Shown: in pieces, positions 1-64,000 of the stretch
How the letters are laid out: each line of letters begins with the position of its first letter
How positions within the stretch are numbered: position 1 is the stretch's first letter
DNA from: Arthrobacter subterraneus
GTDB taxonomy: Bacteria; Actinomycetota; Actinomycetes; Actinomycetales; Micrococcaceae
Reading direction: 5' to 3'
NCBI RefSeq assembly: GCF_900099735.1
Contig: NZ_FNDT01000003.1
Location: forward strand, 62,001 to 126,000
DNA: 64,000 nucleotides
Notes under the pieces: generated by a model
What the model was told of the DNA's origin: nothing
What the model saw: only the letters and a program-made list of their open reading frames with translations
Database searches by the model: none
Program-made: the position numbers and the translations under genes

Positions 1-101
1 ATGGTCCAATAAGTGCAGCCGAGAAGCAGCCGCGTCAGCGAAGTGCGAGCGGCTGCGCCGCTCAAGGGGGACTTGGGGGCTTCCACGGAAAGAAAACACA
101 G

Positions 102-1061
102 ATGAATACTCGGTCCTGCCTGCTCACCGTAGGTGTCTCAGCACTTCTCGCGACGGGCCCGGTCCTTGCTGCCGTGCCCGCATCGGCCGCCCCGGGTTCT
201 CCCCAGTGCGTGTCGGCACAGGCAGCGCTCACCGCGCAGATCGGCGTCGCGTCAGTCGACATCGCACTGGCGAACCAGCTCCGAGAGGCTCTTGCCTCCT
301 TCGAATCCATCGGTGCCCAGCTTGAACCCCTGTACCTGGAGGCAGACCTCGCGGTCGCCGACGAGCTGGCTGCCCTGGACGCTGCGGATATCGCTGCCTA
401 CGACGCTTCCGTGGCGGCCGGCGCGGCAGCAGCAATTCTCAGAACTTCTATCGACGCCGAAACTTCCGCCGAAGCTGATCTCGCGGCAGCTGAACAAGCA
501 GTACTCGAGGTGCCTGAAGGAGACGCTGCCGCCCTGGCAGAGGCCGAGCGACTGCGCGACGAGGCACAGGCACGGCTGACCATCGCGACCGCAGCCCGGG
601 AACAGGCGGACGTAGACGCAACGGCGGCGCAGGAAACATCCCTTGCCGCCGACGCCGCCTTCACCGAGGCAAACGAGGCGTTCCTCGCAGCGGCCGACGC
701 CGCCTACGCGTCGCCGGCCATCCTTGCCCTTGAGGCCCAGTTCGATGACGCCGCCGCCTCATTCGACGACGCTTTCATCCGTCTAGGCCTCACGGAGGGA
801 ACCGACCCGCAGCAGCTCCTCGACCTCGCCGATGCGGCGGCAGTCGCCTGCGCCGCTCCTGCGGCAGGCTACGAGCCGGTGATCCGGGCTGCTCCCCAGC
901 AGCGCGGCATGAACATCCAAACCGCAGCGTACGACGCCGGCACTACCGTTTCCGCTGACCTCGCCCTGCTGGCGGGGCTGGCAGGGTTCGGTGCGGCAGC
1001 AACTGTCGGCGCCGGCGTCGTTGTCCGCCGCCTGGAAGCCCGACGGGTCCGCGGCAACTGA
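102..1061 (+). CDS. Secreted Ala-rich coiled-coil protein with C-terminal membrane anchor
   Basis: 319 residues, family not recognised. The N-terminus is a Sec signal peptide: basic NTR, a hydrophobic core to about residue 24, then a likely cut after PASA (about residue 29). Residues 35-250 are strongly Ala/Glu/Asp-rich with heptad-like spacing, which suggests long helices or a coiled coil. The last 40 residues form a hydrophobic segment (ADLALLAGLAGFGAAATVGA) followed by an Arg-rich tail, as in a stop-transfer anchor. No LPXTG motif precedes it, so sortase anchoring is not supported. The ATG follows a weak GGAAAG ribosome site. The bias looks like a real secreted surface protein, but no enzymatic role can be inferred. 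It converges with the downstream PRC-barrel gene. Confidence 0.7.
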   Translation: MNTRSCLLTVGVSALLATGPVLAAVPASAAPGSPQCVSAQAALTAQIGVASVDIALANQLREALASFESIGAQLEPLYLEADLAVADELAALDAADIAAYDASVAAGAAAAILRTSIDAETSAEADLAAAEQAVLEVPEGDAAALAEAERLRDEAQARLTIATAAREQADVDATAAQETSLAADAAFTEANEAFLAAADAAYASPAILALEAQFDDAAASFDDAFIRLGLTEGTDPQQLLDLADAAAVACAAPAAGYEPVIRAAPQQRGMNIQTAAYDAGTTVSADLALLAGLAGFGAAATVGAGVVVRRLEARRVRGN

Positions 1062-1151
1062 CACTGCCGGACCGCTGCCGAAGCGGATGCCGGGCGTCCG
1101 AGGGATGCTGCCCCCCCGAACGACCGACGTAGCGCGGGACAGTAGTGGCGC

Positions 1152-1179
1152 GCGGAGCCGGCTCATCCACCGGCTCCGC
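1152..1179. terminator. Hairpin between convergent genes
   Basis: GCGGAGCCGG, an 8-nt loop, then CCGGCTCCGC: a perfect 10-bp stem between two convergent genes. There is no U tract in the + direction, so it may act on both transcripts. Confidence 0.6.
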
Positions 1180-1187
1180 TCCCCCTC

Positions 1188-2057
1188 TTAGAGTCCGCGA
1201 CGGGTATCGCCCGCTTCATCGGTCTCGACCTCTTCCCGGCGCACATCCTCGCTGACGGTCTGCTCGTCCGTGACGGTTTCCTTGTCCAGGCGGACACGCT
1301 CCACGGGCACGGCTTCTTTCTCCACCACGGGCCGTTCCTCGTGCAGAGTCACCTCGTGCTCCTCCTCGCTGATGGCCGGGCCGCCCATCGCTTCGCCCCG
1401 GTTGGCATCAGTGATCGGCTCACGCTCGACCCGCACCTCTTCGCGCTGGACGGGCACGGTCTGTGTCACGTTTTCGGTGACCACGTACTTGCGCAGGCGC
1501 GCGCGTCCGGTTTCCCGGCTCTCGGTACCGACGCGCAACTGCTCCTCGGATCGGGTCATTGCGTCATCGGTGGTGGGTCCGGAAGTGTCGTGCCCCACGC
1601 TCCTGTCACTGTCATCGGCGTCGTACGGATCCCGCTCCCCCACGTCAGCGATGCCGGGGCGCACGTCCCCCGTATCGTCAGAGCCGGTGGTGGTGCCGGA
1701 GTACGTGCCATGGGCGGCAGCGTCGTTTCCGCCGCCGGGCCGGCTCAGGGCGTAGTGGCGGTAGAGTTCCTCTTCCTCCGCCTCACTCAGATTCTGGTCC
1801 GGATCCACCTTGGGTGCGTCCTTGACCTGATCCTTCGTGTAGCTGATGCGTACATCGTCACCGTCCATCGAGGCACCCTGGAGCGGGGCGAACGATTCGG
1901 ATGTGCCGAAAAGGCCTGTCCGTACGGTCACCCAGCTGGGCTCGCCCGTGTGGTCATCCACATACACCTGGCCGGCGGACCCGATCTTGTTCCCGTCCTG
2001 GTCCACGACATTGCCGTTGCCGTCGAGAATCCTGTCGATGTGTTCCTGCGTGATCAC
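1188..2057 (-). CDS. PRC-barrel and DUF2382 domain stress protein
   Basis: 289 residues. The N-terminal 90 residues match a PRC-barrel (DGNGNVVDQDGNKIGSAG, then VYVDDHTGEPSWVTV), followed by an acidic Asp/Gly-rich linker (about 90-165). The C-terminal DUF2382 region repeats V-R/E patterns (LRKYVVTENVTQTVPVQREE, VRLDKETVTDEQTVSEDVRR). Proteins of this architecture are common in Actinobacteria, often in stress regulons; their molecular function is unknown. I chose the GTG at 2057 because AAGGAGA lies six bases upstream; an ATG 90 bases further out would add an unconserved Arg-rich extension. An AAGCATGCTT palindrome (2142-2151) lies in the upstream region. Confidence 0.85.
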   Translation of the reverse strand: MITQEHIDRILDGNGNVVDQDGNKIGSAGQVYVDDHTGEPSWVTVRTGLFGTSESFAPLQGASMDGDDVRISYTKDQVKDAPKVDPDQNLSEAEEEELYRHYALSRPGGGNDAAAHGTYSGTTTGSDDTGDVRPGIADVGERDPYDADDSDRSVGHDTSGPTTDDAMTRSEEQLRVGTESRETGRARLRKYVVTENVTQTVPVQREEVRVEREPITDANRGEAMGGPAISEEEHEVTLHEERPVVEKEAVPVERVRLDKETVTDEQTVSEDVRREEVETDEAGDTRRGL

Positions 2058-2177
2058 TGGTATCTCCTTGAGATTGATTACAGAGGACCTCTTCCGGAGT
2101 GTCCGGGTGCATAAGGGTAAGCACAGCCGCCGGTTAATTGGAAGCATGCTTAGTAGTTTTGTCCGGAGCGGGTCAGG

Positions 2178-2201
2178 AACCCCGGAACCGGTTCCGGGGT
2201 T
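2178..2201. promoter_or_regulatory. 24-bp perfect palindrome overlapping a -35 box
   Basis: AACCCCGGAACC is immediately followed by its exact reverse complement, with no spacer. It lies between two divergent genes, so it is not needed as a terminator. Its right end overlaps the -35 hexamer (2200-2205) of the promoter for the gene at 2281, so an operator is the simplest reading. Confidence 0.55.
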
Positions 2202-2227
2202 GCCACCATGGAGGTCAGGGCTAGACT
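2200..2227 (+). promoter_or_regulatory. Predicted promoter of the 89-residue gene
   Basis: TTGCCA (2200-2205), a 16-bp spacer, TAGACT (2222-2227). The sequence just downstream, GGTTCAGCAG-n-GAGCC, recurs in the same position behind the promoter of the next gene. Confidence 0.55.
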
Positions 2228-2280
2228 TGCTACAGGTTCAGCAGGGAGCCACAGTAAACCTACTCGTGGGAGTGCCACCT

Positions 2281-2550
2281 ATGGACGCTCAGCCGCGCTC
2301 GCTTCCTGAGCTTCAGGAATTTCCGACCGACAGTCTTTTCGAGAATTGCTTCGACGGCTTGGCTGAGCCGATCGATGACGACGACTTCCCCTCGGATCTT
2401 TCATCCCTCCCTGAATGCCGTCTCATCGAGCTCAGTGACACGCTGTTCATCGAACTCGATTCCGAGATGCCGGACCTACGCACCCTGGAGCGATATCAGA
2501 CGGTCTGCGACGAACTGACGCTACGCCAGAACAATCGGGGTGTGGCGTGA
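2281..2550 (+). CDS. Small acidic protein of unknown function
   Basis: 89 residues beginning MDAQPRSLPELQEF. It is rich in Asp, Glu, Leu and Pro, with two Cys residues in the first half (ENCFDG, PECRL) and one near the end (YQTVCDEL). There is no signal peptide or membrane segment. I chose the ATG at 2281 because a good promoter and a leader shared with the next gene lie directly upstream; the reading frame stays open further upstream, but that would run through the promoter and palindrome. The ribosome site is weak (GGGAG, about 8 bases upstream). No family recognised. The shared control design with the GNAT gene suggests co-expression. Confidence 0.6.
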   Translation: MDAQPRSLPELQEFPTDSLFENCFDGLAEPIDDDDFPSDLSSLPECRLIELSDTLFIELDSEMPDLRTLERYQTVCDELTLRQNNRGVA

Positions 2551-2564
2551 TTCGGCCAGACTAT

Positions 2565-2592
2565 TTGTCAGCCTACTGATTGTCGCTATAGT
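2565..2592 (+). promoter_or_regulatory. Predicted promoter of the GNAT gene
   Basis: TTGTCA (2565-2570), a 16-bp spacer, TATAGT (2587-2592), followed by GGTTCAGCAG-n-GAGCC. Spacer length and downstream motif match the promoter at 2200-2227. Confidence 0.65.
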
Positions 2593-2649
2593 TGTTTGTA
2601 CGGTTCAGCAGCGAGCCTCACCAGCCTCATTTTGACTGTGGGAGTTCTC

Positions 2650-3033
2650 ATGGACCTGCGTTTCCCAGACGCCTCTTCAACCAAACTGCGCACGGCGGTT
2701 CGCGACAACGTGAAACTGAGCCGCTTCGAACTGTACGTGGACGGCGACAATGTCGGGCACCTGCAGTATGAAACCCGCCGGGACCAGATTTGGCTCCTCC
2801 ACACCACGATTGACCAGAGGTTCAGGCGCTCCAGGCTCGACAACTATTTTGTAGCCCATGTCCTCGAGAACCTGCACCGTCGGCGAATCGGAGTTATGCC
2901 TTTCTGCCCGACCGTGCGCCACTATCTGGCGTGGCATCCGGAATGGACCGCGCTGATACCGGCCGCGGAACGCTCACGCTTTCGGCTGTCACCGGGAGCC
3001 AAGTCCCGCAAAACCACCGCGCGAGCTTCCTGA
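2650..3033 (+). CDS. GNAT-family N-acetyltransferase (YidJ/CG-type)
   Basis: 127 residues covering a compact acetyltransferase of the PF14542 type: a short beta core around VDGDNVGHLQYETR, the LLHTTID strand, the acyl-CoA-binding helix region RRSRLDNYFVAHVLENLHRR, and the diagnostic end MPFCPTVRHYLAWHPEW. Members of this family are small predicted acetyltransferases of unknown substrate. The ATG at 2650 follows GGGAG at about 6 bases. The C-terminal 25 residues are basic and extend past the usual end. Its promoter mirrors that of the preceding gene. The 3' end nearly abuts convergent recG. Confidence 0.8.
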   Translation: MDLRFPDASSTKLRTAVRDNVKLSRFELYVDGDNVGHLQYETRRDQIWLLHTTIDQRFRRSRLDNYFVAHVLENLHRRRIGVMPFCPTVRHYLAWHPEWTALIPAAERSRFRLSPGAKSRKTTARAS

Positions 3034-3034
3034 G

Positions 3035-3051
3035 GCGGATTCGCTATCCGC
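3035..3051. terminator. Short hairpin at the recG/GNAT convergence
   Basis: GCGGAT, 5-nt loop, ATCCGC. It overlaps the recG stop region and lies just past the GNAT stop. The stem is only 6 bp, so termination is tentative. Confidence 0.4.
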
Positions 3052-5257
3052 GTTCGAGGAACGCTTCCTTCTCTTCATTGAGGTAGAGATCCAGCGCTTC
3101 CGCCAGCTCGGGGTGGTCGGTGAGCGCAGGATCGGCATCGATCAGTTCCTGCGCGTCGCTGCGCGCCTTCTCTATGACCGCCGCGTGCTGGATGACCTTC
3201 AGAAAGCGCAGGGCTGACCTCCCGCCGGACTGTGAGGAACCGAGGATGTTCCCCTCTCGTCGAAGCTCAAGGTCCTTCTGCGACAGTTCGAATCCGTCCG
3301 AGGTTGACGCAACCGCATCCAGCCGCTCCCGGCTGGGATGTTCCGGCTCGAGTTGGGTGACCAGCAGGCATGTGCCGGGGTGACCGCCGCGACCGATCCG
3401 GCCCCGCAGCTGATGAAGCTGTGAGATTCCGAACCGGTCTGCATCGATGATGACCATCAGCGTGGCATTGGGGACGTCCACCCCAACCTCGATGACGGTC
3501 GTCGAGACCAGTAGGCTGACCGATCCATTGGAGAACCCGGCCATCGTCGCTGCCTTTTCCTGGGGGTCCAGCCGCCCATGGAGAACCCCCAGTGTCACAT
3601 CAGCAAGCGCCGGCACCTCCCTCAGTGATTCCACAAGCTCCGCTACCGACGTCAGCTCCTGCCTGTTCGCCGGAGGCCCCTCGTACAGTTCCAGGGCGTC
3701 GGAAGTGTCGGCTTCCAGCTGCGAATCGCCGATCTTCGGGCAGACAACATAGACCTGACGGCCTGCATCAATCTCCTCGCGTGCCCGCGCCCAGGCGCGG
3801 TCAATCCATCGCGGGTTTTCTGAAAGTCCGACCACGTGAGTCGAAATCGGCGCGCGCCCCGCCGGCAACTCCGCCAGGGTGGACACGTCCAGGTCGCCGA
3901 ATACGGTCATGGCCACCGTTCTGGGGATCGGGGTGGCAGTCATGACGAGCATGTGCGGCGCTGCGACCGCCTTTGTCCGCAAAGCGTCGCGTTGCTCCAC
4001 CCCGAAGCGGTGCTGCTCATCCACCACGATCAGCCCAAGATCGAAAAACTGCACGTTCTCGGACAACAGTGCGTGCGTCCCAATCACGATGCCTGCGTCA
4101 CCGGACGCTGCCGATAAAAGCGCCTCACGCCGCTGGGCCGTGGACATCGAGCCGGTCAACAGCACCACGCGCGTGCCGTCTGCGGCACCGCCGAGCATGC
4201 CCCCTTCTGCCAACGGTCCAAGGGTCCGGGTGATCGACTGGTAATGCTGCGCTGCCAGCACTTCGGTGGGCGCCAGAAGGGCGGCCTGTCCGCCTGAATC
4301 GATCACCTGGAGCATCGCCCGCAGCGCGACGAGCGTCTTCCCCGACCCCACCTCACCCTGGAGGAGGCGGTTCATGGGGTGGGCGGCGGCGAGGTCCGCC
4401 GCGAGCTGCTTCCCGATCGCCTGTTGACCGGCGGTCAGGGTGAATGGCAGCGCAGCATCAAACTGGTCGCGCAGACCTCCCGCGCAGTGGGGACGGGAGG
4501 TCGCTTCCTCCGATCTCACCTCCGCCCGCCGGCGGGCCAGCGCTGTCTGCAGAACCAGGGCCTCCTGGTAGCGGAACCGATGCTGAGCCCGATACGCGTC
4601 CTCCACCTCCGCCGGCCGGTGAATCATCTCGTAGGCCTGGGTGATGTTCATGAGCCGGTCCCGGCGGGCAATATGGGCGGGAACGGGGTCGTTCAGCTGC
4701 GAATGCGCGAGGCTGTCGAGGAGCTGGCTGACGCACCCCCTGATCATCTGACTGCTGATCTGTTCGGTAGCAGGGTAGACAGGAACAGGTCTCAAATGTT
4801 CGTCGACCCCGCCCTCACCCTCGTCCAGTAAGGAAAACCGTGGATTGGTGAGTGTCAGCTCACCCCGATAGCTCCCCGTCCGGCCCGAGAAAATGGCGCG
4901 GGTTCCAGCCGTCAACTGGCGTTCCGCTGCGTAGCTGTTGAAAAAGGTGAGGTGCATGGTCCCCAGCCGCCCGGCGTCGTCATCGGTAATGACCACATCC
5001 AGCAGCTTGCCCTTTCGCGTCCGCATTCGCCGCGAGTTGGCGGACTGGACACGCGCTATCAGGGTGACTTCCTCATCCAGGGGAACGTCTGTCAGAGCGG
5101 TGAGTTCACCCGCGGCGAGATACGTCCGGGGGAAGTAGTTGAGGAGCTGCCCCACACTGTTGATGCCAAGGCTTTCCTCCAGAAGTTTCTGCAGGTTGTC
5201 ACTGAGGAACTTCAGGTTCAGCGGGGCAGCGAGCTCGGGCGGGCGCCTGTTCTCCAT
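3044..5257 (-). CDS. recG: ATP-dependent DNA helicase RecG
   Basis: 737 residues, about the length expected for actinobacterial RecG. RecG remodels stalled replication forks and Holliday junctions in the cytoplasm. The order is an N-terminal wedge/OB region (about 20-160; LNYFPRTYL, FFNSYAAERQLTAG), Walker A GEVGSGKT near residue 303, DEQH near 411 (VVDEQHRFG), motif III MTATPIPRT, and the C-terminal helicase half with VEVGVDVPNA and QLRGRIGRG. The start is the internal ATG at 5257, three bases after a strong AAGGAAGG; an ATG 14 codons upstream has no such site. In relatives recG usually lies next to a DAK2 gene; here an accessory block of about 10 kb separates them. Confidence 0.96.
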   Translation of the reverse strand: MENRRPPELAAPLNLKFLSDNLQKLLEESLGINSVGQLLNYFPRTYLAAGELTALTDVPLDEEVTLIARVQSANSRRMRTRKGKLLDVVITDDDAGRLGTMHLTFFNSYAAERQLTAGTRAIFSGRTGSYRGELTLTNPRFSLLDEGEGGVDEHLRPVPVYPATEQISSQMIRGCVSQLLDSLAHSQLNDPVPAHIARRDRLMNITQAYEMIHRPAEVEDAYRAQHRFRYQEALVLQTALARRRAEVRSEEATSRPHCAGGLRDQFDAALPFTLTAGQQAIGKQLAADLAAAHPMNRLLQGEVGSGKTLVALRAMLQVIDSGGQAALLAPTEVLAAQHYQSITRTLGPLAEGGMLGGAADGTRVVLLTGSMSTAQRREALLSAASGDAGIVIGTHALLSENVQFFDLGLIVVDEQHRFGVEQRDALRTKAVAAPHMLVMTATPIPRTVAMTVFGDLDVSTLAELPAGRAPISTHVVGLSENPRWIDRAWARAREEIDAGRQVYVVCPKIGDSQLEADTSDALELYEGPPANRQELTSVAELVESLREVPALADVTLGVLHGRLDPQEKAATMAGFSNGSVSLLVSTTVIEVGVDVPNATLMVIIDADRFGISQLHQLRGRIGRGGHPGTCLLVTQLEPEHPSRERLDAVASTSDGFELSQKDLELRREGNILGSSQSGGRSALRFLKVIQHAAVIEKARSDAQELIDADPALTDHPELAEALDLYLNEEKEAFLERG

Positions 5258-5347
5258 AGACCTTCCTTGAGGCAGCGGTGCCGCCCGTTGGGGATCCACG
5301 GTGCGACAGTGCCGAGCTTAGCCGAGGGCAGTGACGGTTCGGTTGTG

Positions 5348-6145
5348 TCAATCCTCGAAATGGGTTGCGCCGGCGGCCCCGGAGACCCGCTGGACAATCT
5401 CGGACGCGATCATCCGGAGCTTGACGTTGCGGGTGCTGGATGCCCGCTGCAGGATCTCGAAGGCTTCCGCCTGCGAGCAGCGGTTCTGGGCCATCACGAT
5501 TCCCACTGCCACGTCGATGTCCGTCCGCGACTCCATGGCCCGGCTCCGGTTGTCCGCTTCCTCGCTGTAATGGGCCATGCGCAGTGCAAGCTGCAAACCC
5601 TTTGAGGCCTGGTGCGCGTACGATTCGGCGAAGGCGACCTCGTCGTCATCGAACGCATCCGGGCGATAGGAGTAAAGGTTCATTGCGGCCTGCGCACCCG
5701 GCCCTACGGTGAACGGAGCGGAAAGGATCGAGCGGATGCCGTGCCTGGACACCTCTTCTGAGTATTCGGCCCACCGCCCGTCAGTGCGGAAGTCCTGAAC
5801 GAGGACTGTTCGCTGTTCACTTGCCGCGGTGAGACACGGACCTTCCTTGAAGGCGTACTGCAGCTCGTCCATCGCTTTGGCTGTCTCTGAGTTGTAGGCC
5901 ACGGTCGCAGCCCGCCGCCTGCGCAGCACCGTGATCCCGCACAGAACCGAATCTTCAGTCCCGCTCACGCTCCGCGCCGAAAGCACAGCCAGCTCGTTGA
6001 GGAATTCCTGCATGTCCGAGGTCGAGAGGACGAGGTCCTGCAGTTCATCGAAAAGCGAGCTGTGGTCCCTGGGAGTGGGAGGTTCACCCGCGGATCCGGA
6101 TGCGTCCAGCTCCTCGTCAGCCTCAAAGGAGACGGATTCGCCCAC
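5348..6145 (-). CDS. GAF and ANTAR domain RNA-binding regulator
   Basis: 265 residues. A GAF sensor domain covers about 30-175 (EGPCLTAASEQRTVLVQDFR, then GIRSILSAPFTVG) and an ANTAR domain about 195-255 (TDIDVAVGIVMAQNRCSQAE, AFEILQRASSTRNVKLRMIA). ANTAR domains bind nascent RNA and prevent transcription termination; GAF domains sense small molecules or redox state. The start is GTG at 6145, seven bases after AAAGGA. It diverges from a marR gene whose 195-base leader carries a terminator-like hairpin, so that leader is a possible target (inference). Confidence 0.9.
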   Translation of the reverse strand: MGESVSFEADEELDASGSAGEPPTPRDHSSLFDELQDLVLSTSDMQEFLNELAVLSARSVSGTEDSVLCGITVLRRRRAATVAYNSETAKAMDELQYAFKEGPCLTAASEQRTVLVQDFRTDGRWAEYSEEVSRHGIRSILSAPFTVGPGAQAAMNLYSYRPDAFDDDEVAFAESYAHQASKGLQLALRMAHYSEEADNRSRAMESRTDIDVAVGIVMAQNRCSQAEAFEILQRASSTRNVKLRMIASEIVQRVSGAAGATHFED

Positions 6146-6164
6146 GGGGCCATCCTTTCAATGG

Positions 6165-6193
6165 TTCAAACATAAACTTTCATCGCATAGGAT
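6165..6193 (+). promoter_or_regulatory. Possible promoter of the marR leader transcript
   Basis: TTCAAA (6165-6170), 17-bp spacer, TAGGAT (6188-6193). Transcription from here would give a leader of about 140 bases before the marR ATG, with the hairpin at 6253 inside it. Confidence 0.35.
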
Positions 6194-6252
6194 ACTTCAC
6201 TAGACGCATTCCACTCCGTCCAACAGGACTCGTACCCTGTCGTGGATTGTCC

Positions 6253-6278
6253 TGCCGGTGCCGTCCACCGGCATTTTT
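6253..6278 (+). terminator. Intrinsic-terminator-like hairpin in the marR leader
   Basis: TGCCGGTG, loop CCGTC, CACCGGCA, then TTTTT. The stem is 8 bp with a U tract in the + direction. No + strand gene ends upstream, so it is more likely an attenuator or the end of a short RNA than a gene terminator. Confidence 0.6.
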
Positions 6279-6340
6279 GTTCGAGCGGGAGGCACTGTGT
6301 GACGGGTGCGGCACCGCTTTCGGGGATAGAGGGTTGAGGC

Positions 6341-6802
6341 ATGGATACTTCGCACTGGTCGACAAGTCGTCTGCTGAGCACGGCAGCCAGGCTCAATGAA
6401 AACCGCGACAACGAGCGGCTCCGCAGCATTGGGGTCACACATTCCGGACTCACCATTCTGAAGGTCCTGTCAACAGTTGGGTCCATGAGCCAGGTGAGGC
6501 TTGCGCAGACTGTTCGCGTTCAGGCCCAGACCGTGGGCAAGGCGCTTGAGCGCCTTGAGGTCCGTTCTCTCGTCAGGCGCACCAAGAGTGCATCGGACCG
6601 GCGGGTGACCTTCGTTGAGCTCACGCCCTCAGGCCGCGCCATCCTCGATCAGGTGCAGCAGAGTGAGGGTGTGGCCCTGGGCGGCACAGGCTACGCTGAG
6701 GAAGACCTCCGTGCGGCCCTGATCAGTGTCATCGAAGCCACCCGGAATAATCTCCTCGCTGACGGCGCCGAACCAGGACCGGAGCTGGCTGTTTCCGCCT
6801 AG
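6341..6802 (+). CDS. MarR-family transcriptional regulator
   Basis: 153 residues with a winged helix-turn-helix: recognition region SQVRLAQTVRVQAQTVGKAL (about 48-67) and the wing RRTKSASDRRVTFVELTPSG (about 77-96), the conserved D-x-R signature of MarR proteins. MarR dimers usually repress efflux or catabolic genes and release DNA on binding small phenolics or oxidants. The effector here is unknown. It converges on the downstream MFS permease gene. The ATG follows AGAGGG at about 8 bases. A leader hairpin upstream suggests extra control. Confidence 0.9.
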   Translation: MDTSHWSTSRLLSTAARLNENRDNERLRSIGVTHSGLTILKVLSTVGSMSQVRLAQTVRVQAQTVGKALERLEVRSLVRRTKSASDRRVTFVELTPSGRAILDQVQQSEGVALGGTGYAEEDLRAALISVIEATRNNLLADGAEPGPELAVSA

Positions 6803-6814
6803 CCGGTCCTGCAC

Positions 6815-6836
6815 GGCGCCCGAAGTTTTCGGCGCC
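6815..6836. terminator. Hairpin at the marR/MFS convergence
   Basis: Two GGCGCC hexamers enclose CGAAGTTTTC, giving a 6-bp GC stem extended by GAA/TTT pairing after one mismatch. It ends directly at the stop of the convergent MFS gene. Confidence 0.5.
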
Positions 6837-8042
6837 TCAGTCTCCGGCGATGACCCGATCGCGGCCGGCAAGCACTCCCGTCACGGCCAGCAGGGCCATG
6901 ATCCCTGCTGTAACGAGCAGTGGAAGAGTCCACCCGCCGCTCAGGTCACGGAGACCACCGAACATCACCGGCCCCGCAGCGCCCAATCCGTACCCCACAG
7001 ACTGCGCCATGCCCGAGAGCGCCGCCGCCTGCGGATAGTTGACGGTCCTCAGGCTGAACAGTGACAGAGCGATGACAATGAGGCTTCCGCAGCCCAGCGC
7101 ACCGAACAGCACCCACACGAGAGTGTGGTCCGGCGCCACCGCCAGTCCCAGGAAGGTTGCGAACGTCAACGCGCTGCTCCCGAATGATACGAGGCGCTGG
7201 TCCGAACCCCGGTGAAGAAGGCCGCCGGTCGCAAGGCTGGCGAAAACGCTGACCAGCAGGAAAATAGACAGGTGGAATCCCGCCGTCGACGCCGGGACCC
7301 CCCGGCTTTGCTCTATGGTGGGCAGCCAGGCCATGAGGATGTAGAACGCAATCGACTGCAGTCCCATGAAGAGGGTTACCTGCCAGCCCAGAGCTGACGC
7401 CCACGGCGACCGGTAGGCGATTGCCGGCGCCGTCGTGGGAACGGGGCCCGAGGCAGTGCGCCGCAGCCACGGCAGGAGGACCGCCATCGCTATGAGGGCG
7501 AGCCCTACCCAGATGCCGAGAGCCAGCCGCCAGCCCGCCGTTGACGTTTGCGCTACGGGCACGACGACGGCTGCCCCGATCGCTGCAAAAGCAGCCTGTG
7601 TTGCGGTGTAGCTTCCGGTCACTTGGCTGACTTTTGCCGGAAAATCACGCTTCACTAGGGAGGGCAACAGGACGTTGAGGAAGGCGATGGCGAGGCCGAT
7701 CATGGGGGTTCCCGCCCAGATGGACCCGGGCACGGGCAGGGAACGCAGCACAATCCCGGAGGCAAGGATCAACAGCGAAAACCACAGCGCCCGGTCCAGG
7801 CCCAGACGGGCTGCGAACCCGGGCGCCACGGGTGAGAAGACCGCAAAGGCGATCAGCGGGAGTCCCGTGAGGAAGCCCGCCGCAGCGCTGGTCAGCTCAA
7901 GGTCGTCGCTGATATTCGCAAGGACCGGTCCCACGCTGACAAACGACACCCGAAGGTTGACTGCGATCAGCAGCACTCCGATGAAGGCGAAGCCGAAGCG
8001 GGCGGTACGTTCGGGCTTCAACGCCGTGGCCGTCCCTTTCAC
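6837..8042 (-). CDS. MFS transporter, CynX/NimT type
   Basis: 401 residues with about 12 hydrophobic segments and little else, as in the CynX/NimT branch of the major facilitator superfamily (cyanate and 2-nitroimidazole transporters). Typical features are NLRVSFVSVGPVL in helix 1 and SGMAQSVGYGLGAAGPVMFG in helix 10-11. The substrate is not determined by sequence. I chose GTG at 8042 because the protein then begins just before the first membrane helix, like relatives; an upstream start would add about 31 unconserved residues. It is the last gene of a minus-strand run with the GGT-like, dehydrogenase and aminotransferase genes, so import of their substrate is plausible. Confidence 0.85.
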   Translation of the reverse strand: MKGTATALKPERTARFGFAFIGVLLIAVNLRVSFVSVGPVLANISDDLELTSAAAGFLTGLPLIAFAVFSPVAPGFAARLGLDRALWFSLLILASGIVLRSLPVPGSIWAGTPMIGLAIAFLNVLLPSLVKRDFPAKVSQVTGSYTATQAAFAAIGAAVVVPVAQTSTAGWRLALGIWVGLALIAMAVLLPWLRRTASGPVPTTAPAIAYRSPWASALGWQVTLFMGLQSIAFYILMAWLPTIEQSRGVPASTAGFHLSIFLLVSVFASLATGGLLHRGSDQRLVSFGSSALTFATFLGLAVAPDHTLVWVLFGALGCGSLIVIALSLFSLRTVNYPQAAALSGMAQSVGYGLGAAGPVMFGGLRDLSGGWTLPLLVTAGIMALLAVTGVLAGRDRVIAGD

Positions 8043-8091
8043 TGTGCACGTTCCATCCCTGAAAGTGTAATGGCCGGCTGGGTTGCCGCCG

Positions 8092-9900
8092 TCAGCGGCC
8101 CACCGCGTACCCCTGCATACCGCGCGGGTTTGCACCGGCGTACATCATGCCCGTATCCGGATCCCTCGACACCGCGCATAACCTGCCGATTTCCCAGTCA
8201 CCCGCCCTGCCCACCCGATGGCCGCGGTTGCGCAGTTCCTGAAGGACCTCCTCGCCCGCCCGCTGCTCGACGAGAACAACACCGGGCTGGTGCTCATGCG
8301 GATAGAAAGAGCTTGGAAAGTGTGTGCTGTGAAATGCCGGAGCCTCGATTGCTTCCTGGAGATTCATTCCGCTGACCAGGATATTGAGGAGGAAATGCAG
8401 CTGCCATTGGTCCTGCTGGTCGCCGCCCGGTGAGCCGTAGGCGAGGACCGGTTCGCCATCCCTCAGAACCAGCGACGGCGAAAGAGTGGTTCTGGGACGC
8501 CGGCCGGGAGCGAGCGTGTTGGGCAGTCCCTCTTCGAGCCACGCCATCTGAAGGCGGGTTCCGAGCGGGAAACCCAGTTCCGGAATAAGGGGTGATGAGT
8601 GGAGCCAGCCGCCGCTGGGCATGGCAGAAACCATATTCCCCCAGCGGTCCACCACATCCACGTGGACCGTATCGGAGCGAGCCTCCCCGTCTGCCTGCGG
8701 CCCCGAATCGAGCAGGGCGGCAACGGCGTTCGGTTCGCCGACGCCGGTGAGGCCGGCCGGGTCAAAATCACCGCGTTCCCGGAGGTCCGGCAGGCGAGGC
8801 GTCCTACCCTCCGGGCTGCCCGGTCGGATCTCCAATGACGCACGGGCATCGATAAGGCGGCGCCGCTCGGAGGCATACTCAGGCGAGAGCAGTGTGGCGC
8901 CGGGCACTGTCTCCACGTCCCCGTACCAGGCATCCCGGTCGGCGAATGCGAGCTTTGTTGCTTCAATGATGGTGTGCAGACCATCGGCCGTGCCGGGCTG
9001 CACATCCAGGCCGTCAAGAATCGCCAGCTGCTGGAGCAGAACCGGGCCCTGGCTCCAGAACCCCGGCTTGCACACCGTGTGGCCTTTGAACTCCAGGGTT
9101 TCGGGTTCTTCGTAGTGCGGCCGCCAGCCCGCCATGTCCTGGCGGGTGATCAGGCCCGCGTGGTCCCTGCCGCTCGAGTCCCTCGCCGGCTGCCGGGCAA
9201 ACTCGGCGACAGCTTCGGCGACGAAGCCCTCGGTCCACTCCCGGATCGCGGCCTCAATGCCGTCCTCCCTGCTTCCTCCCCCGGCGAGCGCAGCATCCTC
9301 GGCCTCCATCAGTCGCTCATAGGTTCTCGCGAGTGCCGGGTTGCGGATCAGCTGACCCGGGTGGGGCACCTTCCCGCCCGGCAGGTAGACCTCGGCCGAG
9401 GTTGGCCAGTGCTCCCGGAGCAGGTCCTCGACCCGCGCAATATATTCCACAACCTTTGCGGCGGCGGGGAATCCTTCCTCGGCATAGAGTTTGGCCGGCG
9501 TCAGGGCTTCGCGAAGGCTCACAGTGCCGTGGTCACGGAGGAACGTCAGCCAGCCCAGGGTTGCTCCCGGAATGGCAGCGGCCAACGGACCCGTTCCGGG
9601 CACCATTTTCAGTCCAAGTCCGGTGAAAGCGGCCGGCGTTGCCGCGGCGGGGGCGGGACCCTGCGCACAGAGAACGGTAGGTTTCCTGTCATCCGCCCGG
9701 GCGAAGATCAGGGGCATGTCACCTCCCGGCCCGTTCTGGTGCGGTTCCACCACCTGCAGGGTGAATCCGGCAGCAACAACCGCGTCGAAGGCGTTTCCCC
9801 CTCGCTCCAGTACCCCCATGCCGACCTGGGACGGCAACCAGTGGGTGGAAGACACCATGCCGAAGGTGCCTGCGAGCTCAGGCCTGGTAGTGAAATTCAT
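8092..9900 (-). CDS. Gamma-glutamyltransferase-family protein
   Basis: 602 residues, an Ntn-hydrolase that in this family cuts itself into two subunits before the nucleophilic Thr. The expected Thr lies near residue 411 in SDTVHVDVVDRWGNMVSAMP. Upstream is the family signature GGNAFDAVVAAGFTLQVVEP followed by GPGGDM. The later block TTLSPSLVLRDGEPVLAYGS contributes to the active site. Unlike secreted GGTs it has no signal peptide, so it should act in the cytoplasm, as YwrD-like members do. The reaction is probably hydrolysis of a gamma-glutamyl or related amide; the substrate is unknown. It lies 24 bases downstream of the dehydrogenase gene, in the same operon. Confidence 0.88.
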   Translation of the reverse strand: MNFTTRPELAGTFGMVSSTHWLPSQVGMGVLERGGNAFDAVVAAGFTLQVVEPHQNGPGGDMPLIFARADDRKPTVLCAQGPAPAAATPAAFTGLGLKMVPGTGPLAAAIPGATLGWLTFLRDHGTVSLREALTPAKLYAEEGFPAAAKVVEYIARVEDLLREHWPTSAEVYLPGGKVPHPGQLIRNPALARTYERLMEAEDAALAGGGSREDGIEAAIREWTEGFVAEAVAEFARQPARDSSGRDHAGLITRQDMAGWRPHYEEPETLEFKGHTVCKPGFWSQGPVLLQQLAILDGLDVQPGTADGLHTIIEATKLAFADRDAWYGDVETVPGATLLSPEYASERRRLIDARASLEIRPGSPEGRTPRLPDLRERGDFDPAGLTGVGEPNAVAALLDSGPQADGEARSDTVHVDVVDRWGNMVSAMPSGGWLHSSPLIPELGFPLGTRLQMAWLEEGLPNTLAPGRRPRTTLSPSLVLRDGEPVLAYGSPGGDQQDQWQLHFLLNILVSGMNLQEAIEAPAFHSTHFPSSFYPHEHQPGVVLVEQRAGEEVLQELRNRGHRVGRAGDWEIGRLCAVSRDPDTGMMYAGANPRGMQGYAVGR

Positions 9901-9924
9901 GAAATACCTTTCGGGTCCGGGAGG

Positions 9925-11421
9925 TCAGCTCGAAGGGAAAGAGAACGAGGCGCCGGAGGCATGCGCGGGTTCCGGCCACCGCTGGGTGACCACTTTGCCC
10001 CGCGTGTAGAAGCGCACGCCGTCGGGGCCGTACATGTGGAGGTCGCCGAAGAGTGAATCATTCCAGCCACCGAAGGAATGCCAGGCCACCGGGACCGGCA
10101 GCGGGATGTTCACTCCCACCATTCCGACCTTGACGGCACGCTGGAATTTCCTGGCGTAGGCACCGGAACTGGTGAAGACGGCTGTCCCGTTGCCATAGGG
10201 GTTGCTGTTGATGAGTGCGATCGCTTCATCGAGATCTGCGACCCGAACAATGACGAGTACCGGCCCGAAGATCTCCTCGCTGTACGCACTCATTCCAGTG
10301 CGGACATGGTCCAGGACGGTGGGGCCGACGAAATTGCCGCCTTCGAGCCCCTGGACCACAAGGTCCCGACCATCCACCACCACGGTTGCGCCGTCGTCGG
10401 CCGCTTCCGTCACCAGCTTCACGACCCGCTCGCGCGCGCCGGGGGTGATCAGCGGCCCCATATCCGAGCTGGCGTCAGTGCCTTCGCCGACTGTGACATT
10501 GTTGGCCTGGTCCCGGACCTTCCGGACCAGGAGGTCCGCCGCTTCACCGACGGCCACCGCGACCGAGATTGCCATGCAGCGCTGTCCCGCCGAACCGAAA
10601 GCCGCCGCCGTGAGATGGTCCGCCGCGAGGTCCAGGTCACCGTCCGGCAGGATGACCGCGTGGTTCTTCGCACCGCCAAGCGCCTGGACCCGTTTGCCGT
10701 GGGCTATTGCTGTCTCGTGAACGTACTTTGCGATGGGCGTGGAACCCACGAACGACACCCCGTCGACATCAGGATGGGTCAGCAGCCCGTCAACGGCTTC
10801 CTTGTCGCCGTGCAGCACATTGAACACACCGTCAGGCAACCCCGCTTCCTTCCACAGCTCTGCCAGCAGCAGCGATGCGGACGGGTCCCGCTCGGACGGC
10901 TTCAGGATGAAGGCGTTTCCTGTCGCGATGGCAACCGGCGCCATCCACAACGGCACCATGACGGGGAAGTTGAAGGGCGTGATCCCGGCGACCACACCGA
11001 TGGGTTCCCGGAAGGAATAGACATCGATGCCCGTAGAGACCTGGTCGGAGTATTCGCCCTTGAGCTGCTCGATGATGCCGCAGGCGAATTCGACAACTTC
11101 GAGTCCCCGCCCGATTTCCCCCTTCGCGTCCGCCAGGACTTTACCGTGCTCGGAGGTCACGATTTCTGCGAGGTCGTCGGTTCTGCCGGCAAGCAGCTCG
11201 CGGAACCTGAACAGGACGCTGGTGCGTTTCGCCAGGGGAACCTGTGACCAGTGGTCTGCCGCCTTCCGGGCTGCTGCCACCGCGTTTTTCACATCGTCCC
11301 CGCTGGCGAGCCGGAGTGTTCCCGTCACTTTCCCGGTCGCTGGATTGAAGACGTCCTGGGTGCGTTCCCCCAGACCGGGGACGCGCTCGCCGTTGATATA
11401 GTGCTCAATTGTTCGTTCCAT
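9925..11421 (-). CDS. mmsA: CoA-acylating methylmalonate/malonate-semialdehyde dehydrogenase
   Basis: 498 residues, full length for the family. It oxidises (methyl)malonate semialdehyde with NAD and CoA to propionyl- or acetyl-CoA plus CO2. Visible are the Asn of TPFNFPVMVPLWM, the NAD-site GVSFVGSTPIAKYV, the catalytic Cys in SAGQRCMAISV, and GMVGVNIPLPVPVAWHSFGG, the end signature of this subgroup. The start is ATG 11421, five bases after GAGGA. Paired with a class III aminotransferase immediately upstream, it could finish the catabolism of beta-alanine or beta-aminoisobutyrate, as BauA with a semialdehyde dehydrogenase does in Pseudomonas (inference). Confidence 0.92.
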   Translation of the reverse strand: MERTIEHYINGERVPGLGERTQDVFNPATGKVTGTLRLASGDDVKNAVAAARKAADHWSQVPLAKRTSVLFRFRELLAGRTDDLAEIVTSEHGKVLADAKGEIGRGLEVVEFACGIIEQLKGEYSDQVSTGIDVYSFREPIGVVAGITPFNFPVMVPLWMAPVAIATGNAFILKPSERDPSASLLLAELWKEAGLPDGVFNVLHGDKEAVDGLLTHPDVDGVSFVGSTPIAKYVHETAIAHGKRVQALGGAKNHAVILPDGDLDLAADHLTAAAFGSAGQRCMAISVAVAVGEAADLLVRKVRDQANNVTVGEGTDASSDMGPLITPGARERVVKLVTEAADDGATVVVDGRDLVVQGLEGGNFVGPTVLDHVRTGMSAYSEEIFGPVLVIVRVADLDEAIALINSNPYGNGTAVFTSSGAYARKFQRAVKVGMVGVNIPLPVPVAWHSFGGWNDSLFGDLHMYGPDGVRFYTRGKVVTQRWPEPAHASGASFSFPSS

Positions 11422-11458
11422 GGTTTCCTCTGCTGTGGATCGTAAGTTGGTGTGGCGC

Positions 11459-12835
11459 TCAGGCGCCGGTGTAGTGCTCGTCCGCCACGAACAGCGCCTC
11501 GTCGAGCATCTCGATCCCCTGCCGTGCGTCCTCAGCGGTGATGGTGCAGGGAGGCACAACATGCGTGCGGTTGAAATGGACAAACGGCCAGAGACCGCGC
11601 CGTTTGCATTCCGCGGTGAACTTCGTCATCGCCGCGGCGGACTCCCCGCTCGCGTTGAAGGGCACCAGGGGCTGGCGCGTCTCACGGTCAGTCACCAGTT
11701 CAAGCGCCCAGAAGACGCCCAGTCCCCTCACCTCGCCGACGCTCGGGTGCCGGTCTGCGACCTGCTTCAGGAGCGGTCCGATGACGTCGGTTCCCAACGT
11801 CCGCGCGTTCTCGACAATTTTCTCTTCCTTGAAAATATTGATCGAGGCGACGGCCGAGGCGCAGGCAAGCGGGTGACCCGAATAGGTCAGCCCGCCCGGG
11901 TAGGGGACATTGTCGAACGTTGAGGCTATTTTCGCCGAGATGATCACTCCACCGAGGGGCAGATACCCGGAATTGACGCCTTTCGCGAAGGTGATGAGGT
12001 CCGGTGTGACGTTCCAGCGGTCGACGGCGAACCATTCGCCGCACCGTCCGAACCCGGCCATCACCTCGTCGGCGATCAGCATGATTCCGAATTCGTCGCA
12101 GATCGCCCGGACGCCCGCGAGATAATTCTCCGGCGGAACAAGGATCCCGTTGGTCCCGACGACCGGTTCGAGGATGATCGCAGCAACTGTGTGGGCGCCT
12201 TCCACCATCAGGGTGTCGCGCAGATGCGCCAGAGCGCGCTCGCACTCCTGTTCTTCGCTCTCGGCATGGAAGGGCGAGCGGTACTGGTAGGGGCCCCAAT
12301 AATGAACGACACCGGATATCGCGGGTTCAGAGCCCCAGCGCCGCGGATCGCCGGTAGCCGTGATTGCCCCGGCGGTGGACCCGTGATAGCTGCGGTACGC
12401 CGCCAGGACCTTATGCCTCCCGGTATGGAGACGTGCCATGCGCAGGGCGTTTTCGTTTGCCTCGGCACCGCCGTTGGTGAAGAAGACCTTGTTGAGATCA
12501 CCGGGCGCCAGCTCGGCAATGAGCCGGGCAGCCTCCGAGCGGGCATCGTTCGCGAAGCTGGGTGCGATGGTCGCCAGACGGGCGGCCTGCTCCTGGATGG
12601 CGGCGATCAGCTTCGGATGTTGATGGCCGATATTCACGTTCACCAACTGGGAGGAAAAGTCCAGATAACGCCGACCGCTGTAATCCCAGAAATAGGATCC
12701 TTCCGCTCCGGCAACCGGAAGCGGGCTGATCTGGGCCTGGGCGGACCAGGAGTGAAAGACGTGTGACCGGTCCAGTTGCGCTATGTGCTCTGACTGGCTG
12801 GTCGCGGTCTCATCGGTGGCGGTGGTTTGCGTCAA
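11459..12835 (-). CDS. Class III (omega) aminotransferase
   Basis: 458 residues, PLP-dependent, fold type I. Key blocks are SYFWDYSGRRYLDFSSQLVN, the phosphate-binding NGGAEANENALRMAR, RSYHG, the Asp of LIADEVMAGFGR that contacts PLP nitrogen, and the Schiff-base Lys in TFAKGVNSGYLPLGG. Members use pyruvate as acceptor with beta-alanine, taurine, GABA or diamines; the next gene, a semialdehyde dehydrogenase, favours a beta-amino acid donor. The start is TTG at 12835, 8 bases after an AGGA site. It lies downstream of a MocR regulator on the same strand, with a perfect inverted repeat between them that probably controls it. Confidence 0.9.
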   Translation of the reverse strand: MTQTTATDETATSQSEHIAQLDRSHVFHSWSAQAQISPLPVAGAEGSYFWDYSGRRYLDFSSQLVNVNIGHQHPKLIAAIQEQAARLATIAPSFANDARSEAARLIAELAPGDLNKVFFTNGGAEANENALRMARLHTGRHKVLAAYRSYHGSTAGAITATGDPRRWGSEPAISGVVHYWGPYQYRSPFHAESEEQECERALAHLRDTLMVEGAHTVAAIILEPVVGTNGILVPPENYLAGVRAICDEFGIMLIADEVMAGFGRCGEWFAVDRWNVTPDLITFAKGVNSGYLPLGGVIISAKIASTFDNVPYPGGLTYSGHPLACASAVASINIFKEEKIVENARTLGTDVIGPLLKQVADRHPSVGEVRGLGVFWALELVTDRETRQPLVPFNASGESAAAMTKFTAECKRRGLWPFVHFNRTHVVPPCTITAEDARQGIEMLDEALFVADEHYTGA

Positions 12836-12928
12836 TGGATCGTCCTCTCGCGTGTGGGGGCCGGCCTCACCGCCTCCGCTTCAGTTCCACTGACGGACGA
12901 TCGGACTGCCTAACCTCCTCCACCATAA

Positions 12929-12948
12929 GTCACGCCTATATCCGTGAC
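12929..12948. promoter_or_regulatory. Inverted repeat upstream of the aminotransferase operon
   Basis: GTCACG, 8 bases, CGTGAC: a perfect 6-bp dyad about 95 bases before the aminotransferase start. The core GTCA-N12-TGAY recurs in the mocR/permease intergenic region at 14345-14364, so it is a candidate MocR operator. Confidence 0.5.
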
Positions 12949-12974
12949 AATAGAGGATTTGTAACAGAACAAAA

Positions 12975-14318
12975 TCAGCGGGCGGCTCCCCACACGCCCG
13001 CATGGGCGGCCTCGGCGATCATCCCTGCCAGTTCGGGTATGGATTCGGAGACTGCCGCGATCGTGACCCGGATATGCCCCCCCGGAAGGGGCGCGGCGGC
13101 AAACGGCGATCCGGGCGCTACCCCTATCCCCTGGCTCGCCAGCCGCACTGTCGCCGCCGATTCATCGGCCACCGGCACCCAGACGTTGAGGCCGTCCGTG
13201 CCGCCGACCTCCACGTCATGGCGGCGCAACGCCTCGACCATTGCCTCCCGCCGCTCGTGGTACTCCACCCGTGCGCGCTCGACCTGCCGGACTGACTGGT
13301 CCTCGGTGAGGAGGCCGAGGAGGATCTTCTGCAGAAGCCGGCTGGTCCAGCCCTGCCCGAGCTGGCGGCGGGAGGCGATTTCCCTCATCACTGCCGGAGG
13401 CCCACTCATGGCTGCCAGCCGAAGATCAGGCCCATGAGACTTCGAGAAGCTCCGGATGTGTACGGTCCGGTCAGGAAGCCAGCGACCGAGGCTGATACCC
13501 GGCGTCCACGCCACGTATCCGGCAGAATCGTCCTCGATCACCGGGACGTCAGAGTCCGCCAGCACTGCTGCCAGCTCCTTCGCGCGCCCGGGCGACAGGG
13601 AAACTCCGGTGGGATTCTGTGCCCGCGGCTGGAGCACCACCGCGGCCGCGGGTGCGCTCAGCGCATCTTTCAGCGCCGCCGGGACCATCCCCTGGGTATC
13701 AACCGGCACACCGACAACCTCTGCCCCCGCGGCTTCCAACTGATCGAGGATCAACGGGAAGGTGGGATGCTCCACAATGACACGGTCGCCGAAACGGATC
13801 AGCGCGCGGGCAGCAAGTTCGACCGCGTCCATGGCGCCGTCGACGACACTGAAGTGTTCCGCCGGGTACGGCCAGTCGTCCCTGAGAACCTCCACCAGCT
13901 CGGGCACCACGGGTTCGTCCAGATAGCTGCCCGGAACGAGAGAGCTGGTCATACGGGCCAGTACCGGTGCCAGATCCGGGAGCAGGGCGCCGTCCGGCAC
14001 ACCGGTGGAGAGGTCGAGCGCAAAGGGGCTACGTCGCTCCACCGCACGTCGGTACCGCTCCGAACCGGGATGCAGCTCCGCGATCCTGGTGCCGCGCCGC
14101 CCATCAGTGTGGATGGTTCCGGAACGCGCCAGGAGAGACCATGCCGCACTCACGGTGGTGGGAGACAGCCCCAGTTCGGCCGCCACCGCGCGGATGGGTG
14201 GCAGCGTAGAGCCAGGTTTGAGGACTCCCGCACGTATGGCCCGGCTGACCGCATTGGCCACGCCGCGCGAGGTGGGCTCCTCAGGTTTCCAGCCGAGATC
14301 GATTTTACGGGGTGTCAT
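12975..14318 (-). CDS. MocR-type regulator (GntR HTH fused to aminotransferase fold)
   Basis: 447 residues. An N-terminal GntR winged helix (about 15-80; GSTLPPIRAVAAELGLSPTT, VSAAWSLLARSGTIHTDGRR) is joined to a type I aminotransferase-like domain (about 110-440) with NPTGVSLS, IEDDSAGYV and the PLP-Lys region IRSFSKSHGPDLRLA. MocR proteins bind PLP, or PLP plus an amino compound, and usually control neighbouring genes of amine or PLP metabolism. It diverges from the Nramp-like permease and sits upstream of the aminotransferase on the same strand, so it probably regulates both through the two related dyads. Confidence 0.93.
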   Translation of the reverse strand: MTPRKIDLGWKPEEPTSRGVANAVSRAIRAGVLKPGSTLPPIRAVAAELGLSPTTVSAAWSLLARSGTIHTDGRRGTRIAELHPGSERYRRAVERRSPFALDLSTGVPDGALLPDLAPVLARMTSSLVPGSYLDEPVVPELVEVLRDDWPYPAEHFSVVDGAMDAVELAARALIRFGDRVIVEHPTFPLILDQLEAAGAEVVGVPVDTQGMVPAALKDALSAPAAAVVLQPRAQNPTGVSLSPGRAKELAAVLADSDVPVIEDDSAGYVAWTPGISLGRWLPDRTVHIRSFSKSHGPDLRLAAMSGPPAVMREIASRRQLGQGWTSRLLQKILLGLLTEDQSVRQVERARVEYHERREAMVEALRRHDVEVGGTDGLNVWVPVADESAATVRLASQGIGVAPGSPFAAAPLPGGHIRVTIAAVSESIPELAGMIAEAAHAGVWGAAR

Positions 14319-14344
14319 TTTTGTACTGTAACAACATCAGTATT

Positions 14345-14364
14345 GTCATAGCAATGGGCGTGAT
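14345..14364. promoter_or_regulatory. Second copy of the GTCA-N12-TGAY dyad
   Basis: GTCA, 12 bases ending in CG, TGAT. It matches the dyad at 12929-12948 in half-site sequence and spacing (last base T instead of C) and lies between divergent mocR and permease genes. Confidence 0.4.
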
Positions 14365-14477
14365 CTAACGTGGTCTGTGTTGAACGTCACAGAGAGGCTG
14401 CTATCGCTCTGCGGAGAAGTCTTCCGGAGAAGCCCATGCCCGCCTCGAAAGGAAGCTTTCGGGCTGAGAGGAAAAAT

Positions 14478-14510
14478 ATGCAGATCACATGGAGAGGGTG
14501 GACGTCTTGA
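14478..14510 (+). CDS. Ten-residue leader ORF coupled to the permease
   Basis: An ATG directly after a good ribosome site (AGAGGA, 5-bp gap) opens MQITWRGWTS and then a TGA stop. Two of ten codons are Trp. The TGA shares three bases with a TTG that starts the permease frame (TTGA overlap), so translation would be coupled. Leader ORFs of this size can control a downstream gene by ribosome stalling; no attenuator hairpin is evident inside it. It could instead be the only consequence of the permease starting at the ATG 14489, which has no good ribosome site of its own. Confidence 0.45.
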   Translation: MQITWRGWTS

Positions 14511-15796
14511 AAAGTCAGCTCGAGTCAGAGCCCGCAACAGGAAATGAGCCCCCGAAATCCTTTGGCAGGAGGCTGAAATTCATCGGTCCGGGCCTCATTG
14601 TCGCGGCCACCGGCGTCGGTGCTGGTGACTTCATCATGGCTTCGATCGCCGGCGCCGACTACGGATGGGCCCTGATGTGGGCGGTTCTCGTCGGTGCTGC
14701 GATCAAACTGCTCCTCTCAGAAGGCATTGGGCGCTGGTACCTCGCCAGCGGCCAGACTTTCCTCCAGGGATGGCACTCCCTCGGCTGGTGGGCAACCGGG
14801 TACCTCGGGATCTACACCGTCATTTTCGGCATCGTCTACGGAGCCGCCGTTCCCGCGGTGTCGGCGCTGGTCCTAACGGCACTCTTCCCCGGAAGTATTT
14901 TCTGGCTCTGGGCAGTGCTGTCCGGCCTGGCCGGGTTCATTTTCGTATGGTTCGGCCGCTTCGGCTTCCTTGAAAAGGCCATGACCGTCCTGGTCGGGGT
15001 CATGTTTGTGACAGTGGTGGGCTCCGCCATCGTCATCATGTTCAACATAGGACAATCGGATTACAGCTTGGCTCCCTCCGTGCCGGAAGGTTCCTTCATC
15101 CGCATTCTGGGCATCATCGGCGGTGTTGGCGGAACGATCACACTGACCTGCTACTCCTACTGGATTCATGCCAAGGGCTGGAAGGGCAAGAAGTGGATCC
15201 CGATGATGCGGTTCGACATCACGTCGGCCTACATCATCACTGCCATTTTCGCTGTGTCGATCCTCATCATCGCTGCAGAACTGCTGTTCGGCACTGGGCA
15301 GACCATCGAAGGCAACGAGGGACTGGTGGGCCTCGCGGACACCTACGGTGAACGCTTCGGCGATCCGGCCCGCTGGGCCCTGCTGGTTGGCATTTGGGCA
15401 GCTGTGTTCACATCAATCCTTGGCCCGTGGCACGGTATCTCCTACATCTTTGCTGACCTGGTCCGGCTCATCCAGGACCACCGGCGGAAGACGGTCACCT
15501 CGCATGAGTCCATCTCGGAAAAGGACACTTCCTTCCGGATCTACCTCGCGTGGATGACCTTCCCCCCAATGCTGCTGCTCTTCCTCGAGCGGCCGTTGCT
15601 GATGGTTCTGGCGTACGGGGTGCTGGGCGCAATCTTCATGCCCCTGCTCTCGATTGGCCTCCTGTATCTGCTGAACTCCAAGAAGGTCGAGCCGGCCTAC
15701 CGCAACGGGAAAATCAACAACGTTCTGTTGGTGCTGGTTGTTCTTCTATTCCTGTTCCTTGGCGGCGGGGAGTTGGTCGACGCGATTTCCGGCTGA
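14507..15796 (+). CDS. Nramp-family-like permease lacking the metal-site DPGN motif
   Basis: 429 residues with 11 or so membrane helices. The LeuT-like fold of Nramp proteins is recognisable in FIGPGLIVAATGVGAGDF (helix 1) and VGGTITLTCYSYWIHAKGW (helix 6). The canonical helix-1 metal motif DPGN is replaced by GVGAGD, and no MPH is seen in helix 6, so Mn/Fe transport is doubtful. Such divergent members include YcsG of Bacillus, located with 5-oxoprolinase genes; here the neighbours include a GGT-like enzyme, so an organic solute is plausible (inference). I chose TTG 14507, overlapping the leader stop and preceded by GAGGGTGGA; ATG 14489 would add six residues. Confidence 0.8.
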   Translation: MKSQLESEPATGNEPPKSFGRRLKFIGPGLIVAATGVGAGDFIMASIAGADYGWALMWAVLVGAAIKLLLSEGIGRWYLASGQTFLQGWHSLGWWATGYLGIYTVIFGIVYGAAVPAVSALVLTALFPGSIFWLWAVLSGLAGFIFVWFGRFGFLEKAMTVLVGVMFVTVVGSAIVIMFNIGQSDYSLAPSVPEGSFIRILGIIGGVGGTITLTCYSYWIHAKGWKGKKWIPMMRFDITSAYIITAIFAVSILIIAAELLFGTGQTIEGNEGLVGLADTYGERFGDPARWALLVGIWAAVFTSILGPWHGISYIFADLVRLIQDHRRKTVTSHESISEKDTSFRIYLAWMTFPPMLLLFLERPLLMVLAYGVLGAIFMPLLSIGLLYLLNSKKVEPAYRNGKINNVLLVLVVLLFLFLGGGELVDAISG

Positions 15797-15800
15797 ACTA

Positions 15801-15853
15801 CGGGAGCGGGCCGGTAGCGATGTTCAGTGAACATCGCTACCGGCCCGCTCCCG
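15801..15853. terminator. 53-bp near-continuous perfect palindrome, bidirectional terminator
   Basis: Two 26-base arms around a single central G (15827). The arm starts CGGGAGCGGGCCGG and ends GATGTTCA. It lies five bases after the permease stop and 13 bases before the DAK2 stop, between convergent genes. It has no U tract, so termination would rely on the very strong stem. Confidence 0.7.
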
Positions 15854-15865
15854 CGCGTTCAGGGT

Positions 15866-16810
15866 CTAGTGCGGCTCCTGCGGAACCACAGCCCCCGCTC
15901 CCGCAAGCTGTGTCACCGCAATGTGGCTTGGCTGCCCTGCTTCCTCGATGAACTTGAGGGCCAGCGCTGCTTCAGGGACGTGGACGTGCACACGCCAGCG
16001 GTAGCCCTCCTCGACCTCGGTCACAGCGCTCATAATGACCGAGTCGCCCACCTCATCCAGGTGCAGGCGGAGCGTCGCGGCATCGAGCGGACTGAGGTTG
16101 ATGGTGCACATGACCTCGACGCCCTCGGCCGGCATGCCGTTATGGATGTGCGGCGCCTGGACGTCGTAGCCGTGCAGGCCGTCGAGCAACTCATCCTGCA
16201 GTTCCTCACCGAGCGAGGCGGCGCGGAGCGCGTCCATGATGAGGAGGAACCCGACTCCTCCGGCATCCACCACCCGGGCTTCGGTGAGCGCTCCGAGTTG
16301 ACTTTCCGTACGGACCACCGCTTCCAGCGCAGCCTCCACGGAACCCTGCAGGGTCATGGCGAGAGCGTGGTTACTGTCGTCTCCCTGATTTGCCTGATCC
16401 ACGGTGGCAGCTCCGGCCGCCGCGGCCTCGAGGACGGAGAGCAAGGTCCCGGGCACTGGATCGCTGAGTGCCGACCAGCTGCGGATCTGTGCACGGTTGA
16501 GCGCAGTGGCCAGCAGCGGACCGGACAGGCGCGAGACACCGTGAAGCGGCTCGGCGATTGCCGCCAGGAACACTGCAAAGAGCGTCCCCGAGTTTCCGCG
16601 GGCGTCTTCCATGGCAGCCTGACCTGCGATCTTCAGCAGCTCCCCGAGATCATGGGTCTCAACGTCTGCAACGGCCTGGGCTGCTGCACGGACCGTCAGG
16701 TAGAGGTTGGTGCCGGTGTCGCCATCTGCCACCGGGAAGATGTTGATCGCGTTGAGGCGGTCGCTGTGGTTGCCGAGGGATTCTTCAGCCTTGCTCAACC
16801 ATCGCTTCAT
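15866..16810 (-). CDS. DAK2-domain protein (DhaL/FakA-like)
   Basis: 314 residues. The N-terminal 200 residues are a DhaL/DAK2 nucleotide-binding domain: NIFPVADGDTGTNLYLTV supplies the Mg-ATP-binding Asp residues, and EDARGNSGTLFAVFLAA the following motif. The rest (AEGVEVMCTINLSPLDAATL) resembles the middle domain of FakA fatty-acid kinases. At about 315 residues it is much shorter than FakA (about 550) and lacks the C-terminal part, as is usual for the actinobacterial gene next to thiL and recG. The role is unknown. I chose ATG 16810, matching the expected MKRWL start; a TTG at 16843 would overlap the thiL stop. Confidence 0.85.
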   Translation of the reverse strand: MKRWLSKAEESLGNHSDRLNAINIFPVADGDTGTNLYLTVRAAAQAVADVETHDLGELLKIAGQAAMEDARGNSGTLFAVFLAAIAEPLHGVSRLSGPLLATALNRAQIRSWSALSDPVPGTLLSVLEAAAAGAATVDQANQGDDSNHALAMTLQGSVEAALEAVVRTESQLGALTEARVVDAGGVGFLLIMDALRAASLGEELQDELLDGLHGYDVQAPHIHNGMPAEGVEVMCTINLSPLDAATLRLHLDEVGDSVIMSAVTEVEEGYRWRVHVHVPEAALALKFIEEAGQPSHIAVTQLAGAGAVVPQEPH

Positions 16811-16832
16811 CGCAGTAGCGTTAGCGGTGATT

Positions 16833-17837
16833 TTAGTCTGCAAAATGATCCCATCCCACGTTGGCTGGAGGCTCTGACCCCACGGTCACCTCGGCATGCC
16901 CGGCCTTAATTGAGCCTACCGCAGTGAACCCTGCCAGCGGCATAACGTTTGGGTTAACGGTGGCCAGCAGACCGTGGTCCTCTCCCCCGCCGAGCACCCA
17001 CTCGAGCGGGTCGGCGTCCAGCAGGCCGGCAGCTGCCACCAATGGTGACGACAGACTCTTCAGGGCCTCCGGATGAAAGTCCACACGGACAGAACTGGCA
17101 GAAGCCAGCCGGTGGGCATCGCGCACCAACCCGTCGGAAATATCCATCATTGCGGTGGCACCCGCCTGCGCGGCCGCAGGCCCCGCCTGCAGCGGCGGAC
17201 GCGGCCTGCACTGGCATTCGACGAGCCGGAGAAGGTCCGCACCGAGCGATCCATAACCATGGGAGGACTCCAGCAGCGCCAATCCGGCTGCCGCGCGTCC
17301 CACGGTTCCGGCGAGGACGACGACGTCTCCCGGCCGCGCCCCGGATCGGACCACCGGAGAACGGCCGCGCAATGAACCGGTGACTGCAGCGGTGACTGAG
17401 ATTTCCGTGCCCCTCCCGAGGTCGCCTCCCACAACGGAGCAGGCGGACGCCCCGAGCTCCCTGATGGCGGCGGTGAGCCCGTCCGCAAGATCCTCGACCC
17501 AGCCGACGGCGGTGGTGCCGGGAAGCGTGAGGCTGACCACCAGCGAAGTGGCGTCACCGCCCATTGCGTTGATGTCGGAGAGGTTCTGTGCGGCAGCCTT
17601 CCAGCCGACGTCGAACCCACTGGTTCGATAACCATTGGGCCACTGCAACCGGAAGTCCATGTCCTGGACCTGAGTGTCCACGGACAGCAGCACCCTGCCG
17701 TCCGGAGCCGCCACAAGCGCTGCGTCATCTCCAGGACCGAGGAGCACTCCGGAGGGATCCCCGTGCGGGCTCTGCAGGCGCGGCAGGATCCGCTCAAGCA
17801 GGGCGGATTCGCTCAGCTGGGCAACAGTAAGTGGCAT
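16833..17837 (-). CDS. thiL: Thiamine-monophosphate kinase
   Basis: 334 residues. ThiL phosphorylates thiamine monophosphate to thiamine pyrophosphate with ATP. Motifs of the AIR-synthase-like fold are visible: GPGDDAALV near the N-terminus (metal and ATP), SVDTQVQDMDFRL, DINAMGGDATSLVVSL, GGDLGRGTEISVT, MMDISDGLVRDAHRLA (metal-binding Asp) and GGGEDHGLLATV. I chose ATG 17837, where similarity begins (MPLTVAQLSESALLERI). Upstream lies a 151-base gap to the DedA gene; downstream the DAK2 gene follows within 22 bases. Confidence 0.95.
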   Translation of the reverse strand: MPLTVAQLSESALLERILPRLQSPHGDPSGVLLGPGDDAALVAAPDGRVLLSVDTQVQDMDFRLQWPNGYRTSGFDVGWKAAAQNLSDINAMGGDATSLVVSLTLPGTTAVGWVEDLADGLTAAIRELGASACSVVGGDLGRGTEISVTAAVTGSLRGRSPVVRSGARPGDVVVLAGTVGRAAAGLALLESSHGYGSLGADLLRLVECQCRPRPPLQAGPAAAQAGATAMMDISDGLVRDAHRLASASSVRVDFHPEALKSLSSPLVAAAGLLDADPLEWVLGGGEDHGLLATVNPNVMPLAGFTAVGSIKAGHAEVTVGSEPPANVGWDHFAD

Positions 17838-17988
17838 GATTCCACCGTACTTGGCACAGCAGACATTCCCGCGGCGGGCGTGGACAACGCCACCGCATAC
17901 AGCGCTGTCCCACACTGCGCCGCTGCACACGCAGTCGGACGAAGCCGCCCACCGCCAGGTGCCGAAAGCCCATTGACTGAGTAAATCG

Positions 17989-18654
17989 CTAGCCCGCCCG
18001 CCGCCGTCGTATCCGACGTCGGACAAGCCACCCGACCAGCGCTGCAAGAGCCGCATAGAGGACGACGTCGAAGTACTGCGCGTACTGGTCCACCAGGTGG
18101 TACTGCGTTCCGAGAAAGTAGCCCAGCCCGATGAGCAGCACATTCCATAGCAGGCTGCCGGCAATGGTGAACAGGGCGAACGTGCGCAACGGCATGTGCT
18201 CGGCCCCGGCGGGCAGCGAGATCAGGCTTCTCACTCCCGGTATCAGGCGGCCGAAGAAGACGGCAGAGCGCCCGTGGCGCCTGAACCAGCCGGCCGCCCT
18301 CTCAAAATCCTCGCGGTCAACCAGCGGCAGCTTCGATAGGCCGCGCACCACGCGCTCCTCGCCCATTTTCGCGCCAAGGAGGTACAGGAGAACAGCGCCC
18401 AGGAAGCTTCCCGCCGTGGCCAGGGCGACCGCCAGGATTGCGTTCATCCTGCCCTGCTGCGACAGGAATCCGGCCAACGGCAGCACCACCTCGCTCGGAA
18501 TGGGCGGAAATACCGTCTCAAGGAGCACCAGGACACCGACGCCGGCTTCACCGAGGGCGCTCATCACATCGGTGATCAGCCCGGCCAGTCCAGTCGGTTC
18601 CTGGAGCGCGCCGGAGCTCGTGCCGGAACTACTGCGCGGGAGTGGAGGCGACAT
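17989..18654 (-). CDS. DedA-family membrane protein
   Basis: 221 residues with 4-5 membrane segments. Diagnostic DedA/SNARE-associated motifs are LLETVFPPIPSEVVLPLAGF (about 31-50) and FFGRLIPGVRSLISLPAG (about 133-150), with GSLLWNVLLIGLGYFLG in the next helix. DedA proteins are membrane lipid transport or proton-linked proteins; several act as undecaprenyl-phosphate flippases. The ATG at 18654 lies inside the end of the LCP gene (26-base overlap), so the two are translationally linked. LCP proteins use undecaprenyl-pyrophosphate-linked substrates, so a lipid-carrier role fits the pairing (inference). The tail is Arg-rich. Confidence 0.88.
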   Translation of the reverse strand: MSPPLPRSSSGTSSGALQEPTGLAGLITDVMSALGEAGVGVLVLLETVFPPIPSEVVLPLAGFLSQQGRMNAILAVALATAGSFLGAVLLYLLGAKMGEERVVRGLSKLPLVDREDFERAAGWFRRHGRSAVFFGRLIPGVRSLISLPAGAEHMPLRTFALFTIAGSLLWNVLLIGLGYFLGTQYHLVDQYAQYFDVVLYAALAALVGWLVRRRIRRRRAG

Positions 18655-19678
18655 ACTCGCCCAGTGTGCCCTGGTCGAGCGCTTCCGCAATGCGGCCGAT
18701 CGCTTCATCGTCCTTGACGACGATGGACTGCCCGTCCGGTGCCGTGCCCACGCCCAGATTGGGGAGGGTGAAGAAGACGACGTCGTCGGAGCGGACCTGC
18801 CGCATGCCGAGCGCGAGGGATCCGAGCGTCACGGCGTCAAAGTCCTCGTCAACGCTGAGGTACGGTGAAATTTCATTCACCACGCGGCTCAGCCTCACCG
18901 GGTTGGTGAACGTCTCCGTGCTCAACAGCTCCGACATGACGCCCTTGATGAAGAGCTGCTGGTTCTGCACCCTCTGGTAATCACCATCGCTGAACGCCTG
19001 ACGTTCGCGGACAAACTTCAGTGCCGATTCACCGTCGAGGGTAATGCTCCCCTGCTGGAACTCTTCCCCTTCCGTTCCCTCCGAGCGGAAGGCGATCGGG
19101 TTGTCCACGGTCACTCCGCCCAGTGCATCGGTGAGACCTTTGAAGCCTTCGAAGTCCAGCATCACCACATGGTCGACCGGGGCATCGAACATGGTCTCCA
19201 CGGTCTGCACAACCAGCGGGACACCGCCGAGCGCAATGGCCGCGTTGATCTTGTTGTCGCCGTGACCGGGAATCTCGGTCCAGGTATCCCGCATGATCGA
19301 CATCACGTAGACGGTCTGCCGGTCCTCAGGGATATGCAGGAGCATCATGGTGTCCGAGCGGGTATCCGCAGACCCTTCGCCGGGATTGCCTGCGTCGGCT
19401 GATTCGCCGGGCCGTGCATCACTGCCCATCAACAGGATGTTCATGGCGCCTTCGGCGGCGGCGGTCCGCTCAGGCCGGGTGGATGCGTCCGGAAAGGCCG
19501 GCTCGATGGTGGTCGTCCGGGTTTCGAAGGCCACTGCCAGGCTGATCACATAGCCGGCCACCAACGCCGCCAGGGCCAGGACCACGCCCAGCAACACCAG
19601 CACGGTGGTGCGCAGCGGCCGCCGTCTTTTCGGCTCCCGCGGGCGCGGCGCGTCGTCATAATCGTTCTGCGTAGTCAA
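18629..19678 (-). CDS. LCP (LytR-CpsA-Psr) family cell-wall glycopolymer ligase
   Basis: 349 residues: a short basic cytoplasmic tail (REPKRRRPLR), one membrane helix (about 27-50) and an extracellular LCP domain. LCP enzymes transfer wall glycopolymers from the lipid carrier to peptidoglycan. The conserved polar residues are present: NILLMGSDAR, RSDTMMLLHI, SIMRDTWTEIPGHGDNKINA, LDFEGFKGLTDALGG, and ESALKFVRERQAF with DYQRVQNQQ. I chose TTG 19678, eight bases after GGGAG, giving a tail-plus-helix start typical of the family. It diverges from an MFS exporter gene. Confidence 0.92.
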   Translation of the reverse strand: MTTQNDYDDAPRPREPKRRRPLRTTVLVLLGVVLALAALVAGYVISLAVAFETRTTTIEPAFPDASTRPERTAAAEGAMNILLMGSDARPGESADAGNPGEGSADTRSDTMMLLHIPEDRQTVYVMSIMRDTWTEIPGHGDNKINAAIALGGVPLVVQTVETMFDAPVDHVVMLDFEGFKGLTDALGGVTVDNPIAFRSEGTEGEEFQQGSITLDGESALKFVRERQAFSDGDYQRVQNQQLFIKGVMSELLSTETFTNPVRLSRVVNEISPYLSVDEDFDAVTLGSLALGMRQVRSDDVVFFTLPNLGVGTAPDGQSIVVKDDEAIGRIAEALDQGTLGEYVASTPAQ

Positions 19679-19800
19679 ACGGAGTGCTCCCAGCGGATAG
19701 TCGGTAAGCCACCATGGTACCGAGCCGGCTTTCCCACACGGGCAGGCAGCAGTCGGGCGATGCGCTTGAGTTTCCCCAATCGCTGTGGAACTGTTCACCC

Positions 19801-21051
19801 ATGGCAAGTGAATCGCTCAGGGTCGACGACCCGGCACAGGCACCCCTCGGTGCGCCGTACTGGAAGCTCTGGACCTCCTCCGGATTCTCCAACCTTGCCG
19901 ACGGCGTGTTCAAGATTGCGCTGCCCCTGCTCGCCATCCAGTTCACTCAGTCGCCGACACTGATTGCGGGGCTCTCGTTCGTTGCCACCCTCCCCTGGCT
20001 CCTTTTTGCGCTGACGGCGGGTGCCCTGGCTGACCGGCTCGACCGCCGGCGCCTCATGCTGCTGGCCAACCTCACCCGGGCGGCGTTGCCGGCGCTGCTC
20101 ATCGGGGTGATCCTTCTTGACCTCGGCTCGATCTGGGCGCTCTATGTGATTGCGCTTCTGGTGGGGGTGGCGGAAACGCTGTATGACACATCCGCCCAGT
20201 CGATCATGCCGCAGCTTGTGCACCGGGATCAGCTGGCACGGGCCAACGGCCGGCTCTACGCCGTCGAGCTTGCCACCAACCAGTTCATCGGTCCGCCGCT
20301 GGGTGGGCTGCTGGTCGCTGCCGGCGTTCTCGGCGGCTTTGCCGTTCCCGCTGCCTTGTGGCTCGCCGCAGTGGGATCGCTGTTCCTCGTGCGCGGGAAC
20401 TTCCGCATCGAGCGCGAGGAGAAGACCACCCTCCGCTACGACATCGCCGAGGGCCTACGGTTCCTGTGGGACCAGAAGATCCTGCGTACGCTCGCCGTCA
20501 TGACCGGCACCTTCAATTTCGCCTCGAGCGCCGCGTTTGCACTGTTCGTGCTCTTCGCCGTCGGTCCGTCGTCGGCCATGCAGCTGACCGAGGCCGCTTT
20601 CGGTGTCCTCCTGACCACCTCCGCCATCGGCGCTTTCGCCGGCTCTTTCGTGGCCGGGTGGGCGGAACGGAAGCTGGGCCGCTCAAAGTCGCTTGCCCTG
20701 ACCATTCTCGGCGGATCATTCTTCGTCGGAGCGCCGGCCCTCACCACCAACCCGTACATCCTTGGCTTCGTGTTCTTCATCGGCGGCGTGTTGGTCATGC
20801 TCTGGAACGTCATCACGGTCTCGCTGCGTCAGCGCATCACGCCGGACCGGTTGCTGGGACGGGTGAACAGCGCCTACCGCCTCCTCGCCTGGGGCACCAT
20901 GCCGCTGGGTGCTGCGGCCGGCGGTCTGATTGCCCAGTGGCTGGGGCTCCAGGCGATGTTCGGGATCATGGGCCTGCTGACCCTCGCCCTGCTGGGGCTC
21001 ATGCCGATTGTCACGGACCGGGCCATTGACGCGGCCGACGTCGCATCCTGA
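19801..21051 (+). CDS. MFS exporter, EntS-like
   Basis: 416 residues, about 12 membrane segments, of the EntS/MFS_3 branch. Signatures are YWKLWTSSGFSNLADGVFKI at the first helix, GALADRLDRRRLMLLANLTR in the helix 2-3 loop, and the motif-A-like block GVAETLYDTSAQSIMPQLVH, GPPLGGLLVAAG. This branch holds siderophore exporters and antibiotic efflux pumps, and most members are unassigned. No siderophore genes are nearby, so the substrate is unknown. I chose ATG 19801, after which similarity begins; the frame is open 29 codons further up. It is followed by a DUF3515 lipoprotein gene. Confidence 0.87.
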   Translation: MASESLRVDDPAQAPLGAPYWKLWTSSGFSNLADGVFKIALPLLAIQFTQSPTLIAGLSFVATLPWLLFALTAGALADRLDRRRLMLLANLTRAALPALLIGVILLDLGSIWALYVIALLVGVAETLYDTSAQSIMPQLVHRDQLARANGRLYAVELATNQFIGPPLGGLLVAAGVLGGFAVPAALWLAAVGSLFLVRGNFRIEREEKTTLRYDIAEGLRFLWDQKILRTLAVMTGTFNFASSAAFALFVLFAVGPSSAMQLTEAAFGVLLTTSAIGAFAGSFVAGWAERKLGRSKSLALTILGGSFFVGAPALTTNPYILGFVFFIGGVLVMLWNVITVSLRQRITPDRLLGRVNSAYRLLAWGTMPLGAAAGGLIAQWLGLQAMFGIMGLLTLALLGLMPIVTDRAIDAADVAS

Positions 21052-21089
21052 CTCACGCCGCCCCCGCTCCCGACGCTAGGCTGGGATGC

Positions 21090-21581
21090 ATGCCCTTCTC
21101 CGCCCGCGCTGTTCGCCCTGCCGCGGGCGTACTGCTCGCACTGTCGCTGAGCGCCTGCTCACCCATCGTCGACGTCGATGCCGCCCCCGACGCCGCCAAT
21201 CCCCGCTGCGCCGAGGTCATGATCTCCCTGCCCAACCAGGTTGCCGGGTACGAGTTGAGGGAAACCAACAGCCAGGCGACCGCCGCGTGGGGAGATCCCT
21301 CGCAGGTTGTGCTCCGGTGCGGGGTAGAAATCCCAGGACCCACCACCGATGCCTGCGCGTCCGTCAACGACGTCGACTGGGTCATCCGGGAGTCCCCCGA
21401 CACGGACGTCTGGACCGCAGTAACCTACGGCCGCAATCCCGCGGTGGAGGTCCTCTTCGACCCCAACCAGGTCCCTTCCAGCACCGTGCTCGTCGATCTG
21501 AGCGTGCCCGTCACACGGATCGAACAAACGGAACAGTGTCTCAGCCTCAGCGACACGGTGGACCTGACCGACGAAGGCTAG
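21090..21581 (+). CDS. DUF3515 lipoprotein
   Basis: 163 residues. Signal peptide with lipobox LSLSAC (Cys about residue 24), so the mature protein is lipid-anchored on the outer face of the membrane. The rest matches DUF3515: NPRCAEVMISLPNQVAGYEL, AWGDPSQVVLRCGVE, VNDVDWVIRE, WTAVTYGRNPAVEVLFD. Four Cys after the lipobox could form disulfides. In Micrococcaceae this gene usually sits between ddl and thiL, as it does here within a few genes, but here it is on the opposite strand. Function unknown. Confidence 0.85.
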   Translation: MPFSARAVRPAAGVLLALSLSACSPIVDVDAAPDAANPRCAEVMISLPNQVAGYELRETNSQATAAWGDPSQVVLRCGVEIPGPTTDACASVNDVDWVIRESPDTDVWTAVTYGRNPAVEVLFDPNQVPSSTVLVDLSVPVTRIEQTEQCLSLSDTVDLTDEG

Positions 21582-21617
21582 CGCCGTCGTCGTTCCCGCG
21601 TTTTACACTGGGGCACG

Positions 21618-22544
21618 ATGAAAACCACCGACTCCACTCCCCTGTCCGGTACCCAGTACACCCTCCAGCACGGTCCCTACACGGCCTGCGTGGCCAGCGT
21701 GGGCGCAACCCTGAGGTACTTCCGCCATGATGGCCGCGACCTTGTGGTCCCCTATGACGCCGAGGAAATCCGCCCGTCCTTCCGCGGAGCGGTGCTGGTG
21801 CCCTGGCCCAACCGGGTGGTGGACGGCAAGTACACCTTCAACGGCGAAGCGCAGCAGTTGGCCCTGACGGAACCGCAGCGTTCCCACGCCATCCATGGGC
21901 TGCTGGGCTGGGTTGACTGGACGCTCGCGGACCAGAGCACCGAATCGGTCCGGCTGGCAGCGTCCGTTATCCCGCAGAAGGGCTACCCGTTCCGCCTCGA
22001 GATCGAAGTGCTGTACACGCTCGACGACGACGGCCTCACCACCACCATCACCGCAGCGAACCCCGGACCGTCCGCAGCGCCCTACGGATCATCGGCTCAT
22101 CCCTACCTTGTCGCCGGAGAGGGGCTGGTGGATGACTGGACGGTCCAGGTGCCGGCGTCGAAGGTCCTCCAGGTAACCGAGGACCGGCTGATTCCCACCG
22201 AACTGACGGATGTGGCGTCGTCGCACTTCGACCTCCGCGAACCACGCCTCATCGGCGACACTTTCCTTGATCACGCCTACACGGGCATCAATTACGACGA
22301 CGGCGGCACCGCCACGGTGGCCGTGCACGCCGCGGACGGCCGCGGCGTTGCGATCACATTCGACCGGACCTGCCCCTGGGTGCAGATCCATACGGCAGAC
22401 AAGCCCAACCCGGCTGTGTCACGGCTCGGCCTGGCAGCTGAGCCCATGACGTGTCCTCCGGATGCCTTCAACTCCGGAACCGACCTCATTGTGCTGGAGC
22501 CGGGTGACATCCACTCGGCGGCCTGGCGCATCCACGCGCTGTAG
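21618..22544 (+). CDS. Aldose 1-epimerase family protein
   Basis: 308 residues, galactose-mutarotase beta-sandwich fold. It interconverts alpha and beta anomers of hexoses. Catalytic positions are visible: His in HAIHGLLGWVDW (about 94), His in PYGSSAHPYLVAGEG (about 162), and the general-base Glu in LGLAAEPMTCPPDAFNSG (about 276). The substrate-binding Arg is in PWPNRVVDGKYTFNG. The subgroup (YihR/Lmo-like) is not assigned to a specific sugar. It starts 36 bases after the DUF3515 gene on the same strand and may be co-transcribed. It converges with the SRPBCC gene. Confidence 0.92.
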   Translation: MKTTDSTPLSGTQYTLQHGPYTACVASVGATLRYFRHDGRDLVVPYDAEEIRPSFRGAVLVPWPNRVVDGKYTFNGEAQQLALTEPQRSHAIHGLLGWVDWTLADQSTESVRLAASVIPQKGYPFRLEIEVLYTLDDDGLTTTITAANPGPSAAPYGSSAHPYLVAGEGLVDDWTVQVPASKVLQVTEDRLIPTELTDVASSHFDLREPRLIGDTFLDHAYTGINYDDGGTATVAVHAADGRGVAITFDRTCPWVQIHTADKPNPAVSRLGLAAEPMTCPPDAFNSGTDLIVLEPGDIHSAAWRIHAL

Positions 22545-22556
22545 CAGGAGCGGCCC

Positions 22557-22991
22557 TCAGACGAGCGACTGCAGCCGCTGCTTCATGCCGTTCAGGGCCG
22601 GATCCCGCAGCGAGTTGAACGCGGGCCGGAGCAGCGGCTGCAGCAGTTTCACCGCGCCCTTCATGCGGAACTGCGCCGTATAGGTCACTTCACTTCCGCT
22701 GCCGGACGGTTTGACCTCGATCGAGTCGAACGCCTCCACAGTCTTGTTCTCGCCGCGGAGCTTGATGAAGCGTGTGCCGAGTTCGATGACCTCGTACTCG
22801 ATGGAGCTCCGCTTGCCACGGAACAGGGCCTCGGCATGGTACCGGTGACCCACTGCCACCGGCCCCTGCGACCGCTTCTCCACCACGGGAGTGCCCGGGT
22901 CCCACTCACTGGTGTGCTCGAACTGGGACAGGTAGGCGAAGGTGCGTTCGGGGGGAAGGTCGGTCTGCACGGAGCCGCTCACGGTGATCAT
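22557..22991 (-). CDS. SRPBCC (polyketide cyclase-like) family protein
   Basis: 144 residues forming one START/Bet v1-type helix-grip fold: VSGSVQTDLPPERTFAYLSQ and FEHTSEWDPGTP at the start, the beta-sheet region IEYEVIELGTRFIKLRGENK, and VTYTAQFRMKGAVKLLQPLL near the end. Such proteins bind hydrophobic ligands. No ligand or enzymatic activity can be deduced. It lies nine bases downstream of the LacI regulator gene on the same strand and may share its transcript. Confidence 0.85.
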   Translation of the reverse strand: MITVSGSVQTDLPPERTFAYLSQFEHTSEWDPGTPVVEKRSQGPVAVGHRYHAEALFRGKRSSIEYEVIELGTRFIKLRGENKTVEAFDSIEVKPSGSGSEVTYTAQFRMKGAVKLLQPLLRPAFNSLRDPALNGMKQRLQSLV

Positions 22992-23000
22992 CCACCCAGC

Positions 23001-24005
23001 CTACGGAGTCGCCGGAGGTGCTGAACAGGGGCCGGTGGAGGTGCGGACCAGAAACTCCGGGTGGATGGCAACCGAGGCGGGGGCCTCGTCCTTCACCACG
23101 GAGTCAATGGCCGCAGCGACGATGGCCGTCTCGTCCCATCCGAAGGTGGTCAGCTCCGGACTGACCAGGGGCGCCAGTTCGCTGTCGTCGAAACCGAGGA
23201 TCGAGACGTCGCCCGGGATGGACAGGCCACGGTTCCGCGCAGCACGGTAGGCGCCGAAGGCAAGGGTGTCGCTCAGGCACAGCAGGGCCGTCGGGCGTGC
23301 CGGCAGTGCGAGGAGGATCGCCGCCGCCTCTGCGGCTCCCGCCACGGAGGAGGCGGACGGCCCCACCACCACGTCCAGTCCCAGTTCCGCCCCGAGTTTC
23401 TCCACCAGGAGCTGCGCGGGCCTGCCCGGAGTGGACGGCAGCGACGGTGCCAACAGCCCCACCGACCGGTGGCCCAGACCGGCGAGGTGATTCAGGGCGG
23501 TGCTGATCCCGGTCTCGTTGTCGAAGAGCACGGTGCGTGCAACCGGACGGTGCGGCAGTGCGTCACCCAGGGACACCAGGCGAATCCGCTCCGGAACCTC
23601 GGCCCAGTACGGGGCGGACGGATCCACCGGAAACACGATGGCGGCGTCGACCCGGCGGGCCGGGAGCGAGCGCAGGGCATCCCGTTCGCGCACCGGTGAG
23701 GTGTCGACGTCGGTGATGGCCGAGAACAGGCCCTCCTGATGGAGCGCCTCCGACAGCATCACAGCAAGACCCTGCCGCCAAAGATCCCCGAGCGATCCGA
23801 TGATTGCAACGTTGCCGCTGCGGCCTCCGGCGAGGGCGCGTGCAGCCGGGTCCGCCGACCAGCCCATGTCCCGGGCGATCGCCTGGACACGCGCCACCGT
23901 CCTGTCCGACCCCCGGAGGCCCCGGAGGGCATAGGACGTGGCGGCCTTCGACAGGCCGGCCGCCTGCGCGATGTCCCGCAGCGTTGGCCGCTTCGGCTCC
24001 GTCAT
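23001..24005 (-). CDS. LacI-family transcriptional regulator
   Basis: 334 residues. The LacI HTH covers the first 60 residues (LRDIAQAAGLSKAATSYALR, then VQAIARDMGWSADPAARAL with the hinge). A periplasmic-binding-protein-like sensor follows (GNVAIIGSLGDLWRQG, RRVDAAIVFPVDPSAPYW, ALLCLSDTLAFGAYRAARNR, ILGFDDSELAPLVSPELTTF). It should repress a sugar or nucleoside gene set, but the only nearby sugar gene is the aldose epimerase about 0.5 kb away on the other strand. It starts 19 bases after ddl on the same strand. Confidence 0.92.
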   Translation of the reverse strand: MTEPKRPTLRDIAQAAGLSKAATSYALRGLRGSDRTVARVQAIARDMGWSADPAARALAGGRSGNVAIIGSLGDLWRQGLAVMLSEALHQEGLFSAITDVDTSPVRERDALRSLPARRVDAAIVFPVDPSAPYWAEVPERIRLVSLGDALPHRPVARTVLFDNETGISTALNHLAGLGHRSVGLLAPSLPSTPGRPAQLLVEKLGAELGLDVVVGPSASSVAGAAEAAAILLALPARPTALLCLSDTLAFGAYRAARNRGLSIPGDVSILGFDDSELAPLVSPELTTFGWDETAIVAAAIDSVVKDEAPASVAIHPEFLVRTSTGPCSAPPATP

Positions 24006-24024
24006 GGCCTGAACCCCGCCGGAA

Positions 24025-25152
24025 CTAGCGAAGGCCCGTCTTGCGTTCGAGTGCCAGCCCGATGAGTTCGTCGATCAGCTCTGTGTAGGTCAGACCGGAC
24101 TTGGCCCACATCTGGGGGTACATGCTGATGGGGGTGAAGCCCGGCATGGTGTTGATTTCATTGATGATGAGCTCGCCGGCGGGCGTGTAGAAGAAATCGA
24201 CGCGGGAAAGCCCCTCGGTCCCGAGAGCGTCGAAGGCGCGGGCAGCGAGCTCCCGGACCCGGTCAGTGACATAGGGCGGCAGGTCGGCCGGGCAGCTCAG
24301 CTCGGCTGCAGAACCGTCAACGTACTTCGCCTCGAAGTCATACCACTCGTGTTCGCCGGGCTGGACGGCGATCTCGCCCGGCAGGCTGGTGCGCGGTTCA
24401 TCCGTGCCCCGGCCCTGCAGGACCGCCACCTCGATCTCCCGACCCACGATCCCTGCCTCGACGATCACCTTCGGGTCGAACTCCCTGGCATGCTCAACCG
24501 CGGCTTCGAGCTCGGCGGGCGACGTTGCGCGGGAGATCCCCATGGATGAGCCCGCGCGGGCCGGTTTGACGAAGACGGGATAGCCGAGCCGTGCGGCACG
24601 CTCCAGGCAGGCTGAGCGGTCCCGGGTCCACTGCCTGTCAGTAAGAACTTCATAGGGCCCGACGGACAAACCGGCGGAGGCGAACACGACCTTCATGTAG
24701 TGCTTGTCCATCCCAACGGCAGACGCCAGCACACCGGCGCCGACGTAGCGCACATCGGCCATCTCCAGCAGGCCCTGCAGCGTGCCGTCCTCACCGAAGG
24801 GCCCGTGAAGCAGCGGAAGGACGACGTCGACGGCCCCCAGGCTGCGGGGCATCTGTTCCGCCCCGGTGGCGACGAGTTCCTGCGCGGCTCCACCGTCAGA
24901 GGCTGTCGCGAGCACCACCGGCTCCGGTGACACCGGTACTTCCGGAAGCACCGCCGAACGCAGCGACCACTGGGCAGGGTCCGAGGACACCAGCGACCAC
25001 TGGCCGTTTTTTGCAATGCCGACGGGCACGACGTCGTACTTGTCCCGGTCGATCGCCTCGAGCACACCGGCTGCGGTCACGCAGCTGACGGCATGCTCAC
25101 TCGAACGGCCGCCGAACAGCACGAGGACACGGGGCTTGGCAGGTGGGGTCAC
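24025..25152 (-). CDS. ddl: D-alanine--D-alanine ligase
   Basis: 375 residues. It joins two D-Ala with ATP for peptidoglycan precursors. ATP-grasp landmarks are VLVLFGGRSSEHAVSCVTAA, PLLHGPFGEDGTLQGLLE, VFVKPARAGSSMGISRA and the metal-binding end FFYTPAGELIINEINTMPGF. The final residues of the active site ISMYPQMWAKSGLTYTELID match Ddl. The omega-loop residue pattern of D-lactate ligases was not examined. The start is GTG 25152, two bases after the gpsA stop, so ddl is the last member of the murA-plsC-gpsA-ddl unit. Confidence 0.96.
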   Translation of the reverse strand: MTPPAKPRVLVLFGGRSSEHAVSCVTAAGVLEAIDRDKYDVVPVGIAKNGQWSLVSSDPAQWSLRSAVLPEVPVSPEPVVLATASDGGAAQELVATGAEQMPRSLGAVDVVLPLLHGPFGEDGTLQGLLEMADVRYVGAGVLASAVGMDKHYMKVVFASAGLSVGPYEVLTDRQWTRDRSACLERAARLGYPVFVKPARAGSSMGISRATSPAELEAAVEHAREFDPKVIVEAGIVGREIEVAVLQGRGTDEPRTSLPGEIAVQPGEHEWYDFEAKYVDGSAAELSCPADLPPYVTDRVRELAARAFDALGTEGLSRVDFFYTPAGELIINEINTMPGFTPISMYPQMWAKSGLTYTELIDELIGLALERKTGLR

Positions 25153-25154
25153 GT

Positions 25155-26180
25155 TCAGCCTTCGGATTTCAGTTCGCGGGCCAGCAGTCGCGGGCCAAGG
25201 TCGTGTACCGACAGGTTCCCCTGAAGTACGGCAACAACACTATCCGTAATCGGCATATAGACCCCCAGCTGGCGCGCGAGGTCCGCCACCGCCTGCGCGG
25301 ATTTAATGCCCTCCGCAGTCTGGTTCATGTGGGCCGTCACCTCGTCCAGGGTGAGCCCCTGGCCGAGCAGCCTGCCGGCGGTGTGATTGCGCGAGAGGGA
25401 GGAGGAACAGGTTGCGATCAGGTCCCCCATGCCGGCGAGCCCGGAGAGGGTCTCAGGTTCTCCGCCCAGAGCGACAGCCAGCCGGGTGGTCTCGGTGAGG
25501 CCGCGCGTGATGACGGAGGCCTTGGTGTTGTCCCCCATCTGCTTGCCTTCGCAGATACCAACCGCGAGGGCAATGACGTTCTTGACGATGCCGCCGATTT
25601 CCACACCGACAACATCAGTGTTGGTGTACGGGCGGAAGTAGGTGGTGGTGCATGCCGCGGCGATCCAGGTGGCCACATCCGCGTCCGGGCATGCGACCAC
25701 TGACGCTGTGGGCTCGCAGCGCGCAATTTCCATGGCCAGGTTGGGCCCCGACACGACAGCGATACGACCCTCCGGCAGCCCGAGTTCCTGCGCGAGCACC
25801 TGGCTCATGCGGTCATCGGTGCCCACCTCCAGGCCCTTCATCAGCGAGACCACCACGGCGTCGGGCGAGATCAGCGGCTTCCAGTCCGACAGCTGCGAAC
25901 GGAGGGACTGCGCCGGCACGGCGATCACCACCACCTCGGCACCCTCAAGAACGGCGGCGACGTCGGTGGAGCAGGTGATGCTGGAAGGCAGCACGGTCTC
26001 CGACAGGTAGCGACTGTTGGTGTGCCGGGTATTGATCTCGTCAGCAATATTCTCGCGGCGCGCCCACAGCCGGATGCTGGTGCCGTGCGGCTCGCCGGCA
26101 TCCGCAAGAATCTTTGCGAACGTGGTACCCCAGCTGCCGGCTCCAAGGACGGCGACGACGGCGGGAGGCCGACGCGTCAC
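25155..26180 (-). CDS. gpsA: Glycerol-3-phosphate dehydrogenase [NAD(P)+]
   Basis: 341 residues. It makes sn-glycerol-3-phosphate from DHAP for phospholipid synthesis. The Rossmann motif GAGSWGTTFAKIL is near the N-terminus, followed by LWARRENIADEINTRHTNSR, SLMKGLEVGTDDRMSQVL, VVSGPNLAMEIARCEPTASV, the catalytic Lys in GGIVKNVIALAVGICEGKQM and GLAGMGDLIATCSSSLSRNH. The start GTG overlaps the plsC stop by four bases (GTGA), so the two are coupled. PlsC uses its product downstream. Confidence 0.96.
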   Translation of the reverse strand: MTRRPPAVVAVLGAGSWGTTFAKILADAGEPHGTSIRLWARRENIADEINTRHTNSRYLSETVLPSSITCSTDVAAVLEGAEVVVIAVPAQSLRSQLSDWKPLISPDAVVVSLMKGLEVGTDDRMSQVLAQELGLPEGRIAVVSGPNLAMEIARCEPTASVVACPDADVATWIAAACTTTYFRPYTNTDVVGVEIGGIVKNVIALAVGICEGKQMGDNTKASVITRGLTETTRLAVALGGEPETLSGLAGMGDLIATCSSSLSRNHTAGRLLGQGLTLDEVTAHMNQTAEGIKSAQAVADLARQLGVYMPITDSVVAVLQGNLSVHDLGPRLLARELKSEG

Positions 26181-26935
26181 TGGCCCTCACCCGCAGGGGA
26201 CTCGAAGTTCCGGCCCACCTGCTTCTGGTTTTTCGCCGCCGGGTCCCAGCGCTCAGCCGGCGGTGTTTCACCGCGCAGCTCGCCGACCAGCTCTGTCAGC
26301 GCATCCATGATCCTGTTGGTTGCCGCATCGAGGGTTGTGCGGGTGATCGGTCCGTCCCTGAACTCCGACAGGTCCACCGGCTTGCCGACGAGCACCCGGG
26401 ACGTCTTGCGGGGGAACAGGTAGAGCCGCTTCGCGTACCGCGGAAAGACCTCGTGCGCTCCCCAATGGGCGATGGGGACAACCGGTGCTCCGGTCTGCAG
26501 TGCCAGACGCGCCGCCCCGGTGCGCCCCTTCATGGGCCACATGTCCGGATCCCGGGTGAGGGTGCCCTCCGGATAGATGATGATTCCGCCGCCGCCCTCG
26601 ATAGCCTCCTTGGCCACATCGAGCGAGCGGTTTGCCCCCGCCGTCGTGCGTTCCACCGGCACCTGCATGGTGGCGCGCAGCACCGCACCCAGGACCGGAA
26701 CCTTGAACAGCGACGCCTTGGCCAGGAAGTGGGGCATCACCTTGTGGTTGTAGAGAAAATGCCCGATCACGATGGGATCGATTTCCGTCACATGGTTGGG
26801 GCAGACAATAAAGCCGGTGTTCCGCGGAAGGTTCTCGGCGCCCTTCCACTCCTTGGACATCATTGCGTTCATCAGCGGCCGGAGGATGACTCCGAGCACC
26901 GCGAAGGTGGCGCGGGACGAGGCGGGTTCAGTCAT
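26177..26935 (-). CDS. plsC: 1-acylglycerol-3-phosphate O-acyltransferase
   Basis: 252 residues. It acylates lysophosphatidate to phosphatidate at the membrane. The acyltransferase motif I is present as CPNHVTEIDPIVIGHF (NHX4D), motif III as IIIYPEGTLTRDPDMWPMKG, and motif IV around APVVPIAHWGAHEVFP. The C-terminal 35 residues after LVGELRGE are charged and probably flexible. It overlaps gpsA by four bases and follows murA after 18 bases, so envelope and lipid precursor genes share one operon. Confidence 0.93.
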   Translation of the reverse strand: MTEPASSRATFAVLGVILRPLMNAMMSKEWKGAENLPRNTGFIVCPNHVTEIDPIVIGHFLYNHKVMPHFLAKASLFKVPVLGAVLRATMQVPVERTTAGANRSLDVAKEAIEGGGGIIIYPEGTLTRDPDMWPMKGRTGAARLALQTGAPVVPIAHWGAHEVFPRYAKRLYLFPRKTSRVLVGKPVDLSEFRDGPITRTTLDAATNRIMDALTELVGELRGETPPAERWDPAAKNQKQVGRNFESPAGEGQ

Positions 26936-26953
26936 GCTGGTGTACGGCCGCGT

Positions 26954-28303
26954 CTAGCGGCCTGTTCCTGCATCTGCCGATTCCGTCACGTCGAAGTCCG
27001 CTCCGAGGCCCTCGAGCTTGTCCTGGAAGCGCTCGTAGCCACGGTTGATCAGCTCGATGCCGGTTACCCGGGAGGTTCCGTTCGCTGCCAGGGCAGCGAT
27101 GAGGTGGCTGAAGCCGCCGCGGAGATCGGGTACGTCGATGTCCGTACCGTGCAGCTGCACCGGGCCGGAGATGACTGCTGAGTGCAGGAAGTTCCGCTGG
27201 CCGAAGCGGCAGGGAACACTGCCGAGGCACTCACGGTGCACCTGGATGTTCGCGCCCATACGCACCAGCGCATCGGTGAAACCGAACCGGTTCTCGTAGA
27301 CGGTTTCGTGGACGATCGAAACGCCCTCGGCCTGCGTCAGCGCAACCACCAGCGGCTGCTGCCAGTCCGTCATGAAGCCCGGGTGGACATCCGTCTCCAG
27401 CACCAGCGGTGAAAGCTTGCCGCCCGGGTGGTAGAAGCGGATGCCGTCATCGGTGACGTCGAAGGCGCCTCCGATTTTGCGGTAGGTGTTCAGGAATGCT
27501 GTGAGGTCCAGCTGACGCGCGCCCTCGACGTAGATGTCGCCGCGGGTGACCAGCGCCGCCGATGCCCAGGACGCGGTTTCGTTGCGGTCGGAGATGGCTT
27601 TGTGGTTGAAGCCGCCAAGTTCCTCGACACCTTCGATCCGGATGGTCCTGTCGGTCTGCACCGTGATGATGGCGCCCATCTTCTGCAGGACGGCGATGAG
27701 GTCCATGATCTCCGGCTCGACGGCGGCACCGCTCAGTTCCGTGATGCCCTCGGCGCGGGTAGCCGTGAGGAGGACCTGCTCGGTGGCTCCGACGCTGGGG
27801 TACGGCAGCTCCAGTTTTGCTCCGTGGAGCCCCTTGGGAGCCGAAATCGAAATTCCGCCCGGACGCTTGTCCACGACGGCACCGAAGTTCCGGAGCACCT
27901 GCAGGTGGTAGTCGATCGGGCGGTCACCGATCTTGCATCCGCCGAGGTCGGGAATGAATGCCTCGCCGATGCTGTGCATGAGCGGGCCGCAGAAAAGGAT
28001 GGGAATCCTGGAGTCCCCGGCGTGGGCGTCGATGTCCTTGGACGCCGCCATCATGGCGTTGGCCGGGTCCATGGTCAGATCACCGGTCACGGGATCCTTG
28101 GTCACCTCGACGCCGTGCAGCTTCAGCAGGCTGGTGACGACATCGACGTCCTTGATTTCAGGGACGTTCCTCAGCACCGACGGTGCGCTTCCCAGCAGCG
28201 CCGCGACCATAGCCTTCGGCACCAGGTTCTTGGCGCCGCGGACGGTCACCTTGCCTGCGAGAGGGACACCACCACGGATTGTCAGAACGCTACCCATGAA
28301 CAC
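26954..28303 (-). CDS. murA: UDP-N-acetylglucosamine 1-carboxyvinyltransferase
   Basis: 449 residues. First committed step of peptidoglycan synthesis: enolpyruvyl transfer from PEP to UDP-GlcNAc. Visible are the N-terminal KNLVPKAMVAALL block, and the PEP/fosfomycin Cys at about residue 123 in DLGGCKIGDRPIDYH. The Cys (not Asp as in mycobacteria) predicts intrinsic fosfomycin susceptibility at target level. Later blocks are SVGATEQVLLTATRAEGITE and GFMTDWQQPLVVALTQAEG. The start is GTG 28303, five bases after GAAGGA; an ATG two codons later has poorer spacing. The upstream gap to leuD is 252 bases and contains its probable promoter. Confidence 0.96.
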   Translation of the reverse strand: MFMGSVLTIRGGVPLAGKVTVRGAKNLVPKAMVAALLGSAPSVLRNVPEIKDVDVVTSLLKLHGVEVTKDPVTGDLTMDPANAMMAASKDIDAHAGDSRIPILFCGPLMHSIGEAFIPDLGGCKIGDRPIDYHLQVLRNFGAVVDKRPGGISISAPKGLHGAKLELPYPSVGATEQVLLTATRAEGITELSGAAVEPEIMDLIAVLQKMGAIITVQTDRTIRIEGVEELGGFNHKAISDRNETASWASAALVTRGDIYVEGARQLDLTAFLNTYRKIGGAFDVTDDGIRFYHPGGKLSPLVLETDVHPGFMTDWQQPLVVALTQAEGVSIVHETVYENRFGFTDALVRMGANIQVHRECLGSVPCRFGQRNFLHSAVISGPVQLHGTDIDVPDLRGGFSHLIAALAANGTSRVTGIELINRGYERFQDKLEGLGADFDVTESADAGTGR

Positions 28304-28399
28304 CTATTTCCTTCAACGTGTAAGCCCCAACAGCAGATAAGACTCCTGCTAAGCATAGGAGCTACTGTTACCAGACTGAAATACCGACGCCGGCCGCAC

Positions 28400-28437
28400 G
28401 GGGCCGTGTTGGACCGGACTGGGGCCGGTACGGCCCC
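28400..28437 (-). terminator. Hairpin downstream of leuD
   Basis: GGGGCCGT and ACGGCCCC enclose an inner ACCGG/CCGGT pair with a 5-nt bulge. It lies about 120 bases past the leuD stop and before murA on the same strand, so it probably separates the two units. Confidence 0.5.
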
Positions 28438-28555
28438 TCAGAGGGTGCAAACAGCGCGGTTCCACCCAGCATTCCGCTCGCGGTGCGTGATCTTGCTTGC
28501 ACCGGCCTTCCTGCAGTGCGTTGCCCGCAGTACGTTGCCTGCACGGGCGGCCAGG

Positions 28556-29155
28556 CTAGGTGCGGGCGGGCAGCGTGGTGGGTTTGAATCCGGGTCGCGT
28601 GGCTTCGTACGCGGTGATGGCCTCCTCATGGCGCAGGGTCAGTCCGATGTCATCGAGACCTTCCAGGAGGCGCCACCGCGTGTAGTCGTCAATCTGGAAG
28701 GGGGCGACGATGGAGCCGCACGTCACCAGGCGCGCCTCGAGGTCAACGGTGATCTCCGTGCCCGGATGGTTTTCCAGTTCCTTCCAGATCAGCTCGATGT
28801 CGTCCTGGGCCACCTGCGCGGCGACGAGGCCCTGCTTGCCCGAGTTCCCGCGGAAGATGTCGGCGAAACGGGAGGAAAGTACCGCCCTGAAGCCGAAGTC
28901 CTTCAGCGCCCATACTGCGTGTTCCCGGGAGGAACCCGTGGCGAAGTCGGGTCCGGCGACCAGCACCGACCCGCGGTTGAACGGTTCCCGGTTCAGGATG
29001 AAGTTTTCGTCCTTCCGCCAGGCAGCGAACAGGGCGTCCTCGAAGCCGGTCCGCGTGATCCGCTTGAGGTAGACCGCAGGGATGATCTGGTCGGTGTCCA
29101 CATTGCTCTGCCGCAGCGGAACGCCGATGCCGGTATGGGTGGTGATCTTTTCCAT
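28556..29155 (-). CDS. leuD: 3-isopropylmalate dehydratase small subunit
   Basis: 199 residues. With LeuC it isomerises 2- to 3-isopropylmalate in leucine synthesis. Recognisable are [40 protein letters not shown] (substrate-binding loop), and [21 protein letters not shown] chose ATG 29155, which follows AAGGAGCACC; the frame is open 75 codons upstream inside leuC, but that is antisense-like noise. It lies 37 bases downstream of leuC. Confidence 0.96.
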
Positions 29156-29192
29156 GGTGCTCCTTATGAGGGTGTGCCCCTCGTGCAAAGTG

Positions 29193-30665
29193 TCAGGCAG
29201 CGTGGCTGGTGGTGCCGTCGTCGGCGGGCAGTGCCGCTGCCGGCGGTACGGGGTCCAGGTCTGAAGGGGAACTGAGGGTGCCGCGCACCGCGGTGGCGGC
29301 AGCCACCACCGGCGAGACGAGGTGCGTGCGACCGCCCTTGCCCTGCCGCCCCTCGAAGTTGCGGTTCGACGTGGACGCACACCGCTCTCCCGGCGCCAGT
29401 TGGTCCGGGTTCATGCCCAGGCACATTGAGCATCCGGCGAAACGCCATTCGGCGCCGAAATCCTTGAAAACCTTGTCCAGACCCTCAGCTTCCGCCTCAA
29501 GACGCACGCGGGCGGATCCGGGCACCACCATCATGCGGATGTTTGGATCCTTCTGCCGTCCGCGGATGATGTCCGCGGCGAGCCGCAGATCCTCAACGCG
29601 GCTGTTGGTGCAGGAACCGAGGAAGACAGTATCCACCCGGATGTCCTTCATCGGCGTACCGGCCTCGAGGGCCATGTAATCGAGCGCGCGCTTGCAGGCC
29701 GCCTTTTCATTCTCGTCAGCGAAGTCATCGGGAGCCGGCACAGACTGGCTGAGCGACACGCCCTGACCCGGGTTGGTTCCCCAGGTGACAAAGGGCTCGA
29801 GCTCATTGGCATCGAGGAAGACCTCTGCATCAAAGGTGGCGTCGTCATCCGTCCGCAGTGTCCGCCAGTACTCGACGGCGGCATCCCAGTCAGCTCCCTG
29901 TGGTGCATGAGGGCGGCCCAGCAGGTACTCGAACGTTGTCTCGTCCGGAGCAACCATTCCGGCGCGTGCCCCGGCCTCGATGGACATGTTGCAGATGGTC
30001 ATGCGCGCGTCCATGGACAGTGCCCTGATCGCCGAGCCGCGGTACTCCAGGACGTAGCCCTGGCCTCCGCCGGTGCCGATCTTGGCGATCACGGCGAGGA
30101 TGATGTCCTTGGACGTCACACCTGGCTTGAGGGTTCCCTCGACATTGATTGCCATGGTCTTGAACGGTGTCAGCGGCAGCGTCTGGGTGGCCATGACATG
30201 CTCCACCTCCGAGGTGCCGATGCCCATGGCCAGTGAGCCGAAGGCGCCGTGGGTCGAGGTGTGCGAATCACCGCAGACCACTGTCATGCCGGGCTGGGTC
30301 AGGCCGAGCTGCGGGCCGATGATGTGCACGATCCCCTGCTGTGCGTCCCCCAGGGAATGCAGCCGGACGCCGAACTCCCTGCAGTTCGCGCGGAGAGTCT
30401 CGATCTGCGTGCGGCTGGTGGGATCGGCGATGGGACGGTCGATGTTGATCGTCGGGGTGTTGTGGTCCTCGGTGGCGATCGTCAGGTCAGGCCGCCGAAG
30501 CTTCCTGCCGGCCAGGCGAAGTCCCTCAAAGGCCTGCGGCGAGGTCACCTCGTGAACGAGGTGCAGATCGATGTAGAGCAGGTCGGGTTCGGCCTGGCCG
30601 TTGACGACCTCCCCCCTGCGCACAATATGCGATTCCCAGACTTTCTCTGCGAGCGTCTTGCCCAT
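29193..30665 (-). CDS. leuC: 3-isopropylmalate dehydratase large subunit
   Basis: 490 residues, full length. Catalytic [4Fe-4S] subunit of isopropylmalate isomerase. The three cluster Cys are in [14 protein letters not shown] and [14 protein letters not shown]; other aconitase signatures are [20 protein letters not shown], and [20 protein letters not shown]. It starts [15 protein letters not shown] at ATG 30665. The gene diverges from the NdgR-like regulator with a 115-base intergenic region containing a perfect dyad. It is followed by leuD. Confidence 0.97.
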
Positions 30666-30748
30666 GGCCGGTTCCTCCGCGTGCCTTCGTGTGGATCTTC
30701 CAATAACTGAAGCAGGAGGGCTTCGGTGCGCGCCACCCCAATCACTTG

Positions 30749-30767
30749 CGTCTCAGATAATGAGACG
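30749..30767. promoter_or_regulatory. Probable NdgR-type operator between leuC and its regulator
   Basis: CGTCTCA, 5 bases, TGAGACG: a perfect 7-bp inverted repeat in the divergent leuC/ndgR region, 14 bases before the regulator's ATG. IclR regulators of this group bind such dyads near leuCD. Confidence 0.6.
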
Positions 30768-30780
30768 GCAATATCAAGTT

Positions 30781-31500
30781 ATGGACAATTCTAGTGGCGT
30801 CGGCGTGATTGATAAAGCGGCTCTTGTACTCGACGCGCTGGAGGCCGGTCCCACGACGCTCGCCCAGCTCGTGACTTCCACCGGTCTGGCGCGCCCCACC
30901 GTGCATCGGCTTGCCCTGGCCCTTGTCCACCACCGGCTGGTCAGCAGGGACATGCAGGGCCGCTTTGTGCTGGGAAGCCGGCTTGTTGAACTTGCGTCCG
31001 CCGCCGGCGAGGACCGGTTGATCGCCTCCGCAGGACCGGTCCTCCTCCAGCTGCGGGATGCGACCGGCGAGAGCGCGCAGCTCTTCCGGCGGCAGGGTGA
31101 TGCCCGTGTCTGTGTTGCATCCGCAGAACGTCCGATCGGTCTCCGCGACACCATCCCGGTGGGAACACAGCTGTCCATGCGAGCCGGCTCGGCCGCACAG
31201 TGTCTTCTCGCCTGGGAGGACCATGACCGGCTGCTCAAGGGCCTGCAGAACGCGCGTTTCACGCCTACTGTCCTGGCCGGCGTGCGGCGTCGTGGCTGGG
31301 CACAGAGCCTCGGGGAACGGGAGGCCGGCGTGGCCTCGGTGTCCGCTCCGGTGCGCGGACCGTCGGGGCGTGTGATCGCTGCAGTTTCAATCTCCGGTCC
31401 CATCGAGCGCCTGACCCGGCAACCCGGACGGATCCATGCCGAAGTTGTGGTGAACGCCGCGCAGCAGCTCACCAATGCGGTCAGCAAGTCCGCCGAGTAA
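30781..31500 (+). CDS. ndgR: IclR-family regulator, NdgR-like
   Basis: 239 residues. N-terminal winged helix (VIDKAALVLDALEAGPTTLA, TGLARPTVHRLALALVHHRL) and C-terminal IclR effector domain (GDARVCVASAERPIGLRDTI, AQCLLAWEDHDRLL, GVASVSAPVRGPSGRVIAAV). The start MDNSSGVGVIDKAA is nearly identical in position and wording to Streptomyces NdgR, which controls leucine and other amino acid genes, and like that gene it diverges from leuCD. No Shine-Dalgarno precedes ATG 30781, so the message may be leaderless or nearly so. Other branched-chain genes in this window may belong to its regulon (inference). Confidence 0.92.
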   Translation: MDNSSGVGVIDKAALVLDALEAGPTTLAQLVTSTGLARPTVHRLALALVHHRLVSRDMQGRFVLGSRLVELASAAGEDRLIASAGPVLLQLRDATGESAQLFRRQGDARVCVASAERPIGLRDTIPVGTQLSMRAGSAAQCLLAWEDHDRLLKGLQNARFTPTVLAGVRRRGWAQSLGEREAGVASVSAPVRGPSGRVIAAVSISGPIERLTRQPGRIHAEVVVNAAQQLTNAVSKSAE

Positions 31501-31519
31501 CGGAAATTTCGCGCACCTC

Positions 31520-31548
31520 TGGCGGCTTTCCAGTCGTAGAAGCCGCCA
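31520..31548. terminator. Hairpin after ndgR
   Basis: TGGCGGCTT, an 11-nt loop, AAGCCGCCA: a 9-bp stem 20 bases past the ndgR stop and before the DUF1697 gene. No U tract. Confidence 0.5.
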
Positions 31549-31591
31549 AATCTGCACAAAATTTGGGGAATGACGGCGTTACGCTGTGGCC

Positions 31592-32122
31592 ATGGCCAGA
31601 TACGCGGTGTTCCTCAGGGGCGTGAATATTGGCGGAATCACGATCAGATCCGCGGAGCTCCGACAGGCATTCGAGTCCCTCCCCGTCTCAGGGGTGAAGA
31701 CCCTGCTCGCCTCCGGGAATGTGGTCTGCACCAGCGGCCTCACCGCTGATGAGCTGAAGTCCAACAGCGAACAGCTCCTCCGGGAGCGGTTCGGATATGA
31801 CGCCTGGGTGGTGGTGCTGGAGTTCCGCACGCTGGAGGGCATTGTTGCGCAGTGTTCCTTCCCTCCGGACGATCCCGCCAGGCATACCTACCTCACGCTC
31901 TTTTCGGATCCGGCAGCCCTGGACGAAATGCTTGAGTTTGCTCGTTCTGCCGGCGAGCCGTGCCAGGCCCTGGACTCAACAGCGCTCGCCTGGCAGGCAC
32001 CCAAGGGAGGCACACTGGACAGCCCGCTCAATGCCTTCTCCAACCGCGCACGGATCCGCAGCACAACAACCACCCGCAACCTGCGGACCGTTCTCAAGGT
32101 ACTCGCAGCTCTTCGGGAATGA
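31592..32122 (+). CDS. DUF1697 family protein
   Basis: 176 residues. Matches DUF1697: opening MARYAVFLRGVNIGGITI, middle VKTLLASGNVVCTSGLTADE, and end NAFSNRARIRSTTTTRNLRT. These proteins are widespread in Actinobacteria, of ferredoxin-like fold, with no known activity. I chose ATG 31592; an in-frame GTG lies two codons earlier. The stop (31122+1000 region, 32122) abuts the stop of the convergent GTPase gene with no spacer. Confidence 0.9.
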   Translation: MARYAVFLRGVNIGGITIRSAELRQAFESLPVSGVKTLLASGNVVCTSGLTADELKSNSEQLLRERFGYDAWVVVLEFRTLEGIVAQCSFPPDDPARHTYLTLFSDPAALDEMLEFARSAGEPCQALDSTALAWQAPKGGTLDSPLNAFSNRARIRSTTTTRNLRTVLKVLAALRE

Positions 32123-33781
32123 CTACCGGCGTGCACCCGCGGTGTGCACGGCGCGCACAAAGCCGTTGTAACGGTCTATCTCCGCCGCCACGGGCCCGAC
32201 GGCCACCGCATCCGTGGTCTCGCCGATCGACCCAACCAGCCGGCGTCGTACGCGCTTTCCGCGCCTGCGCGCCCCAAGCCGCGCCAGCGCCGCGCACAGA
32301 ATGCCGAGTGCAATACCGGCAGCCACTCCCCCGAGTGCCAGCAGGGTCGGGACCGGGATCCCTTCGACGGTCGGCGACTCGGGCACCGGGAACTGCAGGA
32401 ACGCCAGGCCCGCCAGCAGGGCGAGCCAGCCGATACCAACCACCATGGCGGCGAGGAAGAGCCATTGCAGCACTCCCGCAACCGGCCACCACCAGGCGCG
32501 GGACCCTGACTGGAAGTCAGTGCGGGCAACGGCTTCATCCAGCCGCTCGAGCAGTTCCGGCTCAGGGCTCCTCGCGGCATCCCTGATGGCCGTGCGCCAT
32601 GGCTCCACCGCGCCGGAGGAAAGCTCTTCACCGAAGGTGCGCAGCGCCCGGTCGACGGAGGCGCGCTGGGCGGGTCCGGGTTCCGGCAGGGAGGTTCGAC
32701 CCACGAAGTCCCCCACGTCGCTGCGCCGGAGGTTCAGCCGCCGTAGCGGGTCGGCACGGAGTTTTCCGAGCCAGCGCGTCACCGGCCACCCGGTGACGGA
32801 GTGGGCATCCCGGCGGTAGGAACGTACGACGGCGTCAATCACCGCATCGGCGCCGGTCGCCCCGGCCAGGCGGTCCGCCAGCGCGGTGCGGGTTGTCTTT
32901 GACGGGCCCGCCAGTTCGGGTCCGGTGAACCGGCGGAGGGATTCGACCGCTACGTCGACGTCCGCGGACAGCCGCCCGGTTGCGGCTTCCTTGCGGCGGA
33001 CGATAGCGCGGATTTCCTCCGCGAGGCCATCCAGGCCCCTCCCGGTGACGGCGGAAATAGCGTGCACCACCGCGGAACCGTGTCCTTCGGCAGCGAGGAT
33101 CCCCTTCAGCGACCGGTTCACCTGCGTGAGGTCGGCCTCGGAGAGCCTGTCGGACTGGTTCAGCGCCACCAGGATGACGGACTCATGGGTTGCCAGCGGT
33201 TCCAGGAACTCCCGGTGCAGCGCAGCGTCGGCATACTTCTGCGGGTCCGTGACCCACAGCAGCACGTCCACCTGGCCCGCGAGCCGCTCCACGATGGCAC
33301 GATGGCCGAGCGCGGTCGAATCGAAGTCAGGCAGGTCGAGCAGGATCAGTCCACCCTCGACACCCTCGTTCGGGTTCCCCCGGCGCCCGTTGCGCGCGGG
33401 AACCAGCAGCGGCGCACCGTCGGGCATGACGTGCCGGTTCTGTACCTGGAGCCAGTCGAGGAGGTCGGCGCTGCCCTCCTCGCCCCAGATCACGGCCAGT
33501 GGTTCAGCGGTGGTAGGCCGGCGGGCGGTGACGCGCGCAAGGTCCGTCCCCGTCAGCGCATTCAGCAGCGATGACTTTCCGCTGCCCGTCGGTCCGAAGA
33601 TTCCGACGACGGTATGCGCCGCGGAGAGCGACCTGCGTGAGCTCGCGCGGTCGAGGACGTCATAGACGGCGCCGAGTTGGTCTTCATCGACCCGGCCCTC
33701 GGCGAGTTCGCGGGCCTCGTTGACGGCCTCGAGGCGTTCCTGGAGGCGGGACGATGACGCCGCCCCGCGGTGACGGCTCAC
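32123..33781 (-). CDS. Dynamin-like/YfjP-type GTPase with C-terminal membrane segments (B partner)
   Basis: 552 residues. P-loop GPTGSGKSSLLNALTG near residue 64, G3-like LLDLPDFDST, and G4 as ALNQSDR (NQSD in place of NKxD). A helical middle region follows, then a Trp-rich membrane entry (WWWPVAGVLQWLFLAAMVVG) and a second hydrophobic hairpin near PTLLALGGVAAGIALGIL. The layout resembles the bacterial dynamin-like pairs, such as DynA/DynB in Streptomyces, that sit at the membrane during division. Its GTG start overlaps the upstream partner's stop by four bases, so the two proteins are made in a coupled way. A specific cellular role is not shown by sequence. Confidence 0.82.
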   Translation of the reverse strand: MSRHRGAASSSRLQERLEAVNEARELAEGRVDEDQLGAVYDVLDRASSRRSLSAAHTVVGIFGPTGSGKSSLLNALTGTDLARVTARRPTTAEPLAVIWGEEGSADLLDWLQVQNRHVMPDGAPLLVPARNGRRGNPNEGVEGGLILLDLPDFDSTALGHRAIVERLAGQVDVLLWVTDPQKYADAALHREFLEPLATHESVILVALNQSDRLSEADLTQVNRSLKGILAAEGHGSAVVHAISAVTGRGLDGLAEEIRAIVRRKEAATGRLSADVDVAVESLRRFTGPELAGPSKTTRTALADRLAGATGADAVIDAVVRSYRRDAHSVTGWPVTRWLGKLRADPLRRLNLRRSDVGDFVGRTSLPEPGPAQRASVDRALRTFGEELSSGAVEPWRTAIRDAARSPEPELLERLDEAVARTDFQSGSRAWWWPVAGVLQWLFLAAMVVGIGWLALLAGLAFLQFPVPESPTVEGIPVPTLLALGGVAAGIALGILCAALARLGARRRGKRVRRRLVGSIGETTDAVAVGPVAAEIDRYNGFVRAVHTAGARR

Positions 33782-35583
33782 GTCCCGTCCTCCGGCGCCT
33801 GATCATTCTTCCGGAGGTCCTCCGCCACGGAACGGCGCTCGGTCAGGCTGACGGCCAGAGCGCGCAGGTGTTCCGATGACGGCTCATCCGTGAGGACGCG
33901 CAGACGGTCGGTGAAGCGCTCCCGTTCCGCGTCCATGAGCGTCTCGCAACGCTGCTGCAGCTGCCTGCGGGCCGTCCTGGTGAGCCGCCGCACGGCATCT
34001 TCGCCGAAGATCGCTTCCAGTAGCTTCTGCCCGACGACGGCGGAACCTCCCGCGATGAGAACCTCACCTCCGGTTAGGCCTGCCGTGGATGCAAACACCA
34101 CGATCATCAGGGCGACGGCCACGCCGTTGACACCGAACGAGAGCATCCGCGCCGCGAACCGCTTGTCAGCGCCTTCGGACCGGACGAGATCAAGCAGGTC
34201 CTTCTGCCAGGCGCGGATTTCACGCGCAACGGTGTCCGTGAACCCGGACGACATCACGGGTTCACCCGGGGCCAGGAGCGCGCGCCCCGCGGGCTCGGCG
34301 CGCCACTGGCGTTCGGTCTGGTCAGCGGCCTTGGCGGCTTCCTCCACGATCACGGTCTGCAGCCCGCTTTCGATGGCGGTTTCAACAGTGACCGCGCGCG
34401 GCGGCTTGCCCGTGAGGTAACCGCCGATACGGTCCCGGATCCGGCCGACCCTGGATTCGAGGCCGCGCATGAACTCGCCCGTGCCGACGAAGTCCTGCCA
34501 GCGCGCCAGTACCTCGCCACGAAGCAGGGCGCCGTCCTTGGTCGACTCAAGCACGGCTTCGAGCGCGGCGGCGTAGGACAAACGGGCTGCTTCCTCCAGG
34601 CGTCCGGCTGTTTCGGCCTGATCGTCAGCAGCGTCCGCCACCTTCTCCACCCGGCGGCCAAGTGCGCGCAACGCTCCTTCGAGAGTGCGCCGTGCGATGT
34701 CCCGCCGTCCCTCGGCATCCGCGGAGATAGCCCCGAGCCAGCGGCGGAGCGGGTCCACGCTCTCGGCGGGAAGCATGCCGAGCCCGTCGAGCCGCTCCTC
34801 GGGTATCACGAAGATCGGCGCGTGCCCCAGCTGCTCAGCAGCGAGCAGCGCGTGCAGGTCGGCCCGGATTTCCTCCTCCACGCCGTGCGGAACCCTGTCA
34901 AGAACGACGGCGAGCAGGATGTCCCGCTGGGCCGCTTCCCGCAGCAGATGCCAGGGAACGGCGTCGGCATAACGGTTGGCGGTGGTGACGAACAGCCACA
35001 GGTCAGCCGCCGCCAGCAGTTGGGAGGCGAGACGGCGGTTCTCATCAGCGATCGAATCAATATCCGGTGCATCCAGCAGGGCCAGTCCCTGCGGAATTGT
35101 CGCGTCAGGCTGCAGCAGCAGCTGGGCTGCGCTGCCGGCCTCGTCCGCCAGCGCGATCTGCGAGGCCGGCACGGCCTGTGCATCCGCACCGACGACGACG
35201 GCGCGTTGCCGGCTCAGCGTCGGCAGCACGCGGTCATCAGCGAACCAGTGCCCCTCTGCGGGATGGTGCAGCAGGATCGGCTGGCGTGTGGTGGGCCTTA
35301 TTGCACCCGACCGGGTCACCGGGTGTCCCACCAACGCATTGACCAGGGTGGATTTACCCGCCCCGGTGGAACCACCGACCACGGCGAGCAGCGGTGCGTC
35401 GAGGCTCTCGATGCGGGGCAGGATGTAATCATCGAGCTGGGCCGCGGCCGCTAGAGTCTCCCGCCGGGCGTCGGCGGCTCCCGGAGATTCCAGAGGGAAG
35501 GTCAGGCGCCCAAGCGTTTCGCGGACATTGCCCAGCAGATTGACGAGCCCCGCAGCATCGGCGTCCGGCAGCGAGGCATCCAT
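33778..35583 (-). CDS. Dynamin-like GTPase with membrane hairpin (A partner)
   Basis: 601 residues. P-loop VVGGSTGAGKSTLVNALVG near residue 68, a G2-like Thr in GAIRPTTRQP, G3-like LLDAPDIDS, and a G4-like VVLDRVPHG that lacks the usual NKxD. Long helical stalk-like region (about 290-450), then a membrane hairpin (GVAVALMIVVFASTAGLTGG, VLIAGGSAVVGQKLLEAIFG) and a helical end. Two adjacent dynamin-like genes with a GTGA overlap suggest a hetero-oligomer, as known for DynA/DynB. It may remodel membranes at division or under stress (inference). Confidence 0.8.
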   Translation of the reverse strand: MDASLPDADAAGLVNLLGNVRETLGRLTFPLESPGAADARRETLAAAAQLDDYILPRIESLDAPLLAVVGGSTGAGKSTLVNALVGHPVTRSGAIRPTTRQPILLHHPAEGHWFADDRVLPTLSRQRAVVVGADAQAVPASQIALADEAGSAAQLLLQPDATIPQGLALLDAPDIDSIADENRRLASQLLAAADLWLFVTTANRYADAVPWHLLREAAQRDILLAVVLDRVPHGVEEEIRADLHALLAAEQLGHAPIFVIPEERLDGLGMLPAESVDPLRRWLGAISADAEGRRDIARRTLEGALRALGRRVEKVADAADDQAETAGRLEEAARLSYAAALEAVLESTKDGALLRGEVLARWQDFVGTGEFMRGLESRVGRIRDRIGGYLTGKPPRAVTVETAIESGLQTVIVEEAAKAADQTERQWRAEPAGRALLAPGEPVMSSGFTDTVAREIRAWQKDLLDLVRSEGADKRFAARMLSFGVNGVAVALMIVVFASTAGLTGGEVLIAGGSAVVGQKLLEAIFGEDAVRRLTRTARRQLQQRCETLMDAERERFTDRLRVLTDEPSSEHLRALAVSLTERRSVAEDLRKNDQAPEDGT

Positions 35584-35649
35584 GGTCCCATCATGCCAGC
35601 TCCGGGGGACTTCTCAGGGATATCGGGGAGGCTGGCCGGTTAAACGAAA

Positions 35650-35679
35650 TTCCGCCCCAACCGAACGGTTGAGGCGGAA
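35650..35679 (-). terminator. Terminator after tRNA-Glu
   Basis: On the minus strand TTCCGCC-n-CAACCG, 2-nt loop, CGGTTG-n-GGCGGAA, followed by TTTCGTTT. It lies six bases past the tRNA-Glu 3' end. Confidence 0.75.
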
Positions 35680-35685
35680 CCTTTG

Positions 35686-35758
35686 TGACCCCAGCGGGAT
35701 TCGAACCCGCGTTACCGCCGTGAGAGGGCGGCGTACTAGGCCGCTATACGATGGGGCC
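35686..35758 (-). tRNA. tRNA-Glu (CTC)
   Basis: 73-nt cloverleaf on the minus strand. Acceptor GGCCCCA pairs with TGGGGTC, discriminator A. Anticodon arm CCGCC-CTCTCAC-GGCGG gives anticodon CTC. T arm GCGGG-TTCGAAT-CCCGC. CCA is not encoded. It lies in the same orientation as tRNA-Gln and gltX upstream. Confidence 0.97.
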
Positions 35759-35891
35759 AGTACTGTGCTGCCTGGCGGTTTTCCCGCCAAACGAGCTAGA
35801 TGATTGTTTCACATCCGATGCTGTGGGCCAAATTGAGCCGCTACCCGATTTATGCCGGGCAATCTGCTCAACTTATGCCGTATATACAGCG

Positions 35892-35963
35892 CTGGGGTAC
35901 CAGGACTCGAACCTAGAATGTTGGTACCAGAAACCAATGTGTTGCCAATTACACCATACCCCA
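35892..35963 (-). tRNA. tRNA-Gln (CTG)
   Basis: 72-nt cloverleaf on the minus strand. Acceptor TGGGGTA pairs with TACCCCA, discriminator G. Anticodon arm TTGGT-TTCTGGT-ACCAA gives CTG. T arm CTAGG-TTCGAGT-CCTGG. CCA is not encoded. In actinobacteria without GlnRS, the neighbouring GltX charges this tRNA with Glu and GatCAB amidates it (family knowledge). Confidence 0.97.
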
Positions 35964-36030
35964 ATGGCACTTTCCGGCGGCTTTTCCCTGCTTCGCAGCA
36001 GGTCAACCCCGTCCGCGCCGAGATACGACT

Positions 36031-36756
36031 TTACCGGATTCCCTGCATGATGCGCAAAACGTCGGTCAGAGTGGTGATCCGACGGCGGACGCTCGTGGTT
36101 TCCTGCCCGCCCCGACGGTCCAGCCACACTCCAACCAGCCCTGCCGCATCCGCCCCCTCGGCGTCGAGTACCGGATTGTCGCCCACGTACAGGGTCCGTG
36201 ACGGTTCCGTGCCCAGACGGCGCGCACCCTCGAGGTAGATCGCCGGATCGGGCTTGGCGACGCCCACCGCATCAATGCCGACGAGCGCGGCGACCCGCTG
36301 CAGGCCGGCCTTGTCGAGCTTGGCGCGCTGATAGTCGTGCACGTTGTTGCTGACGGCACCGTAAGGAATGCCCTGGCGGTCCAGCTCGTCGAGGACAGGG
36401 ATGACGTCGTCGTACGGTTCGAAATGCAGCGGCAGGATGGCTTCATAAGCGTTGTTCCACCGCACCGCAGCCTCACCCTCAAGGGGTTCAGCAAGGAAGG
36501 CGGCCTGCGCATGCCGTGCCCGGTGGAGCCGTTGCTCCACAAAACTCAGCTTTCCAGCCAGGTATTCGTCGTAGTAGCCGTGCGGGTCCTGGGTGTACAA
36601 CTGCTTGTACTCTGCCCACTCCGCCTCGGTCAGGTGCGCCAGTGTATCCGCGCCGACGTGGTGCAGAGTCCTGCCCATCGCAGTCTCAAGGTCCACGAGG
36701 GTGTCATCGATGTCGAACAGGACGCCCTGGATCGGGGCGCCGGACTCACTCTTCAT
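36031..36756 (-). CDS. HAD-family hydrolase
   Basis: 241 residues. Phosphatase of the haloacid dehalogenase superfamily: motif [16 protein letters not shown] (nucleophile Asp), a helical cap with [20 protein letters not shown], motif [10 protein letters not shown], motif III Lys in [15 protein letters not shown], motif [19 protein letters not shown]. Subclass I cap suggests a small phosphorylated metabolite as substrate. The start overlaps the end of gltX by 11 bases, so it is translated with it. Its product may be a housekeeping phosphatase; a link to glutamyl-tRNA metabolism is not shown. Confidence 0.9.
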
Positions 36757-38242
36757 ACAATGCCCTCACACGGGCCAGGGACGATTCCCTGCCGAGGATC
36801 ACCATGGACTCAAACAGGGGAGGTGAAATCCTCCGCCCGGAAACGGCAGTGCGGACAGGCCCGAAGGCTACCCGGGGCTTAAGCCCCAGCTCATCCACGA
36901 GCACAGCGCGCAGGGCCGCCTGAAGGGACTCCGCGGTCCATTCCGCCTCCTCGAGGGCGCGGAGCGCAGCGGCGAGAACCTCCTTATAGTTCCCCGGCAA
37001 TGCCTTGCGGGCGTCTTCGGCGATCCCGATCTCGCTGTCCGGGCGGAACAGGAAGCCGATCATCTCCGGGGCCTCACCGAGGAGGGTGATCCGTTCCTGG
37101 ATCAGCGGCGCAGCTTCCGTGAGGATCGCGAGCTCGCGTGGACCGAGGGTCTGCTTGATCAGTCCGGCCGACTGCAGGTACGGGAGCAGCCGCATCCGGA
37201 AGTCCTCCGGGTCCAGCAGTCGCACGTGGGATCCGTTGATCGCCTCCGCCTTCTTCACATCGAAGCGGGCGGGGTTGGCGAGCACGTCCTGCACGTCGAA
37301 CTTCGCGACAAGCTCATCCACCGTGAAGATGTCCTCATCAGCGCTCAGCGACCAGCCCAGCAGCGAGAGATAGTTGAGCAGCCCTTCAGGGATGAACCCG
37401 CGCTCCCTGTGCAGGAACAGATTGGACTCGGGATCGCGCTTGGAGAGCTTCTTGTTGCCCTGTCCCATGACATAGGGCAAGTGACCGAAGAGTGGCATAT
37501 GCCGCGCTACGCCAATGTCGATCAGTGCCCGGTACAGTGCCACCTGTCGTGGCGTTGAAGACAGCAGGTCCTCGCCGCGCAGCACATGGGTGATACCCAT
37601 GAGGGCGTCGTCCACCGGGTTGACCAGCGTATAGAGCGGAGCGCCGTTCGCGCGGACTACCGCGAAGTCCGGAACGCTGCCGGCGGCGAAGGTGATCTCG
37701 CCCCGGACCAGATCGGTGAACGTAATATCCTCATCCGGCATGCGAAGACGCAGCACAGCGGGCTTTCCTGCGGCCTTGTAGGCCGCCTTCTGTTCCTCGG
37801 TGAGGTCCCGGTCATAGTTGTCGTACCCGAGCTTGACGTCACGGCCTGCGCTTCTGTGCCGCTCCTCCACCTCATCAGGGGTCGAGTACGACTCGTAGAG
37901 GTGGCCTGCCGCGACCAGCCGGGCAATGACATCCTGGTAGATCCCGCTTCGCTGCGACTGACGGTAGGGTCCGTGCGGTCCGCCGACCTCAACGCCTTCA
38001 TCCCAGTCAATCCCCAGCCACTTCAGTGCGTCGAGAAGCTGCTCGTAGCTTTCCTCACTGTCGCGGGCCGCGTCAGTGTCCTCGATTCGAAACACCATTG
38101 TTCCGCCGGTATGCCTGGCATACGCCCAGTTGAATAGGGCGGTCCTGATCAGACCGACGTGCGGCACGCCTGTGGGGGAAGGGCAGAAGCGAACCCGTAC
38201 AGGAGTTTCGGGTGTGACAGTGGGGAGGGAAGCAGTAGTCAT
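36746..38242 (-). CDS. gltX: Glutamyl-tRNA synthetase
   Basis: 498 residues, typical class Ib GluRS. It charges tRNA-Glu, and in GlnRS-lacking actinobacteria also tRNA-Gln. The HIGH-type motif is in [20 protein letters not shown], the KMSKS-type in [15 protein letters not shown]. Other blocks are [20 protein letters not shown] and [21 protein letters not shown] chose ATG 38242, where the conserved [12 protein letters not shown] follows 17 codons later; longer frames run into non-homologous sequence. Both tRNA-Glu(CTC) and tRNA-Gln(CTG) genes lie downstream in the same orientation. Confidence 0.96.
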
Positions 38243-38304
38243 GATGGAGCCCAGTCTACTGTCCGACGGTGAGCCGACCGGCAGGATCCCTGGCGGCAGG
38301 GTCC

Positions 38305-39078
38305 CTAGCGGCGGACCGGGTTGGACAACCGCCCGATGCCCTCGATTTCCACCTCGTAACGCTGCCCTTCCCTGATGAGGCCCACCCCTGCGGGAGTGCC
38401 CGTAAGGATGATGTCTCCCGGCAGGAGGGTGAACGCCTGCGACACGTAGGACACCAGATCCCTGACGCCCCAAATCATCTGGTTGGTGGAACCGTCCTGT
38501 TTGAGCTCCCCGTCGAGGCGTCCGCGCACAGCAAGGTTCTCTGTATCGAGTTCCGTCTCGATCCACGGACCGATCGGGCAGGAAGTGTCGAACCCTTTTG
38601 CCCTGGCCCATTGGTTGTCGGTCTTCTGGATGTCCCGCGCAGTGAGGTCATTGGCACAGGTGTAGCCAAAAATGACATCATCCACGCGCTCCACCGGTAC
38701 GTCCTTGCAGATCCGTCCGATGACCACGGCGAGCTCCGACTCATACGAGATTTCCTCGGAGAAGGACGGCAGGACCACCGGGTCACCGGGGCCGATGACC
38801 GACGTGTTCGGCTTGAGGAACATCAGCGGCGCGGGCGGCACCTCGTTACCCAGTTCGGCAGCGTGATCGGCATAGTTCCGACCGATGCCGATGACTTTGC
38901 TGCGTGGGATCACGGGTGCAAGAAGCCGGACTTCTTCCAGCGCGTGCCGCACCCCCGTCGGTTGAACACCGCCGTAGAACGGGTCGCCGCTGATTACGGC
39001 TACTTCCTCTTCCCCTTCAGGGCCCTCTACAAGGCCGAACGCTGGATCATCATTGAGCACAAACCGGGCGATACGCAT
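38305..39078 (-). CDS. Fumarylacetoacetate hydrolase family protein
   Basis: 257 residues. FAH superfamily, with the metal-binding acids in [18 protein letters not shown] (Glu residues) and [16 protein letters not shown] (Asp). Also [20 protein letters not shown] near the start and [20 protein letters not shown] near the end. Members hydrolyse or decarboxylate acylpyruvates and 2-hydroxymuconate-type acids. Commonly found next to gltX in this group; an acylpyruvase/oxaloacetate decarboxylase-like housekeeping role is possible. It lies 62 bases upstream of gltX on the same strand. Confidence 0.9.
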
Positions 39079-39181
39079 GGACCAAGGCTAATACACCCGC
39101 CGGATAGCATGCAGGGCAGCTAACACGCAGGCAGCGCGGGACGCCCGCCTCCGCACGGTAAGGGGGTGCGTTCAGGACCTG

Positions 39182-39325
39182 TCAGTGGGGCCAGTCGTCA
39201 ATGAGGATGCCGTAGGTGACCACACCCGACCTCAGTGCAGGCGCTGCGTCTTTGGCGACAGCTGCCGACCCCCCGCCCAGTGCGAGCGCCGCCGTCAGCA
39301 GGAGAACTGCGGAGAGTCTTTTCAT
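39182..39325 (-). CDS. Small secreted pro-peptide 1, divergent from TPR protein 1
   Basis: 47 residues. Signal peptide MKRLSAVLLLTAALALGGG then SAAVA, with an Ala-x-Ala cleavage expected after residue 24. The 23-residue mature part opens KDAAPALRSGVV and ends TYGILIDDWPH. The ATG follows AAGGA with 8-base spacing. The signal peptide is clearly homologous to that of the small gene at 40688-40843 (MKKVSATLLL and so on), but the mature parts differ except for a Trp-Pro. It diverges from a TPR-protein gene, exactly as the second copy does. I infer a secreted signalling peptide precursor; a bacteriocin-like or structural peptide is possible. Short length explains why gene callers may miss it. Confidence 0.72.
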   Translation of the reverse strand: MKRLSAVLLLTAALALGGGSAAVAKDAAPALRSGVVTYGILIDDWPH

Positions 39326-39354
39326 GTCGGGTTCCTTCGACGAAGAATCGCGGA

Positions 39355-39381
39355 CTGACCTATGTCAGATGATTCAGTATA
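39355..39381 (-). promoter_or_regulatory. Promoter box and dyad of pro-peptide 1
   Basis: On the minus strand TATACT (39381-39376) continues as TATACTGAA, identical to the second small gene. No clear -35 hexamer exists at 17 bp. CTGAC, 4 bases, GTCAG (39355-39368) lies at the predicted transcript start. Confidence 0.5.
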
Positions 39382-39562
39382 CGTAGGAAGTGTGATATGC
39401 AACACCCCGGGGCAGCATCTTCCCTGCGGCGCGTGCAACTCATCGCTCTCCGGTTGCGGCGTCTGTCCCAACCGGACCTTTCGGCATAAACTCAAGGGAC
39501 AGCACGTCGGAACCGCGGCGACCGCATTGCCGTTTCGACGCAACCTCAGACAAGGCGGAAGC

Positions 39563-40591
39563 GTGGCAGCGCATCGTTCGGGCGACCTGATCATGGTGGA
39601 GCTGCGCGCACGTGAGGCCTGGAGTCAGCGAGACTACGGCACTGCCAGGCGTCTGGCGGGGTCCGCCGTCGAACTCGCCGCTGCTGCGGACGATCATCAC
39701 GCCTGGTGGAATATGACTTTCCTCCAGGCAGAGTGCCTCCGCGAGGAAGGATCGCTCGATCAATCCCTCCAATACGCTGAGGCGCTGGGCACCAGCCATC
39801 TCACCCTCGATTCCGATGCCCTGAAGGCGCGCGTCCACACCCTCGCCGCCGTCTGCCAGCAGGGGCTTGGGCATCTCGATCAGGCAGTGGACAGTGCAAC
39901 CATTGCGGTGAGGAGTGCGGCTTCGGTGCGTGATGCTCCGGAGCTCCAGATCGAGGCCCACCATGCGCTTATCGCTGCGCTTGCGGAAAGCGGCCGCCTG
40001 GACGAAGCCTGGAGCACGTGCCTGGATCTCTCCACCCACATCACACCGGCCATCCATACCCAGACTGCGGGCAAGGCGTACTGGGTTATCGGGAATGTTG
40101 CGTTCATGCGCCACCAGGTCGACGACGGCACAAAGTTCCACCGCCTTGCGGCGGAGCATCTCACCCCGAACAATGACCTGGACCTGTGGGCACGGTTCAA
40201 CCGCGCGTCAGCTTCCCGGCGACTCGCCGCCGGCGTGGTCGATGCGGAAACACTCGAGTGCATCGAAAGGGCCGAAGTAGCCAGCTCCATTGTGGGCGGC
40301 ACCGAACGGGACCGGCTTCAGCTCTCCCTGACGCGCGCACACTGGCTATTCCTCACGAGCCAGCTCAACGCTGCTGTTGAACGGCTACGGCCCATCTGCG
40401 CGGACGGGTCGGTGCTGTCCCGGCAAACCGAGGGGGAAGCGAACCTGCTGCTTGCCCAGGCGCTATCTGCACGGGGCGAGGAGCTCGAAGCCCTGGCTCA
40501 TTTCGACCTGAGTGAACAGTGTTTCATCGAGGCCGGAGCACCTGACCGGGCCGCGCATGTGCGTGAGCTGGTCACCAGGCTCCGTTCCTAG
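39563..40591 (+). CDS. TPR-repeat protein 1 (putative peptide receptor, Rap/RRNPP-like)
   Basis: 342 residues, almost entirely helical with degenerate tetratricopeptide repeats: ELRAREAWSQRDYGTARRLA at the start, ALIAALAESGRLDEAWSTCL mid-protein, ALSARGEELEALAHFDLSEQ near the end. No HTH, membrane segment or enzymatic motif. About 60% identical by eye to TPR protein 2; the best conserved blocks are QTAGKAYWVIGNVA, NDLDLWARFNRASA and ETLECIERAE. I chose GTG 39563 because it aligns with the start of the paralogue and follows AAGGCGGAAG; an ATG 67 codons earlier overlaps the peptide promoter region. It diverges from pro-peptide 1, suggesting a peptide receptor (inference). Confidence 0.8.
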   Translation: MAAHRSGDLIMVELRAREAWSQRDYGTARRLAGSAVELAAAADDHHAWWNMTFLQAECLREEGSLDQSLQYAEALGTSHLTLDSDALKARVHTLAAVCQQGLGHLDQAVDSATIAVRSAASVRDAPELQIEAHHALIAALAESGRLDEAWSTCLDLSTHITPAIHTQTAGKAYWVIGNVAFMRHQVDDGTKFHRLAAEHLTPNNDLDLWARFNRASASRRLAAGVVDAETLECIERAEVASSIVGGTERDRLQLSLTRAHWLFLTSQLNAAVERLRPICADGSVLSRQTEGEANLLLAQALSARGEELEALAHFDLSEQCFIEAGAPDRAAHVRELVTRLRS

Positions 40592-40609
40592 AATCCAGCA
40601 CACAGGACA

Positions 40610-40649
40610 AAGGGCCCGACATCAGACAAGCGTCCGACGCCGGGCCCTT
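40610..40649. terminator. Bidirectional hairpin between TPR1 and pro-peptide 2
   Basis: AAGGGCCCG and CGGGCCCTT, 9-bp arms around a 22-base loop that can pair internally. It serves the convergent ends of TPR protein 1 and pro-peptide 2. Confidence 0.65.
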
Positions 40650-40687
40650 GCTGACCCTCAAAGCCAGGATCAGTGGGAACGCACTCG

Positions 40688-40843
40688 TTACACAGTGGAG
40701 CGGGTGCTGTCCGGCCAGTTACCGCTCTTCGCAGTAGTTGTACCCGAGTCCGGCCAGTTACCACTCTTGGCGGCATGAGCAGCTGTGCCGCCCCCAACCA
40801 GAAGCAACGCAGTCAGCAAGAGAGTTGCGGAGACCTTTTTCAT
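40688..40843 (-). CDS. Small secreted pro-peptide 2 with two tandem 13-residue units
   Basis: 51 residues. Signal peptide of 24 residues (MKKVSATLLLTALLLVGGG, TAAHA; cut after AHA). The mature 27 residues are AKSGNWPDSGTTT, then AKSGNWPDSTRST, then Val: two 13-residue units filling the whole mature region. The nine residues AKSGNWPDS are identical in both. Start ATG follows AAGGG with 7-base spacing. It diverges from TPR protein 2. Tandem repeats in a secreted precursor are typical of pheromone precursors that yield several copies of one peptide. No cleavage enzyme is identified here. The signal peptide is homologous to pro-peptide 1. Confidence 0.78.
   Translation of the reverse strand: MKKVSATLLLTALLLVGGGTAAHAAKSGNWPDSGTTTAKSGNWPDSTRSTV
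40709..40762 (-). repeat. 39-bp-period in-frame repeat inside pro-peptide 2
   Basis: GTCCGGCCAGTTACC occurs at 40709-40723 and 40748-40762 on the + strand, 39 bases apart (13 codons). Synonymous differences on either side show that the peptide repeat, not just the DNA, is kept. Confidence 0.85.
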
Positions 40844-40892
40844 GATTTGCCCTTGTCACTTGGATGGACGCAGAAAGACCATTTGCTTTCCG

Positions 40893-40915
40893 CGCTGCAC
40901 AGCGTCTTCAGTATA
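40893..40915 (-). promoter_or_regulatory. Promoter box and dyad of pro-peptide 2
   Basis: On the minus strand TATACT (40915-40910) continues TATACTGAA as in pro-peptide 1. CGCTG, 2 bases, CAGCG (40893-40904) lies at the predicted transcript start. A TGAC-N6-GTCA dyad sits upstream at 40938-40951. Confidence 0.5.
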
Positions 40916-41082
40916 TGGAGCAGAGCGGGCCAATGGGTGACTTTTTTGTCATCTTTTCCGCAGTTTTCACTCGGGCTAGGGAAAATCCGGGACTTCCTGG
41001 GTCTCAGCACCCACAATGGTGCAGACGGTTCTGACAATATGATCCGCAACGGACCGCTCCCAGCAATCATTGGAACGAGGCC

Positions 41083-42126
41083 ATGAACCAGACTCACGAA
41101 CCCGGGCAGCACGTGTTCCTGGAACTACGCGCCCGGGATGCCTGGGCCCAGCGGGATTATCGGGCCGCCCGGGAATTTGCCGGGCAGGCCCGCGGTGCCG
41201 CGGACGCGAACGGTGACGAGAACGCGTCGTGGAACATGGCGTTCCTGCAGCTGGAGTGCCTGAAGAAGGAGGGGCGGTTCGAGGAAGCCGCCTCGACCTC
41301 GGAAGCCCTGCGCGCGCACCCGCTGACCCAGCGTTATCCTGACCTCGCCGCCCGGGTGTCCACCTTCCTTGCTGACACCCTGATTGGGCGGGGCAACCTG
41401 GAAGCGGCCATGGTTGAAGCCCGGCGGGCCGTCGAAGCCGCAGAACAGGCCACCGGATCACCTGATCTCAGGATCCGCGCCCAGCACGCCCTCATTGCAG
41501 CCCTCGCGGAAAGCGACCAGGTTGATGATGCCTGGGAGGAATGCCTTCGGCTGGCGGAACTCATCACCCCGGAGGTGAATTCACAGACTGCGGGCAAGGC
41601 GTACTGGGTGATCGGCAACGTGGCCTATCTCAGGCGGGACACCCAAGCCGGCACTGAGTACCACCGACGCGCGGCCAGTCATCTTTCGCCGTCGAACGAC
41701 CTCGATCTGTGGGCACGCTTCAACCGTGCATCCGCCGCACTTCGCCTGGCCGGCGGAGTGGTGGAGCCCGAGACACTCGAATGCATTGAACGGGCGGAAC
41801 TTGCGGCATCGATTGTCGGGGGAAGCGAACGCGACAAACTGGAGCTGTCCCTCACACGAGCGCACTGGCTGCTTCTCACGGGCCAGGTTGACGCCGCCGT
41901 TGAGCGGCTCAAACCGATCTGCGAGGCATCCTCGCTAATGGCCAGCCAAACGGCCGCCGAGGCCTACCTGCTTCTCGGGCAGGCCCTGGACCGCCTCGGA
42001 GATCCGCTCGAGAGCCTGTTCCAGCTCGAGAAAAGCCAGGAATTGTTCCGGCAATCGGGCGCTCCCGACAGGGAAGCCCACGTAGGCGCGTTGATTGACG
42101 ATGCTGTGCGTAGGTCCGGGGCATAG
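41083..42126 (+). CDS. TPR-repeat protein 2 (putative peptide receptor, Rap/RRNPP-like)
   Basis: 347 residues, paralogue of TPR protein 1 along the whole length. Helical repeats such as ELRARDAWAQRDYRAAREFA, ALIAALAESDQVDDAWEECL and LLGQALDRLGDPLESLFQLE have TPR-like spacing. No HTH, signal peptide or membrane helix, so it is cytoplasmic. The ATG at 41083 follows GAGG closely. It diverges from pro-peptide 2 with a 239-base intergenic region. The four-gene arrangement peptide-TPR-peptide-TPR indicates a tandem duplication of a two-gene module. If TPR1/TPR2 bind re-imported peptides, an oligopeptide permease elsewhere would be needed; none lies in this window. Confidence 0.82.
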   Translation: MNQTHEPGQHVFLELRARDAWAQRDYRAAREFAGQARGAADANGDENASWNMAFLQLECLKKEGRFEEAASTSEALRAHPLTQRYPDLAARVSTFLADTLIGRGNLEAAMVEARRAVEAAEQATGSPDLRIRAQHALIAALAESDQVDDAWEECLRLAELITPEVNSQTAGKAYWVIGNVAYLRRDTQAGTEYHRRAASHLSPSNDLDLWARFNRASAALRLAGGVVEPETLECIERAELAASIVGGSERDKLELSLTRAHWLLLTGQVDAAVERLKPICEASSLMASQTAAEAYLLLGQALDRLGDPLESLFQLEKSQELFRQSGAPDREAHVGALIDDAVRRSGA

Positions 42127-42160
42127 TCTCCGGGCGTGCCGCAGAATCCTGAAGGAACCC

Positions 42161-43720
42161 TCAGGGCTTTAGTTCCTCCAGGACTTCCTGGACTTCCTCG
42201 TTGGAGAACTTTCGCCACGGTGAGGAGTCAGCCGTCTGCAGGGCCGCTTCGGGACTGTCGCTCCGGTTCCACCACTTCGCCTCAAAGACATGCCCGTCAA
42301 ACAGAATGCGGTCGCCTTTCTCATAGACCTTCTCCGCATCCCATCCCGGGTACGTCCCGGCCGGTGCGGTGACAACGGGCAGCGGCCGCTCCCCCGGCAG
42401 CACGGGCCCGATCAGCGTCCAGGGGGTCTCGGCAGCCTGGAGCACCGGATTGTCCGGCACATCTCCACTCGTCCAGTACTTGGCCGAATAGACCTTGCCC
42501 CTCCAGACAACCCGGTCGTCCACCACATAGGTGGATTCCTCCGCCCAGATTGGATAGGGGCTGGTCTCAGGATCATCGACTACCGGTTCCGGAGTGGGCT
42601 CCGCGGTGGTTGGCGCCGAGTTCAGGGTTGCTGCCCGTCCCTCGAAACCGGCCCCGAGGATGTCTGCAAAAAGCATCCCGTCCTGTTCGATGCCGCTGCA
42701 GCTGTCGGACACGATGCTCACGTCGCCGTAGTTGTCACTGCAGGTGGCGTCACGGTTGAGGGACCACATCGACATCCGGCCCACCCCCGATTCCAGGGCG
42801 AACGTATTGAACGCTGCGGCAGCATCGAGATCGAAGACCTCCGCGGGGACATCATTCTGGCCGATCATCGGTGTCAGCCCGATCTTCCTCCACAGCGTCT
42901 GAGGCCCGAGGCTGATGCCAGCCCGGTCATACAGGATGCCCAGCTGGGAGTGGGTTGCACGCGCCGCGGCGATCGACGCAACCAGCTGTGATACCCCGGC
43001 TTCCCGGCTTCCCCCGTAGTCCATCGTCATGACGTTCACTCCGGCGAGGTCGACGCCGCCTTCAAGCATCGCGGTCACGGCGTCGGTGCCCTGCACTGTC
43101 AGCCCTGACGGTGCTACGGGCACAGTGAGCCACACGTTCAAAGTCTTGCCGCCGGCGCGGCGTTCCTCCTGCAACGCGGCAATTGCCTCGGCCCTTCGGG
43201 CGCCCGCTTCGGAGTCGGCGAGATCCTCACCCTCGATGTCCAGGTCGATGGTGGTGAGATCGTAGCGTTCGACGACCGACCGGTACGCCCTCGTCAGTTG
43301 CCGCACATCGGTGCAGGTCCGGGCCAGCTCGTCGTTGATCAAGCCTCCGAATGACACGGCAACCTCCCCACCGCCCTGCAGCAGGCGCGCAATCCGCCGG
43401 TCGAGGTCCAGCTGCGACTGTGCTTCATCCATGGTGTAGGCGGCTCCCCAGGAGGGCCTGCATTTTTCCTTTGGATCCGCAACGATGAAGGACAGCACCA
43501 CGCTCTTGCCTTGCGCAGATGCGGGCTGCTCGAACGGATAAAAGGGTGTCGCCGTGGCGTCCACATACCCCGCAAACCACGAGCCCCCGTTGGCGGCGGC
43601 GCGCACGTCCTCAAAGCGGTTCCAGCCCACAAAAGTTGACGCTACCAGCGCTCCGACGACGGCGACCAGGACGGTGAGACGGACAGGCGAAAGCCTGCGG
43701 CCGGGAAAACGTTTGGACAT
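42161..43720 (-). CDS. Secreted GH18 chitinase with two ChiC-type carbohydrate-binding modules
   Basis: 519 residues. An N-terminal membrane/signal segment (SPVRLTVLVAVVGALVASTF) leads to a GH18 TIM barrel (about 45-360). The catalytic DxDxE motif is YDLTTIDLDIEGED, near residue 160; other barrel strands are VAVSFGGLIND and GVNVMTMDYGG. Two C-terminal chitin-binding modules of the CBM5/12 type follow a Pro/Glu linker: YPIWAEESTYVVDDRVVWRG (about 390) and YPGWDAEKVYEKGDRILFDG (about 455), both with AKYW/AKWW aromatic motifs. It should hydrolyse extracellular chitin. It diverges from the GT2 gene; its upstream region contains a nested inverted repeat. Confidence 0.9.
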   Translation of the reverse strand: MSKRFPGRRLSPVRLTVLVAVVGALVASTFVGWNRFEDVRAAANGGSWFAGYVDATATPFYPFEQPASAQGKSVVLSFIVADPKEKCRPSWGAAYTMDEAQSQLDLDRRIARLLQGGGEVAVSFGGLINDELARTCTDVRQLTRAYRSVVERYDLTTIDLDIEGEDLADSEAGARRAEAIAALQEERRAGGKTLNVWLTVPVAPSGLTVQGTDAVTAMLEGGVDLAGVNVMTMDYGGSREAGVSQLVASIAAARATHSQLGILYDRAGISLGPQTLWRKIGLTPMIGQNDVPAEVFDLDAAAAFNTFALESGVGRMSMWSLNRDATCSDNYGDVSIVSDSCSGIEQDGMLFADILGAGFEGRAATLNSAPTTAEPTPEPVVDDPETSPYPIWAEESTYVVDDRVVWRGKVYSAKYWTSGDVPDNPVLQAAETPWTLIGPVLPGERPLPVVTAPAGTYPGWDAEKVYEKGDRILFDGHVFEAKWWNRSDSPEAALQTADSSPWRKFSNEEVQEVLEELKP

Positions 43721-43730
43721 GGGTCCCCCA

Positions 43731-43767
43731 GATACGAGACCGTTCGGACGGGAACGGTGAGCGTATC
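43731..43767. promoter_or_regulatory. Nested inverted repeat upstream of the chitinase
   Basis: Outer arms GATACG/CGTATC and inner arms ACCGTTC/GAACGGT around a 6-base centre, 11 bases from the chitinase ATG. It could be an operator or a hairpin in the mRNA leader. Confidence 0.45.
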
Positions 43768-43912
43768 GTAACGGTGAAAGGCACCGGAATCAAAATGGTG
43801 TACTGTTTCGTCCGTCACACCCTTCACCCTTTTGCTGGGCCGTCACCTCAGCAGGGCGCGGATGTACACCGTTGGCAGCCAGGACCGTCACCTGCAGCAG
43901 CCGCATTTGACC

Positions 43913-43934
43913 GGACATTCCGTGCGGAATGTCC
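43913..43934. promoter_or_regulatory. 22-bp inverted repeat at the glycosyltransferase start
   Basis: GGACATTCCG, 2 bases, CGGAATGTCC: perfect 10-bp arms. It covers the first possible ATG of the glycosyltransferase, so it would be an operator or the translation start lies further down. Confidence 0.5.
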
Positions 43935-46283
43935 ATGAGCGTATGGGGGCGGGGCGGAATGAACCAGGAAGTTGCCCTACCGGAATCACCGGTAGGAACA
44001 GCCACAACGTCGGGCACAGCGACGCGGCGCCGGCAGTGGGGATCGGAGAAAAGGTCCGAGCCGCTGTCGATCGTCCATCCACAGCCAACACGGCGGAAGA
44101 TCGCGCTGGGACGCCTTGGCATCGTTGTCACCATCCTCGGCTGGGTAGCCTATGTTGTCTCGACAATCCTTCGGGAGCTCTCCGAGAATCCGTCGCTCGG
44201 CTTCCGGTTCCAGCTGGAGGCCATCTTCTACCTCGTGGTGGTCACCTTCCTGACGTTTTCCGCGCTGATGTACCTGCTCGCGCGGCAGGGAGCGCTCTAT
44301 CGTTTCCGCGACCACCGTCGCGTCCCCCGCGGTGAACTGGATAGGCACTTCGCCCGGTACGAGGAGAGCATCACGGTCCTGGTGCCCTCCTACGCCGAAG
44401 AACCCGACGTGGTCCGCGCAACCCTCTGGTCCGCCGCCCTGCAGGAATTTCCGAATCTGCGGGTGACCCTCCTGCTCGATGACCCGCCTCACCCGACTGA
44501 CCCGGCGATTCTGGCGCGGCTGGAAGCCACACGAGCCCTGGCAGCCGAAATAGAGAGCACGTTGCTCGAACCGTCGATGCGGTTCAACACTGCCCTCGAC
44601 GACTACCGGGGCCGCATTGCAGCGAATGCCCCGGCAGGTGATGAACTCCCACGGCTGATCGCCGAGTACGAGGCCGCAGCCGTATGGCTGGAAACGATGG
44701 CCGAAAACGAGGCAGTCGACGACCACGTGGACGAGTTCTTCGTGGATCTTGTACTGATGGGCCTCGCTCGGGAACTGCGGCTGACGATCCTGGCGCTGGG
44801 CGCCGCGCTGTCCCAGCACAGTGCTCCCGAGCCTGACCGCATGGTCGAGCTCTACCAGCGCCTTGCCCGCATCTTCACCGCATCCATGAACACGTTCGAG
44901 CGCAAGCTTTACTCCTCGCTCTCGCACGAGGCAAACAAGGCGATGAACCTCAATGCCTACATCTCCCTCATGGGCAGCCGCTGGCATAAGGAGAAGGCAG
45001 CCAACGGTGTTGTACTGCGCCCCGCAGTACAACACCACGTCGATGACCTGGTGGTTCCGGATTCGACGTACCTCCTCACGCTCGACGCCGACTCCCTCCT
45101 CCTGCGCGACTATTGCCTCCGGCTGGTCCATCTGCTGGAAGCCCCGGGAAACGAGCGGGTCGCCGTAACCCAAACCCCGTACTCGTCGTTCCGCGGAGCA
45201 CCGACCCGCATTGAACGGGTTGCGGGCGCCACCACGGACATTCAGCACATCCTCCACCAGGGCATGACCTATTTCGGGGCCACCTTCTGGGTGGGAGCAA
45301 ACGCTGTGATCCGCAAGCGGGCGATCGAAGACATCGTCGAGGTTGAGAACGTCGGCGGGTTTGATATCAAGACCTATATCCAGGACCGCACCGTCATCGA
45401 GGACACCGAATCCAGCGTCGACCTCGGCACACATGGCTGGACCCTGGTCAACTATCCCGAGCGCCTCAGCTACAGCGCCACGCCGCCCGACTTCGGTTCC
45501 CTGGTGGTTCAGCGACGGCGATGGGCAAACGGCGGGCTGCTCATCCTTCCCAAACTCTGGAACCAGCTTCGGGAGCGGAAGCACCGGCGGGAACGCATCC
45601 TCGTCCGCGAGATCATTCTTCGCGTGAACTACATGGCCTCGATTGCGTGGGCGAGTTTCGGCCTTCTGTTCCTCCTGGGCTACCCCTACGACAGCCGGCT
45701 CCTGAGCCCGTTGGTCTTCATCACGGCGCTGCCGTACTTCCTCGCCATGGGCAGCGACCTTCGCGATTGCGGCCACCGTTTCAGTGACATCTTCAGGATT
45801 TACGGTTTCAACATCGTTCTCCTGCCTGTGAACCTGGCCGGTGTACTGAAATCCGTACAGCAGGCATTCACCGGTGAGAAGATCCCGTTCGTGCGGACGC
45901 CGAAAGTCAAGGACCGGACAGCCGCTCCTGCCCTCTACGTTGTGGTTCCGTTCCTGATCGTGGCGTACTCCCTGTTCACCTTCTGGCGTGATCTCGTCAG
46001 CGAAAACTGGGGCAACGCTGCCTTCGCGATGCTGAACGCCCTGCTGGCGTTCTACGCGATCCGCGCCTACATCGGTCTGAAGAACTCGGTCGTAGACATA
46101 GTGCTGGGCATCCTGAACTGGCTCTACGTCCCACCGCGGAAACCGAGGCAACGGCGGTCGCCGGTCATCGAGAAGCGGCCCGAGGAGGCTGACTGGGAGG
46201 CGATCCTGTACCACGGCGACCGCCGTTTGAACCGCGACATGCGCCAGGGCAATGACCGTCGTCGTCGTATCTCTGTACGGTAG
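43929..46283 (+). CDS. Membrane family 2 glycosyltransferase (cellulose/hyaluronan synthase-like) with large insert
   Basis: 784 residues. Two N-terminal membrane helices (about 59-115), a GT2 catalytic domain, then 4-5 membrane helices (about 570-740). It should polymerise and export a polysaccharide from a nucleotide sugar. Motifs are SITVLVPSYAEEPDVVRATL, TLLLDD, the DxD-type TYLLTLDADSLL, the acceptor-site ED of RTVIEDTESSVDLG and QRRRWANGG (QxxRW). About 190 residues of helical sequence separate LLLDD from the DxD, longer than in ordinary GT2s. The start is uncertain: ATGs at 43929, 43935 and 43959 are in frame; the first lies inside a dyad. No strong ribosome site is visible. Confidence 0.87.
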   Translation: MSMSVWGRGGMNQEVALPESPVGTATTSGTATRRRQWGSEKRSEPLSIVHPQPTRRKIALGRLGIVVTILGWVAYVVSTILRELSENPSLGFRFQLEAIFYLVVVTFLTFSALMYLLARQGALYRFRDHRRVPRGELDRHFARYEESITVLVPSYAEEPDVVRATLWSAALQEFPNLRVTLLLDDPPHPTDPAILARLEATRALAAEIESTLLEPSMRFNTALDDYRGRIAANAPAGDELPRLIAEYEAAAVWLETMAENEAVDDHVDEFFVDLVLMGLARELRLTILALGAALSQHSAPEPDRMVELYQRLARIFTASMNTFERKLYSSLSHEANKAMNLNAYISLMGSRWHKEKAANGVVLRPAVQHHVDDLVVPDSTYLLTLDADSLLLRDYCLRLVHLLEAPGNERVAVTQTPYSSFRGAPTRIERVAGATTDIQHILHQGMTYFGATFWVGANAVIRKRAIEDIVEVENVGGFDIKTYIQDRTVIEDTESSVDLGTHGWTLVNYPERLSYSATPPDFGSLVVQRRRWANGGLLILPKLWNQLRERKHRRERILVREIILRVNYMASIAWASFGLLFLLGYPYDSRLLSPLVFITALPYFLAMGSDLRDCGHRFSDIFRIYGFNIVLLPVNLAGVLKSVQQAFTGEKIPFVRTPKVKDRTAAPALYVVVPFLIVAYSLFTFWRDLVSENWGNAAFAMLNALLAFYAIRAYIGLKNSVVDIVLGILNWLYVPPRKPRQRRSPVIEKRPEEADWEAILYHGDRRLNRDMRQGNDRRRRISVR

Positions 46284-46355
46284 TTTCAAAGCAGTTTTCG
46301 TGAACGGGATCTGGGCTCCAATGCGGCGCTCACTGCAAGGAAAGCGACGCTCGGT

Positions 46356-46739
46356 ATGAACGCAGGCTGGCTGACGCCCACTGAGGCACCGGATGCGCCT
46401 GCGCCCGTTTCGGTCATCCGTCTGGTCCTCCCGCAGGGTGAGCACATCACCGCGGATATTGCGGACCGGTTCGCGGCCCAGGCCCGTGTTGAAGCGGGGG
46501 GCGTTCCGCAGCCCATCCTCCTCGTCATTACCGGGGTAGCCTCGCTCAGCCGCGGAGCCCGCGCCGTCCTGAGCCGTTCCCGCACAGCCTCCTCGATTGC
46601 AGTGGTGGGCGGCAGCGCGGTGGACAGGGTCCTTGCGAACTTCCTCATCGGTGGTGAGCCGGCACCCTGCCCTACCCGCTACTTCGGGAATGAAGACGCT
46701 GCTCTCGCCTGGCTGCTTGGACCCGCACATGACGGCTGA
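46356..46739 (+). CDS. STAS/SpoIIAA-like small protein
   Basis: 127 residues, family only tentatively placed. Pattern: VSVIRLVLPQGEHITADIAD, ILLVITGVASLSRGARAVL, SIAVVGGSAVDRVLANFLIG, and the SpoIIAA-like ending CPTRYFGNEDAALAWLLGP. Such domains bind partner proteins or small ligands. Its stop overlaps the start of the GGDEF-EAL gene by 11 bases, so the two are translated together and probably interact. It follows the glycosyltransferase after 72 bases. Confidence 0.65.
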   Translation: MNAGWLTPTEAPDAPAPVSVIRLVLPQGEHITADIADRFAAQARVEAGGVPQPILLVITGVASLSRGARAVLSRSRTASSIAVVGGSAVDRVLANFLIGGEPAPCPTRYFGNEDAALAWLLGPAHDG

Positions 46740-48324
46740 GGACGGTGATCCCCGCCTGGCGATGCTGGTTGACGGCATCGTTCGCCTGTCGCGGGGAGAC
46801 CTCAGCAGCCGGATGACTCCCTCCGCTGCGCGCGATGATGTTGACGCCGTCATCACCGGCGTCAACCTTCTCGCAGAAGAGCTTGAGCTGGTCTACCGGC
46901 AGTTCGAGAAACGCGTGGAAAACCGCACCGCAATGCTTCACCAGGCGCACCTGGACATGAAGCGCATGGCCATGACGGACGCGCTCACCGGGCTGTCCAA
47001 CCGGGTGGACCTCATCGAGGACATCGAGAAGTCCCTGAACGCGCAGCGCAGCGGCTCAGCCCCACCGGCGCTCCTGCTGCTTGACCTGGATTCCTTCAAG
47101 AACATCAATGACCGGTTCGGCCACGACGCGGGTGACGACGTGCTGCGCGAGGTTGCGGAGCGGCTCCGGAGCGTGGTCCGGGCCACGGACACCGTGGCCC
47201 GGCTCGGAGGGGACGAGTTCGCTATCCTGGTGACGGAGGCCACCATGGAGATTGCCCTCGGCGTGGCCAACCGGGCGCTCGAGGTCCTCGCCCAGAGTAT
47301 CGACGTCGAGGAGTTCAGCGTGCAGCCGCGCGCCAGCATCGGGCTCCGCCTTGCCACCGGTGAACATACCGCCGACGCGCTGCTGCATGAGGCCGATACG
47401 GCCATGTATGCGGCAAAGCACGAGGGCCGCAGCACCATCAGGACCTTCGAACCGGTCATGCTCTATGAACGGCAGCTTCGTACTCTCATGGCCTCGGAAC
47501 TGCGCGACGCCATCGGAACCGATCAGCTCTGCGTTCACTACCAGCCGGTGGTCAATCTGAGCGACGGATCGGTCAACGGCGTGGAGGTGCTCGTCCGGTG
47601 GGAACACCCGAGCCGGGGAATGATCTCTCCTGAGGACTTCATCCCTCTCGCCGAAGAGATCGGAGCCATTTCGGAACTCGACCGGTGGGTCATGACAACG
47701 GCGCTCCAGCAGTTCGCGATCTGGCGGGCTGCGCTGCTTCTCCCGGACGACTTCCAGATGCGGGTCAACATCTCGGCGGTCGAGCTGCGCCAGCTCGACA
47801 TGGTCGACTTCGTCCGCAGCCTGCTCAAGCGGATGTCCGTGCCGCCGCCTGCCCTGGTCATCGAGATCACGGAATCGGCGCTGGTCAGCGGTGGTGAGGT
47901 GGAAACCTACTCCCTGCTCAGCTTCAAGCAGCTCGGAGTGTCGATCGAGATCGACGATTTTGGAACGGGATATTCATCGATCAGTTACCTGCGCAAGCTA
48001 CCGGTCGACATGGTGAAGGTTGACCGCTCCATCCTGCAGGAGCCGGCCGAAGGGACGTGGCAGCCGCGGTTCGTGGCAGCCGTGTACCAGCTCATCCAGG
48101 CGGCCGGTCTGGGTGCCGTCTTCGAAGGGATCGAGACGCAGGAACAGGCACAGTTCCTTCGGTCACTGGGCGAGCTGAGCGGGCAGGGCTTCTACTTCAG
48201 CAAGCCGCTTCCCGAGCCCGACATCACCGCCCTGCTGCGCTCCCGCAGTGCGCTCCCCCTGGGTCAGAACGACGTACTCTCGGGCGGTCAGGACAACGAC
48301 GGCACCGCAGGGTGCGACAGCTGA
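46729..48324 (+). CDS. GGDEF-EAL cyclic-di-GMP turnover protein
   Basis: 531 residues. N-terminal HAMP-like helices (about 1-65), GGDEF domain (about 85-240) and EAL domain (about 270-510). The diguanylate cyclase motif is intact (RLGGDEFAIL, residue about 161), with the inhibitory RxxD (RATD) five residues before it. The EAL motif reads EVL (GVEVLVRWEHP), keeping the catalytic Glu; other phosphodiesterase residues look intact (NISAVELRQ, EITESAL, IDDFGTGYSS, KVDRSIL, FEGIETQEQ). So both activities are possible. No membrane helix, so soluble. Placed after a GT2, it may set c-di-GMP for polysaccharide export (inference). Confidence 0.93.
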   Translation: MTAEDGDPRLAMLVDGIVRLSRGDLSSRMTPSAARDDVDAVITGVNLLAEELELVYRQFEKRVENRTAMLHQAHLDMKRMAMTDALTGLSNRVDLIEDIEKSLNAQRSGSAPPALLLLDLDSFKNINDRFGHDAGDDVLREVAERLRSVVRATDTVARLGGDEFAILVTEATMEIALGVANRALEVLAQSIDVEEFSVQPRASIGLRLATGEHTADALLHEADTAMYAAKHEGRSTIRTFEPVMLYERQLRTLMASELRDAIGTDQLCVHYQPVVNLSDGSVNGVEVLVRWEHPSRGMISPEDFIPLAEEIGAISELDRWVMTTALQQFAIWRAALLLPDDFQMRVNISAVELRQLDMVDFVRSLLKRMSVPPPALVIEITESALVSGGEVETYSLLSFKQLGVSIEIDDFGTGYSSISYLRKLPVDMVKVDRSILQEPAEGTWQPRFVAAVYQLIQAAGLGAVFEGIETQEQAQFLRSLGELSGQGFYFSKPLPEPDITALLRSRSALPLGQNDVLSGGQDNDGTAGCDS

Positions 48325-48331
48325 GACGACT

Positions 48332-48363
48332 GTTGCCCGGCTCCACCGAAGGAACCGGGCAAC
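48332..48363. terminator. Bidirectional hairpin between GGDEF-EAL and ilvE
   Basis: GTTGCCCGG and CCGGGCAAC, 9-bp arms with a 14-base loop, between convergent genes; the loop itself contains a TCC/GGA pairing. Confidence 0.65.
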
Positions 48364-48390
48364 CGTAGCGGGCATTTGGCGCAGGGCCGC

Positions 48391-49497
48391 CTACACGAGG
48401 CGGGTCATCCAGCCGTGGGGATCCTCAACCTTGCCCGTCTGGATTCCAAGCAGCTGCTCCCGAAGGGACATGGTGACCTCACCGGCCGAAGGATCCGGCG
48501 CGCTGATCACCTCGTCGCCGTCCTTGAGCTCGCCGATCGGGGTGATCACCGCCGCAGTACCGCAGGCAAAGACCTCGGTGATGTCGCCGCTGCCCACGCC
48601 GTCACGCCACTCATCCAGGGTGATGACCCGTTCCTGCACATCCAGTCCACGGTCCCTGGCAAGCTGGATGATCGAGGAGCGGGTGATGCCTTCGAGAATG
48701 GTTCCGCTCAGTGCGGGCGTCACCAGCGTGCCGTCCCTGAAGACGAAGAAGACGTTCATCCCGCCGAGTTCCTCGACGGCGTTGTTGTTGAACTGGTCGA
48801 GGAAGAGCACCTGCTTGCAGTTGTGCGCCTCGGCCTCCAGCTGCGCTGCGAGCGACGCCGCATAGTTGCCGCCGCACTTCGCCGCGCCGGTGCCGCCGCG
48901 TCCTGCGCGGGCGTAGTTCCTGGAGACCCAGATGGAGACCGGAGCCAGTTCACCGCCGAAGTAGTTCGCGGCGGGTGAGGCAATGACCCGGTAGGACACC
49001 TCGCGTGCAGGGCGGACACCGAGGAAGGCTTCGGTGGCAATCATGAACGGACGCAGGTAGAGGCTCTCACCGTCGCGGCTCGGGACCCACTCGCGGTCAG
49101 CTCCCACGAGCTGGCGCAACGACTCCAGAAAGACTTCTTCAGGCAGCTGCGGCAACGCAAGCCGCGCGGCCGAGCGGTTAAGCCGGGCAGCGTTGGCCTC
49201 CGGACGGAAGGTCCAGATGGAACCATCGGCATGGCGGTATGCCTTCATGCCCTCGAAGATTTCCTGGCCGTAGTGCAGTACTGCGGCAGCCGGGTCCATG
49301 GAGATGGGCCCGTAAGCTTCCAGCCGGGCGTTACCCCAGCCACCCTCGCCCTGTGCATCGACGGTGAAGTCGACCACCACGGTGTGGTCAGTGAAATGGT
49401 TGCCGAATCCTGGGTTGGCGAGAATTGCCGCCCGGTCAGCCTCCTTGGTGGGGTTCGCGGATGGGTACTGGGCAAATTCCAGCTGCGTAGCTGTCAT
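48391..49497 (-). CDS. ilvE: Branched-chain amino acid aminotransferase
   Basis: 368 residues. PLP fold type IV enzyme making Leu, Ile and Val from their keto acids with glutamate. The Schiff-base Lys is in GRGGTGAAKCGGNYAASL. Other blocks are VLHYGQEIFEGMKAYRHADG, SLYLRPFMIATEAFLGVRPA, FLDQFNNNAVEELGGMNVFF and the PLP-phosphate loop TVTPALSGTILEGITRSSII-like. I chose ATG 49497, immediately after GGAGGAATC. It follows leuB on the same strand with a 112-base gap. Confidence 0.96.
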   Translation of the reverse strand: MTATQLEFAQYPSANPTKEADRAAILANPGFGNHFTDHTVVVDFTVDAQGEGGWGNARLEAYGPISMDPAAAVLHYGQEIFEGMKAYRHADGSIWTFRPEANAARLNRSAARLALPQLPEEVFLESLRQLVGADREWVPSRDGESLYLRPFMIATEAFLGVRPAREVSYRVIASPAANYFGGELAPVSIWVSRNYARAGRGGTGAAKCGGNYAASLAAQLEAEAHNCKQVLFLDQFNNNAVEELGGMNVFFVFRDGTLVTPALSGTILEGITRSSIIQLARDRGLDVQERVITLDEWRDGVGSGDITEVFACGTAAVITPIGELKDGDEVISAPDPSAGEVTMSLREQLLGIQTGKVEDPHGWMTRLV

Positions 49498-49609
49498 GAT
49501 TCCTCCACGGTTACCTTGCCGTCGCCTCAAACGACAGACAGGGGCGCCTACGGTGGTCCCTTCCGGGATGCACTCTGACGGTTGGTTGAGTTAATGGGTC
49601 CTAACCAGC

Positions 49610-50665
49610 TTAGGATACCGCCGCCGCAATGGCATCGCCGATTTCCGCGGTGGTGCGGGTCGCACCCGCCCTGGTAGCGACGTCGTGCTCCACCGCCTGT
49701 TCGATGCGTGCCGCCTGCCCGGCCAGACCCAGATGCTGAAGCAGCAGCGCGGCAGAGAGAATCGCTGCGGTCGGATCCGCCTTCTGCTGCCCGGCGATAT
49801 CCGGTGCCGAGCCGTGGACCGGTTCGAACATCGACGGCGCGGTATGGTCCATGTTGATGTTCCCGGACGCGGCAAGACCGATGCCGCCAGTCACTGCCGC
49901 GGCGAGATCGGTGATGATGTCGCCGAACAGGTTGTCGGTAACAATGACGTCGAACCGGGAGGGGTCCGTGACCAGGAAGATCATGGCCGCATCGACATGG
50001 AGGTAGTCGTGGGTGACCTCGGGGTACTCCGCTGCCACAGCTTCGACGGTGCGCTTCCAGAGGTGTCCGGCGTGCACCAGCACGTTGTGCTTGTGGACAA
50101 GCGTGAGATGCTTCCTGCTGCGCTCGTTCGCCCGGCGGAATCCGTCCCTGACAAGCCGCTCGACGCCGTGGGCCGTGTTCACCGAAACTTCTGTGGCGAT
50201 CTCATGCGGTGTTCCCGTGCGCAGCGCCCCGCCGTTACCCACGTACGGGCCTTCGGTGCCTTCACGCACCACCACAAAGTCGATTGCACCCGGATTCGCC
50301 AGGGGACTCGGCACCCCGGGATAGAGCTTCGAGGGACGGAGGTTGACGTAGTGGTCGAGGCTGAAGCGCAGCTTCAGCAGCATCTCGCGCTCGATGAGGC
50401 CCGAGGGAATGCGGGTATCCCCCGGAGCCGCTCCCACGGCGCCGAAAAGGATGGCGTCATGGCTGCGCAACTGTTCCAGCGTTTCGGCTGACAGCGTTTC
50501 ACCCGTTGCCAGCCAGTGCTCGGCTCCGAGTTTGTATTCGGTGAGGCTGAGTTCGGTGTCCACAGCGGCCGTCGCTGCCCGGAGTACTTTCACTGCCTCG
50601 GCGATGACCTCCGGTCCGATGCCGTCCCCGGGAATCACTGCCACATTGATGCTTTTTGAAGTCAT
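49610..50665 (-). CDS. leuB: 3-isopropylmalate dehydrogenase
   Basis: 351 residues. Oxidises 3-isopropylmalate to 2-ketoisocaproate in leucine synthesis. NAD/substrate signatures are [20 protein letters not shown] at the start, [20 protein letters not shown], the metal-binding block [20 protein letters not shown], and [20 protein letters not shown]. It starts ATG 50665. Downstream on the same strand is ilvE. leuC/leuD are 20 kb away, so leucine genes are split, as in many Micrococcaceae. Confidence 0.96.
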
Positions 50666-50826
50666 GGGATCAGCCTAGGCAACCATCCCGCATCCCGGAC
50701 AATTCCGTTTCGTATATTGAGACACCGGCGGTAGCCTGCGCGTGGGAACGTTGGCCCGGCCGCCCTGACCTGCGAAGATTACTTCACGGTCCGCGGGCGC
50801 GGACTGTAGCGAAACCAGGAGGCCAT

Positions 50827-51336
50827 GTGAGGACACCCACCAAGGAAGAACGGCAATGGCTGTTCCGCTACCTTGAGGACCATCTGCTCGGCGCAACCAG
50901 CGGTGTTCGGCTGTTCAAAGAAGCCGCGGACACCTGGGAGGGTACGCCCCATGGGGAAACCCTCGCACATCTGCATGAGGAGATTTCCGGTGAGCGCTCG
51001 GAACTGCTGGCTTCCCTCGAAGCGCAGGGGCACACGCCGAACGCAGCGAAAATGCTCCTCGCCCAGGCGGGTGCGGCCGTCGCCCGGATAAATCCGCTCA
51101 ATATACGCGGAGGCGAGAACGGCCCGGGCGCCCAGCTGGAACTCGAAGCGCTTCAGAGCCTGGTTCGCGGCAAGGAAGCTCTGTGGGAAACGCTGCTGGC
51201 GCTGCTTGATGACGGCTGGTCATTCCCCAAGTACGACCGGGAACGCCTCTCCCACCTTGCGGAGCGTGCCCGGGGCCAGCAGCAGGAGATCGCGGCCATC
51301 ATGTGTTCCACCGCTGCGGAGCGTTTCCGCGCCTGA
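50827..51336 (+). CDS. Helical-bundle protein of unknown function
   Basis: 169 residues, predominantly helical, with about four long amphipathic helices (ERQWLFRYLEDHLLGATSGV, GETLAHLHEEISGERSELLA, LELEALQSLVRGKEALWETL, RERLSHLAERARGQQQEIAA). The layout resembles DUF892/ferritin-like bundles, but no metal-ligand pattern is evident. I chose GTG 50827 because a perfect AGGAGG lies 4-5 bases upstream; the open frame extends further with no site. It diverges from leuB and converges with metG. No membrane segment or signal peptide. Confidence 0.65.
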   Translation: MRTPTKEERQWLFRYLEDHLLGATSGVRLFKEAADTWEGTPHGETLAHLHEEISGERSELLASLEAQGHTPNAAKMLLAQAGAAVARINPLNIRGGENGPGAQLELEALQSLVRGKEALWETLLALLDDGWSFPKYDRERLSHLAERARGQQQEIAAIMCSTAAERFRA

Positions 51337-51352
51337 ACCCTCCACGGCGATT

Positions 51353-51410
51353 TGGCAGGACACACCCAGTTTGATGAACCGTGACCGCGTGTCCTGCCAT
51401 ATCGGTCACG
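51353..51410. terminator. Two overlapping hairpins at the helical protein/metG convergence
   Basis: TGGCAGGACAC/GTGTCCTGCCA (11-bp arms, 51353-51399) and CGTGACCG/CGGTCACG (8-bp arms, 51380-51410) overlap, so only one can form at a time. Both lie between convergent genes; the second overlaps the metG stop. Confidence 0.6.
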
Positions 51411-52974
51411 CGTCGGCAGGCTCCTCGTACTTCGGGAAGATCGGTGTCGGCGCCGGCAGCGCGATTCCGGGCACCAGCGGCGTGGTAATTGCACTGAAGC
51501 GCCGGGCGTCGTCGTCATCGCCTGTCCCCTGCCCCAGCACAGTAAGTAGCTTCGCGGCGCCGTCGGGCATCACGGGTTGCACCAGGATGGACACAATCCG
51601 CAGGACCTCAAGGGTCACGTAGAGCACCGTGTTCATACGGTCCAGGTCCGTCTTCCGCAGGACCCACGGCTGCTGCTCGGCGAAATAGGCATTGGTATCA
51701 CCCAGTACCGTCCAGATCGCCTCGAGCGCGCGGGACAGCTCCTGCTTCTCGAACGCGGCCCTGCAGGAATCCAGGAGCGTGTTGGCGGCCGCCAGCATCT
51801 TCTGGTCGGCCTCGGACAACGACGACGGCGCAGGCACCAGTCCATCGCAGTTCTTCGCCACCATTGACAGCGACCGCTGCGCAAGGTTCCCCAGGTTGTT
51901 CGCCAGGTCCGAGTTCATGCGGGAGACGATCGCCTCATGGCTGTAGGATCCGTCCGCGCCGAAAGGCACCTCGCGCAGCAGGAAGAAGCGGATCTGGTCC
52001 CGGCCGTACTGATCCATCCAGTCCTTGGGCGCGATGACGTTGCCGAGTGACTTCGACATCTTGACACCCTTGTTATGCAGGAAACCATGAATCATGATGC
52101 GTTTCGGCAGCTCGATTCCCGCGGACATCAGGAAGGCGGGCCAGTAGATGGCGTGGAAACGGGAAATGTCCTTGCCGATCACGTGCACGTCCGCGGGCCA
52201 GTACTTGCGGAACTGCTCCGATTCCGTGTCCGGATATCCGACGCCGGTGAGGTAGTTGGTCAGCGCATCCACCCACACGTACATGACGTGTTTGGGGTTG
52301 CCGGGTACAGGCACTCCCCAGTCGAACGTGGTGCGGCTGATCGAGAGGTCATCCAGGCCGCGCTTCACAAAGCTGATGACCTCGTTGAAGCGGGACTGCG
52401 GTGCGCCGAACTCGGGCTGGTCAGCATAGAGGGCGAGCAGCCGGTCCTGGTAGCTGGAAAGGCGGAAGAAGTAGCTCTCTTCCTCCGTCCACGTCACCTC
52501 GGTGTCGGTATCGGTCGAGTAGCGGATGCCGTCCTCGCGGAGTTCTGTCTCTTCCTCCGCGTAGTACGCCTCGTCCCGCACCGAGTACCAGCCTGCGTAC
52601 TTGTCGAGATAGATGTCCCCGTTGGCTTCCATGCGGCGCCAGAGGTCCTGCGACGCGGCGTAGTGATCCTCATCAGTGGTGCGGATGAAGCGGTCGTAGG
52701 TGATGGCGAGGTCAGCGTGCGCTGCCTGGTAGACGGCCGCGTTCCGGTCCACCAGTTCCTTGGGGGTGATGCCCTCTTTTTCGGCGGTCTGGGCGATCTT
52801 CATGCCGTGTTCATCGGTGCCCGTCAGGAACATGACGTCGTATCCGTCCAGGCGCTTGAAGCGCGCGATGGCGTCTGTGGCCACATACTCATACGCATGC
52901 CCGATATGGGGCACGCCGTTGGGATAGGTGATGGCTGTGGTGATGTAGAACGGGGGCTTCTGCGCAGAACTCAC
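51406..52974 (-). CDS. metG: Methionyl-tRNA synthetase
   Basis: 522 residues. Class Ia enzyme. HIGH-type motif in [25 protein letters not shown] in [19 protein letters not shown], and the specificity-determining [11 protein letters not shown] and the [15 protein letters not shown] block. It lacks the C-terminal tRNA-binding extension of some MetRS and lacks the four-Cys zinc knuckle, as in the shorter actinobacterial form. It starts ATG 52974. No SAM or T-box leader is visible in the 97 bases before it. Confidence 0.95.
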
Positions 52975-53071
52975 CCTAGAAAGTTACCCTGCCACCGGTT
53001 GGTTGTCGCATCATTGCGTTCCAGGCCAGGCAATCATGGTTTTCCCATGGTGGTCCGACAACACTACTTGC

Positions 53072-53614
53072 ATGGCACAGCAACTCGACGACCGCCGCGT
53101 CATCCCCCGCCGCACCGTTCCCCGCCACCGGATTCTAGTTCCCGCCGTGCTGGTTGCGGCGATGGCGGGCGGGGCGGCATGGCTGCTGACCAACAGCGTG
53201 GAGGAGGAACCGCCCGTCATGCTCGGCGCCTCTGACACTGTCGACGGAGGAATCGCCCGCATTAATGGAATCCTGCCCCTGGAATCGGACGGCTGGGAGC
53301 CTCCGGCCAACGGCGCGGCCCTAGAAGCTGCAGTGCCCGACGGCGCACACCGGGTCCGTGTGCTCCTCGAACTGACCGCCCTCGAACCGGACGGCATCAG
53401 CTTCCGGGCCTCCGACTACTTCATTGACGGCCTGGGCACCGGCGAACCCCGGGTCATCTGGGCATCGCCGTCCAGCCATGCGGCGCAGCAGGGCGAAAGC
53501 ATTGACGCCACCCTGGTCTTTGAAATTCCGAACCAGGCGCTTGCACTGGTACTCAGTGACGGCGGCGAAACCCGCCTCTCCCTCGGAACCGAGCACCACA
53601 CAGCGGCTCAATAA
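53072..53614 (+). CDS. Membrane-anchored extracytoplasmic protein of unknown function
   Basis: 180 residues. Basic N-terminus (DDRRVIPRRTVPRHR), one membrane helix (about 20-39; ILVPAVLVAAMAGGAAWLLT), and a 135-residue outer domain of beta character (VRVLLELTALEPDGISFRAS, YFIDGLGTGEPRVIWASPSS, FEIPNQALALVLSDGGETRL). It resembles a small DUF4352-like beta-sandwich, but that is not certain. The start ATG 53072 gives a plausible signal anchor. It precedes the SARP gene on the same strand, separated by a hairpin. Confidence 0.65.
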   Translation: MAQQLDDRRVIPRRTVPRHRILVPAVLVAAMAGGAAWLLTNSVEEEPPVMLGASDTVDGGIARINGILPLESDGWEPPANGAALEAAVPDGAHRVRVLLELTALEPDGISFRASDYFIDGLGTGEPRVIWASPSSHAAQQGESIDATLVFEIPNQALALVLSDGGETRLSLGTEHHTAAQ

Positions 53615-53619
53615 GCGCA

Positions 53620-53646
53620 CCTGAGTAGCGCCGCACGCTACTCAGG
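53620..53646. terminator. Hairpin after the membrane-anchored protein
   Basis: CCTGAGTAGC, loop GCCGCAC, GCTACTCAGG: perfect 10-bp stem six bases after the stop. The arms contain GAGTAG/CTACTC, which recurs upstream of the SARP gene. Confidence 0.6.
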
Positions 53647-53676
53647 TACCTACCCGGACCAATACCTGTGAACATT

Positions 53677-53735
53677 CGAGTAGTGCCCCTGAATCCGGAA
53701 GGCTCGGGGGCATATTTTCGGGTAGACCCTACTCG
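53677..53735. promoter_or_regulatory. CGAGTAG/CTACTCG inverted heptamers upstream of the SARP gene
   Basis: CGAGTAG at 53677-53683 and CTACTCG at 53729-53735 are inverted, 45 bases apart, 68 to 126 bases before the SARP ATG. SARP proteins bind short repeats near -35 boxes, so autoregulation is possible. Confidence 0.4.
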
Positions 53736-53802
53736 TGATCGGTGTTTCGGACGTCCCTAGCGTTGATCTCATCATTCGAAGCACAAAGGACGAGGTCTCG
53801 CC

Positions 53803-54789
53803 ATGTTGCAGTCAGATACCTTTTCACCCTCACATTCGGGGTCCCCTGTGGACGCACCGGGTGTGCCGGCCTTCCTGACGGTCCAGCTGATCGGCTCGCT
53901 GCGCATCCGGCGCGGTGATACCGTACTCAACGCCCGGACCCTCGGTGGACCAAAGCCTCGCCAGATTCTGGAGATTCTCCTCCTGAGCCTGGGTACCCCC
54001 GTCTCCAAGGACCGTCTCATCGAGGTCCTCTGGGAGGGACATGCGCCGGCAGAGGCTCTCCCGACGCTTGAAAGCTACGTCAGCGTTCTGCGCCGGAACA
54101 TCCAGCCGGGCAGCGGCAAACTTGGCCCCCTGCGTACCACCACCGGCGGTTACGTGATGGACGCGGCCATGGTGGATCTTGATGTCTTCCGCTTCGACCA
54201 GCTCCTGCGCCTGGCGCAGCAGAGCGCACCCGAAACCGCGCTGCAGCTTCTTCAGGAAGCGCTGGGCTTCGCAACGGCCCCGCTGCTTGGCGACGAACTG
54301 CTGCCGGCGTGGGCGGAGGATGAGCGCGAGCTTCACAATTCCCGCGTGCTGGAAGCGACGGTTCTTGCGGCAGAAACGGCGGCAACGCTGGGAGCCGTCT
54401 CCGAGTCCATCGACTGGGCCCAGAAGGCCCTGACGATGGATCCTCTCAACGAACGTGCCTGGGAGGCCCGGATTGCCGGCCTCGAGCGCACGGGACGGTA
54501 CGCCGAGGGCCTGCAGTGCTACGAAAAGTGCCGCAGGGCCATGGTCCGGGAACTTGGCTGTGCGCCGGGTCCGGGCCTGAAGGCAGCACACGCGCGGCTC
54601 CTGCAGGCTACTGCGGAGAATGAAGGAGAACTCTCCGACGTTCTCTCTGCACTGCTTGTTCTCCACGGCCAGCTCAGCAGGACGCCAACACCTGCGGCCG
54701 AAGCAGCACCGCAGATTGTCCGCCAGTCCCTTCGGGAAGCCACCCACGTCATCAACTCGTTCCTGCTCCGGGCGATGTCCGCAGCGTAG
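53803..54789 (+). CDS. SARP-type regulator (OmpR-like HTH plus BTAD)
   Basis: 328 residues. N-terminal OmpR/PhoB-like winged helix (about 22-115; ARTLGGPKPRQILEILLLSL, VSKDRLIEVLWEGHAPAEAL, LRTTTGGYVMD), then a bacterial transcriptional activation domain with TPR-like helices (about 120-275; VDLDVFRFDQLLRLAQQ, ERAWEARIAGLERTGRYAEG). This is the short SARP architecture without NB-ARC. SARPs activate specialised metabolism in Streptomyces. No biosynthetic cluster is adjacent; the nearest structural gene is the giant peroxidase, which is convergent. AAAGGA/GAGG precede the ATG. CTACTC repeats upstream. Confidence 0.9.
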   Translation: MLQSDTFSPSHSGSPVDAPGVPAFLTVQLIGSLRIRRGDTVLNARTLGGPKPRQILEILLLSLGTPVSKDRLIEVLWEGHAPAEALPTLESYVSVLRRNIQPGSGKLGPLRTTTGGYVMDAAMVDLDVFRFDQLLRLAQQSAPETALQLLQEALGFATAPLLGDELLPAWAEDERELHNSRVLEATVLAAETAATLGAVSESIDWAQKALTMDPLNERAWEARIAGLERTGRYAEGLQCYEKCRRAMVRELGCAPGPGLKAAHARLLQATAENEGELSDVLSALLVLHGQLSRTPTPAAEAAPQIVRQSLREATHVINSFLLRAMSAA

Positions 54790-54839
54790 GAGTACCACCC
54801 GCCGGCTGATTGGAATGGCGGGTTGGATGAATTTTCACT

Positions 54840-54873
54840 GGGTTCCTGCCTCATGGGGCAGGAACCCTTTTTT
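54840..54873 (+). terminator. Intrinsic terminator after the SARP gene
   Basis: GGGTTCCTGCC, loop TCATGG, GGCAGGAACCC, then six Ts. Textbook rho-independent terminator 51 bases past the stop. Confidence 0.93.
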
Positions 54874-54900
54874 GTCAGCGCCCGTTATCCCCTCCGGAAC

Positions 54901-54931
54901 GCGGCATTGCTGCATCGCGGCATTGCTGCAT
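54901..54931. repeat. Tandem 15-mer
   Basis: GCGGCATTGCTGCAT occurs twice (54901-54915 and 54917-54931) with one base between, in the intergenic region between the two terminators. Confidence 0.85.
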
Positions 54932-54953
54932 TGTGTACCTGCTCCCACCCACA

Positions 54954-54994
54954 GGGAAAGGACCATGGCGGGTAATCCGCCATGGTCCTTTCCC
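54954..54994 (-). terminator. Strong hairpin after the peroxidase gene
   Basis: GGGAAAGGACCATGGCGG, loop GTAAT, and its exact reverse complement: an 18-bp perfect stem 18 bases past the stop. Confidence 0.8.
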
Positions 54995-55012
54995 GTGCAA
55001 GCCCCTAGGGGG

Positions 55013-58000
55013 TCAGGCGATTAGGTAGCTGCTCCACCCGTTGCCGATCTGTGCGCGGGTGCCAACCCTCCCCGTACCCGTGCCCGGGTAGAGCCACAGC
55101 CCGCCCGCGGAGTCGCGGGCCACCAGGTCGGACTGCCCGTCGCCGGTGAGGTCACCGATGCCGACCAGGGTGTAGCCGGTCCAGCCGTTGCCGAACTGCG
55201 ACCGGGATCCGAACCCGCCGGTTCCGTTCCCCGGGTACAGCCACAGCCGGCCGCCGGTGTCGTAGGCGATGAGGTCAGAGCGGCTGTCTCCGTTGAAGTC
55301 ACCGGTGCTGGTCATCTGGTATCCGCTCCAGCCGCTGCCGGCCTGGCTGCGTGAGGCGAAGCCGCCGGTTCCGTTTCCGGGGTACAGCCACAGCCTGCCC
55401 GAGGAGTCCCGGGCCAGCAGGTCGGACCTGCCGTCACCGTTGAAGTCACCGGGAGCGGTCAGCGTGAAGCCTGCCCAGCCGTTGCCGATCTGGAGTCCGC
55501 TCAGGAGCCCGCCGGCGTTATTGCCGCGGTAGAGCCACAGCCGCCCGCTGGAGTCATAGGCGATGACGTCTGCGCGACCGTCGCCGTTGAAGTCGCGGGT
55601 GGCGATGATGCTGCGCATCCCCTGCCAGCCCGTTCCCATCAGTGACCGGGCCTGCAGGCTCCCCGTCCCGTTCCCGGGGTACAGCCACAGCCTTCCGTTG
55701 CTGTCACGGGCCACCAGGTCAGCGACGCCGTCGCCGTTGAAGTCCTCGTTCAGCTCGGGCCGGGTGGGCGTCACGGGGTCCGAGAGGGGCGAGAACTCGC
55801 CGCTGCCGAGCGCATTGGCTGCGCGCACCTGGAACCGGTAGGCGGTTCCGTTGGTCAGGCCGGTGACCGCCAGGCTGGTTGCGCCGGCGCCCGCCGTCCT
55901 CAGTGCGCCGACCGGCTGACCGTCGGGACCGACCACCCGGACCGCATATCCGGTGATGGCTGAGCCGCCGTCGGAAGCCGGAGGCGTCCAGCGGACCGTC
56001 ACCGATCCGTTCGCCGCGCTGATTCCCCCGAGCACCGGAACGCCCGGAACCGTCCTGGGGGTAACCGGAGCGGACGCTGCCGAGAGTGCTCCGTCACCGT
56101 GGGCGTTGACCGCCAGTACCCTGAAGCTGTAGGCGGTGCCGTTCTCCAGTCCGGTGATCTGCGCCGTCGTCGTCGAGCCGGTGCCCGGGATGGTCTGGAT
56201 CAGGGTTTCTCCGACGAGCACCTGCACCTTGTACCCGGTGACGGCGGTGCCTCCGTTGGGGGCCGGAGCAGACCACGAGAGGTCGACTGCCCCGTTGCCG
56301 GCGATACCGGTAACACCTGTCGGAGCGGCGGGCACGACGTCGGGAGTCACCGCTGCGGACAGCGGCGAGAAGGCGCTGGTTCCCAGTTCATTGGCTGCGC
56401 GCACCTGGAACCGGTATGCCTGCCCGTTGACCAGCCCGGTTACCACCGTGCTGGTTTCGTTGCCGGACACCTGGCGGAGCGTGCCAACCGTAGCGCCGCT
56501 GGCATCCACGGTACGGACCTCGTAGGTGGTGACCGGAGAAACCGGTGCACCCCACTCAACGGTGGCCGAGCGGTCACCGGCCGTTGCCGCAGCGACCTCG
56601 GGCACTCCGGGTGCCTGGGAGTCCGCGAACAATAGCTTCTCGATGTTCCGAAGGGTGTCCACACCATCGCCGACACCGAGCGCCGGCAGGGCGTCCGGAT
56701 CGTCGCCGAGATGGGTCACCGTGGTCACACTGCCCGGGGAGCCCAGGGCGGCACCGGCCGGAACCGTGGTCACCGTGTAGTTCTGCTCGAGATCCGAGAA
56801 GATGGCAGCATCCTGATCGCTGCCCGCGCCGCCGTCGAGGATCTCGCGGACAATGACGATGTTTCCGGGATTCACCTCGCCGGCGAAGACCGCCGCCTGG
56901 AGGGTACGTGAGCTCCCGGACAGGTAGGGCTTGTCCATCCCGGTGGTGCTGCCGACTTCCGTGGCAGGGTCCGCAGGATCAGTGCGGACGCTCAGCCGGA
57001 CCTGAAGGAACTTGTCACCGTCGAGGATGTCGTTACCGCCCCGGCCCTCCAGCACGTCGCTTCCGCCGCCGCCGAGGATGATATTTCCCTCGCCCCAGAC
57101 GCCGCCGTTATCGGTGGCACCGGCAGGGAGCAGCTCTGCGAGGCCCTGGATGCGGGCTGCGCCGTCGGCGTCGAGCCAGTTTTTGCCGGAGAACCCTTCA
57201 CCCTCGACCAGACGCGGCACTGCGTTGTCGCCGCGCAATACGTCGTTGCGGCCTGCCCCGGACAGGGCCTCCACCTCGGAGTACCTGTCCCGAAGGACTG
57301 CAGCGGGGAGTGGGACGCCCAGCAGATTGAGGGTCAGGTCGGCGTCTGCCGCGAGGGGGTCGAGCTGGTGGCTGGACCAGTCGAACCCAGCCGCACCGGC
57401 GTTCCGCTCGATGCCGGCATCGGCGAGCATGATGTCGTCGCCGCCCTCGGCGTCGTAGTCGTCATCACCGTTCTGCCCGATCAGGACGTCGTGGCCGGGA
57501 TCGTTCGGATCATCGAAGAACGGAGCGCCGCTGTCTCCCATCAGGAGATCCGCGCCCTCGCCGCCCTGGATCCAGTCGTCGCCGGCGTCGCCGCGGGCCA
57601 TGTCGTTTCCGCCGCCGGCAATGATGAAGTCGTCCTGCTCGCCGCCGAAGACGTCGTTGGTGTTGGCGCCGCCGTTGATGAAGTCCTTGCCTGCTCCGCC
57701 GAGGATCAGGTCGAGGCCCGGCCCTCCGTCAAGGGCATCGTGGCCGGGGCCGCCCTTGAGGACGTCGTCTCCCGCGGAGTCGGTGATGATGTCATCGCCC
57801 TCCCCGCCGAGCGCGGTGTCGCCGCCGTCATTGCCTTCAATGATGTCATTGCCTTCGTTACCGAGGAAGGTGTCATTGTCGACGCCGCCCCACACCCGGT
57901 CCGCACCCGCGGTGCCGTTGTAGACGCTCTGGCCGTTGATTCCGGCCGGATCGACCGAGTTTGTCGTGCGGTAGCGGATGGTGCCGTCGGGCATGCGGAT

Positions 58001-60730
58001 CAGGAGGGCTTCCTCGTTGCATTCCGACAGCGGATCATCCAAAACCGTAGTGCCCGAGAACTGCAGCCGGCCGAGTTCGAACTTGCAGTCCGAGGTGCCG
58101 AAGACATCCGCCTTGAGGGCAGTTGCGTTGGTATTGCGCATGATGATTTCCGCGAAGGAGTTGCCCTCGAGCTGACCGAGCAGGTTCATGCCGGGCGTGC
58201 GCGCCAGGTAGTAGAAACGGTCGCCGCTCTGCAGGTCCAGCATCTGCTGCTCGAAGACGTAATTGAAGGTAGAGCCGAGGAGTCCGCCGAAGAGGTTGGT
58301 GCGTTCGGCGAGTCCGCCGACCCACAGGTCCACCCTGTCGAGACCGGTCTTCGATGCTCCCCCGTCATTGGCCCACGTCCCGGTCGAGCCCATGAAGTCC
58401 TGGGCGTCGACCGGTATGGTGCCCTCAGCCGCGTCGATCGGTGGATCGACGAGCAGGGTGGCCGCCGCCCGCTTGTCTGCAAGCGTTGTTGCGCCGGTGA
58501 TGGTGGGGTGCTGGCCGTAGGCTGCAACGAAGTTGATCAGCGACTCGGGATGCTTCAGGTTGAGCCCGAAGTCGATCCAGTTGGTGTAGGGCTTCAGCTG
58601 CCCATCGTTGGTGCTGTTGTACAGCTGCTTACGGAGGTTGTTCAGTGAGGGGATGCCGGTTTCGCGGGCCCTTGCGATGTTGATCGCGGCCAGGTCCAGC
58701 GGGAGCCCCAGCAGGGCGTTGCGGAGCGTGTCCGTGGTGAACTCATCGAGTTCGTTGCCGACCTGGTCCGACATGCCCATCGCAATGGCGCCCGCGGCGT
58801 CCCTGGCGTTGAGGGTACCGGCCGTACCTCCGTCGTAATACTCGGGTGGGTTGAGGAAGGCCTGCAGCAGCGGTACATCATTCGAGGAGCCGTCGGCATT
58901 GGTCCGTGCGACGGTATCGGTCAGCATCGAGTGGCCGAACCGGTACACGGCGTGGGCGAATTCTGCGGTGATGGCCGGATCCACATCATCGTGGTAGGTG
59001 CCGAATGGCTCGATGAGCGGCTGCACCTTGCGGGCGAACTCCTCGAAGGCCAGGTGCTGGTATTCCATCTCGGTGACAAACCGTGCGGCCTGGAAAATGC
59101 GTTCGCCGTTCCAGCCTGCAGCGCCGGCAGTGCTCTTCCATTCAGCCAGGGCGGCGGTGCCGCGCGCGGACGTGTCGGATTCCAGGGTGTGCTTGATGTC
59201 CTCGACCAGGCGGTTGTGCTCCGAATGGAACACCTGGTGGATCATGGTCAGCGCGACATTCTCATTGACCCGTCCGTCACCGGCAACGAAGTGGGCGTTG
59301 AGCATCTCATCGTCGTAGGTGGTTCCCGGTGCGCCGGGCGGTGTGATGACAGTGTCTGCGTCCGCTGTCAGACCGGGCTTGGGCACCGCATTGTGCGCAA
59401 TGTCGTCGAGGAAGGCCTCGTTGACCCGCAGCGCGTTCTCCGGTACGGGAACCGGTGCGGCCACATTACCCTCCACCATGCCGGTAGCGGTGACATATTG
59501 CGGCAGCCCGCGGGCCGGCCCCGGGATGAACTTGCCGTAGGGGTCGACGGCGATCATCGGAATGCTCAGGACGTCGGGGTCAGCGAGCTTCAGGCCGAGC
59601 TTCGTTTCCGCCTGCGCCTTGAGCATCGCCCAGGTTCCCATGCCCCCGCCGGCGGACTCCAGGAGCCGCCCGGTGGACACCGGCCTGCCTTCTGCGTTGT
59701 TCGCGTATTCCCTGAGGAACACCTGGTGTGAGGGGTCGGAGCTGTAGGTCTGGGACTGGTCCACATACGGGTTGGTCCGGTTGGTTGCCTCGCGGACGTC
59801 GTCGGCGGTTCCGAGCACGCCGTCGGGGCCGGGCTGGTTGGTGGCCCGGGTGAGAACCATGAAACGCATGCGGGGAGGAATGTCGTCTGCGGTATCCAGC
59901 ACGCCGTCCGGGCCGGCAATCAGCGGATCGTCGGCCTGCAGCGGGACGAAGACGGAGCTTCCGGACTTGTTGACCATATCGAGGCCATGGTCGAAGAACT
60001 GCCCGAAGATGGTGAACAGCGAGTTGTACGGTGGCGATAGACCTACGTCAGTGGTGATGTTCGGGATGAAGAGGGTTTCACCGGCCGGCACGCAACCTTC
60101 CGGCAGTCCTTCGGCGTCACACGGGACCACGCCCTCGTTGCCCTGGCTGCGGACGGGATACTGTGCTGCAGCAACGGCGGCAGGATTGGTGGACGTCTGG
60201 TCCACGATGAGGTTGCTGATCACCCGCGGCTGCGAATCCACCACGTTGCCGGTGCTGTCATAGGTTGTCTGTCCCGGCTCGCGAATGATCGCGCCGTCCT
60301 CGGCGGCGCGGAACTCGGGTGCGGTCATCCGCGGGAACGCCCGGTTGGAAGCCCCGAAGTCCTCCCGCTCCGGCTGCAGGTTGTTGCACGAGCCGTCGAC
60401 CGTGCGCACCCCGTAGGAGACCAGCGGTCCCGGAACCTGGTCCGTCCCCGGACCGAGCAGCGCACCGCAGGGACCCGTCTCGGAGGTGGTGTTGCGCACG
60501 TGCGCTTCGGAGATCTTGATCTGCTTCAGGATGAAAGCCAGATCCGAGGCTGTCACCGTGAATCCCTGCCCCACCGGCGCCGCCTGCGCGGGAGCCGCGA
60601 CAAGAGGCAGGCCGACGCCCGTAAGCATTGCCAATGAGGTGAGTGCTGCGAGTGTGCGCCGGAAGCGGAACCCTGACGGCTGCGTCTGTGCAGCCCGGTA
60701 CTCCTCCGATGAGTGGTGCGCCTTGCCCAT
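55013..60730 (-). CDS. Giant secreted heme peroxidase with RTX, fibronectin III and FG-GAP repeats
   Basis: 1905 residues. Signal peptide (RTLAALTSLAMLTGVGLPL; cut near PAQA, residue about 50). Animal-type heme peroxidase domain, about 200-760, with distal-His block FGQFFDHGLD (about 240) and proximal-His YRFGHSMLTDTVAR (about 600). RTX-type calcium repeats (GGxGxD-like) at about 940-1120, with a second short set at 1225-1240. Three fibronectin type III domains about 1373-1653, and five FG-GAP/VCBS repeats of about 47 residues to the end (DFNGDGRSDLLARDSSGRLW). It should oxidise halides or phenolics outside the cell, with adhesion by the repeats. Start ATG 60730 follows GGGAGGAATC. A signal peptidase gene diverges from it. 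Confidence 0.93.
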   Translation of the reverse strand: MGKAHHSSEEYRAAQTQPSGFRFRRTLAALTSLAMLTGVGLPLVAAPAQAAPVGQGFTVTASDLAFILKQIKISEAHVRNTTSETGPCGALLGPGTDQVPGPLVSYGVRTVDGSCNNLQPEREDFGASNRAFPRMTAPEFRAAEDGAIIREPGQTTYDSTGNVVDSQPRVISNLIVDQTSTNPAAVAAAQYPVRSQGNEGVVPCDAEGLPEGCVPAGETLFIPNITTDVGLSPPYNSLFTIFGQFFDHGLDMVNKSGSSVFVPLQADDPLIAGPDGVLDTADDIPPRMRFMVLTRATNQPGPDGVLGTADDVREATNRTNPYVDQSQTYSSDPSHQVFLREYANNAEGRPVSTGRLLESAGGGMGTWAMLKAQAETKLGLKLADPDVLSIPMIAVDPYGKFIPGPARGLPQYVTATGMVEGNVAAPVPVPENALRVNEAFLDDIAHNAVPKPGLTADADTVITPPGAPGTTYDDEMLNAHFVAGDGRVNENVALTMIHQVFHSEHNRLVEDIKHTLESDTSARGTAALAEWKSTAGAAGWNGERIFQAARFVTEMEYQHLAFEEFARKVQPLIEPFGTYHDDVDPAITAEFAHAVYRFGHSMLTDTVARTNADGSSNDVPLLQAFLNPPEYYDGGTAGTLNARDAAGAIAMGMSDQVGNELDEFTTDTLRNALLGLPLDLAAINIARARETGIPSLNNLRKQLYNSTNDGQLKPYTNWIDFGLNLKHPESLINFVAAYGQHPTITGATTLADKRAAATLLVDPPIDAAEGTIPVDAQDFMGSTGTWANDGGASKTGLDRVDLWVGGLAERTNLFGGLLGSTFNYVFEQQMLDLQSGDRFYYLARTPGMNLLGQLEGNSFAEIIMRNTNATALKADVFGTSDCKFELGRLQFSGTTVLDDPLSECNEEALLIRMPDGTIRYRTTNSVDPAGINGQSVYNGTAGADRVWGGVDNDTFLGNEGNDIIEGNDGGDTALGGEGDDIITDSAGDDVLKGGPGHDALDGGPGLDLILGGAGKDFINGGANTNDVFGGEQDDFIIAGGGNDMARGDAGDDWIQGGEGADLLMGDSGAPFFDDPNDPGHDVLIGQNGDDDYDAEGGDDIMLADAGIERNAGAAGFDWSSHQLDPLAADADLTLNLLGVPLPAAVLRDRYSEVEALSGAGRNDVLRGDNAVPRLVEGEGFSGKNWLDADGAARIQGLAELLPAGATDNGGVWGEGNIILGGGGSDVLEGRGGNDILDGDKFLQVRLSVRTDPADPATEVGSTTGMDKPYLSGSSRTLQAAVFAGEVNPGNIVIVREILDGGAGSDQDAAIFSDLEQNYTVTTVPAGAALGSPGSVTTVTHLGDDPDALPALGVGDGVDTLRNIEKLLFADSQAPGVPEVAAATAGDRSATVEWGAPVSPVTTYEVRTVDASGATVGTLRQVSGNETSTVVTGLVNGQAYRFQVRAANELGTSAFSPLSAAVTPDVVPAAPTGVTGIAGNGAVDLSWSAPAPNGGTAVTGYKVQVLVGETLIQTIPGTGSTTTAQITGLENGTAYSFRVLAVNAHGDGALSAASAPVTPRTVPGVPVLGGISAANGSVTVRWTPPASDGGSAITGYAVRVVGPDGQPVGALRTAGAGATSLAVTGLTNGTAYRFQVRAANALGSGEFSPLSDPVTPTRPELNEDFNGDGVADLVARDSNGRLWLYPGNGTGSLQARSLMGTGWQGMRSIIATRDFNGDGRADVIAYDSSGRLWLYRGNNAGGLLSGLQIGNGWAGFTLTAPGDFNGDGRSDLLARDSSGRLWLYPGNGTGGFASRSQAGSGWSGYQMTSTGDFNGDSRSDLIAYDTGGRLWLYPGNGTGGFGSRSQFGNGWTGYTLVGIGDLTGDGQSDLVARDSAGGLWLYPGTGTGRVGTRAQIGNGWSSYLIA

Positions 60731-60889
60731 GATTCCTCCCAAGACCGAATCCGGCGGACTTCCGCCGGTGCCGCAAGAGTCCCGTACGAGCGTTATGAAT
60801 TCCTTGGAGGGTTCATGGTTTCCCCAAGCAGGCGGGCGGAGGATCAAGTAACAAAGAGATGGAGAGGCGGACCATGGGAGAGCGATCGT

Positions 60890-61408
60890 ATGGCTAGCGG
60901 CACCGGAACGGCTGCCGTGCCGCTGGCTTCCCGGCGTCGGCGGCATCGATCAGTGGTCGCCGTTCTTGCGGTGCTGGCGGTGCTGGTGGTGCTCCGGCTC
61001 TGGGTTCTTGAGCCGCTCTGGGTCTCATCATCGAGCATGGAACCGACCATTCCCGAGGGAAGCGTGGTGCTGCTCTACCGGCACGCCGAACCTGTTCCGG
61101 GCTCCCTCGTCTCATTCGCCAATCCGTCAGGGACTGGAACCGTGCTCAAGCGGGTCGTGGCGGTGGGCGGGCAGACAGTCGCCATTGAGGACGCCCGCCT
61201 TGTCGTCGACGGCGCGGCTGTACCCGAACCGTTTGTTGATCACTCCCGCATCGACGGGACCTACTTCGGCCCCGTCACGGTGCCGGACGGGCACGTCTTC
61301 GTGATGGGCGACAACCGCGCGGCCTCCATTGATTCCCGGGAGTTCGGGCCCCTGCCCGTCGACGAGATCCGGGCCACCGTGGTGTGGCCCACGGCGCCCT
61401 CAGAATGA
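60890..61408 (+). CDS. lepB: Signal peptidase I
   Basis: 172 residues. One N-terminal membrane helix (about 20-40), then an S26 peptidase domain outside the membrane. The catalytic Ser is residue 49 in SSSSMEPT, the general-base Lys is residue 87 in TVLKRVVAVGG, and the C-terminal signature is FVMGDNRAASIDSREFGPL. It removes signal peptides from exported proteins. It is small for a main LepB, which suggests an accessory or dedicated enzyme. ATG 60890 lies at the start of MASGTGTAAV, with GGAG before it. Its divergence from the giant secreted peroxidase hints at that protein as substrate (inference). Confidence 0.92.
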   Translation: MASGTGTAAVPLASRRRRHRSVVAVLAVLAVLVVLRLWVLEPLWVSSSSMEPTIPEGSVVLLYRHAEPVPGSLVSFANPSGTGTVLKRVVAVGGQTVAIEDARLVVDGAAVPEPFVDHSRIDGTYFGPVTVPDGHVFVMGDNRAASIDSREFGPLPVDEIRATVVWPTAPSE

Positions 61409-61425
61409 CCGCCTGCCACCGTCGT

Positions 61426-61471
61426 CGTCGTTAAACGAACGACGGCGCCCGCACACCCGGTGCGGACGCCG
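61426..61471. terminator. Two hairpins between lepB and serA
   Basis: CGTCGTT, 5-nt loop, AACGACG (61426-61444), overlapping at its end with CGGCG-n-CCGCAC, 5-nt loop, GTGCGG-n-CGCCG (61443-61471). Located between convergent genes. Confidence 0.65.
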
Positions 61472-61493
61472 CCCTTCACAAACGGAGACAGAA

Positions 61494-63083
61494 CTAGTCC
61501 TGCAGGTCCACCTCCCGCGCAACGGAGGCGCCGATGGCTTCCTTCAGGCTTTCGAGGACTTCCTGCGGGACCGAGCTGTCGACGGTGAGCAGGGACAGCG
61601 CCTGTCCGCCCTCCTTATTGCGCGCGACCTGCATGCCCGCAATATTGATGCCGTGTTCCCCGAGCACGCGGCCGAGCGTGCCGATCACACCGGGGCGGTC
61701 CTGGTAGAGGATCACCACGAGGTGCTCGCTGATGGGGATCTCCAGGTCGTAGCCGTTGACCCCCACGAGCTTCTGGATCTGCTTGGGCCCCGTGAGCGTG
61801 CCTGCAACCGAGATCTGCGAACCGTCGGACAGAGCGCCGCGAATGGTCAGGACGTTACGGTACTCATCAGACTGGTCCGTCGTCACGAGGCGGGTGTTGA
61901 TGCCCCGCTGTTCTGCGAGGACGGGAGCGTTGACGTAGGAGACCTGCTCGGACACGACATCGGTGAACACTCCCTTCAGCGCCGCCAGCTCCAGCGCCTT
62001 CACATCGAGTGAGGCGATCTCTCCCGCAACCTCGACCTCGATCTGGGTGAGCGAATCATGAGTCAGCGCGGTGAAGATCCGGCCCAGCTTCTCCATCAGC
62101 GGGATGCCGGGACGCACATCAGGTGCGATCACACCGCCGGCCACGTTGACGGCGTCGGGCACAAGTTCACCGGCCAGTGCAAGGCGGACAGACTTGGCGA
62201 CGGAAATGCCAGCCTTTTCCTGCGCTTCGGCGGTGGATGCTCCGAGGTGGGGGGTCACCACAACGTTGTCCATGTCGAAGAACGGAAGGTCGGTGCTGGG
62301 TTCCTTGACGAAGACGTCCACGCCTGCGCCCGCAATCTGCCCTTCCTTCAGCGCAGTGTAGAGCGCTTCCTCATCGACGAGCCCACCACGGGCCACATTC
62401 ACCACGTAGGCGCTGCTTTTCATCTTCTGGAAGGCGGCAGCGCCGAGCATGCCGACGGTCTCCGGCGTCTTGGGCATGTGGATGGTGATGAAATCGGATT
62501 CGGCGTAGAGCTCGTCGAGCGTGACAAGCTGCACGCCGAGCTGGGCAGCGCGCGCGGAGGTCACGTACGGGTCATAGGCCAGAATGTCGGTGCCGAACCC
62601 CTGGAGGCGTGCCGCAACCAGCGCGCCGATCCGGCCCAGGCCGATGATTCCGATCTTCTTCTCGTAGAGTTCGGTACCCGAGTACTTTGAGCGCTTCCAC
62701 TCGCCGCCCTTGAGTGCCCCGCTGGCCTGCGGGATGTGACGCGCGAGGCTCAGGATGTGGCCGACCGTCAGCTCGGCAGCGGAAATGATGTTCGAGGTCG
62801 GGGCGTTGACAACCATCACGCCGGCCTGCGTGGCCGCCTTGATGTCAACGTTATCCAGGCCTACGCCCGCACGGGCGATGACCTTAAGATTGGGGGCTGC
62901 AGCAATAGCCTCAGCGTCCACCTGGGTTGCCGATCGCACGAGGATCGCGTCCACATCCGCGAGGGCTCCCAGCAGTCTGGACCGGTCGGCTCCGTCGGTC
63001 TGACGGATCTCAAAGTCGGGTCCGAGGGCATCCACGGTTGCGGGCGAGAGTTCCTCAGCAAGGAGAACTACTGGTTTTTGCAC
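61494..63083 (-). CDS. serA: D-3-phosphoglycerate dehydrogenase
   Basis: 529 residues, the long actinobacterial form with intervening domain and C-terminal ACT domain for serine feedback. First enzyme of serine synthesis: 3-phosphoglycerate to phosphohydroxypyruvate with NAD. NAD site IIGLGRIGALVAARLQGFGT near residue 150; catalytic blocks VNVARGGLVDEEALYTALKE and VTPHLGASTAEAQEKAGISV; ACT domain end ILYQDRPGVIGTLGRVLGEH. GTG 63083, six bases after AAGGA, starts MQKPVVLLAEEL. An upstream frame extension has no such site. A 234-base gap separates it from ilvC on the same strand. Confidence 0.96.
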   Translation of the reverse strand: MQKPVVLLAEELSPATVDALGPDFEIRQTDGADRSRLLGALADVDAILVRSATQVDAEAIAAAPNLKVIARAGVGLDNVDIKAATQAGVMVVNAPTSNIISAAELTVGHILSLARHIPQASGALKGGEWKRSKYSGTELYEKKIGIIGLGRIGALVAARLQGFGTDILAYDPYVTSARAAQLGVQLVTLDELYAESDFITIHMPKTPETVGMLGAAAFQKMKSSAYVVNVARGGLVDEEALYTALKEGQIAGAGVDVFVKEPSTDLPFFDMDNVVVTPHLGASTAEAQEKAGISVAKSVRLALAGELVPDAVNVAGGVIAPDVRPGIPLMEKLGRIFTALTHDSLTQIEVEVAGEIASLDVKALELAALKGVFTDVVSEQVSYVNAPVLAEQRGINTRLVTTDQSDEYRNVLTIRGALSDGSQISVAGTLTGPKQIQKLVGVNGYDLEIPISEHLVVILYQDRPGVIGTLGRVLGEHGINIAGMQVARNKEGGQALSLLTVDSSVPQEVLESLKEAIGASVAREVDLQD

Positions 63084-63317
63084 GGGTGATCCTTCGCGAT
63101 GCGTTGGGCAGAGTATCGGTCGAGCGGTTTGGTCGGGTCTCTGCAAGTCTAGTTTGGCCTGCCGGGACGCCCACTTTGTTACCCGTTATCCGGGCACAGG
63201 TGAGACTGGTGCCACAACCTACAGCGGCCGAAGCCACCCCGCCCGCCCGGGCCACCCCGCAAGGGGATGACCAGACTTCAGGGGTGACCTCGGCCGGTGG
63301 GTGAAGGTATGGCGGTG

Positions 63318-64000
<683 letters not shown>

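Follow-up and report, generated by a model that had tools for sequence, protein, structure and literature searches.

A duplicated two-gene module lies in the window, the whole 64,000-nucleotide stretch of the Arthrobacter subterraneus contig that was analysed. The ORFs are found in the order given by the earlier note: peptide 1 (minus), TPR 1 (plus), peptide 2 (minus) and TPR 2 (plus). In the list below, 'named loci' refers to the 80 best among 269 loci.

39182..39325, minus strand: pro-peptide 1, signal peptide and C-terminal core IDDWPH
39326..39562: divergent intergenic region 1, 237 nt
39563..40591, plus strand: TPR1, TPR protein without HTH
40688..40843, minus strand: pro-peptide 2, signal peptide and two copies of AKSGNWPDS
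40844..41082: divergent intergenic region 2, 239 nt
41083..42126, plus strand: TPR2, nine-TPR protein without HTH
42161..43720, minus strand: neighbouring GH18-like (sub-threshold)/CBM5_12 protein, found in 6 of 47 TPR-only named loci
43929..46283, plus strand: neighbouring glycosyltransferase family 2 protein, also in 6 of 47 TPR-only named loci
46356..46739, plus strand: small DUF7793 (SpoIIAA-like) protein, overlapping the start of the GGDEF-EAL gene
46729..48324, plus strand: soluble HAMP-like, GGDEF and EAL protein, on which the TPR receptors are proposed to act

The open frame of TPR1 spans 39362-40591 (+), and its conserved part begins at the GTG at 39563. The two TPR proteins were described as full-length paralogues, and they share 55% identity over their length. 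The two small genes occupy the same divergent position and were described as having homologous signal peptides; their products align at 46%, with an E-value of 7e-05 that belongs to this one pairwise comparison. The peptide ORFs have 47 and 51 codons, each with a signal peptide and each divergent from its own TPR gene, and AAGGA or AAGGG lies a few bases 5' of each ATG. Judged by eye, the signal peptide of pro-peptide 1 is likely cut after AVA and that of pro-peptide 2 after AHA. Pro-peptide 1 ends in IDDWPH, and AKSGNWPDS occurs in pro-peptide 2 at residues 25-33 and 38-46; the earlier note had missed both the core and the repeat.

A Trp-Pro core near the C-terminus is common to the peptides and is present in one to six copies per precursor (for example IDDWPH, GNWPD, GWWPN, NNWPY and GNWPDPM). 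Coding constraint was measured in pairs of the same receptor type with peptide identity of at least 70%, a length difference of at most 8, at least 4 differences and pS of at most 0.5. The pN/pS ratio was below 1 in 318/318 compared pairs, indicating that the small ORFs are under protein-coding conservation. It was 0.19 and 0.17 in non-overlapping pairs, in which each locus is used once, although this does not amount to phylogenetic independence. It fell to 0.01 over the eight C-terminal residues of HTH-type peptides. The flanks of the core vary fast: among 59 cores, one of which ends at P, W-1 is occupied by 12 residue types and P+1 by 8. On the receptor tree, these positions require 19 changes at W-1 and 20 at P+1.

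The pairing of receptor and peptide is conserved. From 148 receptor genes, 3 with fewer than 500 upstream bases were dropped and 12 were distant paralogues; 132 of the 133 left have a peptide. Since one genome can enter through both search routes, we used distinct receptors, which differ in the last 200 residues. A divergent secreted ORF was kept by 101/102 of these (at least 40% identity), and the sole exception has an integrase-like remnant at that place. No divergent secreted WP ORF was found in the distant paralogues (0/12), and 8/20 further loci (L161, L163-L165, L174-L177) also lack the WP peptide. Near the receptors every signal-peptide ORF has the WP motif (95/95 and 37/37), the motif being part of the peptide search. 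The peptide-receptor spacing is 105-249 nt in 95 TPR-only pairs. Across the 80 named loci, ORFs that have both a signal peptide and a C-terminal W..P number 79 within the 900 divergent bases before the receptor and 14 in the remaining 1.96 Mb of strand, counted as background. The placement of these ORFs before receptors therefore exceeds chance. These results show that a gene for a putatively exported pro-peptide, with signal peptides called by our own heuristic, adjoins the receptor and is under coding selection. The proposal of two specificities also fits, as in related species having both paralogues the TPR1 orthologues go with IDDWPH or IDNWPN and the TPR2 orthologues with GNWPD or GNWPG.

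Pfam found neither an HTH nor an enzyme domain above its cut-off in TPR1 or TPR2. In TPR2, TPR_8 was just over the cut-off (25.9 vs 25.7 bits), and in TPR1 TPR models were sub-threshold only. NCBIfam gave no usable name. AlphaFold modelled TPR2 as a nine-TPR solenoid (mean pLDDT 95.1), and by inspection the receptor has no signal peptide; it is predicted to be a cytosolic TPR domain protein. The earlier view that these proteins lack an HTH thus stands for the window but not for the family, since sister receptors carry an N-terminal HTH_31/HTH_3 plus TPR_12 (Pfam). Because of this N-terminal HTH in the sisters, the HTH-less receptors of the window are probably derived. The HTH rows all lie on one side of one branch of the receptor tree (support 72/66), and the direction of change would be loss of the HTH in the window's branch. 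An operator-like ACATTGTAAAATGTTTTCCACA (3 mismatches) occurs at one site in each of 11/12 genomes. Each site is just 5' of the HTH receptor, and therefore no further regulon targets were obtained. Separately, ACATTGTAAAATGT is a candidate site of the HTH-branch receptor.

We compared the locus with known systems. Like Rap-Phr of Bacillus, it combines an HTH-less TPR protein and a small secreted pro-peptide, the likely signal being the short C-terminal part of the latter. It differs in belonging to Actinomycetota, in its divergent gene order, in its WP core and in its linkage to GGDEF-EAL rather than a phosphorelay. In Foldseek, Rap with the pheromone CSF (4gyo) ranked 50 (E 4.5e-05) for the HTH-type model, with generic TPR solenoids (LGN etc.) higher; for the TPR2 model generic TPR solenoids also outranked Rap, which was not among the best 50 matches listed. 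The sister branch resembles PlcR-PapR, NprR-NprX, ComR and PrgX (HTH-type RRNPPA), in which an HTH and TPR receptor adjoins a secreted pro-peptide, but it has multi-copy GNWPDPM precursors and is not from Bacillota. The N-terminal HTH of RRNPP/RRNPPA receptors (PlcR/NprR/Rgg/PrgX type) is present in the sisters and absent in the window's proteins. Matches of the sister HTH region to PlcR (2qfc, E 0.013) and to ComR (E 0.21 and 0.23) are weak, and Lmo0325 (E 0.0034) and ClgR (E 0.0056) score better than PlcR. An hmmsearch of A4 (the TPR region) against PDB sequences gave no RRNPP receptor; its five matches at E<=0.01 are all designed PPR/solenoid proteins. Membership in RRNPP was thus not obtained by sequence: the TPR region gave no match, and the HTH matches others better.

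It had been claimed that in RRNPP systems the peptide gene follows the receptor on the same strand. However, the orientation is not fixed, as the part of PMC10075063 available to us tabulates several gene orientations for known systems. Tandemly duplicated Phr pro-peptides, as described in the accessible part of PMC11343458, likewise yield several pheromone copies from one precursor, but here the precursors hold up to six copies and belong to Actinomycetota. In RcbA/RcbB of Vibrio vulnificus, a TPR protein de-represses a diguanylate cyclase and so controls an adjacently encoded GGDEF enzyme (PMC12282931, available part). In that part of the account RcbB itself carries a TPR domain and no peptide pheromone appears, whereas Pfam found no TPR in the GGDEF-EAL protein of the window.

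In the protein at 46729-48324, Pfam finds both a GGDEF and an EAL domain, and the catalytic motifs of a bifunctional c-di-GMP enzyme are intact. GGDEF, E-x-L and IDDFGTG are intact in 47/47 aligned copies, including that of the window, and EGxE is present in all 45 copies having letters there. It is the sole EAL gene found in the window's genome at E<=1e-10. This linked gene, the likely output, lay outside the region covered by the earlier note.

The data support the earlier proposal of peptide signalling. Both refuting outcomes named in the earlier note, homologues that consistently lack the small secreted ORF and small ORFs that show no coding conservation, were looked for and did not occur. 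We consider it rather likely that a pheromone is secreted, imported again and bound by a cytosolic TPR receptor, which controls c-di-GMP turnover. The pro-peptide would be exported via its signal peptide and cleaved outside the cell to a short Trp-Pro peptide of about 5-9 residues, IDDWPH from pro-peptide 1 and SGNWPDS-like from pro-peptide 2. For candidate mature forms, the computed [M+H]+ values are 782.347 (IDDWPH), 762.305 (SGNWPDS), 961.437 (AKSGNWPDS), 772.378 (IGWWPN) and 816.335 (GNWPDPM). An oligopeptide importer would take the peptide back up; five SBP_bac_5 oligopeptide-binding-type genes are present in the window's genome. The peptide would then bind in the groove of the divergently encoded TPR protein. 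In the wider family, the receptor would serve as a transcription factor by way of its XRE-type HTH. The window's branch would have lost this HTH, and its receptor would control the linked HAMP-like GGDEF-EAL protein by contact. Cell density would thereby set the cyclic-di-GMP level, probably affecting surface polysaccharide, for which the neighbouring glycosyltransferase is a candidate matrix output. The tandem copy may represent two pherotypes feeding one enzyme.

Alternatively, the pheromone/TPR pair stands and the partner of the HTH-less receptor is a different one, either a response regulator or a transcription factor, with GGDEF-EAL being co-regulated or a downstream target. Rap proteins are described as targeting response regulators in the available part of the literature. 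Several relatives, like the window, also have genes intervening between TPR and GGDEF-EAL. The window has two of them between TPR2 and DUF7793/GGDEF-EAL, so that there is no evident co-transcription there. However, a soluble GGDEF-EAL gene accompanies 47/47 TPR-only vs 0/28 HTH loci, counted on the 75 of the 80 named loci that exceed 8 kb, the counts being phylogenetically dependent. The linkage persists between gene neighbourhoods with no other tested window gene in common, for example L107 vs L079. In Paenarthrobacter-type loci the GGDEF-EAL match begins about 30 nt past the stop codon of the TPR gene; in L068, L167 and L170 it is found on the side of the peptide gene. We therefore regard the other-partner explanation as unlikely.

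A role of the peptides as secreted antimicrobials or in acting on surfaces, with the TPR protein as an immunity or biosynthesis factor, is very unlikely. Small, secreted, diversifying and sometimes repeated peptides next to a conserved gene would fit this. However, no peptide-modifying enzyme or dedicated exporter was found among the neighbours scanned with Pfam (a subset of window genes), the receptors are modelled as nine-TPR proteins with a DNA-binding HTH in sister lineages, and variable flanks around a short conserved core resemble what receptor specificity would produce. Least probable is binding of the pro-peptide inside the producer (chaperone, export aid or self-sensing timer) without cell-to-cell signalling: lacking a signal peptide, the receptor would share a compartment with the unexported precursor, but export seems to matter because, within the TPR-only group, constraint is strongest in the signal peptide (pN/pS 0.11 vs 0.30 and 0.24).

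Similar peptide-receptor pairs appear to be present elsewhere in the class. At 20 class-level loci, nine ORFs combine a signal peptide with a C-terminal W..P, and all nine are immediately 5' of the receptor gene. Homologues of a class-level HTH-TPR receptor comprise 16 records, known by annotation, including Streptomyces and Streptosporangium plasmids. Unlike the receptors here, 15/16 are annotated only as helix-turn-helix, and the Nonomuraea record has no annotation there. Among six plasmid HTH homologues inspected, a divergent signal-peptide ORF ending in CC was present in one, and one with WP in none. A plasmid search with TPR2 gave nothing at E<=1e-5.

Quorum sensing of the RRNPP kind, with peptides perceived inside the cell, has been catalogued in Bacillota. 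The words 'actinobact-' and 'actinomycet-' are absent from the main texts of two family-wide studies (PMC9765709 and PMC12700828). In PMC10075063 they occur only in one reference and in the introduction, where actinobacterial signals are called typically small molecules. We see an even chance that Actinomycetes have their own class-wide Trp-Pro (or Cys-Cys) pheromones with HTH-TPR receptors, and that the Micrococcaceae branch lost the HTH and switches a c-di-GMP enzyme. If true, peptide quorum sensing feeds directly into second-messenger metabolism. The window's genome, with its single EAL gene found, is a direct test case for peptide control of c-di-GMP. The WP-peptide family may bear on the identity of the peptide that BldK imports in Streptomyces. 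With a WP-peptide/TPR family, Actinomycetota would have a peptide language of their own that can be predicted from genomes.

The earlier note had described two small peptide genes, each divergent from a TPR receptor gene, and this layout was borne out by the positions and strands of the ORFs.

39182-39325, minus strand: pro-peptide 1, sequence MKRLSAVLLLTAALALGGGSAAVAKDAAPALRSGVVTYGILIDDWPH
39563-40591, plus strand: TPR1 ORF with a GTG start, in a frame open from 39362
40688-40843, minus strand: pro-peptide 2, sequence MKKVSATLLLTALLLVGGGTAAHAAKSGNWPDSGTTTAKSGNWPDSTRSTV
41083-42126, plus strand: TPR2 ORF
46356-46739: DUF7793 (SpoIIAA-like) gene, assigned by Pfam, overlapping the start of the GGDEF-EAL gene

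TPR1 and TPR2 are 55% identical, and AKSGNWPDS is present twice in pro-peptide 2. A receptor search of the window's own genome (3.87 Mb, 99.99% complete) returned TPR1, TPR2 and one additional match (E 0.005, 87 residues). When the same genome was searched for further pro-peptides, the next-best match after these two reached only E 0.13. A BTAD/SARP-like regulator (PF03704, PF00486) lies farther downstream at 53803-54789.

Receptor homologues (E<=1e-10) were found in all 38 genomes searched within the genus, the window's own counted, and in 220 of the 395 genomes sampled across the family. We located receptors in the fetched loci L010-L158, counted those with 40% identity or more and at least 500 bases upstream, and searched the 900 bases on the divergent side for an ORF encoding both a signal peptide (own heuristic) and Trp-Pro (WP). 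Such an ORF adjoined 95 of 96 receptors without an HTH, like those of the window (TPR-only), and 37 of 37 sister receptors with an N-terminal helix-turn-helix (HTH-type). Counting only receptors that differ in the last 200 residues gave 68/69 and 33/33, respectively. In the scanned bases, every signal-peptide ORF of a near receptor contained WP. The sole near receptor without a peptide was TPR1 of L081, directly upstream of which an integrase-like frame ends, as read by eye. Distant HTH-TPR paralogues from other genomes of the genus (L039-L050) had no adjoining WP peptide in the same 900 bases (0/12, also as distinct receptors); possibly they are orphan receptors or listen to another signal.

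A named-genome scan gave 80 loci, the best 80 of 269, whose titles name Arthrobacter, Paenarthrobacter, Pseudarthrobacter or Micrococcaceae, one title being apparently in error. The record of L095 (also L034 and L196), which bears the title Vibrio cholerae strain 35D but has this Arthrobacter-type locus, is most likely mislabelled. Across the 80 loci, the receptor-upstream regions held 79 signal-peptide ORFs with W..P in the last 14 residues, and 14 such ORFs were found in 1.96 Mb of strand outside them.

The peptides have in common a Trp-Pro core that lies at the C-terminus or close to it. TPR1 orthologues were paired with IDDWPH or IDNWPN peptides, and TPR2 orthologues with peptides having two to four copies of GNWPD/GNWPG. 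The cores were GWWPN/GWWPH/GWWPD in Paenarthrobacter-type and related loci and NNWPY/GSWPF/NNWPG and others in the agilis group, while peptides of HTH-type receptors carried GNWPDPM, VGDWPH or VGNWPDRF-type units in several copies, up to six. Among 59 cores selected by WP, 12 residues occurred at W-1 and 8 at P+1 (P is the final residue of one core); on the receptor tree this variation requires 19 and 20 changes, respectively. Protein-coding selection was evident in the ORFs of both TPR-only (pN/pS 0.19, 25 non-overlapping pairs) and HTH-type peptides (0.17, 14 non-overlapping pairs). In all-pair sums, the respective values were 0.11 and 0.19 for the first 25 residues, 0.30 and 0.29 for the middle, and 0.24 and 0.01 for the last eight residues. 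The peptide and receptor genes form a genuine, conserved pair that is shaped by selection. Peptide signalling, as proposed in the earlier note, is the best reading of it and, in our judgement, very probable.

The TPR2 model is a predicted nine-TPR solenoid (pLDDT 95.1). Among the positions that do not vary in a 44-row alignment are W50, W175, N179, W210, N214, S217, R221, R259 and W262, borne on model helices 46-62, 167-183, 207-223 and 249-265; judged from TPR geometry, this placement would fit a groove. The 50 Foldseek matches listed for TPR2 included LGN, designed TPRs, OGT and MalT domain III, and no RRNPP receptor. For the HTH-type model (pLDDT 83.6, HTH part low), Rap with its pheromone appeared at rank 50. 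PF13560 and PF01381 HTH domains scored above cut-off in the two sister receptors scanned, and the motif was found by pattern in 37 near receptors. A branch of the receptor tree has the HTH rows together to one side (support 72/66; 74% of 200 bootstrap trees), with long branches leading to some rows; a single change of HTH state would thus be the simplest history, although it is not firmly shown. Across 19 HTH-type intergenic sequences, TTGACATACATTGTAAAATGTTTTCCACAG...TGTCAAG is conserved, together with the near-palindrome ACATTGTAAAATGT, in the divergent promoter region between the HTH receptor and the GNWPDPM peptide gene. In 11 of 12 genomes the element core was found at a single site, immediately upstream of the HTH receptor; it is a candidate autoregulatory site.

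Receptor matches in the order numbered 26 of 396 genomes, 4 of them outside the family. Twenty further loci, L159-L178 (L178 being a repeat of L078), comprised 12 with a WP peptide and 8 without. Among these peptides, those with GGSWPT repeats in L171 and L172 and with a TWPA terminus in L173 adjoin HTH-TPR receptors of another family, roughly 30% identical. The HTH-TPR receptor of L163, broken over two frames and without a peptide, has apparently decayed. At class level, a profile of HTH-TPR receptors matched 52 of 394 genomes at E<=1e-25, including 6 from the window's own order. Twenty loci with 21 receptor genes, taken mainly from the top scorers outside the order, contained 38 signal-peptide ORFs, 9 of which had W..P within the last 14 residues (DIEWPVVRPTGGGA, DIGWPVPPAGA, LDWPWI, LNWPKCC, GWGWPG, IGWVYPG, PWQWPI, DWPVMCC and SIEWP). 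All nine lie just upstream of the receptor, eight divergently; a first-order random model expects 0.2 per 20 loci. Dropping the signal-peptide filter added WP-ending ORFs at L203 and L204, and six class-level receptors had no candidate peptide (two in L197; L200, L207, L208 and L211). In other actinomycetes, HTH-TPR receptors (L209, L214-L217) have nearby signal-peptide ORFs whose C-terminus is Cys-Cys(-Gly) instead of Trp-Pro, perhaps a second peptide class; CC- or CCG-ending ORFs lie upstream in L214-L216 and downstream in L209. Plasmid homologues of the HTH-TPR receptor carry only helix-turn-helix annotation, and one of six inspected, in Nonomuraea, has a divergent ORF ending GDAGCC.

A GGDEF-EAL gene matching window 46729-48324 was present in 47/47 TPR-only named loci over 8 kb, whereas none of the 28 HTH loci of that size had one. 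By distinct receptors in all named loci, linkage was 51/52 against 0/26, the one exception coming from a contig shorter than 8 kb. The gene lies on the receptor's strand. In Paenarthrobacter-type loci its match starts about 30 nt past the TPR stop; the distance is about 0.1-1.1 kb in many other loci and 1.6-6.2 kb in the remainder, including the window's clade. In L068, L167 and L170 the gene is on the peptide side. A DUF7793-type gene intervened in 4 of 6 sampled gaps, two Pfam-confirmed. Catalytic motifs are kept across 47 aligned GGDEF-EAL copies, and no transmembrane segment was evident in the protein (maximum 19-residue hydropathy 1.41). EAL genes were found in 19 of 20 genomes examined, 1 to 12 per genome; in the window's genome, G065 and G074 the single EAL gene is the receptor-linked one. 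The titles and abstract openings listed (up to 20 per search, from open-licence PMC papers without preprints) described no such system, whether the topic was peptide pheromones or RRNPP systems in Actinobacteria, Arthrobacter and Streptomyces or a peptide pheromone combined with c-di-GMP. Based on the linkage and the single EAL gene in three genomes, we propose that the HTH-less receptors may act on this enzyme. We infer strongly, if with less confidence than peptide signalling itself, that a secreted and re-imported peptide would bind the cytosolic TPR receptor and thereby probably influence c-di-GMP turnover through the linked GGDEF-EAL enzyme.
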